A DNA stretch of 64,000 nucleotides from Maledivibacter sp. (GTDB lineage Bacteria > Bacillota > Clostridia > Peptostreptococcales > Caminicellaceae), in NCBI GenBank assembly GCA_025210375.1, contig JAOASB010000012.1:1-64000 (forward strand), given 5' to 3'. The notes beneath the pieces were generated by a model. It had not been told where the DNA came from, made no database searches, and was given only the letters and a program-made list of their open reading frames with translations. This document shows, piece by piece, positions 1 through 64,000 of the stretch. The first letter of the stretch is position 1; every line of letters starts with the position of its first letter. A program made the position numbers and the translations under genes.

Positions 1-2
1 AA

Positions 3-749
3 TACGATTATGATGATATTGTTAGAGGAGAGAGTGAATTAATAGCATCATTAGATTTAGAACTAATACCTAATATTAGAAATATCCCGGGAACGGATAT
101 AGATGCATATAAGGTAGTTGGAGATATAGCAAGGGAAGTAGGACATCATGCAAAGGAAGCTATATCTGAACTTGGGAATAAAGCAGGTTACTTAGTCCAT
201 CCTTTAATGGCTGGAGCCGCAGCAGCGGGCTATGTATGGCATAAATCTACAATCTATGCTGGAGATCCAACAGAAGAAGAATTAAGGCTAAATGAAGTCA
301 AAGGTGGAACAAATGAAAGTGAAGAAACAGATAATGAGTATGAAATTGGTAATAGTGGGGAGACGGGTGGAGCTAATACCAAAACTGGCAAACAACCAGG
401 ACCAACTATTGATCCTAATACAGGATGTGAAGTAGAAACTATATATGTTGACCCCGATGGTAATGCTATGATAAAACCAAAAGATGGAGGATTTAATTCT
501 GGGGGATATAGGGGATTAGATACAGAAACCACTTATCCTAATGGATCTTCATACCAGAGGAATAATCCCAATGGTCATGTAAATAGCCCTGGAATAAACC
601 ATGGTCATGGTCATTTACCAGGAACAGGACCTGGTAGAGGAGGGACAGGCCCATCAATTGATGTTCATGGTAATGAAGTTCCATACAATAGTCCTGATGC
701 ACATTGGCCAACATACCCATACGGTTTCATAGAACGTATAATTATGTAA
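3..749 (+). CDS. C-terminal part of a polymorphic toxin / RHS-type secreted protein (5' end outside window)
   Basis: The reading frame is open from the first bases, so the gene begins upstream; an internal ATG at 207 is not a convincing start because it lacks a ribosome binding site. The visible 248 residues contain a short Ala/Gly-rich hydrophobic stretch (MAGAAAAGYVWH), a Glu/Asn/Gly-rich linker and a terminal block rich in His, Gly and Pro (GHGHLPGTGPGRGGTGPS, then NSPDAHWP, roughly 598-722). A variable tail after a linker, followed at once by a small gene, is the usual layout of polymorphic toxin C-termini. The His/Gly block recalls a toxin-tip domain seen at the ends of RHS/WapA-like proteins (possibly polymorphic toxin type 24), but I cannot assign the family firmly. 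The RHS remnant at 1380 supports a toxin-locus context. Confidence 0.55.
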   Translation, partial: YDYDDIVRGESELIASLDLELIPNIRNIPGTDIDAYKVVGDIAREVGHHAKEAISELGNKAGYLVHPLMAGAAAAGYVWHKSTIYAGDPTEEELRLNEVKGGTNESEETDNEYEIGNSGETGGANTKTGKQPGPTIDPNTGCEVETIYVDPDGNAMIKPKDGGFNSGGYRGLDTETTYPNGSSYQRNNPNGHVNSPGINHGHGHLPGTGPGRGGTGPSIDVHGNEVPYNSPDAHWPTYPYGFIERIIM

Positions 750-778
750 TTTTACTAAGAAAAGGAAGGTAATATAGT

Positions 779-1066
779 ATGTTTAAGAATGCAGAAGTTG
801 TTAAAGAAGGGATATGTAAATATAGTGAATCTGTTGAATATAAAGTTAGAATTGTTAAATGGCACATACTTTATGGAACTGGAGATTATGAAGATTTACC
901 AGAATTATCAGATGATAAAGAAGTTGAGTGTTATTACGTTTTACAAGAATCAATTATGGATAAAGGCAAATTTGCAACATCAAGAGGTGGTTTCTCAACA
1001 GTTCAAGAAGCTATGGAAGATGTAGAATCTAGTACGCATCAGAACATAGAATGGCTAAAAATGTGA
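779..1066 (+). CDS. Candidate immunity protein for the upstream toxin tip
   Basis: A 95-residue soluble, acidic protein with no signal peptide or membrane segment. It starts at ATG 779, with AAGGAAGG about 9 bases upstream, 29 bases after the stop of the toxin-like gene. Small cytosolic proteins directly downstream of toxin tips are usually cognate immunity proteins. That role is inferred from position and size only; I recognise no family. The C-terminal half (FSTVQEAMEDVESSTHQN) looks helical. The DNA beyond the gene is decayed, so the pair may be a relic cassette, although both frames are intact. Confidence 0.5.
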   Translation: MFKNAEVVKEGICKYSESVEYKVRIVKWHILYGTGDYEDLPELSDDKEVECYYVLQESIMDKGKFATSRGGFSTVQEAMEDVESSTHQNIEWLKM

Positions 1067-1322
1067 CAACGGTTACGGTGACACAGAAGGACGGAGGTTT
1101 TACATCATACTAAACAAATATACATACGATTCCGCTAGATAGATAACAAAGGGATTAAATAAACCATTCTGACTGTTCTACTGGTTGCTACGATGTAATA
1201 GACATGCTTAGAGGCTAAAAACATCCAGCACATGGGGACATTAACCTATTCACTAAAAGAATTATGGCTGTTTATCGGCGACCAATTTTAGTAGTATTTT
1301 GAGTAAAAATATTTGTACTATT
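1067..1322. other. Non-coding or decayed stretch between immunity gene and terminator
   Basis: About 250 bases with stops in all frames and no recognisable gene, RNA or repeat. It lies between the toxin/immunity pair and RHS debris and is probably degraded accessory DNA. Confidence 0.4.
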
Positions 1323-1367
1323 AACCCTATGAAATGATATTTCTCATTTTGTGGGGTTGTTTTATTT
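1323..1367 (+). terminator. Putative intrinsic terminator
   Basis: AACCCTATGAAATGA pairs, with G-U wobbles, with TCATTTTGTGGGGTT, and a T-rich run (GTTTTATTT) follows. It would end transcription from the toxin/immunity pair. Confidence 0.55.
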
Positions 1368-1379
1368 CAGGGGAGTACA

Positions 1380-1523
1380 CAGTGCCTAGTGAAAGGAGTG
1401 CCCAGGGAACGGGCGAATAATCCACTTAGTTTGAATTTGAATACTTATTGTGTGAATAATCCCATACAGTATTATGATCCTACAGGGCACTATTCATCAA
1501 AACATGATGAGAAAACCCCATGA
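1380..1523 (+). pseudogene. RHS-core C-terminal remnant
   Basis: In frame 1416 the DNA reads NNPLSLNLNTYCVNNPIQYY, then DPTGH, ending at TGA 1521-1523. This closely matches the signature at the end of RHS repeat cores (NPLSLN.YTYC.NNP..Y.DPTGH), where the variable toxin tip normally begins. There is no start codon or RBS and only about 45 codons remain, so it is a fragment. It overlaps, in another frame, the start of the VirB4-like fragment, which marks a recombination joint near 1500. Confidence 0.75.
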
Positions 1524-2003
1524 AGATGCTCCTATTATGAAAGACCTATATCAGTTAATCCTAGAAAAAACCAAAAAAGCAGCAGAATACAAAGAACTAG
1601 CGACACTCCTTAAAGACATAGCAATAGGTGGAGATTCTTTTCTATTCAGAGGACATAGCAGTATAAAAGTAGAGTCAAGATGTGTATGCTTAGATACCTT
1701 TTCTCTTCAAAATGCCAGTGATAATATAAATAAAACACAATATTTTAACTTACTTACATGGTGTTGGGATATCATGACCAAAGACAGAACAGAATCAGTT
1801 TTATTAATAGCCGACGAAAGCTATCCAATGATTAATCTAAGAGTGCCACAATCTTTAATATTCCTAAGAGATGTGGCAAAACGAGCAAGAAAATATGAAT
1901 CCGGGTATCCCATTCAGTAGTAGATTTTCTAGCACCTAATATCAAAATGTACGGACAGGCATTACTTGACATATCATGCTTTTTAGAAGAGCAGTACAAA
2001 TAA
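1474..2003 (+). pseudogene. VirB4/TraE-type conjugative transfer ATPase fragment, frameshifted
   Basis: Frame 1474-1920 encodes GGDSFLFRGHSSIKV, VCLDTFSLQNASDN, the Walker B-like LLIADESYPMI and VPQSLIFLRDVAKRARKYES. This is the C-terminal nucleotide-binding half of VirB4/TrsE-like ATPases of integrative conjugative elements. At 1917-1920 the frame breaks: homology continues in another frame (VVDFLAPNIKMYGQALLD, from 1917) and then stops at 2001. The Walker A half is missing and no RBS precedes it. It is therefore a dead fragment of a conjugative element. The first residues (about 1474-1515) belong to the fused RHS debris rather than to the ATPase. Confidence 0.8.
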
Positions 2004-2337
2004 AGCGGTCATTTAGAACTAATAGCTGAGCATTACAAAATGAAAAAAATTAACAACGGATATAGATATGACGATATATCCTATGAAGGAATGCATTCAA
2101 CAAACCAAACCTTATGAGCTATCGTTCTTACAAAAGGCGAAAACAAAAGGAATAGATTACAATCTTATATTAAGTAGAAGTTGTTAATCATAAGATGTTC
2201 AAAAGCATATTAGACTTAGTAGAAAAAGCAAATTAATCTATAAATCAAAGTGATTAGAAATAGCCTTAAAGAACAATTACTTTTTAGAATTAATAAAAGC
2301 TTGAACCAGAAATATAATCAGGACATTTAGTAAAAAG
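2004..2337. other. Degraded accessory DNA
   Basis: Short frames with stops, including a 44-codon stretch around 2070-2190 with no recognisable family. It looks like further decay of the mobile-element segment. The next intact gene follows directly. Confidence 0.4.
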
Positions 2338-2349
2338 GTGGTTTTACTT

Positions 2350-4131
2350 GTGAAAAAAATTATAGTAACAGCTCTATTACTAGTGTTGATATTAATAGGA
2401 TTTTTTTATGAAGGGAATAGTGAAGAACCATATAATAGAAATTTTGAGTTTGAATATTATGAAGATGAAAGTAATCAGATGGAGTTTGATCAAGTAAAAG
2501 ATAAATTCTACAGTAGTGAAGAGAAAATCAACTATACAGGTGATTTTAGTTTTGGCAATAGCACATCCACTTATTGGATAAGGATGAAGATAATAAATAG
2601 AGATTTTAAAGGGAAAGAGTATATATCTATATATAATCCAACAGTGAAAGAAGCCATTGCATTTTTACCTCAAAGGGATAAAGAAGGATATAGAAAGTTA
2701 TCGTCGGGTTGGGGTTATGGTAATCATAAGCAAGATGAAAGATTTTTTTATCCCGTATTCAAAATGAATGAGGGATTTGAAAGACATGAGTACATATACC
2801 TAAAAGTACATTCGAAATTTACGCAGAATTATAGAATCACATTTTTATCAAGTGATGAATTTGAAAATATTAAACGTAAGTATCTACTCCTATATGGTGT
2901 CCTTTTTGGAGTTTTAATAGCTGTCATGATTCAAAACTTTGTCATGTTTATTCAACTTAAAAATAGAGCGTATTTATTTTACTTATTATATACTGCTTCT
3001 ATGATGATTTATCAAGGAAATCTATGTGGCATATATAATGTATTTATACCTGAAAAGGCTTATGGAATAATGAATAACACCATCATATTATCACTTGTGG
3101 GCATGGGTATGATAGTTGTATTTTTTAGAGAATTTTTTCAGACAAAAGATAAATTAAGAACCTACGATAAGTTATTAAAAGGGATATTGATAATTTATGG
3201 TAGTAGCATTATTTTGTTCAGCATAATTGAGCAACCGACAATAGCTAATTTTTACGCACACAATATGGCAAGCATAGGAGCTGTCATTATGATGATGGCA
3301 ACGGTAAAAGCATTTAAAGCAGGTATGCCTCAAGCTAAACTGTTTCTATTAGGATGGACATGTATGAGTGTAAGTATGATATTAAGCTTATTTAGGAATT
3401 TAGGTCTTGTTTCTAACAATATTATAACCCTGCATCTTGTGTTGATTACGATATCCCTACAAGCTATCTTCATATCCATTGATTTAATAAGACAATATCA
3501 AAAAGTAGAAAGTGATGCAAGATCCTATGAATTTGCTTTTTTACATGCTCAGATAAAACCCCACTTTTTATACAATACACTAAATGTTATTAGCAGTTTA
3601 TGTAAAATAGATAGTGAAAAAGCAAGAGAGACAGTACTAGACTTAGCCGATTTACTAAGACATTTATTTGATATTTCAGTAGATAAAAAAGTAATATCCC
3701 TTAAAGATGAAATGGAATGTGTAAAAGCCTATGTACGAATAGAACAAATTAGGTTTAGAAATAAATTAACCATGACATATAATATAGATGATGACATGGA
3801 TTTTAACCTACCGCCACTTGTTATACAGCCATTAGTAGAAAATGCTATCATTCATGGTATTAGAAAAAATAAAGGGACAAGTCATGTCATACTAAGTATC
3901 AAGGAAACCGAAGAGGGGTATAGAATACAAGTTGGAGATGATGGTATAGGTATGACAGGAGAAATGATAACGGGTTTAATGAAAGGGAAAAGATATAAAG
4001 AAAAAGGAATTGGGATTGCAAATATTAACAAAAGACTATATGAACTCTACAAACAAAAACTAGATATAAAAAGTACATTAGGAGAAGGAACAACTGTTTC
4101 ATTTCTAGTACCAAAGGGGATGGATAAATAA
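2350..4131 (+). CDS. Sensor histidine kinase, 7TMR-DISM type with LytS/YesM-like kinase domain
   Basis: A 593-residue membrane sensor kinase. An N-terminal signal/TM segment leads to an extracytoplasmic region (about 25-175) resembling the 7TMR-DISM extracellular jelly-roll domain, then seven membrane helices (about 180-380). A His_kinase domain follows with HAQIKPHFLYNT (phospho-acceptor His near 405) and a HATPase with an N box (LVENAIIHGI) and G box (GDDGIGM). I chose GTG 2350 because AAAGGTGG ends 9 bases before it; GTG 2338 lies inside that ribosome binding site. The stop overlaps the ATG of the response regulator (TAATG), so the two are translationally coupled and form a two-component pair. 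The signal is unknown; sugar or cell-envelope ligands are typical for the extracellular fold. Confidence 0.9.
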   Translation: MKKIIVTALLLVLILIGFFYEGNSEEPYNRNFEFEYYEDESNQMEFDQVKDKFYSSEEKINYTGDFSFGNSTSTYWIRMKIINRDFKGKEYISIYNPTVKEAIAFLPQRDKEGYRKLSSGWGYGNHKQDERFFYPVFKMNEGFERHEYIYLKVHSKFTQNYRITFLSSDEFENIKRKYLLLYGVLFGVLIAVMIQNFVMFIQLKNRAYLFYLLYTASMMIYQGNLCGIYNVFIPEKAYGIMNNTIILSLVGMGMIVVFFREFFQTKDKLRTYDKLLKGILIIYGSSIILFSIIEQPTIANFYAHNMASIGAVIMMMATVKAFKAGMPQAKLFLLGWTCMSVSMILSLFRNLGLVSNNIITLHLVLITISLQAIFISIDLIRQYQKVESDARSYEFAFLHAQIKPHFLYNTLNVISSLCKIDSEKARETVLDLADLLRHLFDISVDKKVISLKDEMECVKAYVRIEQIRFRNKLTMTYNIDDDMDFNLPPLVIQPLVENAIIHGIRKNKGTSHVILSIKETEEGYRIQVGDDGIGMTGEMITGLMKGKRYKEKGIGIANINKRLYELYKQKLDIKSTLGEGTTVSFLVPKGMDK

Positions 4132-5021
4132 TGAAAGCCATATTAATAGATGATGAATATTATGCATTAAAAGGACTTGAAATGGAACTATTAGAATTAG
4201 GAGATATTGATGTTGTTGGTATGTATGAAGATGAAAGTATAGCCCTTGAAGAGGTCGAAAAGCTTAAACCAGATATCGTTTTTCTAGATATTAACATGCC
4301 AGAGATAAAAGGCACATCATTATTTACACAGATAAAAAAAGTATGTCCATTGACACAAATTGTATTCGTTACAGCTTATGATGAATATGCTGTTGAAGCC
4401 TTTGAATTAAATGCTTCCGATTATATTGTAAAACCTATACGTAAAGAAAGACTACAAAAGACCATCAAACGATTGAAAAATAGTAATAAAACAGAAGAAA
4501 AAAGCAGTGGTAATAACAAAATATCTATCAAGTGCCTTGGTGCATTTTCTATAAAAATGAATGGTACTGTATTGAATATTAATTGGAGAACAAAAAAAGT
4601 AGAAGAATTAATCGCTTACTTAGCCTGTTGCCGAGGTGAATTTATCCCTAAAGCTAAGATTGCAGGTGTATTATGGCCGGATTTGGAAACATCTAAAAGC
4701 AAGTCAAATCTATACTTAACTTACCATTACTTAAAAAAACAATCCGAGCAAAATGGTTTTGATTTCCCAATAGAGTCTATCAAAGGCAAGATGAGAATTA
4801 AGATGGAGGAAGTAGATATTGATATAGATAGGTTTATAAAAGATGTTGAGAATATAGGTGCAATTAACAAGGAAAATATCCATAAAGCATATGAAATTTT
4901 AAGATATTATTCAGAACCACTTTTAGATGGACAATACTACGAATGGATTAGAGAAAAAGAGTATTCATTAACATTACTATATGACCAATTGAAAAATAGA
5001 ATTAATGAGTTTGTTAGCTGA
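4131..5021 (+). CDS. Response regulator with SARP/BTAD-type transcriptional output
   Basis: 296 residues. The receiver domain (1-120) has the acidic pocket D7/D8, phospho-acceptor D53 (VFLDINMP), the conserved T in VFVTAYD and K in DYIVKPI. The C-terminal half (about 130-290) has a winged-helix start (IKCLGAFSIKMNG) followed by RTKKVEELIAYLACCRGEFI and a helical tail like bacterial transcriptional activator (BTAD/SARP) domains. This output differs from the LytTR domain that often accompanies LytS-like kinases. It is coupled to the kinase by a 1-base overlap. A terminator follows, then the giant SLH protein gene, a plausible but unproven target. Confidence 0.88.
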   Translation: MKAILIDDEYYALKGLEMELLELGDIDVVGMYEDESIALEEVEKLKPDIVFLDINMPEIKGTSLFTQIKKVCPLTQIVFVTAYDEYAVEAFELNASDYIVKPIRKERLQKTIKRLKNSNKTEEKSSGNNKISIKCLGAFSIKMNGTVLNINWRTKKVEELIAYLACCRGEFIPKAKIAGVLWPDLETSKSKSNLYLTYHYLKKQSEQNGFDFPIESIKGKMRIKMEEVDIDIDRFIKDVENIGAINKENIHKAYEILRYYSEPLLDGQYYEWIREKEYSLTLLYDQLKNRINEFVS

Positions 5022-5034
5022 AAATAATAAAATA

Positions 5035-5080
5035 AAAATCCTAGAAAATGTTAAAACAACGGCATTTTCTAGGATTTTTT
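5035..5080 (+). terminator. Intrinsic terminator after the two-component genes
   Basis: AAAATCCTAGAAAATG (5035-5050) pairs perfectly with CATTTTCTAGGATTTT (5063-5078) across a 12-base loop and runs into a T tract. Confidence 0.9.
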
Positions 5081-5215
5081 TATGCCAAAACTTTGTATAT
5101 TTGTAGTTTTGCAAAGGGTTTGTAAAGGTACTGTAGTGTATAATAAACATCATTTTAAAATAGAGGGAATGGCCTTGCAAAAACCAAGAATACACAGGAA
5201 AAGGAGTTAAGAAGA

Positions 5216-8200
5216 ATGATAAGAATATCTAGGAACAAAATAGTAACGTATATAATGGCAGTAGCTATTATAGTATCTAGTATATTTCCAAATGTAGCAT
5301 TTGCACAAACCAATGATAAGGAAATATTTAGTGATATAAATGGACACTGGGCGGAAGATACCATTATAAAACATGCCAAGAAAGGTATGCTAAAAGGATA
5401 TCCAGATGGTACATTCAAACCAGATCAAGGGATGAAGCGTTGTGAACTCATATCCGTTATTAACCGTTACTTTGGACTAAAAAATAAATCCAATGATAAC
5501 TATAACGATATTAATGAAAAAGCTTGGTATGCAGAAGATACAGCAAAGGCAAAATACTATGACTATGTGAAGGGTTTAACCGCAGAACCGAACAAAGAAG
5601 CAACAAGGGATGATGTTATTGGCATGCTGGCCCTCATATTAGATATGGAAGAACAATCAAAAACAAATAAATCAATAACTTATAGTGATATAGAAAATCT
5701 AGCGGAAGAAAATCGTAACAATATAAAGGAATTCTCTAAGATGGGTTATATACAAGGCTACCCAGACGGAAAATTCAAACCGAACAAAGTAATCAATAGA
5801 GCAGAAATACTAGCAATAACTGAAGCGGTATTAGGATACATCGTAACAAGTCAAGAAGACTTAAAAAACATTCCAAAGGATGCAAAGAAGATAACCATTA
5901 TAAACCCTGATATAACAATAGAAAACTTAGAAACAGAGGCGGATATATATATCAGTGCAGGAGTAAATGGAAAACTAAATATTAAAGATAGTAAACTAAA
6001 AGGCAAAGTAGAAATAGAGGGAGGAACAGAGAAAAATCCTATCCAGCTTGAAAATGTAGAAGTAGGTAAGCTTATCATAACAAAGGCAAAGGAAAAGCCA
6101 ACAATAAATATGGTGAGTACAAATGTAAAAGAAGTAAAAGTAAAATCAGAAGCTACCATAAACACCGATAAAAAGTCAGTAATAAAAAAAGCAGATATTA
6201 GGTCAAAATCCAATTGGACAGGACAAGGAAAAATTCAAAAAGCCTATGTAAAAACAAAAGATGTAACCATAGAAAAGAAACCACAATATGTAGAAGTAAG
6301 CGATAAAAAAATATCTGTAACAATAGGCAAAAAAGATATTACCTATAAAACGGATGATAAAAGACCATACAGTGGAGGGAGTAATTCAGGCTCACAGCAA
6401 CCTACCAAGACAAACATTACAAAAGTAAATATAGCAGGGCAAATAAAACAAGGAGAAACACTAACTGCTAATATTTCACCTGCACGAGCAACAGCAACCT
6501 ATAAGTGGCAAAGAGAAGAAGTGGCAGGAACTTATATAGACATAGTAAAGGCAACGGCATCTACATATACACTAACAGTAGATGACGTAGGCAAAAATAT
6601 ACGTGTAGTAGCAACAGGAACAGGAAACTACAAGGGAGAAATAACTAGCCAGACAGTGGGAGTTATACTAAACAATGACCCAATAGCAATAAAAATAAAG
6701 GATGGCTGGATACCCGTAGCAAGCAAAGAAGAACTAAAACAGATCAACAGTAATACTGACCAAACATTTGGATTAGGTACGAAGTACGAAGATACCTACA
6801 CAGGTGGAATGGATAAAAAATATATGCTCGTAGCGGATATTGACTTAGTAGGCGAAAATTTTGAACCAATTGGATACTATAAGGAAAGCCCGATAGCCTT
6901 TACAGGAAAATTCACAGGAGAAGGATATACCATCAGTAATCTAACCATAGAAAGAGATGAAGAATATCAAGGATTCTTTAGTAAACTAGGACAAGGTGCA
7001 GAGATAACCCATATAAATATTGACACAGTAAAGATGAAAACATCATCCTATTCAGGGGTATTAGCGGGTGCATCAGATGGGGCAAGGATTGCAGACAGTG
7101 AAATCAAACATGTGGATTATAATCTTTTTCCTGTTAAGTTTCACGGTGAATGGAAAAGTGCTATAGGTGGATATATAGGAGATAGCACTAGTACAGTATT
7201 TGAGAACCTAAAGGTAGAAGATTTTCAATTAGTACTTGATGAAGATTCCATTGAGATTTGGGCAAAAAATCTAGGTGGACTTTCAGGTATAGTCGATGGT
7301 GGAACGGTAAAAGGGTGTACAATCAAAGATATTACTCTAAGAGCAGAAGATGATATCACTAAAAATAATTATTCTTTTAGATTAATGGGAGGCTTAATAG
7401 GGCAGCTAAATAATTCAACCAGTGAATTACTTAAAATAGTGGATAACAAAGTAGAAAATCTTGATATGAAGATAAGTGGATGGGCAATTGGAGATAATTC
7501 AGGTGGATTAATCGGCGAAATTAATAACTCGAAAGAATCTAAGGTTCCTACCAATGGAGATATTTGTATCAGCGATTGTCAGGTGACAGGTACCATTCAA
7601 GGTGGGGGTGGAGTTCGTACATCCTATGGAACAACTCTTGCAGGAGGTTTGATTGGTATAGTAGATGGCACAGGGACACCAATGGGTAAAATAGAAATTA
7701 GTAATTCAAATACCTCTGTAAGAATGTATGACTTCCTAAAGAGCCCTGGTTATTTAGATACAGCAATAGCACAAGATGGAGTAGGCGGTTTTGCAGGGCG
7801 ATTAATAAATGTAAAGATAGATAACTGCTATGCAACAGGTGATATGGGTAAATTTGGTGATTTTGATCCTGATTCAGGTAGTGGAGTTAAAATCGATGAA
7901 GATGCAGTAATGGCAGGTTTTGTAGGTTGGATACAAGATAGTATAGTAGAAGATAGCTATGCAATTGGAGATATTTATGGTTCAACGTATAGCGCAGGAT
8001 TTGCTAGTGCGACCATGAACAGTAAGATAAGTCGTTGCTATGCTACAGGGGATATAAATAGTAAGATAAGTACTACAAGTTGGATAGGTGGTTTTATTGC
8101 TTGGACAATTGCAGAAAATCATATACAAGATAGTTATGCAACCAGCGATGTTAACAGTGGGCATGAATCCGGAAATTTTATAGGGTTTGAATCAGGAACA

Positions 8201-10243
8201 ACGAAGCTGCATAATGTCTATGGTGCAGGTAAGGTAACAATCAAGAATGGCGATAAAGGTGCGTTTATAGGTAATTGTATAGGTGATCCGAATATCATCA
8301 ATGCCTTTTACAACATAACAGGTAACGAGACATTAGTACCTATTGGATATAAAGTAAACACTTCATTAAAAGCCAAAACTACAGAAGAGCTAAAACAAAT
8401 AGCGACCTTTACAGGTTGGGATATATCTGAGGCAGGAAGCGGACAAAATACTGTATGGCTAATAGAAGAAGGTGTTACATATCCATACCTTAATGATAGC
8501 TATATACCTGTTATATCAACAGCGTGTGATGTAGCATCATGGAATGTACCATCAAACCCTACAATAGGTGGTACAGATAATACTGCGATAAACAAAACAG
8601 TGGATAACGGAACAACCGAGATAACAATAGATGTGACAGTAAGTAGTGGGGCAACTTGGAAACTATATAGTGATAGTGGCTGTACAACAGAAATAGGAAA
8701 CAAAAAGCTTACTTTATCTATGGGAACTAACACAGCCTATCTAAAAGTAATAGCAAAAGATGGAAGTACAACTAAGGTATATACACTAACCATAACAAGA
8801 GAGGGTATCGTTAAAGTAACCTCCATAACCGTAACAGGACAAGGAGATTCGACTACAATCACCGATAATGATGGTACACTACAAATGTCAGCAGAAGTAT
8901 TACCAACAAATGCTGATAATAAAGAAGTGATATGGTCGGTAAGTGATGAAAGTAAAGCGACAATATCAGAAACAGGCTTATTAACAGCAGTAGATAACGG
9001 TACAGTAACCGTAACAACCACTGCAAAAGATGGTTCAGGTGTTGATGGTCAGCTAGAAATAACCATAAGTGGACAATCACACTTACCTGCATTAGGAACA
9101 CGAGTGGAAAAAGATTCATCAGGTCAATACGTAGTAGCTACAAATCAAAGCAGTAGCAGTAATCCAATAGGTTTATGGAGAATAGAAGATTTAGTTGCCA
9201 TAGGTAACGATACTGCATCTTTATCAGAAGATTATGTTCTAATGAATGATTTAGATTTTAATAATAGAGATAGCTATCGAAATCCAGATGATACAAGTAT
9301 AGATGCAGATGGGGATAGTGATAGCAGTGAAACTATCTATGATGAATTAAAACAATCAGGCAATACAGATGTAGGGTTTAAGTCCATAGGAAAAGATGGA
9401 AGTCCATTTACAGGGAACTTTAATGGAGGTGGCTATAAAATTGAGAATCTATATATTAATCGAAGCAGTGAAGATGATATAGGTTTATTCGGTAAAACAA
9501 AAACAACTGTAATAAAAAATATAGGAATTGAAAATTGTAAAGTAACAGGAAATGCTGGTGTAGGAGGATTAGTAGGATGGAACTCGGAAGGGGCAATAGT
9601 AAGCAATAGTTATAGTACAGGGAATATAGAAGGAAAAGGGTATTGTGTTGGAGGGTTAATGGGAGAGAATGATGAGAAAATAAGTAATTGCTACAGTACA
9701 GCAAATGTAAAAGGGAGAAATTCCCTAGGAGGATTAATAGGGTGTAATTTTAATGGACAAGTAAGTAACAGTTATAGTACAGGAAATGTAATTGGGATTA
9801 GTACAGAGATCGGGCTCGTAGGATTAGGAGGTTTAATCGGAAATAATGGAAATGATAAAGTTGAAAATTGCATTGCATTTAATTGCTCTTTAAGTCATAC
9901 TTCAGATTATGTTAGTAGAGTAGTAGGGGCTGGTGGAGGAACACTAACCAATAACTATGCCAACTCATCCATGACGGTGACAGCAAGTGGCTCTGCCATT
10001 GCTATATCAGGTGGTGCTACTGATAATGAGAAGGGTGCAGATATAACAGCAGAACAATTCAAAGATAGCAGTAGCAGTAATTCACCCTATAACCAGTGGG
10101 ATTTCACTCCTGATATAGACAATACAGGAACAGAAAAAGATAATGACGGTTATTACTGGCAAATGGGAATAGACAGACCTATTCTATATTGGTTTAACGG
10201 AACTGAAGGAGTACAAATCGGTGATGATAACGGCAGAAGATAG
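5216..10243 (+). CDS. Large SLH-domain surface protein with GLUG repeats, cadherin-like and Ig-like domains
   Basis: A 1675-residue exported protein that starts at ATG 5216 behind AAAGGAG. The signal peptide ends near residue 30 (NVAFA-QT). Three N-terminal SLH domains (about 36-210; HWAEDTI, GYPDGTFKPD, GYPDGKFKPN) anchor it non-covalently to pyruvylated cell-wall polymer. Then come a beta-rich region (220-375), a Ser/Gly linker, an Ig-like domain with YKWQ (395-485) and a long GLUG-repeat block (495-1095; GGFAGRL, AGFVGWI, SYAIGDIYG). A cadherin-like beta-sandwich (1100-1198), a Big_2 domain (1200-1287; VSDESKATISETG) and a second GLUG block (1288-1675; GGLVGWN, NSYSTGNIEG) complete it. GLUG repeats are common in adhesins and substrate-binding surface proteins. 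The exact ligand is unknown. A hairpin terminator follows. Confidence 0.92.
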   Translation: MIRISRNKIVTYIMAVAIIVSSIFPNVAFAQTNDKEIFSDINGHWAEDTIIKHAKKGMLKGYPDGTFKPDQGMKRCELISVINRYFGLKNKSNDNYNDINEKAWYAEDTAKAKYYDYVKGLTAEPNKEATRDDVIGMLALILDMEEQSKTNKSITYSDIENLAEENRNNIKEFSKMGYIQGYPDGKFKPNKVINRAEILAITEAVLGYIVTSQEDLKNIPKDAKKITIINPDITIENLETEADIYISAGVNGKLNIKDSKLKGKVEIEGGTEKNPIQLENVEVGKLIITKAKEKPTINMVSTNVKEVKVKSEATINTDKKSVIKKADIRSKSNWTGQGKIQKAYVKTKDVTIEKKPQYVEVSDKKISVTIGKKDITYKTDDKRPYSGGSNSGSQQPTKTNITKVNIAGQIKQGETLTANISPARATATYKWQREEVAGTYIDIVKATASTYTLTVDDVGKNIRVVATGTGNYKGEITSQTVGVILNNDPIAIKIKDGWIPVASKEELKQINSNTDQTFGLGTKYEDTYTGGMDKKYMLVADIDLVGENFEPIGYYKESPIAFTGKFTGEGYTISNLTIERDEEYQGFFSKLGQGAEITHINIDTVKMKTSSYSGVLAGASDGARIADSEIKHVDYNLFPVKFHGEWKSAIGGYIGDSTSTVFENLKVEDFQLVLDEDSIEIWAKNLGGLSGIVDGGTVKGCTIKDITLRAEDDITKNNYSFRLMGGLIGQLNNSTSELLKIVDNKVENLDMKISGWAIGDNSGGLIGEINNSKESKVPTNGDICISDCQVTGTIQGGGGVRTSYGTTLAGGLIGIVDGTGTPMGKIEISNSNTSVRMYDFLKSPGYLDTAIAQDGVGGFAGRLINVKIDNCYATGDMGKFGDFDPDSGSGVKIDEDAVMAGFVGWIQDSIVEDSYAIGDIYGSTYSAGFASATMNSKISRCYATGDINSKISTTSWIGGFIAWTIAENHIQDSYATSDVNSGHESGNFIGFESGTTKLHNVYGAGKVTIKNGDKGAFIGNCIGDPNIINAFYNITGNETLVPIGYKVNTSLKAKTTEELKQIATFTGWDISEAGSGQNTVWLIEEGVTYPYLNDSYIPVISTACDVASWNVPSNPTIGGTDNTAINKTVDNGTTEITIDVTVSSGATWKLYSDSGCTTEIGNKKLTLSMGTNTAYLKVIAKDGSTTKVYTLTITREGIVKVTSITVTGQGDSTTITDNDGTLQMSAEVLPTNADNKEVIWSVSDESKATISETGLLTAVDNGTVTVTTTAKDGSGVDGQLEITISGQSHLPALGTRVEKDSSGQYVVATNQSSSSNPIGLWRIEDLVAIGNDTASLSEDYVLMNDLDFNNRDSYRNPDDTSIDADGDSDSSETIYDELKQSGNTDVGFKSIGKDGSPFTGNFNGGGYKIENLYINRSSEDDIGLFGKTKTTVIKNIGIENCKVTGNAGVGGLVGWNSEGAIVSNSYSTGNIEGKGYCVGGLMGENDEKISNCYSTANVKGRNSLGGLIGCNFNGQVSNSYSTGNVIGISTEIGLVGLGGLIGNNGNDKVENCIAFNCSLSHTSDYVSRVVGAGGGTLTNNYANSSMTVTASGSAIAISGGATDNEKGADITAEQFKDSSSSNSPYNQWDFTPDIDNTGTEKDNDGYYWQMGIDRPILYWFNGTEGVQIGDDNGRR

Positions 10244-10273
10244 TACATTCACAGAGACTGGGTATTGAGAGTG

Positions 10274-10310
10274 AAAGACTCTATGACCTTAACGGGTTAT
10301 AGAGTCTTTT
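10274..10310 (+). terminator. Intrinsic terminator of the SLH/GLUG gene
   Basis: AAAGACTCTATGACC (10274-10288) pairs with GGTTATAGAGTCTTT (10295-10309), with one G-U pair and a 6-base loop. Confidence 0.85.
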
Positions 10311-10334
10311 GTAGATCATCCTTCTCCAAAAAAC

Positions 10335-10374
10335 TTGACAGAATAGTATACCTATATTACTATTTTAGTATACC
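10335..10374 (+). promoter_or_regulatory. Promoter/operator region of the marR gene
   Basis: TTGACA at 10335-10340 is a perfect -35 box; a weaker -10 (TACTAT, 10358) lies 17 bases on. TAGTATACC occurs twice (10344-10352 and 10366-10374), each containing the palindrome GTATAC, 22 bases apart (two helical turns). One copy sits between the boxes, as expected of an autoregulatory MarR operator. Operator function is inferred. Confidence 0.5.
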
Positions 10375-10416
10375 AGTATTACAAGAATGTTTATTAATAA
10401 AGAAAGAGGGTTATCA

Positions 10417-10881
10417 ATGAAAAAAATAATTGCAGAATTTATGGAAGTCTCCGGCCTATATATGGAGCTTATTAAGAAGACAGAGAAGGTTAAAAGAAAA
10501 TATAATGGAATAGAGCTACACCCATCTGAGATACATACATTAGTTTTTATTCAAGACAATAATGAAAGTAATATGACTGAGATAGCACAAAGATTAGGAG
10601 TTACAAAGGGGGCCATTTTTAAGATAATTGACAAGCTAGGGCAGAAAGAATTATTGAGTCGGTACAAAAAGCCCGACAACAATAAAAATACTTATTTTAA
10701 ATTGAGTGAAAAAGGGCTGCTTGCCTATGATGGACATGAAAAATTTCATAAAGACTTTTTTGGCGATCCCCCTGAAGAATTTTTAAAATTTATTGATGAA
10801 AATCAAGAAACTATATTAAAAATGTTTGGATTTACTAAAGATTACTTGGTGGAGCATATAGAAAAAATAGACGCAAAATAG
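10417..10881 (+). CDS. MarR-family transcriptional regulator
   Basis: 154 residues from ATG 10417, chosen because AAAGAGGG lies 6 bases upstream; an earlier in-frame ATG at 10387 has no ribosome binding site. The winged helix-turn-helix spans about 35-105 (MTEIAQRLGVTKGAIFKIID, then the wing YKKPDNNKNTYFKLSEKG), flanked by dimerisation helices. This is a typical MarR protein: a dimer that binds a palindromic operator and is released by a small ligand. The paired GTATAC elements just upstream suggest autoregulation. The next downstream gene is a disrupted ATC-hydrolase-like frame, so its former target may be lost. Confidence 0.88.
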   Translation: MKKIIAEFMEVSGLYMELIKKTEKVKRKYNGIELHPSEIHTLVFIQDNNESNMTEIAQRLGVTKGAIFKIIDKLGQKELLSRYKKPDNNKNTYFKLSEKGLLAYDGHEKFHKDFFGDPPEEFLKFIDENQETILKMFGFTKDYLVEHIEKIDAK

Positions 10882-10905
10882 TAGTTGTAGAGAGAGGATG
10901 ATAGT

Positions 10906-11169
10906 TATGTTAAAGACTAATATAGACAATATTGCTAAACCCTCCAGTCCAATGATTATAAATATGTGTACAAAGTAACTAAATGTATGTTTTATGAATT
11001 TTTCAAGCATTTAGAGGTGCCTGAACTTACAACAATAATGTGTAGCATTGATAATGCTATATTTAATTCTTACTTGCCAGAAAAAATTACTTTTCACCGT
11101 AATGGAATCAATAATAGAATGGTAGATGGGGCTTCTGAGTGCATATTTGTAATGGAAAACCATGAATAA
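10906..11169 (+). pseudogene. L-2-amino-thiazoline-4-carboxylate hydrolase-like remnant
   Basis: A start with RBS (GAGAGAGGATGATAGTT-ATG, 10906) runs only 23 codons to TAA near 10975. In another frame, NDYKYVYKVTKCMFYEFFK, then PELTTIMCSIDN and LPEKITFHRNGINNRMVDGA, match the C-terminal half of ATC-hydrolase (PF14196-like) proteins, including the paired Cys-containing motifs. The join suggests a deletion plus frameshift near 10945. The C-terminal piece alone (ATG 10966) has no RBS. Family assignment is from motif memory and moderately certain; loss of function is likely. Confidence 0.6.
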
Positions 11170-11520
11170 CAAATAAAAATGAGGTTTCAAAATCAAGGGG
11201 ACAGTATTTCGTGACCAAGTACATTTATGTGTAAGTATGCCACACGAATATAGTGTTCCTTATAACTTTAGATATTATTATGGGGGCGATTGCCCTCTAT
11301 CTAAGGTTTATTTTGGTTTACGGAATAATGATAACTTGATATAATGAGATTAAAATAATGGAATTTTAATTACCTAGATTTTGTACAAATAACTAGGTAG
11401 TATTTAGAAAACTATATAAACTTAATAACTGAAACTAGACATGCAGAAGTATTTACTACTTTATTCTCATCTAGTTTAGATCATATACTTTTCATAGGTG
11501 AGATGCCGCCTTTCTGTTAA
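11170..11520. other. Intergenic stretch without recognisable gene
   Basis: AT-rich, with stops in all frames. Nothing supported apart from a G-rich patch at 11281-11297. It leads into a MITE-like repeat. Confidence 0.4.
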
Positions 11521-11683
11521 TTGAGCAAATTGCATAATTACTTTCTATAAAAACCATCTACTACATGTAGTTTAAAAATCTTCAAAGCTATGCCACCAAA
11601 TATGCTTATATCCTAAGTAATTAAATTAAGGATGATATTCGCATATGCAATTGTGCCAAGTAAGAGTTATGCAATTTCCTCAA
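11521..11683 (+). repeat. MITE-like element, copy 1 (full length, 163 bp)
   Basis: It begins TTGAGCAAATTGCATAA and ends TTATGCAATTTCCTCAA: 17-bp terminal inverted repeats with one mismatch. The interior has a small palindrome (ACTACATGTAGT). It has no coding capacity. A closely related 163-bp copy lies at 26510-26672 and shorter copies at 34806, 57910 and elsewhere. It sits 100 bp upstream of the GGDEF/EAL gene. Flanks are TTAA/TTAT-like; no clear target-site duplication could be fixed by eye. Confidence 0.85.
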
Positions 11684-11782
11684 TTATTTTTGTGGTAAAT
11701 ATATCATGGAATTTTTATTAAATTACATATTTGTTGTTTGTAGAAAACTTAGGTAATTAAATTGTAATAAGAGGGTAAGCTT

Positions 11783-14698
11783 ATGAAAAAAATAGGTAAA
11801 AAAGAAGAAAACGTAGTAAATAAATATAAATTAATATATACACCTTTATTTATTGTGTTATTAGTTGTCCTTATCGTAAGTGTATCCAGTTTTTGTATAA
11901 GTAAGAAATTAATGTTATCCCAGATGAAGCAATCAGGACTAAATCTAGTTAAACAGACAACTAGACAGATTGAGGGAAATAATAGGGCATTAGATGTAGT
12001 AGAAGAAATGCTTGAAGAAAAAATCAGGATAGCGGGAAAAATCGTGATAAACAATGAAAAGGAATTAAATGAATCATTTTTAATAGAGTTAAAGGAAGAA
12101 TTAAATGTAGATGAATTGCATTGGATGAATGAAAAAGGAGAAATTCTATATACAACCGTTGAAGGATATAGAGGTTGGGTTGCTCCAAAAGGTCATCCAC
12201 TGGATGAGTTTTCATTAAGTGATAATGAAGAATTATTGGAGGAGATAAGACTTGATGCAAAGTTTGGAATTCCCATTAAATATGGAGCCATAAAGAATTC
12301 AAATGGGTATATTGTTCAAGTAGGGGTCTTAGCCAAAAACATAGAGGAATTAACAAAAGAATTCAGTTATCAGACTTTGGTTAGAGAATTAGGAAAAGAA
12401 GAAAATATTGCTTATGCAACAATTATAGATAAGAATTTAAAAACTGTTGTAGATTCAAATATAGAATACATAGGTACTTCATATGATAATGAACAAGAAT
12501 TTGAAGATATTATAAATGGAAATGTGAATATGAAAGAGTTATATTGTGATGAGATAGATGCTAAAGTATTGGAATTATCAGTTCCCATATTTGTCAAAGA
12601 GGAAATTACAGGGATTTTGGTAATAGGAATTTCCATGAAACAAGTATATGTTTATATTTATACTATTTTTATAACATCATTTATTATAGCTTTTATTATG
12701 TTTTTTATATTCTTGTGGGTACAGAATATAAATCTTATAAAACCTGTGAATCGATTAAATAAACAAATTAATGAAATAGATGTAGAGAATAATTTGCCAT
12801 TTAGAATCCCCTTATTGGATAATGATCCTTTTGGAGGAGTGATTATTTCTGTTAACAATTTGCTAGATAAAATAGACAATTATTTCTATCAATTAAAAGA
12901 AAATCAACAAGAGTTAGAGGCATCAAACGAAGAGATAATAGCTGCATATCAGCAGTTATCAGCATCAGAAGAAGAAATAAGAGCGCAATATTATGAAATA
13001 CAAAACTATACTAAAAAATTAGAAAGTTTAAAACAGAAATATTCAATTGCTATTGAAGGTACAAATTGTGCTGTATGGGAAATAAATTTAAAGGATAAAA
13101 CAATTTATTTTTCTCAAGAAATTAATATTATCTTTGATATTCCCTATCAAAAATCAGAAAAAATCGAGGAAGTTCTTAGAAAGTATCTAAGTGTTGAAGA
13201 TAGAGAGAAGTTAATAAAGTCCTTTATAGAATATGAAAACGGAGAAAAAGAGGAGATAGATAATCAAATAAATTTAAAAGATAAGGATGGTGATATAAAA
13301 AACATATTAATTCGTGGAAAGGGAATTTACGATGAAAATAGGGAAATTGAGTTTATAAATGGTATTTTACTAGATATAACAACATTAAAGAAACAGGAAG
13401 CATATATAGAGAAGCTTGCTTACAATGATCCCTTAACAAACTTACCTAATAGGAGATTATTTTTTAAAAAACTTCATGAAGCAATTGTTGAAAATAAATC
13501 AGGAGCTGTAATATTACTAGATTTAGATGATTTTAAGCAAATTAATGATACTTTAGGTCATGTAAATGGGGACAAAGTATTGAAAAGAGTTGCAGATGAA
13601 CTCATAAATACAAAAAGTGAAAAAGTATTTATATCAAGGTTTGGTGGAGATGAATTTCTTCTTTTAATAGAAGGCGAAAAGGATATTGAGAAGATAGAAT
13701 TTTATGTAAAGAAAATAACGAATATATTTAAGGATAAAATGATCATAGAAGGAAATGAAATCTATATAAGTGCTAGCATAGGAATCACTTTATATCCTTC
13801 TGATAGTAACGATGCTGATCAATTGATTATGAATGCAGATATGGCAATGTATAAAATAAAAGATTCAGGAAAAAACAATTATTTGTTCTTTAATGAGAAA
13901 ATGAATGAGAAATTAAAGAAACAACTTGAAATAAAGAATATATTAAGAAATGCAATAAAAGAAGGTGGATTCAAGTTAGTATACCAACCTCAAATATGCA
14001 CTTATACAGGGAAAATTGTAGGGTTTGAAGCCCTCTTGAGGTTGAGAGATCATAATATTTCACCAGATATATTTATTTCTATGGCAGAAGAAAACGGTAT
14101 GATTGTGGAAATTGGAAAGTGGGTTACAAAAGAAGCTATTAAACAAATGGCAGTATGGCAAGGGAAGGGCATGGATATAAAACTTATAGCCATTAATTTT
14201 TCAGCCAAACAGTTAAATGATTTAAACTATATTGAATTTTTAAAGGATACATTAAGAGAAACGAAGGTAGAAGCTAAACATATAGAAATAGAGATTACAG
14301 AAAGTATTTTTTTAGATAACAAAAAAGAAACTATAGTATTTTTAAATAAATTAAAGGACTTAGGTATAAGAATTGCTTTAGACGATTTTGGAACAGGATA
14401 CTCATCTCTTAGTTATTTAACATTTTTACCAGTAGATAAAATAAAGCTAGATAAATCATTATGTGATAAGTTCTTAGAAATAGAAAATGTTTCAGTAATG
14501 GCTAATATTATTTCACTTGCCCATAGCTTGAATTTAGAAGTGCTGGCAGAGGGAATAGAAAATATTGAACAATATAAGAGGTTGAAGGAAGAGAGATGTA
14601 ATTACATTCAAGGATATTTATTCAGTAAACCTGTAGAAGTAGATAAGGTAGAAAAAATACATGATCACAATTTTTTAGATAAGATAAAGCTTTCCTAA
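11783..14698 (+). CDS. Membrane-bound GGDEF + EAL cyclic-di-GMP enzyme with PAS domain
   Basis: 971 residues. TM1 (about 18-37) and TM2 (293-316) bracket an extracytoplasmic Cache-like sensor. A HAMP-like linker, a coiled coil (370-415; EASNEEIIAAYQQLSASEEE), a PAS domain (420-540), a GGDEF domain (about 550-710; intact RFGGDEF near 620) and an EAL domain (about 730-965) follow. In the EAL domain the catalytic motifs are intact: EALLRL, EITES, LDDFGTGYSSL, LAEGIEN and QGYLF. No RxxD inhibitory site is seen just before GGDEF. Both cyclase and phosphodiesterase activities are therefore possible; which dominates cannot be told from sequence. RBS AAGAGGG precedes ATG 11783. The MITE copy just upstream may affect its expression. 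Confidence 0.93.
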   Translation: MKKIGKKEENVVNKYKLIYTPLFIVLLVVLIVSVSSFCISKKLMLSQMKQSGLNLVKQTTRQIEGNNRALDVVEEMLEEKIRIAGKIVINNEKELNESFLIELKEELNVDELHWMNEKGEILYTTVEGYRGWVAPKGHPLDEFSLSDNEELLEEIRLDAKFGIPIKYGAIKNSNGYIVQVGVLAKNIEELTKEFSYQTLVRELGKEENIAYATIIDKNLKTVVDSNIEYIGTSYDNEQEFEDIINGNVNMKELYCDEIDAKVLELSVPIFVKEEITGILVIGISMKQVYVYIYTIFITSFIIAFIMFFIFLWVQNINLIKPVNRLNKQINEIDVENNLPFRIPLLDNDPFGGVIISVNNLLDKIDNYFYQLKENQQELEASNEEIIAAYQQLSASEEEIRAQYYEIQNYTKKLESLKQKYSIAIEGTNCAVWEINLKDKTIYFSQEINIIFDIPYQKSEKIEEVLRKYLSVEDREKLIKSFIEYENGEKEEIDNQINLKDKDGDIKNILIRGKGIYDENREIEFINGILLDITTLKKQEAYIEKLAYNDPLTNLPNRRLFFKKLHEAIVENKSGAVILLDLDDFKQINDTLGHVNGDKVLKRVADELINTKSEKVFISRFGGDEFLLLIEGEKDIEKIEFYVKKITNIFKDKMIIEGNEIYISASIGITLYPSDSNDADQLIMNADMAMYKIKDSGKNNYLFFNEKMNEKLKKQLEIKNILRNAIKEGGFKLVYQPQICTYTGKIVGFEALLRLRDHNISPDIFISMAEENGMIVEIGKWVTKEAIKQMAVWQGKGMDIKLIAINFSAKQLNDLNYIEFLKDTLRETKVEAKHIEIEITESIFLDNKKETIVFLNKLKDLGIRIALDDFGTGYSSLSYLTFLPVDKIKLDKSLCDKFLEIENVSVMANIISLAHSLNLEVLAEGIENIEQYKRLKEERCNYIQGYLFSKPVEVDKVEKIHDHNFLDKIKLS

Positions 14699-14773
14699 AA
14701 ATAATCTTAAGGAAGGCTCATAAAGCAAAGGGGCAGGATGTGCAAAATTGCCTAAACAATTATCCTAATATAA

Positions 14774-14838
14774 AGGACCCAGCATTCACACTTTCGTTTT
14801 TCCTATGCGAAAGTATGCAAGGCTTGGTCCTCTTTTTA
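14774..14838 (+). terminator. Terminator after the c-di-GMP gene
   Basis: AGGACC...CTTTCG pairs with CGAAAG...GGTCCT in a long imperfect hairpin (14774-14831), followed by CTTTTT. Confidence 0.75.
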
Positions 14839-15118
14839 TTATCTAAATCCATTAATATCAAACCAGATCGTTTTTCATTTATATTCCCTACATACCTTGT
14901 CATTAATATTCACTTTTGATTTACTAGCTTTGCCATCATTATACTAATTTTTTCTATATTTCTGTTGTTAGGTTGAGTGCCTTCATACATCCTACCGTCC
15001 CTTAGCTTCTTTCTTTTCTAAATATGAGTTGTTAGACAATTGTTGAGAATTTGTTGAGAACAATATGATAAAATATGAAATTATTCGACAAAAAGGTAGA
15101 TTTAGGAAGTAAAATCAA

Positions 15119-15170
15119 GAATAATATTCCTATATTAGGCTCCAAGTAAGAGTTATGCAATTCTCCCATG
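15119..15170 (+). repeat. MITE-like element, 3' end fragment
   Basis: Matches the right-hand end of the full copies (ATATTAGGCT, then CCAAGTAAGAGTTATGCAAT), ending in a decayed terminal repeat. The left half is absent. Confidence 0.7.
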
Positions 15171-15236
15171 TGATAAAAATAATGACTAGAATTGCAGGCA
15201 TATCAGTAAATAAAATTTGAAAATTGTAAAACAATG

Positions 15237-15300
15237 TCTAGAAGCAGAAATTCCGTCCCTTAGCTTCGTCCCTTAGCTTCGCTTGGATTCTGGTTCTAGA
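15237..15300. repeat. 64-nt hairpin repeat with internal GTCCCTTAGCTTC tandem
   Basis: TCTAGAAGCAGAAATTCC at the left pairs imperfectly with GGATTCTGGTTCTAGA at the right. GTCCCTTAGCTTC occurs twice in tandem inside. A related sequence lies at 18883-18923 and a short piece (CCGTCCCTTAGCTTC) at 14995-15009. It is a small dispersed palindromic repeat, 35 bases before the next gene. Confidence 0.6.
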
Positions 15301-15335
15301 TATTTTGTAAAATTATATACTAAGGAGGAAATTTA

Positions 15336-18300
15336 ATGAAGAGAACAAAAAAACACATAGCAAATATGCTCGTATTATGTATGATTATGAGCATGTTTGG
15401 GTTTGGTAGCTTTGGTATTTCATATGCTGAACCTGTAGCTAAAGCACCTGAAGTACCGGCGGATGGTGGAAATGATCAAACTGATGAAAATTCAATAGAT
15501 ACTGAAGTAGATGGTAAAGAGGTAATAAAAGATACCGGGGAGGAAGAGGGTTCTCCATTACAGGAAAGTGAAGAAAAGTCTGACCCAGAAGTATCTGTAC
15601 CTAAAACAACCATAGAAGAAAAGCCAAAGGTAGAGGATGAACAAAATAGTGAAAGCTTAGCAGAGCCTGAAGAAAATAGTGGAGAAGTGACAAGAGATAC
15701 TGATGGGGAAGAAAGCTCCGGATCACAGGCCAGTGAGGCAAAGCCTAATGAAGAAGCATCTGTACCAGAAGCACCTGCAGAAGAAAAGCCAGAGGGAGAT
15801 GATGAACAGCCCAATGAAAATCCAGTAGATCCAGAGGAAAATGGGGAAGAGGAGCCAAGTGAAGGCGGTGAAGAAGCTACGCCAAAGGAAACAGTTCCGG
15901 GAGTACCCACAGAAGTATCGGTGGCCGCAAGAGATAAGCAAGTGGCTGTAAGCTTTACAGCCCCTGAGGATAACGGAGGGGCAGAGATAACAGGGTATAC
16001 AGTTATATCAAGTCCAGGGGGCATAACAAAAAAAGGAGATAGCAGTCCCATAATTGTAACTGGATTGACAAATGGAACAGAATATACCTTTACGGTAAAA
16101 GCGACAAATAGTGTGGGAGATAGTAATGAGTCAGAGGCATCAGAAGCTGTAACACCTCAAGAGATTAACCCTAATGTTAGGCATGCTTTAAAAGAGGGAA
16201 ATGTATTCTTAGGTGGTAAGTATATTGAACTAGGAATTTCTCCTATGGGATACTTTGGAACAACTGTAGCTGCACCCGATGGATTTCATCCTATAGGTTA
16301 TGGTAATAGATTAGGAATGCAAGTAGATGGCGATGGTTTTGACAATGGAAAGGAATCTACAACAGGAGATTTCTTTCTTCCAGGCTCTCCAGTAGAAGGG
16401 TTTGGGCTTGGGTACAAACTAACTAAAGAAGCAGAACCATTGGTATTAAAAAATTATAACAGTGGATCACCCCAGAATGATATTAACGATATATCTATTG
16501 TTGATGGTAGTTCAGGAAATATTTTAGAGGCAATTTCTATAGGAACAACTGAAGATAAGAAGCTAAAAATCACCCAGAAAGTTTGGTTTGAAGTAAATGA
16601 TACTTTCTTTAATAACGAAGTTACTGTAGAGAATTTAAGTGATTCTACCCTTTATGATGTGAGATATACACGCTCAGTGGATCCCGACCAAGATGCTGAT
16701 AAACATAATAGGTATGATACTAAAAATTCAGTTATAAAAAATCCTCCCAAAGCTAGTACAGCAGTAGTTATTGCTAAAGGTGCAGTAACCGATGAACCTT
16801 TTATATATATGGCAAAGGACAATAGTGCAAGGGCAGCAATTGCATCTGCACCTATTTTAGATCCATATTCTAATAATCTATGGGTTGAAGACGGTGATGC
16901 ACTAATAACAGAAGAAAGTACTAATGATACAAACATACATCTCACCTTCAAAATTGGAGATATACCAGCAGGGGAAACAAAAACAGTTACAATGTATAGC
17001 AGCTTGAATCCCGATTTAGACGACGCATTAAATGATTTAGGTGTTGAAGAAAAATCTAGTAACGCAAATTTAAGTGCATTAAATATTGAGGATAAAGAAC
17101 TAACACCTAAATTTGCAAGTAATACAACCTCATATGTATTAGGCGTTGACCATAATACAAGGACCATAAAAATAACTCCAACGGTAGAAGATAAAAATGC
17201 AACAATAAAAGTCAATGGAGCAGCAGTAAACAGTGGTGATACAAGTGACGATATAAGCCTAAGCTATGGGAAGAATGTCATTCAAATAGTAGTCACAGCA
17301 CAGGATGAAACTACAACTAAAACGTATACTTTGGAGGTATCAAGAAGCAATCCTCCAAGCCATAAATCCAAGCATAAATCAAAATCCACTCCTGGGGCAA
17401 CTGTAATAGTAAATGGTGTATCTCAAACAGCAGGAACTTCAAAGGAAAATAGAGTCGATGGACTCTTAGTTGCTAAGGTTGATGTTAATGAAAAAGTTCT
17501 TAATGACAAGATAGATAGTATATTAAAAAATAAAAAATCAACTGACAGCATAGATAACCTTGTGGAAGTACCTGTAACATCAAAAAATGCCGATAAGCTT
17601 ACAGTAGAATTTACTGGAGATGTTGTAAAAAAATTAGATGATAATAAGTTTAAGCTTTCCGTTCAAGCAGATAATATAGATTATATAGTTCCTGCAAAGG
17701 AAATAGATATTGAAAATATTGCAGAGCTTCTGGACGTAAAGAAGAAGAACTTGGATGATATTAAACTAGATATTAAGATAGATAAGGTAGATGAAAAGCT
17801 TGCTAAGGAAATAATGAAAAATGCGGAGAACCAGAACTATAAAATTGTTTTTCCACCAGTTGATTTCACTATTGTAGCTAAAACATCAAAAAAAGAAGTG
17901 AAAATATCCAAGTTTTCAAATTATGTAAATAGAGTTATGGAAATACCAGGGGGTATTGATCCAAAAAAAATAACAACAGGTATTGTGTATAATAAGGATG
18001 GTACCTTCTCCCATGTGCCAACAGAAATCTTCAAGAAAAATGGTAAATACTATGCTAAATTGAATTCATTGACAAACTCTTCCTATTCTGTAATTGGGAA
18101 CCCAATAACCGTGGATTCTGTTGAAAAACATTGGTCTAAGGCTTATGTTAATGACATGGCATCAAGACTTGTAGTTAAGAATCCAGAAGACTTTGTACCC
18201 GATGCACATATTACCAGAGGAGATTTTGCAGAGTATATAACAAAGGCCCTAGGCTTATACAGAACTGGTGTAGCAGAAGAGGGTAAATTTAAGGATGTAG

Positions 18301-18662
18301 AGGTAAGGGATGGATTAGCAGACGCTATAACTATAGCCACTGAATATGGTATCATAAACGGCTATCCAGACAAAACCTTTAGACCAGATGCAGAAATTAC
18401 CAGGGAAGAAGCAATGGTAATGTATGCAAGGGCCATGGATATAGTAAAGCTTAATGAAATAGATGATAATATAATAACAATCTATCAAGATCAAGATCAA
18501 ATTTCAAAGTGGGCCTATGAATTTGTTGAAAAGACAATTGGAGCAGGTGTATTTAATGGAAGAACCAAGGATACAATTGTTCCACAGGGGACATTAACAT
18601 ATGCAGAAGCTGCTACAGCCATTAGAAACCTATTGGTAGAATCAGGCTTGATAAATGATTAG
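15336..18662 (+). CDS. SLH-domain surface protein with acidic repeats, FnIII and cadherin-like domains
   Basis: 1108 residues, starting at ATG 15336 behind AAGGAGG. The signal peptide ends near residue 31 (GISYA-EP). A very acidic Glu/Pro/Ser region (30-185) contains two similar units of about 45 residues. An FnIII domain (187-275; TGLTNGTEYTFTVKATNSVG), a large beta-type domain of unknown family (278-565), a cadherin-like beta-sandwich (575-670; NATIKVNGAAVNSGD) and a Lys/Ser/His linker follow. Then comes a further unknown region (690-925) and three C-terminal SLH domains (925-1108; HWSKAYVNDMA, GYPDKTFRPDAEITREEA, FNGRTKDTIVPQGTLTYAEA). It is exported and attached to the wall by the SLH trimer. 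SLH placement is opposite to that in the protein at 5216. Confidence 0.92.
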   Translation: MKRTKKHIANMLVLCMIMSMFGFGSFGISYAEPVAKAPEVPADGGNDQTDENSIDTEVDGKEVIKDTGEEEGSPLQESEEKSDPEVSVPKTTIEEKPKVEDEQNSESLAEPEENSGEVTRDTDGEESSGSQASEAKPNEEASVPEAPAEEKPEGDDEQPNENPVDPEENGEEEPSEGGEEATPKETVPGVPTEVSVAARDKQVAVSFTAPEDNGGAEITGYTVISSPGGITKKGDSSPIIVTGLTNGTEYTFTVKATNSVGDSNESEASEAVTPQEINPNVRHALKEGNVFLGGKYIELGISPMGYFGTTVAAPDGFHPIGYGNRLGMQVDGDGFDNGKESTTGDFFLPGSPVEGFGLGYKLTKEAEPLVLKNYNSGSPQNDINDISIVDGSSGNILEAISIGTTEDKKLKITQKVWFEVNDTFFNNEVTVENLSDSTLYDVRYTRSVDPDQDADKHNRYDTKNSVIKNPPKASTAVVIAKGAVTDEPFIYMAKDNSARAAIASAPILDPYSNNLWVEDGDALITEESTNDTNIHLTFKIGDIPAGETKTVTMYSSLNPDLDDALNDLGVEEKSSNANLSALNIEDKELTPKFASNTTSYVLGVDHNTRTIKITPTVEDKNATIKVNGAAVNSGDTSDDISLSYGKNVIQIVVTAQDETTTKTYTLEVSRSNPPSHKSKHKSKSTPGATVIVNGVSQTAGTSKENRVDGLLVAKVDVNEKVLNDKIDSILKNKKSTDSIDNLVEVPVTSKNADKLTVEFTGDVVKKLDDNKFKLSVQADNIDYIVPAKEIDIENIAELLDVKKKNLDDIKLDIKIDKVDEKLAKEIMKNAENQNYKIVFPPVDFTIVAKTSKKEVKISKFSNYVNRVMEIPGGIDPKKITTGIVYNKDGTFSHVPTEIFKKNGKYYAKLNSLTNSSYSVIGNPITVDSVEKHWSKAYVNDMASRLVVKNPEDFVPDAHITRGDFAEYITKALGLYRTGVAEEGKFKDVEVRDGLADAITIATEYGIINGYPDKTFRPDAEITREEAMVMYARAMDIVKLNEIDDNIITIYQDQDQISKWAYEFVEKTIGAGVFNGRTKDTIVPQGTLTYAEAATAIRNLLVESGLIND

Positions 18663-18677
18663 ATAATTACAAATTAA

Positions 18678-18715
18678 AAGCCTTCCAATCATTTTATGTG
18701 ATTGGGAGGTTTTTA
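18678..18715 (+). terminator. Intrinsic terminator of the SLH/FnIII gene
   Basis: CCTTCCAATCA pairs with TGATTGGGAGG (one G-U) across a short loop, followed by TTTTT. Confidence 0.85.
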
Positions 18716-18882
18716 ATTATGTGATTTTATTTATGATATATAGACACTGACAATGAAAGATTTAGATATTTTCATTAAGAAAATATTAATGAAGAAAGTA
18801 TCAAAAAAGATATTGGAGAAAAAAGGCGTATCAACGAGGTAATTAACTAGAAACATAGGTGTATAAGTAAATAGGATTCAGA

Positions 18883-18923
18883 CAATGTATAGAAGCGATA
18901 ACTCTGTCCCTAAGCTTCCGGCG
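18883..18923. repeat. Diverged copy of the 15237 hairpin repeat
   Basis: ACAATGTATAGAAGCGATAA followed by CTCTGTCCCTAAGCTTC parallels ACAATGTCTAGAAGCAGAAA and TTCCGTCCCTTAGCTTC at 15231-15267. The right arm is decayed. Confidence 0.45.
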
Positions 18924-19523
18924 GATTATGTTTTGTATAATAATTCAAGCTAAATCTATAAATAGTCATATGTAAGTTGTTTTGAAAATTAATACCTATG
19001 AAAAAATATTTTATTATAAAAGTAAAAAAATGGAATGAAAGTATAATGTTTTAAAAGTAAATAATAAATAATGTCACATATGTATATAAAAAAAATGAAA
19101 AAAATATTACAAAGAAGATATAAGTTTTACGATAATTAAATAAAAGAAGGGTGATGGTATAAAATAATATAATGGGTCGGTAAATTTCGGTATTGACATA
19201 ATAACGTAATATCAAAGGATTTACTAATTGTTACAAATATTTAAATTTATTCATAGACTCAAATCATTGAATTTTTAAACAATTTGAGATATTATAAAAA
19301 TATAGTAAATCTTTGGACAAGAATTTTTTTTTGCATGCAATTATTTGAAAAATCAATCAAATCGTACATAGTATGCCTGCCGAGAATTGCTTCTCAAAAT
19401 TGAATATTTATAAAATTCCTATAGAAAAAGTATTAGTTTAATTAAACAAAGTATAGAGAGTTCTAAGTCAATCTTAAATTATACATATTAAAATATCCAA
19501 TGTTTCTGGGGAGTTTTGATATG

Positions 19524-19585
19524 TATAAATTAAAGTTTTTGCTGGGATACCTATATAGGGATTTTAGTATAGACTTTAACTTATA
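19524..19585. repeat. 62-nt palindrome built from two head-to-head copies of a 32-bp motif
   Basis: The motif begins TATAAATTAAAGT and ends CCTATA (19524-19555, plus strand). It is followed by its inverse (19554-19585), overlapping by TATA. The inverse copy matches 39799-39830 exactly over its core (32 bases between 19552-19583 and 39801-39832). A further relative lies at 51361-51392. It may be a mobile palindromic repeat or a shared regulatory hairpin. Confidence 0.6.
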
Positions 19586-19764
19586 CAAGTACAAAATGCC
19601 TAGAACCATCGCATATTTGTCTATGTATAAATTAAGTTATACTATGAAAAAACTATATAGATGATTTAGGTTAAGATCAATAAATATTTTCTTAAATATA
19701 TTTATTGATATATAGAGAACACTATATATTAAGATTAATAGCTTAGTTTGATTAAGGGAGGTGT

Positions 19765-19836
19765 TTGACGATAACTAAGTTTCAAAATATTGGTGTTAAT
19801 AAAAAGTTTTTGACTATTTTTTTGAAGGGAGTGTAG
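19765..19836 (+). CDS. Possible leader peptide upstream of oppB (23 residues)
   Basis: AAGGGAGGTG (19754-19763) is a very strong ribosome binding site placed just before TTG 19765. It opens a 23-codon frame ending at TAG 19834-19836. The oppB start TTG 19840 lies three bases later in the same frame, and oppB's own RBS (GAAGGGAG) is inside the leader frame. The peptide (starts MTITKFQNIGV) is Phe/Lys-rich with no run of one regulatory codon, so it may serve translational coupling rather than attenuation. The start codon is weak (TTG) and spacing is short, so the call is tentative. Confidence 0.35.
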   Translation: MTITKFQNIGVNKKFLTIFLKGV

Positions 19837-19839
19837 AAT

Positions 19840-20760
19840 TTGCTTAGATTTCTTGTGAACAGATTGGTTTCTTTATTTATTACTTTATTATTAATTATTA
19901 CTGTAACCTTCTTCTTGATGCATGCAGTACCCGGTGGACCTTTTACACAAGAGAAAAAACTGCCGCCTGCAATTGAAGAGGCTTTAAGAGAAAAATATCA
20001 TTTGAATGACCCATTATGGAAACAGTACATTGACTATGTGGGTGGAGTATTGAGGTTAGATCTAGGGCCTTCACTTGTTTATGAAGGGCGAAGAGTTAAC
20101 GAATTTATAAAAGAAGGATTCCCTATTTCTGCAAGAGTAGGAACCTATTCGATTTTACTGATACTAGGTTTAGGAATACCCTTTGGAGTAATATCAGCAC
20201 TTAAACAGAATAAATGGCAGGATAATCTCGTAATGTTTGGGGCAACCCTGGGGATTACCATACCTAACTTTGTTATTGCCACGGTACTCTTATATATATT
20301 TGCACTTAAGTTAAGATGGGTACCAACCTTCGGAGTAAAGGACCCTAAGGGATGGATATTACCTGCCATAGCTTTATCGGGATATTCACTATCCTTTGTG
20401 GCTAGATTGACTCGTTCTACTATGCTGGAGGTACTTCAACAGGATTATATAAGGACGGCTAGAGCCAAAGGGCTATCTGAAGGAGTAGTTATATTTAAAC
20501 ATGCTCTTAGAAATGCAATTATACCAGTTGTATCCTATGTTGGTCCACTGATTGCAGGTATATTAACGGGTGGATTCGTAGTTGAAAGAATATTTGCATT
20601 GCCTGGTATGGGTAGATATTTTGTTATAAGTATAACAAATAGAGATTATCCTACGATCATGGGGGTTACAATTTTCTTTGCCGCATTCTTAATGATCATG
20701 ATTTTAATTGTTGATTTACTTTATGGATTGATCGACCCACGAATTAAAGTTACAGATTAA
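19840..20760 (+). CDS. oppB: Oligopeptide ABC transporter permease OppB
   Basis: 306 residues, TTG start 19840 with GAAGGGAG upstream. First of the two inner-membrane permease subunits of a peptide importer: an N-terminal TM, a periplasmic segment and five further helices in the BPD_transp_1 fold. The ABC-docking EAA loop is clear (RTARAKGLSEGVVIFKHALR) and the C-terminus DPRIKVTD is typical. It heads oppBCDF, with 18 bases before oppC. Unusually, the binding protein genes follow the operon instead of leading it. Specificity among di-, tri- and oligopeptides cannot be read from the permease. Confidence 0.95.
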   Translation: MLRFLVNRLVSLFITLLLIITVTFFLMHAVPGGPFTQEKKLPPAIEEALREKYHLNDPLWKQYIDYVGGVLRLDLGPSLVYEGRRVNEFIKEGFPISARVGTYSILLILGLGIPFGVISALKQNKWQDNLVMFGATLGITIPNFVIATVLLYIFALKLRWVPTFGVKDPKGWILPAIALSGYSLSFVARLTRSTMLEVLQQDYIRTARAKGLSEGVVIFKHALRNAIIPVVSYVGPLIAGILTGGFVVERIFALPGMGRYFVISITNRDYPTIMGVTIFFAAFLMIMILIVDLLYGLIDPRIKVTD

Positions 20761-20778
20761 GGAGGGTTTGACTGACTT

Positions 20779-21963
20779 ATGAATAAGATGAGTGATATAA
20801 ATAATATAAATTTCACCCCAGATTTATGGGAAAAAGTTCAGGGGAAAGGAAAAAAGGGTGACGAAATAAGTAGACCAAGCTTGACATATTGGCAGGACGC
20901 ATGGAGAAGACTTAAATTAAATAAGGCCTCTATGGGTGGACTATTTACAATTATCTTGCTAATCATTATAGCGTTTTTTGGACCATTAGTGTCGCCATAT
21001 ACTTACTATGATCAAGACTTGAATTTAGCAAGTATACCTAATAGATTTGAAATACATCAAGTAGATGACAGCAATTATGTTTATCTACATAAAGCATTAA
21101 GGATGTATACGGTTACAGCTAAGGGAGAAATATTAGAAAAGCTTCCTCCTGTAGAAAATAATGTAATGAAGAAATATCAGGTTTATGAAGTAAATGGTAA
21201 AAAAATCACTGTGGATTATAGTCAAAAGCCTATTCAATTAAAGGCCGAAGATGGAAATGTGATACAGCCACTAAAGAAAGTGTTTAATAAGAAGTTCTGG
21301 TTTGGTACCGATGAACTTGGTAGAGATCTATTGATAAGGGTCATTTACGGTGCCCGTATATCACTTTTAATTGGTTTCATAGCCGCAATAGTTAATTTCA
21401 CTATAGGTGTTTTATATGGAGGAACTTCAGGTTATTTAGGTGGTAGAGCAGATAATATAATGATGCGTATTGTTGATATTATCAATACTATACCTTTAGT
21501 TTTATATGTTATACTTATTATGGTGGTTATAGGTTCAGGGCTTAAGAGTATTATCATAACCCTAGGTACCATTTATTGGGTAAATATGGCCCGTATAGTA
21601 AGGGGGCAAATTTTAAGTCTCAAGGAACAGGAATTCGTTTTAGCTGCCAAAACCTTAGGAGCAGACACTTGGAGGATATTAATAAGACATCTTATACCAA
21701 ATGCAATGGGGCCTATAATTGTTACTATGACTATGATGATTCCAACAGCAATATTTACTGAGTCATTCCTTAGTTTTATAGGTCTAGGGGTATCAGCACC
21801 TATGGCTTCATGGGGAACTCTTTGTAATGATGCTTTAGGAGGATTGCGTTCTTATCCTTACTTACTGTTCTTCCCATCATTGGCTATATGTATAACTATG
21901 CTTGCATTCAACTTCTTAGGCGATGGGTTAAGAGACGCATTAGACCCACGTTTACGTAAATAG
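20779..21963 (+). CDS. oppC: Oligopeptide ABC transporter permease OppC
   Basis: 394 residues, longer than the usual 300 because of an extended external insertion between TM1 and TM2 (about residues 75-170, containing YEVNGKKITVDYSQKP), a form frequent in Firmicute OppC proteins. The insertion ends at FWFGTDELGRD, the conserved entry to the transmembrane domain. The EAA loop is LAAKTLGADTWRILIRHLIPN and the C-terminus DALDPRLRK is standard. GGAGGG precedes ATG 20779 by 11 bases. It pairs with OppB to form the pore. Confidence 0.95.
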   Translation: MNKMSDINNINFTPDLWEKVQGKGKKGDEISRPSLTYWQDAWRRLKLNKASMGGLFTIILLIIIAFFGPLVSPYTYYDQDLNLASIPNRFEIHQVDDSNYVYLHKALRMYTVTAKGEILEKLPPVENNVMKKYQVYEVNGKKITVDYSQKPIQLKAEDGNVIQPLKKVFNKKFWFGTDELGRDLLIRVIYGARISLLIGFIAAIVNFTIGVLYGGTSGYLGGRADNIMMRIVDIINTIPLVLYVILIMVVIGSGLKSIIITLGTIYWVNMARIVRGQILSLKEQEFVLAAKTLGADTWRILIRHLIPNAMGPIIVTMTMMIPTAIFTESFLSFIGLGVSAPMASWGTLCNDALGGLRSYPYLLFFPSLAICITMLAFNFLGDGLRDALDPRLRK

Positions 21964-21978
21964 GAAGGGGTGATTGTT

Positions 21979-22992
21979 TTGAAAATATTAGAAGTTAAAG
22001 ACTTGAAAACGTCGTTTTATATACATCTTGGGGAAGTACAGGCAGTTCGTGGTGTTAGCTTTTCAGTAGACAAAGGTGAGGCTATAGGTATAGTTGGAGA
22101 ATCTGGAAGTGGTAAAAGTGTCACATCCATGTCCATAATGAAGCTTTTACAATTTCCTGGGAAAATTAAAGATGGAGAAATTATCTTTAAAGGTGAAAAT
22201 ATAGTAAAAAAATCTGATAAGGAAATGATGTCAATAAGAGGGAATGAAATCGCTATGATTTTTCAAGACCCTATGACATCCCTTAATCCTGTTTTTACAA
22301 TTGGTGATCAAATAATGGAAGCCATCAGAAGGCATCAGGGCTTAAATAAAAAGGACGCTAAGGAAAAGGCTATTGATATGCTTAGACTTGTTGGGATTCC
22401 ATCACCAGAAACTAGAGTAGACAATTATCCCCATGAGTTTAGTGGAGGTATGAGACAAAGGGCGATGATAGCTATAGCTCTATCATGTCAACCGGATTTA
22501 CTTATTGCTGACGAGCCTACTACTGCACTGGATGTTACTATACAAGCCCAGATACTTGAACTCATGAAGGATTTAAAGGATAAGGTTAATACATCTATAA
22601 TTCTTATAACCCATGATTTGGGAGTTGTTGCCGATGTATGTTCTAGAATAGTCGTTATGTATGGTGGATTGATCATGGAAGAAGGAACTTCCGAAGAAAT
22701 ATTTTATGATCCAAAGCATCCTTACACAATGGGTCTTCTTAAATCAATTCCAAGACTTGATCTAGGAGAAAAACAGAGACTAATACCAATAGAAGGAACT
22801 CCTCCAGATCTTATTAAACCACCTGTAGGTTGTCCATTTGCATCAAGATGTCCTTATGCTATGAAAATCTGTAAAGAGCATCGTCCTCCATATTTTGAGG
22901 TGAGTAAGGGTCACAGGTCAATGTGCTGGCTATTGCATGAAAAAGCACCAAAGGTTGAAGTAGACACAGGTGTTAAAAGGGGGACGGCATAA
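21979..22992 (+). CDS. oppD: Oligopeptide ABC transporter ATP-binding protein OppD
   Basis: 337 residues from TTG 21979; the upstream GTG at 21970 overlaps the GGAAGGGG ribosome binding site and is less likely. Complete ATPase motifs: Walker [10 protein letters not shown]-loop [13 protein letters not shown] signature FSGGMRQR, Walker [13 protein letters not shown] and switch His in LITHDLG. The C-terminal oligopeptide-transporter extension has spaced cysteines ([18 protein letters not shown], then MCW), a motif that binds an iron-sulfur cluster in some homologues. Its stop overlaps the ATG of oppF (TAATG). Confidence 0.95.
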
Positions 22993-23990
22993 TGAGCGAA
23001 ATAAATGTGAAAAAAAATGATATTTTATTGGAAGTAAAAAACTTAAAGAAGTACTTTCCCATTAATAAAGGTCTCTTAGGAAATGATATTCAATATGTTA
23101 AAGCCGTGGATGATATAAGCTTTTATATTAGAAAAGGCGAAACCCTAGGGTTAGTTGGAGAATCGGGATGTGGTAAATCCACAACTGGTAGAACTATCAT
23201 AAGATTGTACGATCTTACTGATGGGGAAGTTATATTTGATGGAGCTGAAATAGGTAAGATACGTCAAAGTCAAATGAAACCTTTTAGGAAAAAAATGCAA
23301 ATGATATTTCAAGATCCATATGCTTCCTTGAACTCAAGGATGACGGTTTCCGATATAATTGGAGAACCATTGGATATTCATGGTCTTGCCAGTGGGAAAG
23401 AAAGACAAGAGATAATATATAACCTTCTTGACAAGGTAGGTTTGGGTAAAGATCATGCAAGTAGATATCCCCATGAGTTTAGTGGTGGACAAAGACAGCG
23501 TATTGGTATTGCAAGGGCATTAGCTGTAGAACCAGATTTTATAATATGTGATGAACCAATTTCAGCCCTTGATGTGTCAATTCAAGCTCAGGTTGTTAAT
23601 ATGCTGGAAGATTTACAAAGTGAAATGGGACTGACATATCTTTTTATCGCCCATGACCTATCAATGGTTAAGCATATTTCCGATAGAATAGGAGTTATGT
23701 ATTTAGGTAAGCTTGTTGAGGTGGCGGAAAGTAAGGAATTATATAAAAAACCTACTCATCCATATACCCAAGCCCTATTATCGGCTATTCCTATTCCCGA
23801 TCCTGATGTAACTAAAACTAAGCAGAGGGTCATATTGGAAGGTGACGTACCAAGTCCTATAAATCCTCCTTCAGGATGTAGGTTTAGAACTAGATGTAGA
23901 TATGCTATGCCTATTTGCTCAGAAGTTGAACCGGAATTGAAGGATATTGGTGGCGGACATATGTGTGCATGCCACTTGAATGATAGATAG
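22992..23990 (+). CDS. oppF: Oligopeptide ABC transporter ATP-binding protein OppF
   Basis: 332 residues, the second ATPase of the importer, translationally coupled to oppD. Motifs: Walker [24 protein letters not shown], signature [10 protein letters not shown], Walker [15 protein letters not shown] and [11 protein letters not shown]. The C-terminal extension again carries a Cys cluster ([21 protein letters not shown]). It forms a heterodimer with OppD. A weak hairpin follows, and then the first of three oppA genes. Confidence 0.95.
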
Positions 23991-24000
23991 TATTAAATAG

Positions 24001-24026
24001 AGGGCGTGTTCTATTTGGCATGCCCT
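24001..24026 (+). terminator. Weak hairpin after oppF
   Basis: AGGGCGTG pairs with CATGCCCT (one G-U), with no real T tract. It may be a partial terminator or a processing site that separates oppBCDF from oppA messages. Confidence 0.4.
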
Positions 24027-24373
24027 TTACACCAAATCACATTAAAAAAATTAAGTATCATAAATATTGTGAATATATAAATTTATTAACATATTTAAAT
24101 TTTTCATTAAAATTATGCAGGATTTTTAATTTTTTTATAGAATTCTAACTAAATAGAGTGGAGTATATAAGTATATATTGGACTTGACCTTATTGGTCAC
24201 ATATGTGGAATAATTCCTATTAAGTTAGGAGTAAATTTTTTTGCGAAAAAAATATTCAGATTATTTCATAAGATTAATTTATGTTAATAATTTGTTTTTT
24301 AAAAAGTCAATAAGTGGTATTTATTATTTGCCACTTATATATAAAAAAAGATAGAAAATTAGGAGGGGTTACT
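24027..24373. other. AT-rich 5' region of the first oppA
   Basis: No gene. A small inverted repeat TGACC-TTAT-TGGTCA lies at 24185-24199. The oppA promoter is expected here but no consensus pair is convincing. Confidence 0.35.
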
Positions 24374-26056
24374 TTGTTTAAAAGAAGCTTTGCATTATTA
24401 TTAGTTCTGGTTTTAGTAGTAAGTGCATTTGCTGGCTGTGCGCAGAAGGGTGAAGAACCTGCACCAGCTAATGAAGGAGGAAAGGAAGAACCTAAAACTG
24501 AAGAACCAGCACCATCCGAAACACCTAAGGATCCACAAGTAGTAACTTATAATCTTGAAGCAGATCCAGAGACTATAGACCCACAATTAAATACTTCAGT
24601 AGGTGGATCTATAATAATTTCAAACATATTTGAAGGATTGGTTACTTTCGATGAAAATCTAAAGCCAATTCCGGGTACAGCAGAAAGCTGGGAAGTAAGC
24701 GAAGATGGACTTGTATGGACTTTCAAGCTAAGAGAAGATGCTAAATGGTCAGATGGTCAGCCAGTTACAGCTGGAGATTTTGAATATTCATGGAAGAGAG
24801 CAGTTACTCCTGAAACAGCTTGTGAATATGCATATCAATTTGATTTAATTAAAAATGGTACTAAATGTTACCAAGGTGAAGTAGCTGTAGATGAATTAGG
24901 GGTAAAAGTTATAGATGAAAAGACTTTTGAAGTAACATTAGAAGCTGCTGCTTCTTATATGATTGAAATATTTGGATTCCCAACTTTATATCCAGTAAGA
25001 AAGGATATAGTTGAAAAGGATCCTGAGGGATGGTCATTTAACCCTGAAACTGCTGTTTCAAATGGACCATTCAAATTAGCATCATATACTCAAAATGATG
25101 TTATGAAGCTAGTACCAAATGAGAATTATTGGGGAAGAGAAAATGTTAAATTAGATGAACTTAACTTAGTATTTATTACAGAACAATCAACAGCTTTATC
25201 AGCTATGGAAGCTGGAGACCTTGATGGTATTGATAATGTTCCAAACCAAGAAATTCCAAGACTTCAAGCTGAAAATGAAGACTTTATCATAGCTCCATAC
25301 CTTGGAACTTATTTCTACATATTCAATGTAGAAGAAAAGCCTTTTGATAATCTTAATGTAAGAAAAGCTTTTGCAAAGGCTATAGATAGAAATGCTATTG
25401 TTACAACAGTTACATTAGGGGGACAATTACCAGCAACAGGCTTTGTTCCACTAGGAATAATGACTGGTGGAGAAGACTTTAGAAAAGCTGGTGGAGATTA
25501 TGGTGTAGATGGAATGGCTGCACAGGTTGAAGAAGCTCAGAAGCTATTAGCTGAAGCTGGATTCCCTAATGGAGAAGGCTTCCCTAAGGTTACACTTAAG
25601 TACAACACTAGTGAAAACCATAAGAGAATAGCTGAAGCTATTCAAGAGATGTGGAAGAAGAACTTAAATATTGATGTAGAACTAGAAAACATGGAGTGGA
25701 GAGTATTTATACCAGCTAGACAAAATGGTGAATTCCAAGTTGCTAGACATGGTTGGATAGGTGACTATAACCATCCAATGACATTCCTTGATATGTTCTT
25801 ATCAGACAGTGGTAATAACGATGCTCAATGGAAAAATGAAGAATTTGATAAGTTAATCCTAGAAGCTAAAGTTACTTCTGATGAAAAGAAAGCTGCTGAA
25901 TTAATGCATAAAGCAGAAGACTTAATTATGCAAGATCAAATAGTAATGCCAATCTACTACTATACTCATCCAATGATGATGGGTCAACATGTTAAAGGTT
26001 GGTATAGATCACCACTTGGATCAATGTACTTCAAAAATGCATATGTAGAGAAGTAA
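24374..26056 (+). CDS. oppA: Oligopeptide-binding lipoprotein OppA (paralogue 1)
   Basis: 560 residues from TTG 24374, chosen because AGGAGGGG lies just upstream and a lipoprotein signal follows (AFAGC, lipidated Cys 22); an upstream GTG at 24314 lacks an RBS. After a Glu/Pro linker comes the SBP_bac_5 fold (EADPETIDPQLNTSVGG; WTFKLREDAKWSDGQPVTAG; KAFAKAIDRNAIV; GWIGDYNHPMTFLD). It is anchored outside the membrane and delivers peptides to OppBCDF. It is very similar to the paralogues at 26789 and 28954, most of all to the latter in the C-terminal half. It is probably transcribed separately from oppBCDF, given the hairpin and 380-bp gap. Confidence 0.94.
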   Translation: MFKRSFALLLVLVLVVSAFAGCAQKGEEPAPANEGGKEEPKTEEPAPSETPKDPQVVTYNLEADPETIDPQLNTSVGGSIIISNIFEGLVTFDENLKPIPGTAESWEVSEDGLVWTFKLREDAKWSDGQPVTAGDFEYSWKRAVTPETACEYAYQFDLIKNGTKCYQGEVAVDELGVKVIDEKTFEVTLEAAASYMIEIFGFPTLYPVRKDIVEKDPEGWSFNPETAVSNGPFKLASYTQNDVMKLVPNENYWGRENVKLDELNLVFITEQSTALSAMEAGDLDGIDNVPNQEIPRLQAENEDFIIAPYLGTYFYIFNVEEKPFDNLNVRKAFAKAIDRNAIVTTVTLGGQLPATGFVPLGIMTGGEDFRKAGGDYGVDGMAAQVEEAQKLLAEAGFPNGEGFPKVTLKYNTSENHKRIAEAIQEMWKKNLNIDVELENMEWRVFIPARQNGEFQVARHGWIGDYNHPMTFLDMFLSDSGNNDAQWKNEEFDKLILEAKVTSDEKKAAELMHKAEDLIMQDQIVMPIYYYTHPMMMGQHVKGWYRSPLGSMYFKNAYVEK

Positions 26057-26064
26057 GATTATAA

Positions 26065-26090
26065 TCAAGGCGGCCTTTGGGCCGTCTTGA
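26065..26090 (+). terminator. GC-rich hairpin after oppA paralogue 1
   Basis: TCAAGGCGGCC pairs with GGCCGTCTTGA (one G-U) with a 4-base loop. The T tract is poor, so termination may be partial. Confidence 0.65.
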
Positions 26091-26119
26091 TACCTAAAAA
26101 CCCAAATTTCTTCGTTGTT

Positions 26120-26176
26120 GCTAAAACCCAGAACCCTTACGTATGTCTATATATGCTGTGGTCTCTGGGTTTTAGC
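26120..26176. repeat. Inverted repeat with 13-bp perfect arms
   Basis: GCTAAAACCCAGA (26120-26132) and TCTGGGTTTTAGC (26164-26176) flank a 31-base centre. It lies between two hairpins, so the first oppA gene is followed by three successive stem-loops. It could be a palindromic mobile repeat or an RNA-processing site. Confidence 0.55.
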
Positions 26177-26210
26177 ACGCCTCGAACTTCATGTTTTTAG
26201 GAAGTCCTTT

Positions 26211-26258
26211 AAAAGCTTGGAGGTATATCCAATATACCTTCAAGCTTTTATTTTTTTT
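26211..26258 (+). terminator. Strong intrinsic terminator between oppA paralogues 1 and 2
   Basis: AAAAGCTTGGAGGTATA pairs with TATACCTTCAAGCTTTT, and an eight-T run follows. Confidence 0.9.
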
Positions 26259-26788
26259 GAAAAATCAGATCTATTTAAGCCCCAGAATATATACCTTGAA
26301 AAATATTAATGAATAAACGAAAGTAAAGTAATAGTAAACAGTTTCTATGGATAAAGTTTAATTATAATAAATAAAATATTGACAAAAATATGAAATGTTA
26401 TTATAATTATACTATAATGCAAAGCTTCTTTAAAATATTTAACAATCATGAACTTTTGTTTGAAAATATTTTTCTGATGAAACTTCATGATTGTACCCAC
26501 TCTTTTTAAATGAGCAAATTACATAATTACTTTCTATAGAAACCATCTACCATATTTAGTTTTTAAATCCCCAGAGCAACACCATCAAATATTCCTATAC
26601 TTTAAGTAATTACACCACAGCTTATATTCCCATATGTAACTCAGCCAAGTAAGAATTATGTGATTTATTCAATTATGTTAAAGTAGTTTCACAAAGTAAA
26701 GCTTTCACATTGGCTTATATAAATGCATTTAGATAATGTATTTTATGTATAGTTACCATTAAATTTGAAAAGAAAGAGGGAGGATATT
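26259..26788. other. Intergenic region before oppA paralogue 2
   Basis: AT-rich and without a gene. Contains MITE-like copy 2 (26510-26672). Around 26380-26412 (TTGACA then TTATAATTATACTATAAT) there is a plausible vegetative promoter upstream of the repeat. Confidence 0.45.
26510..26672 (+). repeat. MITE-like element, copy 2 (full length, 163 bp)
   Basis: Starts ATGAGCAAATTACATAA and ends TTATGTGATTTATTCAA. It aligns with copy 1 along its whole length and has the same length. The terminal repeats have decayed more than in copy 1. Confidence 0.82.
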
Positions 26789-28474
26789 ATGGGTAAAAAA
26801 GTTATATCATTATTATTAGTATTGGTTTTAATTATTGCTTCATTTACCGCATGTACTCAGAATAACAATCATTCGGCACCAGACAATGATAAAGCTGGAG
26901 AGAAGGCGGAGTCCAATGAAAAGACACCAGTTAAAGAAGAAACAAAGGAGCCCCAGAAACTTACATATAACCTTGCTGCTGATCCAGAAACCCTTGACCC
27001 ACAATTAAATTCTACTGTAGGTGGATCAGTAATATTATCCAACACATTTGAAGGGTTGGTAACCTTTGATAAAGACCTTAAGCCCGTGCCAGGTGTAGCG
27101 GAAAGCTGGACAATAAGTGATGATGGGCTTGTGTGGACCTTCAAGCTAAGAGAAGATGCAAAATGGTCTGATGGTAAGCCCGTTACCTCCGAGGATTTTG
27201 TATATGCATGGAGAAGGGCCGTAGATCCAAAAGTACCTTGTGATTATTCCTATATGTTTGACTTATTTGAAAATGGAACAGCCGCCTATACTAGTGAAGT
27301 TCCACCAAAAGAGCTTGGAGTTAGGGCAATAGATGAGAAAACATTGGAGGTTACTTTAAAGGCCGCAGCATCATATATGGTAGAAGTATTTGGGTTCCCA
27401 ACCCTTTTCCCAGTTAGAAAGGATATAATTGAACAAGACCCTGAAGGTTGGGCATTTAACCCAGAACTAGCTATATCAAACGGACCTTTTAAATTATCAT
27501 CATATACTCAAAATGATGTTCTTACAGTAGTACCAAACGAACACTATTGGGATAGGGATAGGGTTAAGCTTGATGAACTTAATTTTGTATTTATAGTAGA
27601 ACAATCTACGGCTTTATCGGCTATGGAGGCTGGAGACCTTGATGGTATAGATGAAGTGCCAAATCAAGAGATCCCAAGGCTACAATCTGAAAGCGAAGAC
27701 TTTATTATAGCACCATATTTAGGGGTATACTATTATGTATTTAATCTGACTAAGGAACCCTTTGATGATGTAAGGGTAAGAAAAGCTTTTTCAAAGGCTA
27801 TAGATAGAAATGCTATTGTGACAACGGTGACTTTAGGTGGTCAGGTACCTGCTACAGGGTATGTTCCTTCAGGAGTAACCTTTGGGGGAGAAGATTTCAG
27901 AGAAGCTGGAGGAGACTTTGGAATGGATCCAATGTCTGCTCAAGTTGAAGAAGCTAAGAAGCTCCTAGCCGATGCAGGATATCCTAATGGTGAAGGACTT
28001 CCTAAAATTACATTACAGTATAATACAAGCGAAAACCATAAGAGGATAGCTGAAGCTATACAAGAAATGTGGAATGAAAACCTAAATACAAGTGTAGAAC
28101 TCACAAATATGGAGACAAGGGTACATTATCCAGCCCTAGAAGAAGGTAATTTCCAAATAGCAAGGGCAGGATGGATAGGTGACTATAATCATCCAATGAC
28201 ATTCCTTGATTTATTATTAAGTGATAGTGGAAATAACTATACACAAGTAAGAAATGAAGAGTTCGATAAGATTATAAATGAGGCCAAGATGGCTTCCGAT
28301 GAAAAAACAGCAAAGGAGTTAATGCATAAGGCAGAAAATATAATTATGGAAAACCAGATGGTGATACCAATTTATTACTATACTCTTCCAATGATGATGG
28401 GGCAACACGTTAAAGGTTGGTATAGATCACCACTTGGACAAATATACTTTAAGAACACTTATATTGAAAAATAA
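26789..28474 (+). CDS. Oligopeptide-binding lipoprotein OppA (paralogue 2)
   Basis: 561 residues from ATG 26789 behind GAGGGAGG. Lipobox SFTAC, Cys 22. Same SBP_bac_5 architecture as paralogue 1 (AADPETLDPQLNSTVGG; SWTISDDGLVWTFKLREDAK; GWIGDYNHPMTFLDLLLSD), but it is the most diverged of the three: METRVHYPALEEGNF replaces MEWRVFIPARQNGEF, in a region likely to line the ligand cleft. This suggests different peptide preference while sharing the OppBCDF pore. It has its own terminator, with a MITE copy in its upstream region. Confidence 0.93.
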   Translation: MGKKVISLLLVLVLIIASFTACTQNNNHSAPDNDKAGEKAESNEKTPVKEETKEPQKLTYNLAADPETLDPQLNSTVGGSVILSNTFEGLVTFDKDLKPVPGVAESWTISDDGLVWTFKLREDAKWSDGKPVTSEDFVYAWRRAVDPKVPCDYSYMFDLFENGTAAYTSEVPPKELGVRAIDEKTLEVTLKAAASYMVEVFGFPTLFPVRKDIIEQDPEGWAFNPELAISNGPFKLSSYTQNDVLTVVPNEHYWDRDRVKLDELNFVFIVEQSTALSAMEAGDLDGIDEVPNQEIPRLQSESEDFIIAPYLGVYYYVFNLTKEPFDDVRVRKAFSKAIDRNAIVTTVTLGGQVPATGYVPSGVTFGGEDFREAGGDFGMDPMSAQVEEAKKLLADAGYPNGEGLPKITLQYNTSENHKRIAEAIQEMWNENLNTSVELTNMETRVHYPALEEGNFQIARAGWIGDYNHPMTFLDLLLSDSGNNYTQVRNEEFDKIINEAKMASDEKTAKELMHKAENIIMENQMVIPIYYYTLPMMMGQHVKGWYRSPLGQIYFKNTYIEK

Positions 28475-28513
28475 ATATGACAATAGTATAAACTGTTGTT
28501 AAAAGTCTAAAGG

Positions 28514-28542
28514 AATGACGGTCATATGATCGTCATTTTTTT
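28514..28542 (+). terminator. Intrinsic terminator after oppA paralogue 2
   Basis: AATGACGGTC-ATAT-GATCGTCATT hairpin followed by TTTTT. Confidence 0.85.
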
Positions 28543-28953
28543 GTGTGTATTTTTAGTTAAGTAAATTTTAAATGGAAAAAATGGACATAAATTATGTTGA
28601 TGAGCAATAAATATTACATAGGGTAAGGGGCTGTGATATCGCTAAAAATGTCATATACAGTCGAAGAATAATCAAAAAAATAGAATTGTGTCGGAAAGAA
28701 ATAATTTATTACAAAAAATTAATATATTACAAAAACTTAAATATTGAAAAAATTCGGAAAATAAATTATAATAAAGCAAAGTTGTCCTATTTAAGGGGGT
28801 AGGATTATTTACATAGGTAGGAAAGAAGCTTTAATAACTTTTAGCAGCTTAATTTAGATATAGAATATATAAGCTGGATTTATTTAATAACCTATGGGTG
28901 TATATTTATAGGTTAGAAATAAATGATAAAAAATAAAAAAGGTGGGGATTATT
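28543..28953. other. Intergenic region before oppA paralogue 3
   Basis: About 410 AT-rich bases with no gene or named repeat found. It presumably carries the promoter of the third binding-protein gene. Confidence 0.4.
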
Positions 28954-30639
28954 TTGTTAAAGAAAAGCTTAGCATTATTTTTAGTGTTTGCTCTAGTAGT
29001 AGCGGCTTTTGCTGGTTGTACTCCAAAAGAGGAACCCTCAACAGCTCCTGAAGATAAGCCTAATGAAACTACTGAAGAGCCTGCAAAAGAAGAACCAAAA
29101 AAGGATGAACAAATTTTAACCTATAACCTTCTAGCTGATCCAGATAGTATTGATCCACATAAAGCAACTTCTGTTGGGGCATCAATAATTATGCAAAATA
29201 TCTTTGAAGGATTAGTAAGAACAAACGAAAAGATGGAGCAGGGACCTGGGGCTGCAGAAAGTTGGGAAACAAATGATGAAAAGACTATCTGGACATTCCA
29301 TTTGCGAGAAGATGCTAAGTGGTCAGATGGAAAGCCTGTAACTGCTGAAGACTTTATATATGGATGGAAAAGAGCAGTTGATCCTGCAACAGCATGTGAA
29401 TATGCTTATATGTTAGATCCAGTTAAGAATGCAACAAAAATTTATTCTGGTGAATTAGGTGTTGATGAATTAGGAATAAAGGCTATAGACGAGAAAACCT
29501 TAGAGGTTACTTTAGAACAGCCTACTGCATATATACTTGAATTATTCGCATTTCCAACATATTTCCCAGTTAGAAAAGATGTAGTTGAGAAAAATCCTGA
29601 AGCGTGGGAATTTGATCCTGCAACAGCTATTACAAATGGACCATTTATATTAGGTGAATATACTCAAAATGACGTTATGAAGCTTGTACCAAATGAGAAT
29701 TATTGGGATAAGGATAGAGTTAAGCTTGATGCAGTGAAATTTGTATTTATTACTGAGCAGTCCACTGGACTAGCTGCATTTGAGGCGGGGGATATCGATG
29801 GTACAGATGAAGTTCCAGCTCAAGAAATTCCAAGACTTCAATCCGAGAATGATGAGTTTATCATAGCTCCATATCTTGGAACATACTTCTATTGTTTCAA
29901 TGTTACAAAGGAGCCATTTGATAATTTAAAGGTTAGGCAAGCATTTACTAAAGCCATAGATAGAAACGCAATAGTTACCACAGTTACTTTAGGTGGACAA
30001 ATTCCTGCATCCGGGTTTGTTCCTCCAGGAATCATGACTGGTGGAGAAGACTTTAGAAAAGCCGGTGGAGATTATGGAATAGATCCAATGGTTGCACAGG
30101 TTGAAGAAGCACAGAAGCTGTTGTCTGAAGCAGGATATCCTAATGGAGAAGGCTTCCCTAAGGTTACATTAAAGTATAATACAAGTGAAAACCATAAGAG
30201 AATAGCTGAAGCTGTTCAAGAGATGTGGAAAAAGAACTTAAATGTAGATGTAGAACTAGAAAACATGGAGTGGAGAGTATTTATTCCAGCTAGACAGAAT
30301 GGTGAATTTACTATTGCTAGACATGGCTGGATAGGTGATTATAACCACCCAATGACTTTCTTAGATATGTTCTTATCTGAGAGTGGAAATAATGATCCAC
30401 AATGGCACAATGAAGAATACGATAAGTTAATATATGCCGCTAAGAAAGAAAGTGATCCTAAGAAAGCAGCTGAATTAATGCATAAAGCAGAGGATTTGAT
30501 GATGAAAGATCAAATAGTAATGCCAGTTTACTACTATACTCATCCAATGATGATGAAGAATTATGTTAAGGGTTGGTATAGATCACCACTTGGAGGTATG
30601 TTCTTTGATAAAGCCTATATAGAAGGAAGGGCTCAATAA
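28954..30639 (+). CDS. Oligopeptide-binding lipoprotein OppA (paralogue 3)
   Basis: 561 residues from TTG 28954 (AAGGTGGGG upstream; GTG 28942 falls within that site). Lipobox AFAGC, Cys 22. The N-terminal ligand lobe differs from paralogue 1 (DPDSIDPHKATSVGA), but from about 30060 the DNA is almost the same as 25490-25760, including synonymous positions, which suggests recent duplication or gene conversion. The SBP_bac_5 motifs KAIDRNAIVTTVTLGGQ and GWIGDYNHPMTFLDMFLS are present. It is expected to feed OppBCDF. A strong palindrome follows. Confidence 0.93.
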   Translation: MLKKSLALFLVFALVVAAFAGCTPKEEPSTAPEDKPNETTEEPAKEEPKKDEQILTYNLLADPDSIDPHKATSVGASIIMQNIFEGLVRTNEKMEQGPGAAESWETNDEKTIWTFHLREDAKWSDGKPVTAEDFIYGWKRAVDPATACEYAYMLDPVKNATKIYSGELGVDELGIKAIDEKTLEVTLEQPTAYILELFAFPTYFPVRKDVVEKNPEAWEFDPATAITNGPFILGEYTQNDVMKLVPNENYWDKDRVKLDAVKFVFITEQSTGLAAFEAGDIDGTDEVPAQEIPRLQSENDEFIIAPYLGTYFYCFNVTKEPFDNLKVRQAFTKAIDRNAIVTTVTLGGQIPASGFVPPGIMTGGEDFRKAGGDYGIDPMVAQVEEAQKLLSEAGYPNGEGFPKVTLKYNTSENHKRIAEAVQEMWKKNLNVDVELENMEWRVFIPARQNGEFTIARHGWIGDYNHPMTFLDMFLSESGNNDPQWHNEEYDKLIYAAKKESDPKKAAELMHKAEDLMMKDQIVMPVYYYTHPMMMKNYVKGWYRSPLGGMFFDKAYIEGRAQ

Positions 30640-30660
30640 TTTAATAGTATAGGTATTGAT

Positions 30661-30692
30661 GGACGATCTGATTAAATCAGATCGTCCCTTTT
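30661..30692 (+). terminator. Intrinsic terminator after oppA paralogue 3
   Basis: GGACGATCTGATT (30661-30673) and AATCAGATCGTCC (30675-30687) form a perfect palindrome, followed by CTTTTG. Confidence 0.85.
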
Positions 30693-30821
30693 GTTGTAGG
30701 TTGTTTTTTATAGAGAAATCGGTCAAAAGTAAAGTAGCTCTATGACTCCAAGCATTTATTGTATCAATTTTCTTTCCCCATGAATATGATAAATAGTAAC
30801 ACTACTTTAAGGGGGAGAAAT

Positions 30822-32204
30822 ATGGTTCAGCTTACTTTAATTCACTGGGTTTATGTAATGATGACTCTAGTTATTTTGGTAGTAATGTTGATGAGAAAGG
30901 ATACAATAATTCCATGTATTTTAGGAGTGTTTCTTATAAGTTTTATAGCCCAAAATAATATTGTAGGTGCTACAAGGGGAGTATTTGATGCTTTTATTGT
31001 GGCGGCAAGGGAATTGATTGGAATAATAATAGTAATATCTTGTATAGTAGCTATGTCCAAGGTACTAGAGGAAATTGGTGCAAATAATCTTATGATTAAG
31101 CCCTTCACAAAATTTATAAAGACAGCTGACATAGCATTTTGGTTTATAGGCATAGTCATGCTTGTGGTCTCTTGGTTTTTCTGGCCGACTCCTGCAACCG
31201 CCTTAGTTGGAGCAGTACTTTTACCAGTGGCTTTAAAAGTAGGATTGCCGGCTATAGGAGCAGCGATGGCAATAAACCTATTCGGACATGGTTTGGCATT
31301 ATCTACTGACTATGTTATACAAGGGGCTCCCACTATAACTGCAAGTGCCGCAGGTATACCAGTGGAAAAAATCATATTAAAGGGTACTCCATTATTTTTA
31401 ACCATGGGTATTGTAACTATTTTAACAGCATATATTTTACTTAAAAGAGATATGAAAAAGGGAAAAATTATTGGCCCACAGTTGAGTCTAGAAGAATTAA
31501 ATGATTCAAGGAGAATAAGCAAAACTGCTAAGATGGCGGCTGTAATTGTACCCATTGCATTTTTACTTGATATAGTGGCAATGTTCTATTTTGAACTTAG
31601 GGGAGGAGACGCAACGGCATTAATAGGTGGAACTGCAGTAGTATTGACTTTAATAATTACTATGGCTGAGTATAGAAAGGAATCTCTAGACAAAATAACT
31701 ATATTTATCAAACAAGGATTTATGTTTGGTATGGAGATATTTGGGCCCATAATTCCTATAGCGGCATTCTTCTATTTAGGTGAGATTTCTCCTATTGAAG
31801 CAGTTTTAGGAGAAGGCGTATTGCCCTTAGGATCTCAAGGCATATTGTCTGATATGGGTAGTGCATTGGCTTCCATAGCAAAAATGAACAGACCCATAGT
31901 AGCAAGTATTGAAATGCTGGTAGGAGCCATAACTGGATTAGATGGATCGGGATTTTCAGGTATGTCTCTAGGGGGATCACTTTCTAGAGTTTTTGGTACA
32001 GCTATAAATGGTAGTATTCCAGTATTGGCGGCATTAGGTCAGATAGGAGCTATATGGGTTGGTGGTGGAACATTGGTACCTTGGGGACTAATACCAGCTG
32101 CAGCGATTTGTAGAGTAAAGCCTATGGATTTGGCGGAGCGAAACTTTATTCCAGTTGTAACAGGATTAATTGTTACGACCATTGTGGCCATGTTTTTGAT
32201 TTAG
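30822..32204 (+). CDS. Polytopic membrane transporter, ion-transporter/anion-permease type
   Basis: 460 residues from ATG 30822, preceded by AAGGGGGAG; an earlier in-frame codon at 30759 has no RBS. About 11-12 hydrophobic helices are evident, with two internally similar halves and re-entrant-looking Gly/Ser/Pro-rich stretches (FFWPTPATALVGAVLLP; GLDGSGFSGMSLGGS; WVGGGTLVPWG). This resembles the IT superfamily of secondary carriers (GntP/CitM/NhaC-like). The substrate cannot be inferred. It stands alone, downstream of the oppA cluster, and its 3' end overlaps a small convergent gene on the minus strand. Confidence 0.7.
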   Translation: MVQLTLIHWVYVMMTLVILVVMLMRKDTIIPCILGVFLISFIAQNNIVGATRGVFDAFIVAARELIGIIIVISCIVAMSKVLEEIGANNLMIKPFTKFIKTADIAFWFIGIVMLVVSWFFWPTPATALVGAVLLPVALKVGLPAIGAAMAINLFGHGLALSTDYVIQGAPTITASAAGIPVEKIILKGTPLFLTMGIVTILTAYILLKRDMKKGKIIGPQLSLEELNDSRRISKTAKMAAVIVPIAFLLDIVAMFYFELRGGDATALIGGTAVVLTLIITMAEYRKESLDKITIFIKQGFMFGMEIFGPIIPIAAFFYLGEISPIEAVLGEGVLPLGSQGILSDMGSALASIAKMNRPIVASIEMLVGAITGLDGSGFSGMSLGGSLSRVFGTAINGSIPVLAALGQIGAIWVGGGTLVPWGLIPAAAICRVKPMDLAERNFIPVVTGLIVTTIVAMFLI

Positions 32205-32346
32205 ACTTTCTATTTTCTCCATCCTGGGGTCTAAAGTATATGCACTGAGGATTATATACTTCTGAAGGAGTTGAAACATGAGTTAATGTACATTTTCCGT
32301 TGTTTTCAAAAACACAATCACTAATAATACAATTTATATTTATCAC
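32173..32346 (-). CDS. Small Cys-rich protein, DUF1540-like
   Basis: A 57-residue frame on the minus strand, GTG start at 32346 with AGAGGTGAT 5 bases upstream, stop at 32173. The peptide has four spaced Cys (about residues 6, 11, 19 and 37; CIISDCVFENNGKC) in the pattern of the small clostridial DUF1540-type proteins that probably bind a metal. It is divergent from the gene at 32450 (103-bp shared promoter region) and overlaps the 3' end of the transporter gene by 32 bases. Function unknown; the call rests on RBS, Cys pattern and a clean frame. Confidence 0.65.
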   Translation of the reverse strand: MININCIISDCVFENNGKCTLTHVSTPSEVYNPQCIYFRPQDGENRKSKSKTWPQWS

Positions 32347-32449
32347 AATATCACCTCTATAATTATTATTTCACAATTGCAAAAAATAATTGCTTTAAAA
32401 TTTAGTATATTTACAATAAATTTAACAAAACTAATAGGGAGGTGATATC

Positions 32450-33046
32450 ATGTTTTTTTTGGACTATACTGAGACAAATAGGGTTTATCACATAATAAGT
32501 ATTGTAGATATTAATATGGCCCTTAAGAATGGAATAAAATATGATGATAAAAGAACCTATTTATCTAAGTATTACAAGTTCCATGATTACATAGATAAAT
32601 ATAAAAACCCTAATATACCCGATTGGGTTATAAGGAAGAAAGCGATATTTTCAAGTCTAAACTTTGCCAAAAATCATAAATTTCATTCCCATACTGTTTT
32701 ATTAGGTATAAAAGTCGATCCAAAAAAATGCTGGGTTGCCAACGAAAATCTAGCAAATCAAATATATGAACCCTTTATATTACAAAGTGTAGATGAGTAC
32801 AATAAATGTAAAGCATATTTAGATGATAAGGGCGATGAACTTTTAAATAAATATTGGAAAACCTCCTGCTCTTTTTATGATAATCTAGATAGACGGTTGG
32901 ACAAGGAGAAAGGCTATGATGCTGAAGTATTAATATTTCATGAAATAAAGCCATCTGATATTGAAGTACTGTATGTAATATCCGACCATAGAATGATGAC
33001 AAAGGAAGAATGGAAAAACCTTTTTTGTGAAGGTAAATCTAAATAA
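32450..33046 (+). CDS. Conserved hypothetical protein; N-terminus weakly resembles DarT-like ADP-ribosyltransferases
   Basis: 198 residues starting at ATG 32450 behind GGGAGGTGAT. A soluble protein with no signal peptide. The opening RVYHIISIVDINMALKNGIK resembles the YHIT..dNL..IL..GI opening of DarT/DUF4433 enzymes. The later HKFHSHTVLLGIKVDPKKCW and NENLANQIYEPFIL could supply further conserved positions. Conserved look-alikes occur in other clostridia as hypotheticals, as far as I recall. No DarG-like antitoxin is adjacent, so a toxin-antitoxin role is not supported. Function unknown. Confidence 0.6.
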   Translation: MFFLDYTETNRVYHIISIVDINMALKNGIKYDDKRTYLSKYYKFHDYIDKYKNPNIPDWVIRKKAIFSSLNFAKNHKFHSHTVLLGIKVDPKKCWVANENLANQIYEPFILQSVDEYNKCKAYLDDKGDELLNKYWKTSCSFYDNLDRRLDKEKGYDAEVLIFHEIKPSDIEVLYVISDHRMMTKEEWKNLFCEGKSK

Positions 33047-33057
33047 AGTTCTATATG

Positions 33058-33171
33058 AAAAGTCATTCCTTAAGGTTGCTTATAGACCTAAAGCATATTC
33101 AAAAAATAAACTAGTCATCTTACTCGTCCTTTTATTTATTTTTCGTATATGCCTAAAAGAATGACTTTAAT
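33058..33171. terminator. Long inverted repeat between convergent genes, possible bidirectional terminator
   Basis: AAAAGTCATTCCTTAAGG at the left and CCTAAAAGAATGACTTTA at the right are imperfect inverted copies about 75 bases apart. The centre is T-rich on both strands. The position between two convergent genes fits a bidirectional terminator, though a small palindromic mobile element is also possible. Confidence 0.5.
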
Positions 33172-33189
33172 CTTAGAACATGGAACTTA

Positions 33190-34704
33190 TCACTTAGAAC
33201 TTTCCTCTATTCCTAGATTTAGCATTGCATCCGATGCAAATAATGCATGTTCAGAGCTAAATTCATCACAATATTTGTTGATCTTATAATCAGTCTTGTT
33301 GATTTCAAAGCCTTTTTCGATAACATAGGATCTATTATTATCAAGTATATTTTCTATGACAGATGTCTGATTATTTGAGTTTCGGAACATACTAAGCTCT
33401 ATACTAAGACTAGGCAGTGGAGCTTGAAGATTTGTATCATTTATAGAAGAATCGAAGAAACTAGTTAATTGTGAATCAATACTTTCCTTTACCTTTGATG
33501 AAGGTGTGATTTTTTGAAGCTTACTAAGGGATTTTAAGATGTAGGATATACTTTTAGTAGAATATTTAATATTAGTATCTTTATTAAGTCTAAATAAATT
33601 GATATGTTCATCCCAAGTGGCGGCTAAATTGTTATAGATTTCTTCCGATGTATTTAAAAACAAGTCAAAATTTGTATATTCAAAGGCATCGACCAAAGCT
33701 TCCATGGATTTAAAATGGGATGCTAAGGAAGCAGCTTTATCTATTTGCCTGCTGTATATCATAAAGCCATTTTGCTTCTTCCTTGAATAAAGCTCATCAC
33801 AAAGACTTAATACAAATTGCATATAATTTTTATCTTTATCTAAAATATTTAGTGATTCAATAATAGAGGATGTTAAACTTGAAAGTTTAGCCGTATCAAG
33901 TTCAATAATCCTATATTCATTATTTTTTAGAACACTAAGCAAATTAAAGGCATAATCCCTAAACATATTGGATTTATCCAATTGAAAATATCTGTCATGA
34001 TTTGAGTTGCCCAGGGTCTCATATAGCTTTGCATAGGCCCAAAGCATATATACTTGGTCTTCCCAGTCTATTTTTTTATCCGTCTCTTGTAGTTCAGTAT
34101 TATTTATATCTAAAGTAATACTTTCCTTCTTTATAAAAAAACCTTCTGAATTTTTAAGTTCATTTTGACAAAATACACCTTGATTTACAGCTGAATCTAG
34201 TAAAATCATGCCTATGAGTTTCTCAGAATAAGAGGACTCATCATTTCCCTTGATTAAACCCCTTGTATATAGGAATTGTGATAAATTTACTTCGTTCAAA
34301 ATAAGTAATCCTTGGTTTTTAGGACTTAACTCTTTTTGTAAATTTCCATCCTTAAGATCTATTCCCATATTTATATCGTCTTTGATAGTATCATTAAAAG
34401 AAGAATCAAGCTTTATTCCTGAGTATATTGCTTTTATAGGAGATAAATCCTTAACAAAATATAGGCTATCATCTGAGGTAAGGTCTTGTTTATAGGTTTT
34501 CTGATCATCATCTGTATCTTTAATAGCTTCAGTGTATAACTTTTTCTTGAAATCATCAATAAGATCGTCGGATATATTATATTCTACTCCAAATCCTGAG
34601 AGCATGGATAGGGTAAATATATTTGAAAAGGAATAAACCAAAGCTTGTCTATGTACATTTTCCTTTGAGTAATCTAAACTCTCAAGCAAATCTTTAACAT
34701 CCAT
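33190..34704 (-). CDS. Hypothetical protein, 504 residues, mostly helical
   Basis: Starts on the minus strand at ATG 34704 with GGGTGGTGAT just upstream, so it is a well-supported gene. No signal peptide, no transmembrane segment and no catalytic motif I recognise. The sequence is rich in Leu, Ser, Asp and Lys. It has repeated helix-like segments (WEDQVYMLWAYAKLYETLG; SEEIYNNLAATWDEHINLF), suggesting a helical-repeat or alpha/alpha-toroid fold. It is the only long minus-strand gene in the window. The end lies near the inverted repeat shared with the convergent gene. Function unknown. Confidence 0.75.
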   Translation of the reverse strand: MDVKDLLESLDYSKENVHRQALVYSFSNIFTLSMLSGFGVEYNISDDLIDDFKKKLYTEAIKDTDDDQKTYKQDLTSDDSLYFVKDLSPIKAIYSGIKLDSSFNDTIKDDINMGIDLKDGNLQKELSPKNQGLLILNEVNLSQFLYTRGLIKGNDESSYSEKLIGMILLDSAVNQGVFCQNELKNSEGFFIKKESITLDINNTELQETDKKIDWEDQVYMLWAYAKLYETLGNSNHDRYFQLDKSNMFRDYAFNLLSVLKNNEYRIIELDTAKLSSLTSSIIESLNILDKDKNYMQFVLSLCDELYSRKKQNGFMIYSRQIDKAASLASHFKSMEALVDAFEYTNFDLFLNTSEEIYNNLAATWDEHINLFRLNKDTNIKYSTKSISYILKSLSKLQKITPSSKVKESIDSQLTSFFDSSINDTNLQAPLPSLSIELSMFRNSNNQTSVIENILDNNRSYVIEKGFEINKTDYKINKYCDEFSSEHALFASDAMLNLGIEESSK

Positions 34705-35130
34705 GATATCACCACCCCAATTTAAAAGATCAGATTATTAGTACTATTATATATATATTTATTATATTTCTTGATATTCTGAGAAAATTGTATAAATTTT
34801 ATAATTTGAGCAAATTCCATAATTACTTTCTATAAAAACCATCTACTGCATGTAGTTTTAAAATCCTCAAGGATATATCATATATATTATGCAATTTTCT
34901 CATTAAATCATAGTAAGTTTAAAAATATTTAAGGTGGTTTTGATATTTTAAAATAATCCATACAACTGAAATAGAAAGTGAGATATAATAGAAAGGGATG
35001 ATTTAATAAATAGGCAAATCGCAAATGATTAAGAAGTATGAAAAAAATAAATAAGTTGGATCGTGAAGTGATTTTGCTTAGAATTTAAATCCACGATTAG
35101 TTGTATTTACATAAAGAAAGGATGAATGAA
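34705..35130. other. Divergent intergenic region holding MITE copy 3
   Basis: Separates the minus-strand hypothetical from the AIR-synthase-like gene. Apart from the repeat at 34806-34903 it is AT-rich with no recognised element. Confidence 0.4.
34806..34903 (+). repeat. MITE-like element, copy 3 (98 bp, internally deleted)
   Basis: Begins TTGAGCAAATTCCATAA and continues like copy 1 through CATCTACTGCATGTAGTTTT, then jumps to the right end TTATGCAATTTTCTCAT. About 65 bp of the interior is missing and both terminal repeats remain. Confidence 0.82.
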
Positions 35131-36114
35131 TTGAAGGTTGGTAAACTTGACTCCGAGCTATTAAAAAAAATAATTTTTAATAATATAAAATTCCAGAGGG
35201 AAGAAGTTATGGTTAGACCCGGAATAGGTGAAGACTGTGCTGTAGTAGATTTTGGAGAGTATGCTTTAGTAATGTCAACGGACCCTATAACTGGAGCAGC
35301 TAGTGAGGTTGGGAAATTAGCTGTACATATAAATTGTAATGATATAGCTTCAAATGGGATAGAGCCCTTGGGGCTTATGATGACAATTTTGGCACCCATA
35401 GGTACAACAGAAGGACAAATAGATGGGATTATGAAGCAGGCTTCAAGGGAAGCGGCTAAGCTAGGTGTGGAGATAATAGGAGGTCATACAGAAATAACCG
35501 AAGCTGTGAATAGAATTATAATTTCTGCAACTGCCATTGGAAGACAATTAAAATCCGATATAGTAAAAAATTCCGGGGTTAAGGTTGGAGATAAAATAAT
35601 TATGACCAAAACTGCTGGACTTGAAGGTACTGGTATAATAGCATATGATTTAGAAGGGAAACTCGGTTCGACATTTTCCCGGGAAATAATTAAAAAAGCT
35701 CAAAGTATGGTGGATGACATTAGTGTCGTTAAGGAAGGTATTATAGCAGGTGAAATAGGTTTTAGCAGTATGCATGATGTGACCGAAGGTGGCATCTTAG
35801 GTGCCATATGGGAAATATGTGAAGCCTCAAAGGTGGGCTGCAATATTTACAATGATAGAATTCCCATTGCCGAGGAAACTAAAGCTATTTGTGGGTTTCT
35901 AGACATTGATCCATTAAGATTAATTTCCAGCGGGACTATGCTAATAACCGTAAGTCCAAATAAGGAAAAACAATTGATTAAAGGGCTATATGAAGGGGGC
36001 ATTAGGGCAAGTGTTATCGGAGAAATTGTAGAAAAAAATAAATATCTTATCAAGAATAATGAAAAGATTGTAATACAACCCCCAAAAAGTGATGAATTAT
36101 ATAAGGTCATATAA
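35131..36114 (+). CDS. AIR synthase family protein (HypE-like)
   Basis: 327 residues from TTG 35131 (AAAGGATGA upstream; ATG 35122 overlaps that site). The two-domain AIR-synthase fold is clear: GIGEDCAVV, MSTDPITGAAS, NDIASNGIEPLG and GGHTEITEAVNR in the N-terminal ATP-binding half; MHDVTEGGILGAIWEI in the C-terminal half. It resembles the hydrogenase-maturation protein HypE, but no other hyp gene is nearby and the C-terminus (QPPKSDELYKVI) lacks the HypE Pro-Arg-Ile-Cys tail. It is probably one of the stand-alone clostridial paralogues of unknown substrate. The gene is alone, before the amidase. Confidence 0.82.
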   Translation: MKVGKLDSELLKKIIFNNIKFQREEVMVRPGIGEDCAVVDFGEYALVMSTDPITGAASEVGKLAVHINCNDIASNGIEPLGLMMTILAPIGTTEGQIDGIMKQASREAAKLGVEIIGGHTEITEAVNRIIISATAIGRQLKSDIVKNSGVKVGDKIIMTKTAGLEGTGIIAYDLEGKLGSTFSREIIKKAQSMVDDISVVKEGIIAGEIGFSSMHDVTEGGILGAIWEICEASKVGCNIYNDRIPIAEETKAICGFLDIDPLRLISSGTMLITVSPNKEKQLIKGLYEGGIRASVIGEIVEKNKYLIKNNEKIVIQPPKSDELYKVI

Positions 36115-36252
36115 GAAATATATTAAATTACAATTACATTTAACTACATCAAGTTGCATAAAGTTACACCAAATGATATAAATAGAATTAGGGAATACAT
36201 TTTTGGAGAAATGTATAAAGAAGAAAGTTAAAACAATAAAGGGGGCAATGGA

Positions 36253-38343
36253 ATGAAGAAAATGTTATCGTTAATACTGGTAATTACCATATTTATGAGT
36301 ATGACGATAAGCTCTTTTGGAGCTAGGAAGTTTGAAAAGGAAATGCTGAGTATTATTGATGGAGCTACAAATAATACCTATGATGTTTATACTGTGAACT
36401 TAATCATGCAGGGTAGGGATGTTGTATCTGATGTTCCTGGGATGTTGTTTAATGACATAACTTTAGTGCCCGTAAGATTTATTAGTGAAAACCTTGGAGC
36501 TGAGGTTAAGTGGAATCAGGAAAAAAAAGAAGCGACCTTAAAGACTGAAGATAAAGAGATCATTCTTAAAATAGATAGTCCTAGGGTTTTAGTAAATGGC
36601 AAGGAGTATATGTTACCAAATGGTGTACCGGCAAAGCTTATAGGATATGAGGAAAACTTTAGAACTATGGTTCCTTTAAGATTTGTTTCAGAACAGCTTG
36701 GCATGGAAGTAGGCTGGATAGGAGAAACTATGACGGCCACAATAGATAAGCCATTGCAGAAAATAGAAAACATTACATATGATGGTTCGGAAAAGTTTCC
36801 TGAGATTGTTATAAAGACTACTGGCGATGTGGCTACTTCATCCTTCTTCTTAAATGGTAGTCAAGTTGGGGGCGAAGATAAATTAGTAGTTGATATTCCC
36901 AACTCTATTTTTAATATACAAGATAGTAGTTTGCTAGATGATGAGGGAGCAGTCAATCTAGATATATATGATAGGGAAGTAAAAACCATAAGGGCTTCAC
37001 AATTTGAACAAAATCCATATAAGACTAGAATTGTCGTTGATGTTGATAGAAAAAAAGGACATGAGATAGTTTATGACGATGAAAACAAGGAATTAAGGAT
37101 TAAGCTTATTAACTCTGTGAAGAATTTAAAGGTTGACAAAATATATAATGTAGATACTGTAGTAATCCAAACGGCTGAGGAACCAACCTACAATGTTATG
37201 TTCTTAGATGACAAGGTTGTAGTAGATGTTCTTGATAGTTTGCTTAAGTATGATGGAGAAGGGATCGACGTCCAGCAAGGGGTTATAAGTGGAGTTAGAT
37301 ATTCTCAATTTAGTCCAGACCACAATTATCATCCAAATGACAAGATAACGAGGGTCGTTGTAGATTTAGAAGATGGGACTAGTCCACGGGATAATGTGTA
37401 CATAGAACATGCTGAGAATGAGATATATGTTTTTGTAGCTGGCAAACCTCTAGATGGAATAGACTATTATAAAGATGATATTAATTTGGCAAAGCTTGAA
37501 ATAACAGCTAACAATAAGGGGCAATACATAAAGAATTATAATGTCGCTAAAAAGGAGTTATCCTTAAGAATTTTAAAGGATAATATAGTGTTAGATCCAT
37601 TGAAAATAGACATAGATGATAGTATTGTCAAATATATAGATGTTGATGGTAGCAGTGATGAATATTATGATATAGACATAAAGCTTGCAGATGGTACAAA
37701 GTATGAAGATAATTCAGAAAGTGATGTAACTGATAAAATAATGTTTAGCTTTATAAATAATAAGGTCAAAGAATCTAAGTTTAGGAATAGACTTATAGTA
37801 ATTGACCCGGGTCATGGGGGACATGATTCCGGTGCATATAATCGTAATTTAGAGGTTAAGGAAAAGGAAGTTGTTTTAGATGTATCCCTAAGACTTAAAA
37901 AGCTTCTTGAAAATGAAGGGTTCAAGGTTTATATGACTCGTAAGGATGATACCTTCATTAACTTATATGATAGACCTGGCATTGCAAATGAACTTGGTGC
38001 CGATGCTTTTGTTAGTATACATGCCAATTCTGCTACTAACAGTAAGGCACAGGGAGTTGAGGTTCTATATTATCCAAATGATGGTAGAGATAATAAGACT
38101 TTCTCAAGGATAATGCAAAATTCCCTTGTTAGAGAATTAAATGCAACGGATAGGGGAATAGTACCGAGACCTAAATTGGTTGTTATTAGAGAAACAAAAA
38201 TGCCAGCAGTTCTATTAGAGCTAGGATTTTTATCAAATCCTAGGGAAGGAAATTTACTTTTACAAGATGATTATAGACAAAGATGTGCTGAGGCATCTTT
38301 AAAGGGTATAATCGAATATTTCAATAGTGTATTGATGAAATAA
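36253..38343 (+). CDS. N-acetylmuramoyl-L-alanine amidase with copper-amine-oxidase-like and AMIN domains
   Basis: 696 residues, ATG 36253 behind AAAGGGGG. After a signal peptide (cleaved near residue 23) come a Cu_amine_oxidN1-type domain (about 45-170, despite the name a wall-associated module; VPVRFISENLGAEVKW, VPLRFVSEQLGMEVGW) and two AMIN-like domains (about 175-400). A linker and a C-terminal Amidase_3 catalytic domain (about 510-694) follow. Zinc ligands are intact: His 521 in DPGHGG, Glu near 537 (KEKEVVLD) and His near 590 (SIHANS), with the catalytic Glu near 656 (LLELGF). It cleaves the amide between MurNAc and the stem peptide outside the cell, in cell separation or sporulation. 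The terminator after it makes it monocistronic. Confidence 0.94.
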   Translation: MKKMLSLILVITIFMSMTISSFGARKFEKEMLSIIDGATNNTYDVYTVNLIMQGRDVVSDVPGMLFNDITLVPVRFISENLGAEVKWNQEKKEATLKTEDKEIILKIDSPRVLVNGKEYMLPNGVPAKLIGYEENFRTMVPLRFVSEQLGMEVGWIGETMTATIDKPLQKIENITYDGSEKFPEIVIKTTGDVATSSFFLNGSQVGGEDKLVVDIPNSIFNIQDSSLLDDEGAVNLDIYDREVKTIRASQFEQNPYKTRIVVDVDRKKGHEIVYDDENKELRIKLINSVKNLKVDKIYNVDTVVIQTAEEPTYNVMFLDDKVVVDVLDSLLKYDGEGIDVQQGVISGVRYSQFSPDHNYHPNDKITRVVVDLEDGTSPRDNVYIEHAENEIYVFVAGKPLDGIDYYKDDINLAKLEITANNKGQYIKNYNVAKKELSLRILKDNIVLDPLKIDIDDSIVKYIDVDGSSDEYYDIDIKLADGTKYEDNSESDVTDKIMFSFINNKVKESKFRNRLIVIDPGHGGHDSGAYNRNLEVKEKEVVLDVSLRLKKLLENEGFKVYMTRKDDTFINLYDRPGIANELGADAFVSIHANSATNSKAQGVEVLYYPNDGRDNKTFSRIMQNSLVRELNATDRGIVPRPKLVVIRETKMPAVLLELGFLSNPREGNLLLQDDYRQRCAEASLKGIIEYFNSVLMK

Positions 38344-38353
38344 ATATACTGTG

Positions 38354-38386
38354 GAAAGGCTACCTCCTGTGTGGGGTAGTTTTTTA
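38354..38386 (+). terminator. Intrinsic terminator after the amidase gene
   Basis: GGCTACCTC pairs with GGGGTAGT (one G-U), then a run of six T. Confidence 0.8.
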
Positions 38387-38518
38387 TTGGAAAAATGTAA
38401 AACTATCAATTACCTTCTTTAGATTTTATCCTTTAAAAAAGTAAATAAAATAGACATAGTATGCCTATCCCTCTAATATAATTTAATATACAGTTTTGAT
38501 TTAGGGGGGGATTTTGGC

Positions 38519-39538
38519 ATGAGGCGCAAAAGATTTATAGCACTAGTAGTATCGGCTTGCTTGGTATTAAGTTTAGTAGTATGGAAAGGTACTAGCATGC
38601 TGAAGACATTTTTAAGCAAGGAAGAACAGCAAGTTCCAACACTGATTGAGAGCCCAGAAGATGATCAGAATTTAAGAAATACAGTTCTTTATTACAAGGA
38701 TGACAAAGGCTTTCTTGTTCCAGTTATGAGAAAGATACCGTGGCCTGAAGGAAAGGGAATTGCAAAATCTGCTATAAGATCACTAGTAGATAACCCCGCT
38801 AATAGACAAGATATGGAAGCTATTGGATTGATGCCTGTACTACCAGCTAATACTGAAATTCTGGGTATGAGTATAAATGAAGGACTATGCAGGGTAGACT
38901 TTACAGCAGATTTTCAAAACTATGGGCAGCAAGAGGAGGAGGCTTCAATTGTTAAGGCTGTGGTATACACATTAACGGAATTCCCAACCGTTGAGAAAGT
39001 TCAAATCATGATTGAAGGAGAACAGCCAAAGAAGCTTAGCCAAGGTTTAAATCTCTCACAGCCTATTGCTAGAAAGGATATAAATTATAGTGGCAATGGT
39101 AAAAGTAAGGGAAAGGTCATAGTATATTATCAGGGAACAGTTAATGGCATGGAGAATTATTTTGTACCTGTAACCAAGGATATAGACGTAGCAGAAAATG
39201 AATCAGTGACAGTTATCAGAACACTTGAGACTTTGATAGAAGGACCATCGGAAGAATCAGGACTATTTAGTGCCATACCATGTAACCTACAAGTAAGAAA
39301 TGTCGATATACTAGATGGAGTGGCATACGTTGATTTCGCCGAAGAAATTAAGGAAATCAAAGATGAAAGTATAGCCCAAGATATAGTTAAAACAATAGGG
39401 TTGACGCTTACCGAATACTATGGAAATGATATTATGATAGAAAAAGTAAGTATAATGGCTGATGGTAAAGAAATTGATTTTGGTGAAGTAGCAAAGGATG
39501 AACCGTTGGCGGTTCCAACCTTTGCAAACGAGTATTAA
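38519..39538 (+). CDS. GerM-like sporulation/germination protein with two GerMN domains
   Basis: 339 residues from ATG 38519 (GGGGGGGA upstream). An N-terminal hydrophobic segment contains VSAC, which could act as a lipobox (GerM of Bacillus is a lipoprotein) or simply be part of a membrane anchor. Two GerMN domains follow (about 45-180: YYKDDKGFLVPVMRKIPW, VDFTADFQNY; about 200-325: VYYQGTVNGMENYFVPVTKDI, VDFAEEI). GerM works in engulfment and spore-envelope assembly, with SpoIIQ in Bacillus. Its place before rph and rdgB is the usual clostridial order. A terminator hairpin separates it from rph. Confidence 0.88.
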   Translation: MRRKRFIALVVSACLVLSLVVWKGTSMLKTFLSKEEQQVPTLIESPEDDQNLRNTVLYYKDDKGFLVPVMRKIPWPEGKGIAKSAIRSLVDNPANRQDMEAIGLMPVLPANTEILGMSINEGLCRVDFTADFQNYGQQEEEASIVKAVVYTLTEFPTVEKVQIMIEGEQPKKLSQGLNLSQPIARKDINYSGNGKSKGKVIVYYQGTVNGMENYFVPVTKDIDVAENESVTVIRTLETLIEGPSEESGLFSAIPCNLQVRNVDILDGVAYVDFAEEIKEIKDESIAQDIVKTIGLTLTEYYGNDIMIEKVSIMADGKEIDFGEVAKDEPLAVPTFANEY

Positions 39539-39586
39539 GAAAGTCCAGGCAGCTTGTCATCTTGTTGACTTCGTCAATAATCTGAG

Positions 39587-39609
39587 TCCAGGGAAACCTG
39601 GATTTTTTT
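39587..39609 (+). terminator. Intrinsic terminator after the gerM-like gene
   Basis: TCCAGG-GAAA-CCTGGA hairpin with a stable tetraloop and seven T. Confidence 0.88.
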
Positions 39610-39758
39610 ATTTTGAAAAAATTGAGATACGTAAGCCATGTAATGGAAATAATAAGATAGAGGTTCTAAAATGTATAACTTCAAGCAAAACAAAATAATA
39701 AATTGTATAACAGATATAATAGTTAATATGGTAAAATATATTAATGTATAGGGAAAAA

Positions 39759-39805
39759 CATTGAAGCTTTGGCTATTTAAAAAATCAAGGTGTAGATTTA
39801 TAAGT
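39759..39805 (+). repeat. Dispersed 47-bp repeat, copy a
   Basis: Begins CATTGAAGCTTTGGCTATTT and ends GATTTATAAGT. It matches 57486-57532 at 44 of 47 positions. The right end joins the 32-bp motif (39799-39830) shared with 19554-19585 and 51361-51392. Both copies lie 40-70 bases before a gene start. Confidence 0.75.
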
Positions 39806-39830
39806 TAAAGTCTATACTAAAATCCCTATA
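39799..39830 (+). repeat. 32-bp dispersed motif upstream of rph
   Basis: Begins TATAAGTTAAAGTCTATACT and ends CCCTATA. It is the exact reverse complement of 19554-19585 over all 32 bases, and 24 of 32 bases match 51361-51392. Its start is shared with the 47-bp repeat. Confidence 0.7.
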
Positions 39831-39869
39831 TAATTGTTATTATTGTTTATTAATAGAAGGGAGAAAAAT

Positions 39870-40595
39870 ATGAATAGAGTAGATGGAAGAAGACCAGAGG
39901 ATATTAGACCAGTGAAAATTACAAAGGACTATTTGATGCATCCCCAGGGGTCAGTTTTAATAGAAATGGGTAATACCAAGGTAATATGCACAGTTACTAT
40001 AGAGGAAAAAGTTCCTCCATTCTTAAAGGGATCTGGCAAGGGTTGGATTACAGCCGAATATTCTATGCTGCCAGGAGCAACTCATTCAAGGAAGTTTAGA
40101 GAAGCTACAAAGGGAAAGTTAGAGGGAAGAACCCATGAAATCAAGAGACTCATAGGAAGAGCATTACGCTCGGTTGTTGACTTGAATAAATTAGGGGAAA
40201 TAACTTTATGGATTGATTGTGATGTAATACAAGCAGATGGTGGAACAAGAACTGCTTCTATTACTGGAGCCTATGTTGCATTGGTAGATGCCCTAAGTAA
40301 GTTAGTTGATAAAGGTGTATTGGAATCTTTGCCTATTACCAGCTATGTTGCAGCAATAAGTGTTGGGGTAGTTAAAGATACTCCTATATTAGATTTATGC
40401 TATAAAGAAGATTCAACAGCTAAGGTTGACATGAATGTAATCATGACGGATAAGGGTGAATTTATAGAAATACAGGGAACAGGGGAAGAGTCGCCATTTA
40501 ATAAGGCCGAATTAATTGATCTGTTGAGTCTTTCTGAGAAGGGGATAAATGAACTCATTGAGATTCAGAAGGAAATCTTAGATATTGAAATATAG
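39870..40595 (+). CDS. rph: Ribonuclease PH
   Basis: 241 residues from ATG 39870, chosen for AGAAGGGAG just upstream; an earlier in-frame codon at 39834 adds a hydrophobic tail foreign to the family. RNase PH trims tRNA 3' ends phosphorolytically. Diagnostic motifs: [10 protein letters not shown] at the N-terminus, [41 protein letters not shown] (phosphate-binding Arg), [20 protein letters not shown] and [13 protein letters not shown]. The length is standard. It forms an operon with rdgB (18-base gap) and the phosphodiesterase gene. Confidence 0.97.
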
Positions 40596-40613
40596 AATGG
40601 TGGTGTAAGAAAT

Positions 40614-41216
40614 ATGAAAATGATATTATCGTCAAAAAACAAACATAAGCTGAAGGAAATAGGTGAAATACTCAAAAACCTAGATATTCAGCTTGTATCA
40701 ATGGACGAAGCCGGTCTAGGTAGCCTTGAGGTAGTAGAGGATGGAGAAACCTTTGAAGAGAACTCTATGAAAAAGGCCATTGTGGTTATGGAAAAAACCA
40801 ATACTGTCACTATAGCCGATGATTCAGGGTTAGAGGTAGATTACCTAGGTGGAAGACCAGGAGTTTATTCTGCACGATTTGCTGGAGAAAATGCTATGGA
40901 TAAGGATAATAATAAAAAGTTATTAAAAATGTTAGATGGAGTTTCCAATAATGATAGATCGGGAAGATTTGTATCAGTAATATCAGCTGCATTTCCCGAT
41001 GGAAGAAGGATTAGCGTAAGAGGAGAATGTGAAGGAATAATAGGTCTAGAAGAAAAGGGTTTACAAGGTTTTGGATATGATCCTTTATTTATAGTTCCGG
41101 AGTATAATAAAACCTTTGCTGAACTTGGAAGTGATATAAAAAATGAAATTAGTCATAGAGCTAAAGCCCTTGAAAAATTCAAAATAGAACTTGAAAGTAT
41201 GTTAGGTAAAAAGTGA
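40614..41216 (+). CDS. rdgB: XTP/dITP (non-canonical purine NTP) pyrophosphatase, RdgB/HAM1 family
   Basis: 200 residues. Hydrolyses ITP, XTP and dITP to monophosphates and so keeps deaminated purines out of nucleic acids. Family signatures: LSSKNKHKLKEI at the start (nucleotide grip), EENSMKKA, IADDSGLEVDYLGGRPGVYSARFAG, GFGYDPLF and EISHRAKAL. ATG 40614 follows GGTGG. The TGA overlaps the ATG of the next gene by one base, so they are coupled. Confidence 0.97.
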   Translation: MKMILSSKNKHKLKEIGEILKNLDIQLVSMDEAGLGSLEVVEDGETFEENSMKKAIVVMEKTNTVTIADDSGLEVDYLGGRPGVYSARFAGENAMDKDNNKKLLKMLDGVSNNDRSGRFVSVISAAFPDGRRISVRGECEGIIGLEEKGLQGFGYDPLFIVPEYNKTFAELGSDIKNEISHRAKALEKFKIELESMLGKK

Positions 41217-41689
41217 TGAAGATTGGATTAATTAGTGATACCCATGGGGATGTTTTTAGTGGTGAGAAAGCCATAAAGGCCATGGGTGATGTTGATTTGA
41301 TTCTACATGCTGGGGACACATATAGTGACGCTAAATTATTGCAAAAAATTACTGGCATTGATGTGGTAGCAGTAAAAGGTAACACGGACTTTGATTGTGA
41401 AGCAGATTCAGAAACTATTTTAACTATTGAAGATAAAAAGATATTTTTAACCCATGGGCATAAATATAGTGTGAAATCTGGTATTTATAGATTGTATTAT
41501 AGAGCTTTAGAAACTAATTCGGACATTGTTGTTTTTGGACATAGCCATATTCCCATACATGTACAAGAAAATGGGATAGTTTTTATAAATCCAGGAAGTA
41601 CATCTATACCAAGGGGAGGGAGTAACCCCTCCTATGGCATAATTGATATATCAAAAAAAGATATAGAAATTAAGTTATATAGCTTGTAA
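41216..41689 (+). CDS. YfcE/MJ0936-type metallophosphodiesterase
   Basis: 157 residues from ATG 41216 (overlapping TGATG); GTG 41213 is possible but less likely. The calcineurin-like fold is complete: ISDTHGD, LHAGD, VKGNTD, LTHGH and FGHSHIP supply the two-metal site. Members are small phosphodiesterases of uncertain physiological substrate. Third gene of the rph-rdgB operon, an order conserved in clostridia. No strong terminator is seen before the tRNA promoter. Confidence 0.93.
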   Translation: MKIGLISDTHGDVFSGEKAIKAMGDVDLILHAGDTYSDAKLLQKITGIDVVAVKGNTDFDCEADSETILTIEDKKIFLTHGHKYSVKSGIYRLYYRALETNSDIVVFGHSHIPIHVQENGIVFINPGSTSIPRGGSNPSYGIIDISKKDIEIKLYSL

Positions 41690-41764
41690 ATATATTTATG
41701 GGTTGGAATAATGTATAAAAATCCATTCCTTAGCAAATAATTATAAAAAAAATCGTAAAAAATG

Positions 41765-41793
41765 TTGACGAAGGGCTATATATGTTGTATAAT
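41765..41793 (+). promoter_or_regulatory. Strong vegetative promoter for the tRNA cluster
   Basis: TTGACG (41765-41770) and TATAAT (41788-41793), spaced by exactly 17 bases, 17 bases before the first tRNA. Confidence 0.88.
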
Positions 41794-41810
41794 AATTTTC
41801 GTCAGCTAAT

Positions 41811-41887
<77 letters not shown>

Positions 41888-41892
41888 GTTAT

Positions 41893-41966
41893 GCGGGTGT
41901 AGCTCAGTGGTAGAGCCCCGGCCTTCCAAGCCGGTTGCGAGGGTTCGATCCCCTTCACCCGCTCCA
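41893..41966 (+). tRNA. tRNA-Gly (TCC)
   Basis: Acceptor GCGGGTG/CACCCGC, anticodon loop CTTCCAA, T-loop GTTCGATCC, encoded CCA. Confidence 0.95.
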
Positions 41967-41968
41967 AT

Positions 41969-42045
41969 GTGCCCATAGCTCAGCAGGATAGAGCAACGGC
42001 CTTCTAAGCCGTGTGTCCGGGGTTCGAATCCCTGTGGGCACGCCA
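41969..42045 (+). tRNA. tRNA-Arg (TCT)
   Basis: Acceptor GTGCCCA/TGGGCAC, anticodon loop CTTCTAA, T-loop GTTCGAATC, encoded CCA. Only two bases separate it from tRNA-Gly. Confidence 0.95.
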
Positions 42046-42064
42046 TAAATATTTTGAAAAACAT

Positions 42065-42141
42065 GGCGGCTGTCGTCAAGTGGTTAAGACACAGGATTGT
42101 GGCTCCTGTATGCGTGGGTTCGAATCCCATCAGCCGCCCCA
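42065..42141 (+). tRNA. tRNA-His (GTG)
   Basis: Eight-base-pair acceptor GGCGGCTG/CAGCCGCC, including the genome-encoded G-1 typical of tRNA-His. Anticodon loop TTGTGGC, T-loop GTTCGAATC, encoded CCA. Confidence 0.95.
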
Positions 42142-42154
42142 TTTTAAAAAATAT

Positions 42155-42230
42155 TGGGGATTAGCCAAGTCGGTAAGGCAACGGACTTTGACTCCGTCAT
42201 TCACAGGTTCGAGTCCTGTATCCCCAGCCA
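42155..42230 (+). tRNA. tRNA-Gln (TTG)
   Basis: Acceptor TGGGGAT/ATCCCCA, anticodon loop CTTTGAC, T-loop GTTCGAGTC, encoded CCA. Confidence 0.95.
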
Positions 42231-42329
42231 TTTATACATAACTGACACTTGAATTTATATTAAATTTATAAATAATGATGCTTCTACATTTTTTATAAAT
42301 TTGATTACTTTAAAGTTAGTTATTGTTAT

Positions 42330-42405
42330 GACCCATTAGCTCAGTCGGTAGAGCACCTGACTTTTAATCAGGGTGTCCCGCGTTCGAGTCGCGGATGGGT
42401 CACCA
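42330..42405 (+). tRNA. tRNA-Lys (TTT)
   Basis: Acceptor GACCCAT/ATGGGTC, anticodon loop CTTTTAA, T-loop GTTCGAGTC, encoded CCA. A 99-base gap precedes it. Confidence 0.95.
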
Positions 42406-42425
42406 AAACATACAACATATTATAT

Positions 42426-42509
42426 GCGGGTATGGCGGAATTGGCAGACGCGCTAGACTTAGGATCTAGTGTCTTGTACGTGGGGGTTCAAGTCCCTCTA
42501 CCCGCACCA
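42426..42509 (+). tRNA. tRNA-Leu (TAG)
   Basis: Acceptor GCGGGTA/TACCCGC, anticodon loop CTTAGGA, long variable arm (TGTCTTGTACGTG) as in class II tRNA, encoded CCA. Confidence 0.95.
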
Positions 42510-42512
42510 GTA

Positions 42513-42546
42513 AAAAACTAAAAGCAAAATTGCTTTTAGTTTTTTT
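42513..42546 (+). terminator. Terminator of the tRNA cluster
   Basis: AACTAAAAGCAA pairs with TTGCTTTTAGTT, then TTTTT. Confidence 0.9.
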
Positions 42547-43104
42547 AAATTTTTGAAATTCCCAAGGAGTATAAATACCAATTAAATAATGAAAATTAAT
42601 GTCTTACTTCTTTCATTTTATTGAATATATATTAAATGTTTTCCTAAGATTTTGTTATAAATTAGATAAGGTCATATTTTTTAGAAAAAATCCGTTAATA
42701 TTTTGAAACCACTGGTCTGGAAATAATAACCGTACTAAAGTATTAAGTTTTTGATAATAATATTAATAATAATTAAAAACCTGTACATACTAGTCGTTTC
42801 AATGGATATAGCCTGTGTAAAATTGTACCACCATTTAAACTATTGCTTTTTCAAGTGAATTTATTTATTATAGTTATTGTCAACAAAATGCGACAAATGC
42901 CATCATATGATCATAATTGTTTGAAAATTCAAGTCATTTGATATATAACAAATCAAAAAACAATTTCTCAGAAAAAGCTATTTCCATTGTATTAAAAATC
43001 TATTGGATTGAATTTTTAAAGATTGTTTAATTTAGCTAAAATTTATAGGGGACCCTTAAAATTTAATATTTAGTAAAAAAATTATTTTTAGGGAGGAAAA
43101 CGTT
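42547..43104. other. AT-rich intergenic region before dppA
   Basis: About 560 bases with no gene, tRNA or repeat recognised. Carries the dppA promoter region; no confident -35/-10 pair was picked. RBS TAGGGAGG lies at the right edge. Confidence 0.4.
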
Positions 43105-44652
43105 ATGCTAAGAAATAAAAAAATCATAATGATTTTGTCAGCAGTAATGGTTTTTGCTTTAGTTTTAACTGCATGTGGCACAAAACCAGCTGAAGAAGGA
43201 AACCCAAGTGGAGATAAAGTGGAAAAGGATAATTTAGTTATTGCTCAAGGTGCAGATGCAAAATCCCTTGATCCCCATTCTACAAATGACCAACCATCTT
43301 CAAGGGTAAGCAAGCAAATTTATAATACTTTAGTTGAGTCAACTGTGGATATGGAATTAGTACCTGGTTTAGCTGAAAGTTGGAATCAAGTAGATGAAAC
43401 TACTTGGGAATTCAACATAAGAAAAGGTGTTAAATTCCACAATGGAGAAGAATTAAAAGCAAGTGACGTTAAATTCTCAATAGATAGAATGTTAGCATCT
43501 AAAAAAGTAGCCCATATAGTTGAGGCTATAGAATCCGTTGAAGTGGCAGATGATTATAAAGTTATTGTAAAAACTGCTGAGCCCTTCGGACCACTTTTAG
43601 CTCATTTATCCCATACTGCAACTTCAATTGTTAATGAGAAAGCTGTAACAGAAGCTGGAGAGAACTATGGACAAAATCCAGTGGGAACTGGCCCATTTAA
43701 GTTTACAAGTTGGGATGCTGGGGACAAGATAACTTTAGAAAGATTCGATGAATACTATAAGGGTGCAGCTAATGTTAAGACTGTTGTTTTCAGAAACATT
43801 ACTGAAGGAACCAACAGAACAATTGGACTTGAGACAGGTGAATTAGATATAGCCTATGAAATCGAACCAATCGATAAAGATAGAGTAGCAAATCATGAAA
43901 GTCTACAATTAATTGAAGGGCCTTCACTATCAATGAATTATATTGGTATGAACAATCAAAAAGAGCCATTCAACAACGATAAAGTTAGAAAAGCAATTAA
44001 TTATGCAATTGATGTTGATGAAATTATCACAGCCGTTGAAAATAATGCAGCTCAATTAGCAAATTCACCAATAGGACCTAGAGTTTTTGCACATAATGAT
44101 GCTATAAATGCATATGAATATAATCCAGAAAAAGCTAAAGAATTATTAAAAGAAGCTGGGTATGAAAACGGATTTAAGACTACAATCTGGACAAATGATA
44201 GTCCAGTAAGAATGCAAATTGCTCAAATAGTACAAGCTAAATTAAAGGATATAGGAATCGAAGTTGTGATCGAGCCACTAGAGTGGGGAAGTTACTTAGA
44301 GAGAACTTCTAAGGGTGAACATGACATGTTTATTCTTGGATGGGTTACTGTAACAGCAGATCCTGATTACGGACTATACGCATTATACCACAGTACACAA
44401 CAGGGTGGAGCAGGTAACAGAAACTTCTACGCTAATGAAGAAGTAGATAAGCTTCTAGAAGAAGGTAGAACAGCTATAGATTCTGAAAAAAGAGCTGAGG
44501 CCTATAAGAAAGCTCAGGAAATCATAGTAGACAATGCGCCAGATGTACTGTTATACTACAAGACTCAAAATGTTGGAGCCCAAAAATCTGTTAAAGGATT
44601 TGAATTACATCCAGCAGGACACCACAGTGTTTATGGTGTAAGCTTCGAGTAG
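43105..44652 (+). CDS. dppA: Peptide-binding lipoprotein, SBP family 5 (DppA-like)
   Basis: 515 residues. The lipoprotein signal ends in LTAC (Cys 24). The SBP_bac_5 domain has NLVIAQGADAKSLDPHST, PGLAESWNQVDETTWEFNIR, KGVKFHNGEE and YALYHSTQQGGAGNRNFYAN. It is clearly a different subfamily from the three OppA paralogues and matches the DppA/AppA-like group. It heads its own transporter operon. The hairpin directly after it probably lets the binding protein be made in excess over the downstream membrane components. Peptide length preference is uncertain, so Dpp naming is provisional. Confidence 0.92.
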   Translation: MLRNKKIIMILSAVMVFALVLTACGTKPAEEGNPSGDKVEKDNLVIAQGADAKSLDPHSTNDQPSSRVSKQIYNTLVESTVDMELVPGLAESWNQVDETTWEFNIRKGVKFHNGEELKASDVKFSIDRMLASKKVAHIVEAIESVEVADDYKVIVKTAEPFGPLLAHLSHTATSIVNEKAVTEAGENYGQNPVGTGPFKFTSWDAGDKITLERFDEYYKGAANVKTVVFRNITEGTNRTIGLETGELDIAYEIEPIDKDRVANHESLQLIEGPSLSMNYIGMNNQKEPFNNDKVRKAINYAIDVDEIITAVENNAAQLANSPIGPRVFAHNDAINAYEYNPEKAKELLKEAGYENGFKTTIWTNDSPVRMQIAQIVQAKLKDIGIEVVIEPLEWGSYLERTSKGEHDMFILGWVTVTADPDYGLYALYHSTQQGGAGNRNFYANEEVDKLLEEGRTAIDSEKRAEAYKKAQEIIVDNAPDVLLYYKTQNVGAQKSVKGFELHPAGHHSVYGVSFE

Positions 44653-44693
44653 TATTAATAAGTTAAATGTAATTCTATGATAATTAAATAATA

Positions 44694-44721
44694 AAAAGTA
44701 GGACCCTAGGGTCCTACTTTT
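44694..44721 (+). terminator. Palindromic (partial) terminator between dppA and dppB
   Basis: AAAAGTAGGACCC pairs with GGGTCCTACTTTT. Its position after the binding-protein gene is typical for read-through attenuation. Confidence 0.85.
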
Positions 44722-44881
44722 ACTTTGAAGAAGAAAAATTACAGAAAGTTAATTTCGTATACAAAAACGTAATAATTTATTAGATGTTCGCTTTTACAAA
44801 TTAATATTGGATATATATGTATATCCAAGTTGAGTTTTAAAAGCGAGTATCTTAATTGTAAAATTTGAAGGGAGGACAACA

Positions 44882-45811
44882 ATGAGTAAGTATATATTAA
44901 AAAGACTATTACTTCTTATACCAGTACTATTAGGTGTTACATTTATAGTTTTTACAATCATGTCACTTACACCTGGTGATCCTGCACAGCTAATGCTTGG
45001 AGAAAGTGCGCCACCGGAAGCAGTTCAGGAGCTTAGATCAGAAATGGGATTAGATGATCCATTCTTTGTACAATATTTTAGATTTGTTGGTAATGCAATG
45101 AAGGGTGATTTTGGTAGATCCTATGCAACTAAAAGAGAAGTGTTTTCCGAAATATTTGCAAGATTCCCTAATACTTTGATATTAGCAGCAGTTGGTGTAG
45201 CTATAGCCGTTGCCATCGGTATACCTGTTGGTATAATATCAGCCACCAAACAGTACTCATTGATGGATAGTATAAGTATGATTGCAGCATTACTTGGGGT
45301 GTCTATGCCAAACTTTTGGCTAGGGATGATGCTTATACTGGTATTCTCTGTTGGACTAGGATGGCTTCCATTTGCGGGATTTGAAAGTGCCAAAAGTATA
45401 ATCTTACCAGCAATAACTTTGGGAACAGGAGCGGCGGCGATTATAACGCGTATGACTCGTTCCTCAATGCTTGAGGTTATAAGACAAGACTACATCAGGA
45501 CTGCAAGGGCCAAGGGTGTGGCTGAGAAAAAGGTTGTCAATAAACATGCTCTTAAAAACGCGCTTATTCCTGTTATCACTGTAGTTGGTCTACAGTTTGG
45601 ATATTTACTAGGGGGAGCAGTTTTAACGGAGACAGTCTTTTCATGGCCAGGGGTAGGTAGATTGCTAGTTGAAGCTATTAGACAAAAAGATACCCCTACA
45701 GTTTTAGCTTCAGTGGTTTTCATGGCTACAACTTTCAGTTTTGTTAACTTACTAGTTGATATATTATATGCATATGTTGATCCAAGAATTAAATCTCAAT
45801 ATAGCAAGTAA
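44882..45811 (+). CDS. dppB: Peptide ABC transporter permease DppB
   Basis: 309 residues from ATG 44882 behind GGGAGG. BPD_transp_1 permease: LLLIPVLLGVTFIVFTIMSL as first helix, LTPGDPAQLMLGESA loop, EAA motif RTARAKGVAEKKVVNKHALK and C-terminal YVDPRIKSQYSK. It forms the translocation pore with DppC. It shares architecture with OppB at 19840 but is only moderately similar. First gene after the dppA hairpin. Confidence 0.95.
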   Translation: MSKYILKRLLLLIPVLLGVTFIVFTIMSLTPGDPAQLMLGESAPPEAVQELRSEMGLDDPFFVQYFRFVGNAMKGDFGRSYATKREVFSEIFARFPNTLILAAVGVAIAVAIGIPVGIISATKQYSLMDSISMIAALLGVSMPNFWLGMMLILVFSVGLGWLPFAGFESAKSIILPAITLGTGAAAIITRMTRSSMLEVIRQDYIRTARAKGVAEKKVVNKHALKNALIPVITVVGLQFGYLLGGAVLTETVFSWPGVGRLLVEAIRQKDTPTVLASVVFMATTFSFVNLLVDILYAYVDPRIKSQYSK

Positions 45812-45836
45812 TTTTATTTGAAAAGGAGGTATAAAG

Positions 45837-46739
45837 ATGGCTTCAAATATAGGGCAAGGAACAGTGGCTGCTGTAAAGAAGAAAAATAAAAAAAGAAGTC
45901 AATGGGCTGAAGTATGGAGAAGATTAAAGAAAAATAAAATGGCTATGCTAGGCTTAGCCATATTAACTATATTAGTGTTAGCAGCAATATTTGCGGATTT
46001 TATAGCCGATTATGATGATGTGGTTGTTAGTATGGATCTTACAAATAAATTAAAGGGACCAAGTGCTGACCACTGGTTTGGGACTGACGAATTTGGTAGA
46101 GATATTTTTGCTAGAATGGTACATGGAGCTAGAGTATCCCTTAAGGTTGGTATTTTAGCTGTAGGTATATCTATAATAATAGGGGGTTCCCTAGGTGCGG
46201 TAGCAGGTTATTATGGTGGAAAACTGGATAATACAGTAATGAGAATTATGGATATTTTTCTAGCAATTCCTAGTATTCTTTTAGCCATTGCTATAGTTTC
46301 GGCTTTGGGACCGAGTCTCATGAACCTAATGATTGCCATTAGTGTATCTTCGGTACCCACCTATGCAAGGATAGTTAGAGCCTCAGTGCTTTCAATTAGA
46401 GATCAAGAATTTATCGAGGCTGCCAAGGCCATAGGGGCCAAGGACCTTAGAATAATCCTAAAACATATAATTCCAAATGCGTTGGCACCGGTTATAGTTC
46501 AGGGTACTTTAGGTGTTGCGAGTGCTATTCTTTCAACGGCGGGACTTAGCTTTATAGGGCTTGGGATACAGCCACCGGCACCGGAGTGGGGAGCAATGCT
46601 GGCAACGGGGAGACCTTATTTGAGATATGCATGGCACGTAACTACTTTCCCAGGACTTGCTATTATGATTACAATATTAGCCCTTAATCTTGTAGGTGAT
46701 GGTTTGAGGGATGCATTAGATCCAAGATTAAAGCAGTAA
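45837..46739 (+). CDS. dppC: Peptide ABC transporter permease DppC
   Basis: 300 residues from ATG 45837 behind AAAGGAGG. N-terminal basic segment then six helices; HWFGTDEFGRDIFARMVHGAR leads into the transmembrane domain and EAAKAIGAKDLRIILKHIIP is the ATPase-docking loop. It lacks the long insertion found in OppC at 20779. C-terminus DALDPRLKQ is typical. Confidence 0.95.
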   Translation: MASNIGQGTVAAVKKKNKKRSQWAEVWRRLKKNKMAMLGLAILTILVLAAIFADFIADYDDVVVSMDLTNKLKGPSADHWFGTDEFGRDIFARMVHGARVSLKVGILAVGISIIIGGSLGAVAGYYGGKLDNTVMRIMDIFLAIPSILLAIAIVSALGPSLMNLMIAISVSSVPTYARIVRASVLSIRDQEFIEAAKAIGAKDLRIILKHIIPNALAPVIVQGTLGVASAILSTAGLSFIGLGIQPPAPEWGAMLATGRPYLRYAWHVTTFPGLAIMITILALNLVGDGLRDALDPRLKQ

Positions 46740-46778
46740 TTTATAGAGGAAAATCATTCTTAGGAGGGAGTGAAAAAA

Positions 46779-47771
46779 ATGAGCAAAAAAGAGCTTTTAA
46801 ATATAGAAGACTTAACTATTCATTATATAACAGAAGACGGTACGGTAAATGCCGTTAATAATATAGATGTAAAACTTAATAAAGGCGAAACCCTAGGCTT
46901 AGTTGGAGAAACTGGTGCGGGTAAAACAACTACAGCACTTGGAATAATGAGACTAATACCAAATCCTCCAGGGAAAATAATGAGCGGGAAAATTGAATTT
47001 GAAGGTAAAGATTTATTAAATGTTCCAGAAGAGGAAATGAGAATGACTAGGGGAAATAAAATATCAATGATTTTTCAGGACCCTATGACTTCTTTAAATC
47101 CCGTTATGACAGTTGGTGAACAGATTTCTGAGGTTATAGAAATTCACCAGGATTTAAATAAACAAGAGGCAATGAAAAAAGCAGAAGAGATGCTTGAGCT
47201 TGTTGGTATCCCAGGGGGAAGGGTAAACGATTATCCACACCAATTTTCAGGGGGTATGAAGCAAAGGGTGGTTATTGCTATATCACTTGCATGTAATCCC
47301 CAGCTTCTTATTGCAGATGAGCCAACTACAGCATTAGACGTTACTATTCAAGCTCAGGTTCTTGATTTAATGAACAATCTAAAGAAAGAATTTAATACCG
47401 CAATGATATTGATTACCCATGACCTAGGAGTTGTGTCAGAGGTTTGTGATAAGGTAGCTATAATGTATGCAGGTGAGATTATTGAAACCGCAACACTGGA
47501 GCAGTTGTTTGAGAATCCTAGACATCCTTATACATTAGGATTATTTGGTTCTATTCCAAACTTAGATGAAGAAACCGATAGATTGAAACCCATAAAAGGT
47601 TTAATGCCGGACCCTACTAATCTTCCTACAGGTTGTAAATTTCATCCTAGATGTCCATATGCTACGGATATATGTTCTAAACAATCACCAAAGGACACTG
47701 AAATCCAAGGTGGACATAGGGTTAAATGTTTAATATATGAAGGTCTTGTAGATGCGGAGGTGAAAAGATAA
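46779..47771 (+). CDS. dppD: Peptide ABC transporter ATP-binding protein DppD
   Basis: 330 residues from ATG 46779, nine bases after AGGAGGGAG; GTG 46770 overlaps the ribosome binding site. Walker [20 protein letters not shown], signature FSGGMKQR, Walker [13 protein letters not shown] and LITHDLG are intact. The C-terminal extension has CKFHPRCPYATDICSK and a further Cys, the possible iron-sulfur motif. It is coupled to dppF by a TAATG overlap. Confidence 0.95.
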   Translation: MSKKELLNIEDLTIHYITEDGTVNAVNNIDVKLNKGETLGLVGETGAGKTTTALGIMRLIPNPPGKIMSGKIEFEGKDLLNVPEEEMRMTRGNKISMIFQDPMTSLNPVMTVGEQISEVIEIHQDLNKQEAMKKAEEMLELVGIPGGRVNDYPHQFSGGMKQRVVIAISLACNPQLLIADEPTTALDVTIQAQVLDLMNNLKKEFNTAMILITHDLGVVSEVCDKVAIMYAGEIIETATLEQLFENPRHPYTLGLFGSIPNLDEETDRLKPIKGLMPDPTNLPTGCKFHPRCPYATDICSKQSPKDTEIQGGHRVKCLIYEGLVDAEVKR

Positions 47772-48733
47772 TGGCTGATAAAATATTAGAAGTAAGAAAT
47801 TTAAAGAAACACTTTAAGACTCCTAAGGGAATGCTACATGCAGTAGATGGAGTGGACTTTTCTATAGAAAGTGGTAAGACTCTTGGTATAGTCGGTGAGT
47901 CTGGTTGTGGAAAGTCAACTACGGGTAGAGTTGTGTTGAGACTTCTAGAGGCTACGGATGGAGACATTATCTTTGAAGGTAAGAATATTAGAATGTTCGA
48001 TAAAAAACAATTGAGGGAACTTCGTAGAGAAATGCAAATAATCTTTCAAGACCCCTTTGCATCTTTAAATCCAAGGATGACTGTTAGTGAGATCATTGGA
48101 GAACCGTTAATAATTCATGGTATTACTAAAAACAAAAATGAGCTTAGCAAAAAAGTTTCAGAGCTTATGGATACGGTTGGATTAGCTGATAGACTTGTAA
48201 ATGCTTATCCTCATGAGCTTGATGGTGGAAGAAGGCAAAGGATAGGTATTGCCAGGGCACTTTCCTTAAACCCTAAATTTATAGTATGTGATGAACCAGT
48301 ATCTGCCCTTGACGTTTCTATTCAGGCACAGGTACTAAATCTAATGCAGGATTTACAAAAAGAATTAGGACTTACTTATATGTTCATAACCCACGATTTA
48401 TCAGTGGTTAAACATTTTTCAGATGATATAGCGGTTATGTACCTTGGACAACTGGTTGAAAAAGCACCTGCAAGAGAACTGTTCAAGAATCCAGTTCATC
48501 CATATACAAAGGCATTACTTTCAGCTATTCCTGTACCAAGCTTAAAAAACAAAAAAGAAAGAATAATCCTTAAGGGCGAGATCACATCTCCAGTTAATCC
48601 TAAGCCAGGATGTAGATTTGCTAAAAGATGTCCCCATGCAGATAAATGTACAAATGCAAATTCACAACCTGTATTAAAGGATATTGGAAATGAGCATTAT
48701 GTGGCTTGCCATATGGTAGATAAATTTATATAG
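47771..48733 (+). CDS. dppF: Peptide ABC transporter ATP-binding protein DppF
   Basis: 320 residues. Walker [24 protein letters not shown], Walker B FIVCDEPVSALDVS and FITHDLSVVKH are intact. The ABC signature is LDGGRRQR, not the usual LSGGQRQR; this Ser-to-Asp variant recurs in Firmicute DppF-like proteins as far as I recall, so activity is expected in the heterodimer. The C-terminal Cys cluster (GCRFAKRCPHADKC) is present. Last gene of the importer operon, followed by a terminator. Confidence 0.94.
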   Translation: MADKILEVRNLKKHFKTPKGMLHAVDGVDFSIESGKTLGIVGESGCGKSTTGRVVLRLLEATDGDIIFEGKNIRMFDKKQLRELRREMQIIFQDPFASLNPRMTVSEIIGEPLIIHGITKNKNELSKKVSELMDTVGLADRLVNAYPHELDGGRRQRIGIARALSLNPKFIVCDEPVSALDVSIQAQVLNLMQDLQKELGLTYMFITHDLSVVKHFSDDIAVMYLGQLVEKAPARELFKNPVHPYTKALLSAIPVPSLKNKKERIILKGEITSPVNPKPGCRFAKRCPHADKCTNANSQPVLKDIGNEHYVACHMVDKFI

Positions 48734-48748
48734 TATAAACGATAAAAT

Positions 48749-48787
48749 AATAGGGGTGTCTTTGAAGACATCCCTATTATTTATTTT
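48749..48787 (+). terminator. Terminator of the dpp operon
   Basis: AATAGGGGTGTCTT pairs with AAGACATCCCTATT (one G-U), then ATTTATTTTT. Confidence 0.88.
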
Positions 48788-48931
48788 TGACAATACCCAT
48801 GGTGTAATCATATATACAAACCCCTTGAAACTATTGATAAAATATTCTGAATATGTTAATATAACTTAACAAACATCGGGTTAAAATTAAATAGGAGGAA
48901 GATATTGTTGATTTTAAGAGGGGGTGAAACT

Positions 48932-51019
48932 ATGTTAAATTTCAGGAATGTCAAAGCTAAGGATTTAATGGATAAGTCCATAAAGGGTTTAGATGAGAAT
49001 TCATCTATTAAAAAAGCGGCTGAGTATATAATTGAGAATAGGGTCGATAATGTACCTATTATAGATGAACATAATATATTGCAAGGTATATTACATAAAC
49101 AAAAAATCCTTAATAGAATTAATAAACAGGATTTTTTTTCAAGAAAGCTAAGGGATATGTCCTTTAGAGATTGCTTAGACAATTGTATAGGGAAGGAAGA
49201 CCCAGCAAACATTATATATAATAAGAAGCATGGGGAGCTTTTTGTCGTAGATGAAGAAAATAGATTATGCGGAGTATTAAAGAAGTTTAAATATCTTTCA
49301 GAAGAGTTGAACTTTCTTTTGCTGAGCATTAATTCTATCATTGAATCTACCAATCATGCCATAATTGCTATTGATAAGGATTCAAATATTATTATGTTTA
49401 ATAATGTTGCTGAACATATTTTAGGAATTAAAGCCAGTGAAGCCTTAGGGAAAAGAATTAATGATGTACTGTCTGCATCCCAGCTGCCCGATGTAATTGA
49501 GGATAGAAAAACCCATATCAATTCCCTAATACATATAAGTGGAAAGAAAATTATTACTAATAGGGCACCTATAATAAAAAATGGTGAAATTTTGGGAGCT
49601 ATAGCCCTGTTTTTTGATGTGACCGAGCATGATAATCTATTAAAGGAGCTTGAGGAACAGAAAAATGTTTCCCAAGTTCTCAATACCATATTAGAAACTG
49701 TATATGATGGCATATTGGTTGTTGATAAAGAGGGCTATATCACCATGATTAGCAAAACCTATGAAATGTTTCTAGAGGTCGAGGGTCAAGACGTTATTGG
49801 TAAGCATGTAACAAAGGTAATAGAAAATACAAGAATGCATATTGTAGTAAAAACTGGTATACCTGAAATAGCAGATATACAGAAAATTAAAGGAAGCTAT
49901 ATGGTTGCTTCTAGAATACCCATAGTAAAAAATGGAGAAGTAGTAGGGGCTGTTGGAAAAGTTCTTTTTAGGAATGTGGACGATTTAAATGATTTGTATA
50001 AAAAGATCAGCCTCATGGAACAGGAAATAGAGGAATATAAGGGGGAGCTGAAAAATATAAATAGGGCTAAATATACATTTGCAAATATTATAGGTGTAAG
50101 TAAAAGGATATCAGAGACCAAGAGGTTAGCCCGGAGAGCTTCTCATACAGATTCAAATGTATTGATATTAGGAGAAAGTGGAACAGGTAAGGAGCTATTG
50201 GCCCATGCCATTCATAATGAGAGTAGTAGAAGCTTTGGCCCTTTTATAAGGGTTAATTGTGCAGCAATACCTTCAGAATTATTGGAATCAGAACTGTTCG
50301 GCTACGAAGAAGGTGCATTTACTGGAGCTAAAAAGGGAGGGAAAATAGGGAAATTTGAATTGGCTAATGGTGGAACAATATTCCTTGATGAAATCGGAGA
50401 TATGCCCTTATCCATGCAGTCAAAATTATTGAGAGTAATACAAGAAAGAGAAATAGAGAGGGTTGGAGCATCGGTGGCAAAAAGAATATATGTTAGGATA
50501 ATTGCTGCTACCAATAAGAATCTTGAAGAAATGATAGCAAAGGGTGAATATAGGGAGGATATTTATTATAGACTTAATGTATTTACCATTTTTGTTCCAG
50601 CGTTAAGGGATAGACCTGAGGATATTGTTCCTCTGAGTAAATATTTTCTTAGTAATTTAGACAATAAATATCATAAAAACATAGAAAAAATTTCCCGTAA
50701 AGCCATGAACTATTTAGTAAAATACACATGGCCAGGAAATGCCAGAGAACTTGAAAATGTCATTGAAAGAGCAATGAATCTGGTTGATATGGGTGCTTCT
50801 ATTGATGTAGAACATTTACCGGAAAAGATTATTGGCAATCAATATAGTAATAATATTAAAAATCTAAAGGATATTTTATCAAAGGCCGAAAAAGAAGCAA
50901 TAGTAGAGAGTATGAGAATCACTAATGGTAACAAAACAAAGGCTGCTAGTTTGCTTGGAATAGGGCGGACGACATTATATGAAAAATTAGAAAAATATGG
51001 TCTGAAAAATATATCATAG
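48932..51019 (+). CDS. Sigma-54-dependent transcriptional activator with CBS and PAS domains
   Basis: 695 residues from ATG 48932 (AGAGGGGGTGA upstream). A TTG at 48905, nine codons earlier and with its own AGGAGG site, is a real alternative. An N-terminal CBS pair (about 5-130; [30 protein letters not shown]), two PAS domains (about 135-245 and 250-365), an AAA+ domain (about 385-625) and a Fis-type HTH (about 655-692) are present. Walker A GESGTGKE, the sigma-54 contact loop GAFTGA and Walker [13 protein letters not shown] are all intact, so it should open sigma-54 promoters. It is directly upstream of the CoA-transferase/permease genes, which carry such a promoter. Confidence 0.94.
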
Positions 51020-51118
51020 AACAATCTGTAGAAAAAGTGTTTGTTTAACTGAACATATTCATAATACTACCAAAATATAGTCCGAGAATCAGTACAATAA
51101 CTATATAAATGAGAATCC

Positions 51119-51140
51119 TATGTTCGAAAATCCAAACATA
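51119..51140. promoter_or_regulatory. Candidate upstream activator site
   Basis: TATGTT-N10-AACATA forms an inverted repeat about 100 bases before the -24/-12 promoter. GAACATA also occurs at 51051-51057, inverse to TATGTTC at 51119-51125. Distance and symmetry suit an enhancer-binding-protein site; this is inference only. Confidence 0.35.
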
Positions 51141-51182
51141 AAAACTCTAATGAAACTTCTTTTGTTTTGTTAGAGTTTTTTT
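51141..51182 (+). terminator. Terminator after the sigma-54 activator gene
   Basis: AAAACTCTAA pairs with TTAGAGTTTT, followed by T residues. Confidence 0.8.
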
Positions 51183-51240
51183 ATGTTGCCCTTTTGCCCT
51201 CTACTCATATCATAATATGATATTTATGTAAAAAATAAAC

Positions 51241-51256
51241 TGGCATGTAATTTGCA
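51241..51256 (+). promoter_or_regulatory. Sigma-54 (-24/-12) promoter
   Basis: TGGCATGTAATTTGCA matches the consensus TGGCAC-N5-TTGCW at all but one position, with GG (51242-51243) and GC (51254-51255) separated by exactly 10 bases. It is the only such match noticed in the window and lies between a sigma-54 activator gene and the CoA-transferase gene. Confidence 0.82.
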
Positions 51257-51360
51257 TAATTGTATTTTTAGATATAGAAAACTAACTTTATAGGGTTTGT
51301 ATAGTGAAGCTTAATTAATACATATCAAATACTCAGTGTTTTTTGGAAGTTTTTGATGGA

Positions 51361-51392
51361 TATAAATTAAGGTTTCTACTTGAATTCCTATG
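51361..51392 (+). repeat. Diverged copy of the 32-bp motif in the CoA-transferase leader
   Basis: Begins TATAAATTAAGGTTTCTACT and ends TCCTATG; 24 of 32 bases match 39799-39830. Its left flank (51313-51360) also resembles 19488-19523 at about two bases in three. It lies in the 5' leader, just before the ribosome binding site. Confidence 0.5.
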
Positions 51393-51413
51393 GTGTGGAA
51401 GGGAGGATTTAAT

Positions 51414-52967
51414 TTGAATTCAAAAGTAATGCCTGCCGCCAGGGCAATTGCTATGATCAAGGATGGGGATATGGTGGCTAGCGGTGGATTTGTTGGTAAC
51501 TGCCATCCCGAAGAATTAACATCAGCACTAAAAAAACGTTTTCTTGAGAAGGGGACACCTAAAAATCTTAGTTTGGTTTATGCTGCTGGACAAGGTGATA
51601 GTAAGGACAAAGGACTGAATCATCTTGGACATGAGGGGTTAGTAAAAAAGGTTGTTGGAGGACACTGGGGATTAGCACCTAAGCTACAGAAATTAGCATT
51701 GGAGAATAAAATTGAGGCATATAATTTACCCCAAGGTGTAATAACCCACTTGTTTAGGGATATTGCCGCCGGCAAACCTGGTACAATCACCCACGTAGGA
51801 TTAAAAACCTTTGTTGACCCTAGAATTGAGGGAGGAAAAATAAATGATGTTACTAAAGAAGATATAGTTAAACTGATAGAATTAGAGGGAAAAGAATATC
51901 TGTTTTACAAAGCATTTCCAATAGATGTAGCTTTGATAAGAGCTACATATGCCGATGAAATCGGCAACGCCACCATGGAAAAGGAGGCGGTTTCTTTAGA
52001 GGTAACATCCATGGCTCAAGCAGTTAAGAACTCAGGGGGTATCGTAATTTTACAGGTTGAAAAGGTAGTGAAGAGGGGAAGCTTAGATCCAAAGTTGGTA
52101 AAGATACCAGGAATATATGTTGATGCCATTGTTATATCTAATCCAGAGAACCATATGCAGACCTTTAAAGAGCAATATAATCCGGCTTATACGGGAGCAA
52201 TAAGGGAACCCGATGGAGCGTTAGAAGAGCTTGAGCTTGATGCAAGGAAAGTAATCGCAAGAAGAGCCGCCATGGAGCTTATACCAAATGGTGTAACAAA
52301 CCTAGGAATAGGGATGCCTGAAGGGATAGCCCTGGTTGCGAGTGAAGAGGGTATTGATAGGGAAATGGACTTGACAATAGAATCGGGACCTATTGGAGGA
52401 ATACCAGCTGGGGGATTAAGCTTTGGAGCGGCAACTAATCCCGAAGCAATAATCGATCAGCCCTATCAGTTTGATTTTTATGATGGTGGTGGTCTAGATG
52501 TAGCATTTTTAGGATTAGCCCAATGTGACAAGTACGGAAATATCAATGTTAGTAAATTTGGGCCTAAGATAGCTGGATGTGGGGGATTTATTAATATTAC
52601 TCAGAATGCCAAAAAGGTGGTATATTGCGGCACTTTTACTGCAGGTGGATTAAGCTTAGAAATATTAGATGGAAAGCTTATCATAGAACAAGAGGGAAGA
52701 ATTAAGAAATTCACAGATCATGTGGAGCAAATAACCTTTAGTGGAAATTATGCTGCTGAGAATGGACAAAGGGTTATATATATAACTGAAAGAGCCGTCT
52801 TCGAGCTTTCTAAGGAGGGTATGGTTTTAATTGAAGTAGCACCGGGAGTAGATTTAAAGAAGGATATACTAGGTCTTATGGAGTTTGAACCAATTATTGC
52901 TGATAATTTAAAGCTAATGGATATGAGAATTTTTAAAGATGAACCTATGAATTTGAAAATAGATTAA
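51414..52967 (+). CDS. Acyl-CoA:acid CoA-transferase, family I (fused alpha and beta subunits)
   Basis: 517 residues from TTG 51414, eight bases after GGGAGG; ATG 51390 has no RBS. The fused-subunit layout and length match propionate/acetate-type CoA-transferases. The alpha half opens with [20 protein letters not shown]. The beta half has [14 protein letters not shown] and [20 protein letters not shown], with the catalytic Glu near residue 323 that forms the glutamyl-CoA intermediate. It transfers CoA between short acyl-CoA and free acids in the cytosol. It is expressed from the sigma-54 promoter and followed after 66 bases by a GntP-type permease, so it probably activates the imported acid. 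The exact acid is unknown. Confidence 0.92.
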
Positions 52968-53033
52968 GAGGAAAGAGTGTATAAACAATAGATTTTTGTA
53001 CTAATTATTGAATTAGAAAAAGGAGGGTATTGA

Positions 53034-54389
53034 ATGTTAGGAGTTATTGCTATTATCTTAACCTTAGGTGCATTAATGTATTTTGCCTATAGGGGAGTTA
53101 CGGTTCTTGTATTAGCACCCCTATTGGCCATGACAGCAGTATTAGTTTCCGGTGAGTTTCCACCCCTTTATGCATTATCTAATGTGTTCATGCCGGCGGC
53201 TGTTGGGTACATTGGCAAGTATTTCCCTGTATTTTTAGCTGGAGCCATATTTGGAAAGCTTATGGGTGTAACAGGAGCAGCGACATCAATCGCTAATTTA
53301 GTAGCCGATAAGTTTGGAGAGAAAAAAGCTATTACAGCTGTGGTAATTGCGACCTCTTTATTAACCTATGGTGGAGTATCATTATTCGTTGTTGTTTTCG
53401 CAATGTATCCAATCGGAGCAACATTACTTAGAAGAGCCAATGTTCCTAAAAGATTATTACCGGCAGCTATTGCCCTTGGAGCATTTACCTTCACAATGAC
53501 TGCCCTTCCAGGTTCTCCACAATATATAAATACTATGCCAACGGTTTATTTTGGAACGGATATTTATGCGGCTCCCATTTTGGGTATCATAGCAACCGCA
53601 ATCATGATGCTTGGGGGTATATACTATTTAAATCGTAGATCAGACAAACTGATGGCTTCCGGTGAGGGATATGGAGACCATCCAAATGAAAATCTTCATG
53701 AGCTTGATGATAATATTCCAAGATTTGGGCTTGCCATTGCTCCCATATTAATCGTATTTATAGTAAACTTTATTCTTACAAATTGGTATTTTAAAATACC
53801 TTCAGTTGTTGAAAAATATAAAAATATTGGTGGAGCTGTAAATGGTACTTGGCCGGTTATTCTAGGACTTGGAATAGCAGTTATATTCATAATTCTTACT
53901 ATGAGAAAGTTCCTTCCACAGACAAATAAAACTGTATTTGAGGGGGCAGTAGGAGCGCTCCTTCCTATATTCAACACCGCATCCGAGGTTGGTTACGGTG
54001 GCGTAATCAAGTCATTGGCAGCATTTACAACGGTAAAATTAGGTATAGTAGGTATGGCAATTCCATCGGTATTTAAGGTAGGAATTTCAACCACATTACT
54101 TGCTGGTATTGTGGGTTCAGCTTCAGGGGGTACAGCTATAGCATTAGAAATATTGTCAAAGGAGTTTTTGGCGATGGGAATAGCCCCGGAGGCTCTTCAT
54201 AGAATCATGATCATAGCAGCGGGAGGGCTAGATTCTTTACCCCACTGCGGGGCAATAATTACCTTATTGGCAGTTACTCAGCTTACCCATAAGGAAAGCT
54301 ATAAGGATATAGCTGTCAATACCATAGCATTACCACTCTTAGCATCTTTCATCATTTCATTATTCTATTTGATTACTGGCTTATATTAG
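53034..54389 (+). CDS. GntP-family permease, probable short hydroxy- or keto-acid transporter
   Basis: 451 residues, ATG 53034 behind AAAGGAGG. About 12 transmembrane helices with the GntP-like features FGKLMGVTGAATSIA, VIATSLLTYGGVSLFV, LPGSPQYINTMPT and GGLDSLPHCGAIITLLAVT. GntP relatives next to CoA-transferases usually carry 3-hydroxybutyrate or related acids, not gluconate, so this is likely an H+ symporter for the acid that the adjacent enzyme activates. It is co-transcribed with the CoA-transferase and ends at a strong terminator. Confidence 0.88.
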   Translation: MLGVIAIILTLGALMYFAYRGVTVLVLAPLLAMTAVLVSGEFPPLYALSNVFMPAAVGYIGKYFPVFLAGAIFGKLMGVTGAATSIANLVADKFGEKKAITAVVIATSLLTYGGVSLFVVVFAMYPIGATLLRRANVPKRLLPAAIALGAFTFTMTALPGSPQYINTMPTVYFGTDIYAAPILGIIATAIMMLGGIYYLNRRSDKLMASGEGYGDHPNENLHELDDNIPRFGLAIAPILIVFIVNFILTNWYFKIPSVVEKYKNIGGAVNGTWPVILGLGIAVIFIILTMRKFLPQTNKTVFEGAVGALLPIFNTASEVGYGGVIKSLAAFTTVKLGIVGMAIPSVFKVGISTTLLAGIVGSASGGTAIALEILSKEFLAMGIAPEALHRIMIIAAGGLDSLPHCGAIITLLAVTQLTHKESYKDIAVNTIALPLLASFIISLFYLITGLY

Positions 54390-54436
54390 GAATGATTATA
54401 TAAATATTTAAAAAAAGTGAAATAATGGATTTGTAA

Positions 54437-54472
54437 TTAGCGGAGGTGCCATAGGGCACCCCCGCTAGTTTT
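54437..54472 (+). terminator. Terminator of the CoA-transferase/permease operon
   Basis: TTAGCGGAGGTGCC pairs with GGGCACCCCCGCTAG in a GC-rich hairpin, then TTTTC. Confidence 0.9.
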
Positions 54473-54576
54473 CAAAGAAAACACATAATCAAGCTGAGAT
54501 AAACCCCGTAACTTTTCATTGATTAATTAAAATAATTATGTTAATATATTCTATGTTAAAGAAAATCAAATATCAT

Positions 54577-54653
54577 GCGCCATTGGCTCAATTGGATAGA
54601 GTAGCTGACTTCGAATCAGTTGGTTGCAGGTTCGAGTCCTGCATGGCGTGCCA
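54577..54653 (+). tRNA. tRNA-Arg (TCG)
   Basis: Acceptor GCGCCAT/ATGGCGT (one G-U), anticodon loop CTTCGAA, T-loop GTTCGAGTC, encoded CCA. A stand-alone gene. Confidence 0.94.
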
Positions 54654-54666
54654 TTTGTAACTAAGT

Positions 54667-54696
54667 AAACTCAACACATATAACGGTGTTGAGTTT
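54667..54696 (+). terminator. Hairpin after tRNA-Arg
   Basis: AAACTCAACAC pairs with GTGTTGAGTTT across an 8-base loop. The T tract is short, but position supports termination. Confidence 0.75.
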
Positions 54697-54942
54697 ATCT
54701 TTGTATTGGGATAAGATGCTAGATGGAGATAAAAAAGGAAATTTTATGATGTTTTTTAGTAGATAATCTTGATTTTCATTTTGATATATAAGTCTTAACG
54801 GTCCTAATGCCTGTAATTGCCAAGTAATATTCTGTAAACTTTCATTATATAATGTCAAAAAAGATAAAAACAGACTGTTTCTTTCTAAAATTTACATATA
54901 GAATAATATATGAATTTGAAGACAATTTAAGGAGGACGAAAG

Positions 54943-55986
54943 ATGAAGACTAAGAAATTAGGAGTTTATTTTGTAGTATCTATGTTAATGGTATCATTTG
55001 TGTTTGTGGCGGCAGGGATACAGGTTTATGCGGCAGAGGTTGGTGATCAATTACCGCAACCAGAAGATGGATGGAAGAGGTACGACAATGGGAATGATAA
55101 GATTATATATGAAGGTGATTATTGGAGAAATGTTCATGGATTTGCTGGATTTTACAAGGATACGCATCATTCAACATTTCCCAATGCTTCTCTAGGTCAT
55201 GCTATCAAATTCAAATTTACTGGAACAAAATTAAGAATTCTTTCAGGCTCTAATGCAACTTACTCAGATCATATTATCATAAATATAGATGGTGTTGAGC
55301 ATTATTTCTCAGAGAAAGGTCCAGAGAATTTCGGAGCATTGAATTTCGAAGCCACGGGATTACAAAACAGTATACATGACGTACAAATTATAGGGACAGA
55401 TTCAGAATACATGGCGTTAGATGCCATAGACATAGACGAAACAGGTGAATTATTAGATATAAATACTCCTACTTTGGTAACAAACTTAACAGCAACAGCA
55501 GGAAATAAAGAAGTAAAGCTTTCATGGGATAAAGTAGAAGGGGCTGAAAAATACGTCGTAAAAAGATCAACAACAAAAGGTGGAGAATATAAGGAAATAG
55601 GAGAAACTAAAGAAACAAGTTATACAGATAGTGGTCTTGAAAATGGTACTACATACTATTATGTTGTATGTGCCGTAAAAAGTGGAGTAACAAGTCCAGA
55701 CTCAAAAGAAGCATCAGCAACACCGCAAAAAAGTAGTAGTGGTGGCGGTAGTGGAGACAGAGCAATATTAAGAATTACCATGGTAAATGGTAAGATAAAC
55801 GAATATGATCTATCAATGGATGATGTAAATGACTTTATTGATTGGTATGAAGATAGTATTGATGATAAGGATGATCCATATTATACTATTGAGAAAGACT
55901 ACAATATAGGACCATTTGAAAGTAAAAAGGATTACATAGTAGCCGATAAGATACTACAGTTTGAAGTAATGGAATATGAAGATTAA
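54943..55986 (+). CDS. Secreted protein with carbohydrate-binding-like and FnIII domains
   Basis: 347 residues from ATG 54943 behind AAGGAGG. The signal peptide ends near residue 30 (QVYA-AEV). The first domain (about 35-180) is a beta-sandwich like NPCBM/CBM modules found before or after secreted hydrolases (WRNVHGFAGFYKDTHHST; KFTGTKLRILSGSNATYSDH; NIDGVEHYFSE). An FnIII domain (about 183-265; NGTTYYYVVCAVKSG), a Ser/Gly linker and an acidic C-terminal domain (275-347) of unknown family follow. There is no catalytic domain and no anchor, so it is probably a secreted binding protein. Confidence 0.8.
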   Translation: MKTKKLGVYFVVSMLMVSFVFVAAGIQVYAAEVGDQLPQPEDGWKRYDNGNDKIIYEGDYWRNVHGFAGFYKDTHHSTFPNASLGHAIKFKFTGTKLRILSGSNATYSDHIIINIDGVEHYFSEKGPENFGALNFEATGLQNSIHDVQIIGTDSEYMALDAIDIDETGELLDINTPTLVTNLTATAGNKEVKLSWDKVEGAEKYVVKRSTTKGGEYKEIGETKETSYTDSGLENGTTYYYVVCAVKSGVTSPDSKEASATPQKSSSGGGSGDRAILRITMVNGKINEYDLSMDDVNDFIDWYEDSIDDKDDPYYTIEKDYNIGPFESKKDYIVADKILQFEVMEYED

Positions 55987-55991
55987 AAATG

Positions 55992-56016
55992 AAACCCTTG
56001 AATTTTCAAGGGTTTT
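55992..56016 (+). terminator. Intrinsic terminator of the secreted FnIII gene
   Basis: AAACCCTTGAA pairs with TTCAAGGGTTT, followed by T. Confidence 0.85.
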
Positions 56017-56128
56017 ACTAATATATATATATATTCCTTGTAGAGTTTAAATCTCAAAATATAAATCATTACATTTTTGGAACAAAATAAATACTTATAC
56101 CGTCTAAGTTCATGAGGAGGGATAGAGA

Positions 56129-57379
56129 ATGAAGAAGGTATCTTTTATATTAGTGATTTCTTTGCTGTTATCAAGTATAACAGGCTGTGCTGATTTAGGG
56201 GGAAATGTAGCAATTGATAGTGCAAGTACATTAAAAAAAATTCACATTGATGATGGGAAGGTTGATGAAAAAATAATAAATAGCATCAATAATATAGGAA
56301 TTGATGTTATGAAGAATGCTAGTGAAGAAGGTGATAATGTTATAACTTCACCTTTAAGTCTTGCAGTTGTTCTTACTATATTAGCTAATGGTGCAGAGGG
56401 TGATACAAAAAAGGAATTAGAGTCAATCATTAACCCATCGAATATTTCAAGGGAGCAGCTAAATGATCAATATTGTTTATTGCTAAATATGCTTAATGAT
56501 TCGGGCTATGAGGAAAATAATAAAAAAACCACTATGATAAATACTGCAAATTCCTTGTGGACATCAAAGGATTTTTCTTTAAAGGATGATTTTATAAAAA
56601 ATTGTACTTCGTATTATGATGCAGGAATTTATAATGTTGATTTTCATAATAAGAATACTCTTTCCACAATAAACCAGTGGATAAGTGATAAAACAAGTGG
56701 AAAGATTAAAGATTATTTGAAGAATATAAACCCAGGGACTGTAATGTACATATTTAACTCCCTATATTTCAAAGGAAAATGGCAAGATGAATTTTCTAAG
56801 AAGAATACAAAGTCCGAGGATTTCTATCTTAAGGATGGAAGTAAGAAAAAAGTAAAGATGATGAATGCTGAAAGACAAATGTCATCCTATGAGGATGATG
56901 ATATTGTTGCAGGAAATTTAAATTATTATGGATGCAGTATGCAGCTTGTTATACCCAAGGGAGATATAGATAAGTATATAGAAGCCTTAGATTATCAAAA
57001 ACTTCAGGAAAACCTAAAAAATAGTGAATATGTAAAAACAAAAATAAAACTTCCTAAATTCCAATATGAAGGGGAGTATTCCTATAAGAAGATTCTTCAG
57101 AAGCTAGGTGTTAATAAGACCTTTGCTATGGATGATGCGAATTTCAGCTATATTTCAGATGATAAACCGTTATTTGTAAATGACATATCTCAAAAGTGTG
57201 TTATAGATGTGGATGAAGAGGGAACAGAAGCGGCAGCACTTACAACTGTACATTTATGTGGAGCAGCTCAGCCTCCGGAAAAAATAATAGAACTTTATGC
57301 TGATAGGCCATTTATATATTTTATAAAGCACGGTAGAACAGGGGTCTTGATGTTTGCAGGGGTTGTTTATGAACCTTAG
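56129..57379 (+). CDS. Serpin-family protease inhibitor, lipoprotein
   Basis: 416 residues from ATG 56129 (GAGGAGGG upstream). A lipoprotein signal ends in ITGC (Cys 20), so it is tethered outside the membrane. The serpin core is complete: NVITSPLSLAVVLTILANGA, YIFNSLYFKGKWQDEF, LPKFQYEGEYSYKKILQKLG, HAMDD-like FAMDDANFS and the C-terminal ADRPFIYFIKH. The reactive-centre hinge EEGTEAAAL (365-371) has the small residues needed for strand insertion, so it should be inhibitory. Counting from the hinge, P1-P1' is Ala 379-Ala 380 with Gly at P2, which points to elastase- or subtilisin-like targets. Clostridial lipoprotein serpins are uncommon; the neighbour is a secreted binding protein. Confidence 0.93.
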   Translation: MKKVSFILVISLLLSSITGCADLGGNVAIDSASTLKKIHIDDGKVDEKIINSINNIGIDVMKNASEEGDNVITSPLSLAVVLTILANGAEGDTKKELESIINPSNISREQLNDQYCLLLNMLNDSGYEENNKKTTMINTANSLWTSKDFSLKDDFIKNCTSYYDAGIYNVDFHNKNTLSTINQWISDKTSGKIKDYLKNINPGTVMYIFNSLYFKGKWQDEFSKKNTKSEDFYLKDGSKKKVKMMNAERQMSSYEDDDIVAGNLNYYGCSMQLVIPKGDIDKYIEALDYQKLQENLKNSEYVKTKIKLPKFQYEGEYSYKKILQKLGVNKTFAMDDANFSYISDDKPLFVNDISQKCVIDVDEEGTEAAALTTVHLCGAAQPPEKIIELYADRPFIYFIKHGRTGVLMFAGVVYEP

Positions 57380-57485
57380 ACCACTGAAATATAATAATAT
57401 ATACTTGACTGTTAATTATATATGGTTTAATATTTTGTAGTATGGAAATTGCAATAAGTCTTTTACATTTTAATTCTTTGAAAAG

Positions 57486-57532
57486 CATTGAAGCTTTGGC
57501 TATTCAAAAAATCAAAATGTAGATTTATAAGT
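57486..57532 (+). repeat. Dispersed 47-bp repeat, copy b
   Basis: Begins CATTGAAGCTTTGGCTATTC and ends GATTTATAAGT; 44 of 47 bases match 39759-39805. It lies 44 bases before the start of the next gene. Confidence 0.75.
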
Positions 57533-57575
57533 GCGTTCTATATAGTTTAATTATGTTTAAGAAAGGAAGAACCCA

Positions 57576-57881
57576 ATGGATACACTAGATCAATTTATAA
57601 AGTATGTAAGATTAGATGAGGAAAAAAGGATTATAGTTTCTGTTCAAAATCAATTTGAAGCATATTTACAGGATAATAATACAAGGGTTATGCTAAAGCA
57701 AAGCGTACAAAACATATTAAAGGATGATTTTGAATTAATGGAAGTTGGGAAAAATACATGTAGAATCACAGTGAAAAAGGGTACGGAAGATAAAAATTTA
57801 GAGTTGATAAGGACTGAGCTTGTAAAAGGACTTGAGATGGCCATGGCATTTTTGAGTCAAATGGGTAGCATGAATAAATAA
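57576..57881 (+). CDS. Small hypothetical protein, 101 residues
   Basis: Starts at ATG 57576 behind AAGAAAGGAAG. A soluble alpha/beta protein without signal or membrane segment. NQFEAYLQDNNTRVMLKQSVQNILKDDFEL gives a helical first half and GKNTCRITVKKG a short beta hairpin. The segment faintly recalls C-terminal domains of DNA polymerase III tau-like proteins, but I do not trust this enough to name it. Isolated between two repeats (the 47-bp repeat upstream, MITE copy 4 downstream). Confidence 0.65.
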   Translation: MDTLDQFIKYVRLDEEKRIIVSVQNQFEAYLQDNNTRVMLKQSVQNILKDDFELMEVGKNTCRITVKKGTEDKNLELIRTELVKGLEMAMAFLSQMGSMNK

Positions 57882-57909
57882 ACTAAATATATTCTTTAAG
57901 ATTTAATAA

Positions 57910-58057
57910 TTGAGCAAATTACATAATTACTTTCTACAGAAATCATCTACTACATAGTTTTGAAAGCCACAAAGATATGCCATATCTTAAATATTCAAAT
58001 TAAGGATGATATTCGCATATTAGGCTTAGCCAAGTCAGAGTTATGCAATTTCCTCAA
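57910..58057 (+). repeat. MITE-like element, copy 4 (148 bp)
   Basis: Begins TTGAGCAAATTACATAA and ends TTATGCAATTTCCTCAA, with small deletions relative to copy 1. The segment TTAAGGATGATATTCGCATA is identical to copy 1. It lies in the upstream region of the PTS gene. Confidence 0.85.
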
Positions 58058-58063
58058 TTTATG

Positions 58064-58101
58064 AATCCCCTAAATAATTTAACTGTTATTTAGGGGATTT
58101 T
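58064..58101 (+). terminator. Strong hairpin downstream of the 101-residue gene
   Basis: AATCCCCTAAATAA pairs perfectly with TTATTTAGGGGATT (8-base loop), followed by TTATT. Confidence 0.8.
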
Positions 58102-58104
58102 ATT

Positions 58105-58143
58105 ATGCAACTTAGCCAAGTTAGAATTATGCAAATTCCTCTA
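58105..58143 (+). repeat. MITE-like element, 3' end fragment
   Basis: GCAACTTAGCCAAGTTAGAA, then TTATGCAAATTCCTCTA: only the right end remains, directly after copy 4 and a terminator hairpin. Confidence 0.65.
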
Positions 58144-58220
58144 TTTATAAAGTTAACGGTATGAATATGGCAGCAAGGACATAAAGGGGTAAAATAATTA
58201 CTTGAAGCAATCATGAATTT

Positions 58221-58240
58221 TGTCACTAAATATAGTGACA
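58221..58240. promoter_or_regulatory. Palindromic operator-like site upstream of the PTS gene
   Basis: TGTCACTA-AATA-TAGTGACA, 8-bp perfect arms. The same half-site recurs at 58330-58337 (with TGTCAGTA 16 bases further on), 59936-59956 and 60034-60041, all within the PTS/regulator locus. It is a likely binding site of MtlR or another local regulator. Confidence 0.6.
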
Positions 58241-58373
58241 TTACATTAATATCTTTGTGTTGAACGACAGAATAAATATATATATAATTAACTTGACAGA
58301 ATAGTCTGATTAAAACGCATGTTAAGTTTTGTCACTATTAAATCATGTCAGTAATAAATAAGGAGGAGATTTT

Positions 58374-59774
58374 ATGTCGAAAAGTGCTGCTGAAAGCCTA
58401 CGAAGTTCGCAGCAAGGTGGAGCAAAGGAAAAAATTCAAGAGTTTGGTAGATTTCTTAGTGGTATGGTTATGCCAAACATAGGTGCATTTATTGCTTGGG
58501 GATTGATAACAGCACTATTTATACCTACGGGTTGGACTCCAAATGAGAAGCTAAGTGCTTTAGTAGGTCCTATGATTTTGTATTTGCTACCATTATTAAT
58601 TGGCTATACTGGTGGGAAATTAGTAGGAGGTACAAGGGGAGGAGTCATTGGAGCAGTGGCAACCATGGGAGTAGTTGTTGGAGTAGATATTCCTATGTTT
58701 ATAGGGGCTATGATAATGGGACCTGTGGGAGGCTATATAATAAAGAAATTTGATGAGGCTATAGAAGGTAAAGTAGTATCGGGATTTGAAATGTTAGTGA
58801 ACAATTTTTCTGCAGGAATTATAGGTATGATATTAGCTTTAGTGGCTTATTTAGGAATAGGCCCAGTAGTATTAGGATTAAATAATATATTAAAATCTGG
58901 AGTAGCGACAATAGTAAATGCCGGTTTACTACCCCTTTCATCCTTGTTTATTGAACCAGGTAAAATACTATTTCTAAATAATGCAATAAACCATGGCGTG
59001 TTAGGCCCCCTAGGCCTACAAGAAGCAAAGGAACTAGGAAAGTCAATATTCTTCCTATTAGAAACAAACCCAGGGCCTGGACTAGGAATATTATTGGCCT
59101 ATTGGGTATTTAGCAAAGGAATGGTAAAACAATCAGCACCTGGAGCAATTATAATACACTTCTTAGGTGGAATACATGAGATATATTTTCCATACGTTTT
59201 AATGAATCCGATATTAGTGTTAGCTGTAATGGCAGGAGGAGCAAGTGGAGTTCTTACCTTTAGCCTTTTTGGAGCAGGGCTTGTTGCAACACCATCACCG
59301 GGAAGCATCTTTGCATTGCTGGCGATGACTCCAAAGGGTGGCTTTATAGGTGTAATACTGGGGGTAATAGTATCCACAGCAGTTTCCTTCCTTGTGGCTG
59401 CATTCTTCATAAAAAGAAAGAGCAATACTATTGTGGAAGAAGGACTAGAAAGTGCAAAGGAAAGGGTAATGGAATTGAAGGGCAAGAAATTTAAGCAAGG
59501 AGTTAAGAAAATTGTATTTGCATGTGATGCAGGTATGGGATCAAGTGCCATGGGGGCATCGACCTTAAGGAAAAAATTAGAAAAAGCTGGGATAGATGTT
59601 GAGACAGTCAATAGTGCAATTGATCAGATACCCGGGGATGCAGATATAGTCATTAGTCATAGCAGACTGACTCAAAGGGCAAAGGCCACAGCACCCAATG
59701 CTGAACATATTTCAATTGATAACTTTATAGGGAGCCCAGTATATGATGAATTAGTAAAGAGATTATCAAAATAG
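58374..59774 (+). CDS. mtlA: PTS mannitol-family transporter subunit IICB
   Basis: 466 residues from ATG 58374 behind AAGGAGGAG. The IIC domain (about 15-345) has the mannitol-type signatures [30 protein letters not shown] and [16 protein letters not shown], with about eight membrane helices. The IIB domain (about 378-466) has the phospho-Cys loop [15 protein letters not shown] (Cys 384). It imports and phosphorylates a polyol, receiving phosphate from the separate EIIA at 62370. Substrate is probably mannitol or a related polyol, but the downstream enzymes are not the usual MtlD, so specificity is open. Operator-like palindromes lie upstream. Confidence 0.9.
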
Positions 59775-59806
59775 TAAGTGGATGGGGCTTTATATATTAA
59801 TTAAAG

Positions 59807-59834
59807 CAGTGAAGATATAGTTCTTCACTGTTTT
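59807..59834 (+). terminator. Intrinsic terminator after the PTS IICB gene
   Basis: CAGTGAAGA-TATAGT-TCTTCACTG hairpin followed by TTTT. Confidence 0.88.
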
Positions 59835-59840
59835 AGTTAT

Positions 59841-59917
59841 TTGAGGGGGACTGCATAACTCTAACTTGGCTAAGGCTAATATGGGAATATCATCCTTGAA
59901 TTATACAATTTACTCAT
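59841..59917 (-). repeat. MITE-like element in inverse orientation (77 bp, deleted)
   Basis: Reads TTGAGGGGGACTGCATAACT and later GGCTAATATGGGAATATCAT, the reverse complement of the right half of the other copies, and closes with TTATACAATTTACTCAT. It is the only inverted copy seen. Confidence 0.75.
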
Positions 59918-59935
59918 TTATAAAATATTGAAAAA

Positions 59936-59956
59936 TGTCATTAATAAATAATGACA
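59936..59956. promoter_or_regulatory. Palindromic operator-like site upstream of mtlR
   Basis: TGTCATTA-ATAAA-TAATGACA, 8-bp arms, a variant of the site at 58221. A half site TGTCACTA follows at 60034-60041. Confidence 0.55.
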
Positions 59957-60200
59957 AAGAAAATTATGTTTAACTTGATTTCAAGCTTTTTCCAAGGATA
60001 TAATGAAACTAAAGAGAATTGCTAATTTACTAATGTCACTAATAAAGATAATCGCTTCAGGCCGATGACCAAAGCCCAATTTCTTCTTTGCCGATTAATT
60101 CCAGTCTGCTGTGAACTTGAACTTTTGTTGAAACCTGGAATGTTGTGGAGGTTATATACATGCTGAAGCCAATATCTATAACGAATGAGGGTGAGTAAAT

Positions 60201-62357
60201 GTGACTGAGTTATCATTATCTTCAAGGACAAAAGGAATTCTGGAAATAATTAGTAATGAATGCAACACAATTACTATAAAGGAAATAGCAAAAAGATTAG
60301 CCGTTAGTTCTAGAACCATATTAAGGGAAATGCCTTCCGTTGAAAAATGGCTTGAAAGTAATGAATTTCAATTAATAAAGAAACCGAGGGTGGGAATAAA
60401 GCTAGTGGCTACATTAGACGATAAAGAAAGATTAAAAAGTTTATTGGAGGATGAATCGGTTGAAAAAACCTTTACGCCAGAGGAAAGACAATCATTGATT
60501 ATTGGAGAGCTTTTACAAAACAAGGAACCCACAAAGCTGTATTACTTTTCCAGTAGTTTTAAAGTGTCGGAAGGAACCATAAGCCATGATCTTGATAAGG
60601 TAGAAGCTTGGTTTGAAAAGTACAAATTGACATTAGTTAGGAAACCAGGACTTGGAGTATATTTAAAGGGTAAGGAAAATACATTTAGAAAAGCTATGAT
60701 TAATTTACTGTATGAGAATCTGAATGAAGAGCAGATATTAAATGTAATTCGTCAAAATTTGACCCCTGGTAACAAATCAAATGGAAGGATTGAAATTAAT
60801 ACTAAAAATAGGCTAATGAACCTAATAGACAAAGAAATAATAAAGACCATAGAACAAACAATACATGAAGCAGAAGGAGACTTGGAATATAGGCTTACAG
60901 ATAGTTCTTATGCAGGATTAATTGTTCATCTCGCCCTAGCCATACAGAGAATAAAAAATAATGAAAACATCACAATGAAGGATGAATTTTTAACGGAGCT
61001 TAGTGAAAGTCAAGAATATACAACAGCGGAGAAAATAGCATATAAGATAGCTAAATCCTTAAATATAGAGATTCCTAATGATGAAATAGGATATATAACA
61101 ATGCACCTAAAGGGTTCAAAAATGAGAAATGGAGCATATAAGGGGGATTCTAAGGGTGTTGACGAATTTATAATAGGAAATTTTGAACTAACTAAGCTGG
61201 TAAATGAAATGATCAAAATTGCAGAGGAAAAATCAGGCTATTCCTTAAAGGGAAATGAAAATCTTTTAGTCGGATTAGTAAGTCACTTAAGACCTACTAT
61301 TAATAGGTTAAAGATGAATTTAGATATTAGAAACCCCCTGTTGGAAAAGATAAAGGAAATGTATCCTGGGATATTTAGTATCAGTGCAAAATGTGCAGAG
61401 GTTATAAATAAAAGGTTCAATTTAGAGATGCCTGAAGCTGAAATAGGGTTTATTGCCATGCACATAGGGGCGGCAATAGAAAAAGAAAGACGAAGGGTAG
61501 AAAAAGACAATAGGATTTATAATGTTGTAGTTGCTTGTACTAGTGGAATTGGTACATCTAAGCTTTTGGCCACAAGATTAAAAAAAGAATTTAATAATTT
61601 ACAGATTATAGATACCATTTCTACTATTGAAATCAATGAAGAATGGCTTAAAAAAAATGAAGTCGATCTGGTCATTTCAACTGTTTATGTAAAGGAGAAG
61701 TCTATCCCAATAGTAAATGTAAATCCAGTTTTATTGAAGAATGATATAAATAGGATAAAAAAAATATTAGAAAAGCTAAATGTATATTCGGTAAAGAATT
61801 TATACACTAGTAATCAAAAAAATATTGACTTGATGGATAGGGCCAGTGCTTTGAAGGATTATGGGGAGGGTGTAATTGAAATCTTAAGTAATTTCTTTTT
61901 TGAAGAAAGCATACATGCTAATAGCATTAATGAATTAATTAGATGTGTGAGTTCCCTGGTAGGTAAAAATAAGGAAGAAGTAGATATTATTGAAAGGGAT
62001 TTAAAAGAAAGGGAGAAGCATGGGAGTACCATACTAAATGGAAAAGAACTGATCCTATTACATTGCCGAACCAATGGGGTTAATACCCTTAAGCTTGGGG
62101 TGGCCAGATTAAGCCCACAAAAACCAATTTTTTGCATGAATACAAATGGAGATAAGGAAAAAATAGTTACAGCTTTGGTCATGATGACTCCCTTTAATAA
62201 AAGCAACAGACACTTAGAAGCCATTAGTGAGATTAGTAGAAATCTGATAGACGATCCCATGTTTATCGATGTTTTAGCTAGGGGAACAAAGAAGGATATA
62301 TATAATGCAGTAAATGGTGTTTTAAATGGATTTCTTGATTCTAGAATTAAAATGTAG
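60201..62357 (+). CDS. mtlR: MtlR-type PTS-regulated transcriptional activator
   Basis: 718 residues from GTG 60201 with GAGGGTGAG upstream. Two N-terminal HTH regions (about 8-65, ITIKEIAKRLAVSSRTILRE; 85-150), PRD1 (about 190-300; IVHLALAIQR, YITMHLKG), PRD2 (about 305-410; LVSHLRPTINR, FIAMHIGA), an EIIB-like domain with VVACTSGIGTS (Cys 446) and an EIIA-like domain (about 560-718; LLHCRT). All four PRD histidines and the EIIB cysteine are in place, so phosphorylation by HPr and the EII proteins can gate activity. It is preceded by operator-like palindromes and shares an operon with the EIIA, kinase and dehydrogenase genes. Confidence 0.92.
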   Translation: MTELSLSSRTKGILEIISNECNTITIKEIAKRLAVSSRTILREMPSVEKWLESNEFQLIKKPRVGIKLVATLDDKERLKSLLEDESVEKTFTPEERQSLIIGELLQNKEPTKLYYFSSSFKVSEGTISHDLDKVEAWFEKYKLTLVRKPGLGVYLKGKENTFRKAMINLLYENLNEEQILNVIRQNLTPGNKSNGRIEINTKNRLMNLIDKEIIKTIEQTIHEAEGDLEYRLTDSSYAGLIVHLALAIQRIKNNENITMKDEFLTELSESQEYTTAEKIAYKIAKSLNIEIPNDEIGYITMHLKGSKMRNGAYKGDSKGVDEFIIGNFELTKLVNEMIKIAEEKSGYSLKGNENLLVGLVSHLRPTINRLKMNLDIRNPLLEKIKEMYPGIFSISAKCAEVINKRFNLEMPEAEIGFIAMHIGAAIEKERRRVEKDNRIYNVVVACTSGIGTSKLLATRLKKEFNNLQIIDTISTIEINEEWLKKNEVDLVISTVYVKEKSIPIVNVNPVLLKNDINRIKKILEKLNVYSVKNLYTSNQKNIDLMDRASALKDYGEGVIEILSNFFFEESIHANSINELIRCVSSLVGKNKEEVDIIERDLKEREKHGSTILNGKELILLHCRTNGVNTLKLGVARLSPQKPIFCMNTNGDKEKIVTALVMMTPFNKSNRHLEAISEISRNLIDDPMFIDVLARGTKKDIYNAVNGVLNGFLDSRIKM

Positions 62358-62369
62358 GAGGGGATAGAT

Positions 62370-63005
62370 ATGGTGATAAAGCTTGGAATCAGCCATGTAC
62401 CACTTGCAATAATAAAACAAGGGGGGGCCATGGGAATAGTAATACTCGGAATAGTTTTAATCCTATTAACAGCTTTTATTTTAAAAAGGATAAATACAAC
62501 TAATAACAAGGCTCACCTTAAAAATACTACTAACAATAAAGAAGCCATGGGAAATAAAGGTGCTGAAAAGCATTCTAATGGAATACTAAGAAAAGAAAAC
62601 ATACTATTAAACTTAGGCAAAATAAAAAAAGCTGATGCTATACAAATGGCGGGTCAACTTTTAATTGATGGGGGATATACAGGACAGGGGTATATACAAG
62701 CAATGTTAGAAAGAGAAAAGGTTGTATCAACTTATATTGGGAATGGAGTAGCTATACCCCATGGTGTGGGCTCATCTAAAAATCAGATAAAGCAATCTGG
62801 GATTGTAGTTCTCCAATTCCCACAGGGAATAGATTTTGGAGATGGCAATACGGCTTACTTGATTATTGGAATAGCAGGTAAGGGGGATGAACACTTGAAG
62901 ATACTTTCTAATATTGCAGCATCTTTGGAAAATGAAAAAGTAGTAGAAAAGCTTGTGAACACAAAGAATGTAAATGATATTTATGATATATTTATTAGCA
63001 ACTAA
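62370..63005 (+). CDS. mtlF: PTS EIIA (mannitol/fructose type) with N-terminal membrane anchor
   Basis: 211 residues from ATG 62370 behind AGGAGGGG. The C-terminal 145 residues are an EIIA-Mtl/Fru domain: ILLNLGKIKKADAIQMAGQL, GNGVAIPHGVG (phospho-His 131), VLQFPQGIDFGDG and AGKGDEHLKILSNIA. Unusually the first 70 residues add a transmembrane helix (about 21-40; MGIVILGIVLILLTAFI) and a polar Asn/Lys/Thr-rich spacer. Cytosolic EIIA proteins of this family are about 145 residues and lack this. The anchored form may keep EIIA near the IICB. A later start cannot be excluded, but none has a comparable ribosome binding site. Confidence 0.88.
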   Translation: MVIKLGISHVPLAIIKQGGAMGIVILGIVLILLTAFILKRINTTNNKAHLKNTTNNKEAMGNKGAEKHSNGILRKENILLNLGKIKKADAIQMAGQLLIDGGYTGQGYIQAMLEREKVVSTYIGNGVAIPHGVGSSKNQIKQSGIVVLQFPQGIDFGDGNTAYLIIGIAGKGDEHLKILSNIAASLENEKVVEKLVNTKNVNDIYDIFISN

Positions 63006-63026
63006 TCTAGAGGAAGGAGTGATGTA

Positions 63027-63983
63027 GTGATTACTACCATAACTTTGAACCCTGCCATAGATAAAACAATGATAATAGACAATTTTCAAGCTGGAAAAGT
63101 AAATAGGGAGTTAAGCCTAAGAATAGATGCTGCAGGAAAGGGAATAAATGTATCAAAGGTCATACAAAAACTTGGTGGGAAAAGCCAAGCTATGGGAATA
63201 CTTGCTGGCAATACAGGAGAATTTATAAAAAATGAATTAGATAGAATGAAAATCGAATATGATTTTATGATGATAGAGGGACAAACCAGGACGAATACAA
63301 AGATAGTAGATAGAGAAAATAATTTAGTCACCGATATAAATGAAAACGGGCCATGGGTTTCCCATGAGGATTTAAAGAAATTTGAAAAGAATATTATGGA
63401 TGGACTATCTAAAGGGTCTATAGCAGTATTTTCTGGAAGTGTACCTAGAAATGTAGATAAAAAAATATACACTCGCTTAATTAATGGAGCCAAGGCTAAG
63501 GGTGCAAAAACCATTTTGGATGCCGATGGAGAGCTGTTGATAGAAGGATTGAAGGCAGGCCCTTATCTTGTAAAACCTAATATACACGAGTTAGAAAAAA
63601 TATTTTCTATAAAGATAGAAAGTACAGAAGAGATTATAAGATATGGAAAGAAAATTTTAGAATATGGTGTAGATTATGTAGTTGTTTCCCGTGGAGAAGA
63701 GGGCTCAGTTTTGATAAGTAATAATGAAATTGCCATAGTAAAGGGTATAAAAGTTGAAGCAAAGAGTACGGTGGGGGCAGGAGATTCATTGGTGGCTGCC
63801 ATATCATTATCAATTAGTAGGGGGTATACTTTGGAAGATACGATAAAATTAGCTGTTGCCACAAGCATAGCCAGTGTCATGACCGATGGAACACAATCAG
63901 GGAGTATGGATACCATTAATGAATTAATAGAAAAAGTAGAGTTTAAATTAGTTGATAGGGGGATGATTAAAGATGAAAACTAG
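63027..63983 (+). CDS. PfkB-family sugar-phosphate kinase, 1-phosphofructokinase type
   Basis: 318 residues from GTG 63027 (AGGAAGGAG upstream). The opening TLNPAIDKTMIIDNFQAGKVNR and AAGKGINVSKVIQKLGG are characteristic of FruK/LacC-type kinases. The C-terminal PfkB signature STVGAGDSLVAAISLS carries the catalytic Asp. VKPNIHELEK and VVSRGEEGSVL are also conserved. It would convert fructose-1-phosphate (or tagatose-6-phosphate) to the bisphosphate. It follows the EIIA by 21 bases and overlaps the next gene by 11, so it is part of the same pathway, probably acting on the product of the downstream dehydrogenase. Confidence 0.9.
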   Translation: MITTITLNPAIDKTMIIDNFQAGKVNRELSLRIDAAGKGINVSKVIQKLGGKSQAMGILAGNTGEFIKNELDRMKIEYDFMMIEGQTRTNTKIVDRENNLVTDINENGPWVSHEDLKKFEKNIMDGLSKGSIAVFSGSVPRNVDKKIYTRLINGAKAKGAKTILDADGELLIEGLKAGPYLVKPNIHELEKIFSIKIESTEEIIRYGKKILEYGVDYVVVSRGEEGSVLISNNEIAIVKGIKVEAKSTVGAGDSLVAAISLSISRGYTLEDTIKLAVATSIASVMTDGTQSGSMDTINELIEKVEFKLVDRGMIKDEN

Positions 63984-64000
63984 AGCAGTAAGAATGTATG
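63973..64000 (+). CDS. Start of a probable zinc-type alcohol/sugar-phosphate dehydrogenase (cut by window end)
   Basis: ATG 63973 with GGGGATGA upstream begins MKTRAVRMY, an opening typical of medium-chain zinc dehydrogenases such as the sorbose-1-phosphate reductase group. It overlaps the kinase gene by 11 bases. Only nine codons are visible, so the identity is an inference from the opening and context. Confidence 0.5.

Follow-up and report, generated by a model that had tools for sequence, protein, structure and literature searches.

The window, by which we mean the whole 64,000-nucleotide stretch analyzed here (contig JAOASB010000012.1 of a Maledivibacter assembly), carries copies of a short repeat whose neighbors are ordinary, unrelated genes, among them those for a MarR regulator, a GGDEF-EAL protein, solute-binding proteins, and PTS genes. 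An earlier note, made from the sequence alone, had described this repeat as a MITE-like family with 17-bp inverted ends. A profile search recovered all copies listed there (Table 1), and the end motif occurs 15 times in the window at up to three mismatches, against 2.7 occurrences expected and with none of 100 shuffles reaching 15. The inverted sequence at 59841, previously taken for an end fragment, is a two-ended deletion copy with ATTT on both sides.

Table 1. Copies of the MITE and associated repeats in the window, with further loci of the other repeat families in the host genome (G000).
Feature	Position	Strand	Remarks
Full-length MITE copy, 159 bp	11523..11681	+	profile match; 15-bp terminal inverted repeats GAGCAAATTGCATAA / TTATGCAATTTCCTC
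Left target site duplication of the 11523 copy	11519..11522		AATT
Right target site duplication of the 11523 copy	11682..11685		AATT
Degenerate MITE right-end fragment	15102..15167	+	profile match 15102-15165
Second repeat family	19608-19657	-	also G000:C29:312422-312682 and C37:164355-164549
Full-length diverged (older) MITE copy, 159 bp	26512..26670	+	profile match 26512-26666; flanks AAAT / AATT (1 mismatch); nearest relative 80.5% identical
Extra end-like sequence just upstream of the 34808 copy	34781..34795	+	GAGAAAATTGTATAA
Internally deleted MITE copy, 94 bp	34808..34901	+	flanks ATTT / ATTA; profile match 34808-34881
Internally deleted MITE copy, 144 bp	57912..58055	+	flanks AATT / AATT; profile match
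MITE right-end fragment	58104..58141	+	profile positions 122-159
Strongly deleted two-ended MITE copy, 73 bp	59843..59915	-	flanks ATTT / ATTT; profile positions 99-157 at 59846-59904
Third repeat family	G000:C29:89322-89419, C52:140395, C10:68823		

Copies were aligned with their flanks, and 2.05 Mb of host sequence was read base by base, which is 45% of the genome (a 55-contig draft). The element runs for 159 bp from an initial GAG to a final CTC and is bounded by 15-bp inverted repeats, GAG[C]AAATTGCATAA / TTATGCAATTT[C]CTC, the repeat taking the form GAG[C/G]AAATTGCATAA. Outside these limits the bases vary among copies, but a given copy usually has the same tetramer on both sides; the element proper is therefore 159 bp, and the outer TT and AA are each half of an AATT target duplication. 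The inverted ends claimed earlier thus stand, but their length of 17 bp and the copy length of 163 bp do not, since both had taken in bases of the duplication. An exact 4-bp direct repeat flanks 74 of the 103 two-ended copies in the 2.05 Mb, compared with 7.4% when the left flank of one copy was paired with the right flank of another. No other repeat length stands out among these 103 copies (exactly 5 bp once, longer never). The duplicated tetramers are AT-rich, mostly with A first and T or A last.

Lengths of 159, 118, and 86 bp are each found repeatedly in the same host sequence and make up three size classes; the short forms keep roughly the first 36 and last 38 bases of the long one. At position 4 of the inverted repeat the left end usually has C and the right end G (79 of 103 copies), giving the MITE a polarity. 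Many copies repeat the end core (TATGCAATT) some 22 bp in from the right end, within element positions 122-159; this repeat may be a further binding site for the transposase.

The family extends far beyond the window. In a whole-genome search, which the earlier note had proposed, the 163-bp query matched at least 43 times, and the end motif at up to two mismatches matched 655 times across the host genome, against 12 times for the reversed control pattern. With a profile built from full copies, 169 elements and fragments were found in the 2.05 Mb, or some 82 per Mb, which extrapolates to about 375 genome-wide. The copy number suggested by the window alone was thus a strong underestimate.

Joining the flanks and comparing the product with other loci revealed, for at least two insertions, paralogous sites that the element does not interrupt. 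The copy at C52:140416-140574 (duplication TATC) has a gap-free empty paralogue at C10:68823-68868 (93% identity), as well as an empty site in the genome G003 (83%, with a single gap that lies clear of the junction); the copy at C37:153907-154024 (AACT) has a gap-free empty paralogue at C37:164133-164249 (85%). The empty paralogous sites hold a single copy of the target. Full-length copies are 69% to 99% identical in pairwise comparison. At eight contig ends, about 140 bp of mutually identical MITE sequence is followed by differing outer flanks, which indicates that some copies are very young. We infer recent transposition from these mutually identical copies, a pattern that would be expected where an assembler breaks at identical copies.

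Could the repeat instead be a conserved structured RNA, or a regulatory intergenic sequence under selection? Copies are indeed intergenic in 68 of 70 cases (less than 10% overlap with open reading frames), in sequence of which about 84% lies within open reading frames according to a simple caller, and the element folds more stably than shuffled sequences (z of -3.8 on the plus strand and -2.4 on the minus strand). The predicted stability, however, comes mostly from the terminal repeats, with a covariation term of -0.11 kcal/mol and one compensated pair, and the only Rfam matches at gathering score in the window are tRNAs. Target duplications and empty sites record insertion, and the genes flanking the window copies are unrelated. 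The same gene context in every species, which the earlier note had named as the mark of a structured RNA, was not seen, the flanks being different in every copy. We consider an RNA or regulatory origin very unlikely. The repeat is short and non-coding, has terminal inverted repeats and a target duplication of fixed length, and is dispersed over unrelated sites that have empty counterparts; the MITE reading is thus supported by the genome-wide copies, the 4-bp duplications, and the uninterrupted paralogous sites.

One locus in the host has the appearance of an autonomous parent. At G000:C29:225940-227462, MITE outer ends and an AATT duplication enclose 1523 bp with a 388-amino-acid transposase, the sole PF01609 match in the host genome and a member of the IS701 family (NF033540, 185.3 bits against a cutoff of 150). 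The outer parts of this locus, however, match MITE positions 1-108 and 93-159 and add up to a single ordinary MITE of 159 bp; the part between them is bounded by separate ends, ACTTGAGTTGTGCAAA, and by a separate GATTA duplication. The anatomy of the locus refutes the IS701-family element as parent, a role for which we see hardly any chance; it is an unrelated IS nested in a MITE. Elsewhere in the host, widely spaced end pairs whose 4-bp flanks agree proved to be neighboring or interrupted MITE copies.

Further candidates were rejected by the same kind of comparison. A PF01609 DDE transposase element of G003 has different ends of its own and interrupts MITE copies as the IS701 element does; three identical copies of a 503-amino-acid IS1182-type (PF13751) transposase in G003 also have different ends; and no rve-type transposase of G000, G002, or G003 has MITE ends around it. 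In the three closest genomes, unrelated transposases lack MITE-type ends except where they have landed in or beside a MITE. Unrelated IS have repeatedly entered MITE copies (the C29 locus above and G003 loci L081, L089, and L090) and may thus be using them as landing pads.

Two other short repeat families accompany the MITE. One, listed in Table 1 as the second repeat family, is about 100 bp long, has the ends TATAGGG(A/T)TTTT..., and is inserted inside MITE copies, apparently with duplication of TA. Its terminal motif has 50 matches at up to four mismatches in the 2.05 Mb of host sequence, and related sequence is present in G077, from another family of the order. The other, the third repeat family of Table 1, with ends ATAAACAAC...GTTGTTTAT, is nested in or adjoins the MITE, its terminal motif matching 37 times in the 2.05 Mb of host and 10 times in 400 kb of G003.

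The MITE is also found outside the host. A scan of 394 genomes of the order with TTATGCAATTTNCTCA gave 282 matches in the host, 300 in G003, 56 in G006, and 20 in G122, with small numbers in about 20 further genomes and nearly none for the reversed control. The same family is present in a sister genus, and across the Peptostreptococcales there are elements with the same ends whose bodies differ between genera. Collections of phages and plasmids gave no match, and a scan of viral contigs gave a full-length match in only one, which appears to be a prophage and carries a copy similar to the G003 type. The end sequence TTATGCAATTTCCTC was not found in the literature searched. In G077 (C43:198-1926, L236), two perfect inverted MITE ends lie 1.73 kb apart. 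The 1731-bp pair was rejected as an IS, as it encloses a peptidase M15 gene and an apparent cold-shock gene with no recognized transposase, and its flanking tetramers differ; the ends could be chance neighbors or could bound a passenger-gene cassette.

The earlier note had also proposed looking for an IS with matching ends, and this search identified one class in relatives and none in the host. Its members are 1.46 to 1.49 kb long and combine an IS1182-like transposase with MITE-matching ends and 4-bp duplications. In G036, a 1494-bp element bounded by MITE-type ends GAGCAAATTTCATAA / TTATGCAATTTCCTC encodes an intact 418-amino-acid transposase with DUF772 and DDE_Tnp_1 domains. Its best NCBIfam family is IS1182 (NF033551), with a score of 178.8 bits that falls below the equivalog cutoff of 270, so the presumed parent belongs to an IS1182-like subgroup and is not a typical IS1182 member. 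Related transposases with matching ends occur in G017, G117, G178, and G001, and the relatives in named records include Candidatus Petromonas tenebris, Sinanaerobacter chloroacetimidivorans, Clostridium sp. UBA10317, and others. Exact duplications (AAGC, ATCT, AATT, and CTTT) surround four of the IS1182-like copies. At least one MITE-type end accompanies nearly every close relative of the 418-amino-acid transposase examined, one fragment having only a weaker near-match. The sister genus Candidatus Petromonas carries degenerate copies of this IS; to judge by matching loci, G001, from the host's own family, appears to be Candidatus Petromonas (Peptostreptococcales at NCBI). The MITE and the IS have in common only the ends and a few subterminal bases, and their bodies differ. 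Unlike many MITE right ends, the IS right ends inspected show no obvious second TATGCAATT core.

Searches for a homologue of the IS1182-like transposase found none in the host, G006, G122, or G097, and those in G003 are only about 30% identical and have different ends; an active pairing is therefore not seen in any MITE-rich genome. An alternative is that some other transposase, unrelated or domesticated, mobilizes the MITE there, the IS1182-like elements being an older common source of the ends. Genomes with a close homologue carry few copies, those with the most copies (G000, G003, G006, and G122) lack one, and the identity of the youngest copies over about 140 bp means that something moved them recently. 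Set against this, few transposases came up when G000, G002, and G003 were searched with PF01609, PF00665, and PF13751, none of them lying between MITE ends except those that had entered a MITE or its immediate vicinity, and we regard mobilization by such an enzyme as improbable. A bolder version, to which we give similarly little credence, is that one end-recognition code serves many unrelated bodies throughout the order, that a resident transposase outside the IS1182-like group (for example, a domesticated one) keeps the MITEs mobile in the genomes where they are most numerous, and that the ends possibly double as host RNA-processing or promoter sites.

Very probably, the repeat is a non-autonomous MITE family that retains only the sequences needed by a DDE transposase and was mobilized in trans by an IS1182-like transposase or a close relative, the IS itself having been lost or left unassembled. 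Each element carries only what such an enzyme requires, namely terminal inverted repeats of 15 bp and short subterminal stretches. Copies have entered new, mostly intergenic AT-rich sites, duplicating four target base pairs each time, as their flanks record, and deletion variants of 118 and 86 bp that retained both ends have been amplified as subfamilies in their own right. The ends and the 4-bp duplication, common to the MITE and the 1.46- to 1.49-kb IS of related bacteria, are what tie it to the presumed mobilizing enzyme, an IS1182-like transposase or close relative acting in trans. The IS would have disappeared from the host lineage after or during amplification of the MITE, or would be absent from the draft assembly.

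About 80 MITE copies per Mb is high for a bacterium, and identical young copies without a detectable partner offer a good natural case for studying what keeps orphan MITEs active and the rate at which a host loses their partner. An end sequence common to several families of one order, moreover, lets the class of the partner transposase be assigned.

Among known systems, the Correia elements of Neisseria likewise fall into long and short size classes produced by internal deletion; they have a TA target duplication and ends of about 26 bp of other sequence, compared with 4 bp and 15 bp in the present MITE. The ends of ERIC elements also differ from those described here. Both are intergenic MITEs of high copy number, with more than 120 Correia copies in the gonococcal genome and, for the very high-copy ERIC, 711 in Photorhabdus (PMC10969869). 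ERIC further differs in its hosts, and the present MITE has a clear target duplication and a partner IS class in relatives. The presumed parent shares the DUF772 and DDE_Tnp_1 transposase architecture with the IS1182 family; for IS1272, listed under that family, a different, inverted-repeat-replacing mechanism is reported (PMC5678879). The nearest likeness is to the MITEs of Methanosarcina acetivorans related to ISMac2 (IS1182 family), 160 and 169 bp long, which are also short non-autonomous elements paired with an IS1182-family IS, and for which one table row appears, by an inferred column order, to give 4-bp direct repeats (PMC3852290). Those elements differ in having an archaeal host, only 14 and 7 copies, and inverted repeats of about 25 to 26 bp, with the columns again as inferred (PMC3852290). 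Because IS1182-tied MITEs and the high-copy Correia and ERIC elements have been described, the present family is new but its kind is already known, and it is set apart by its copy number, its recent activity, and the apparent absence of its partner.
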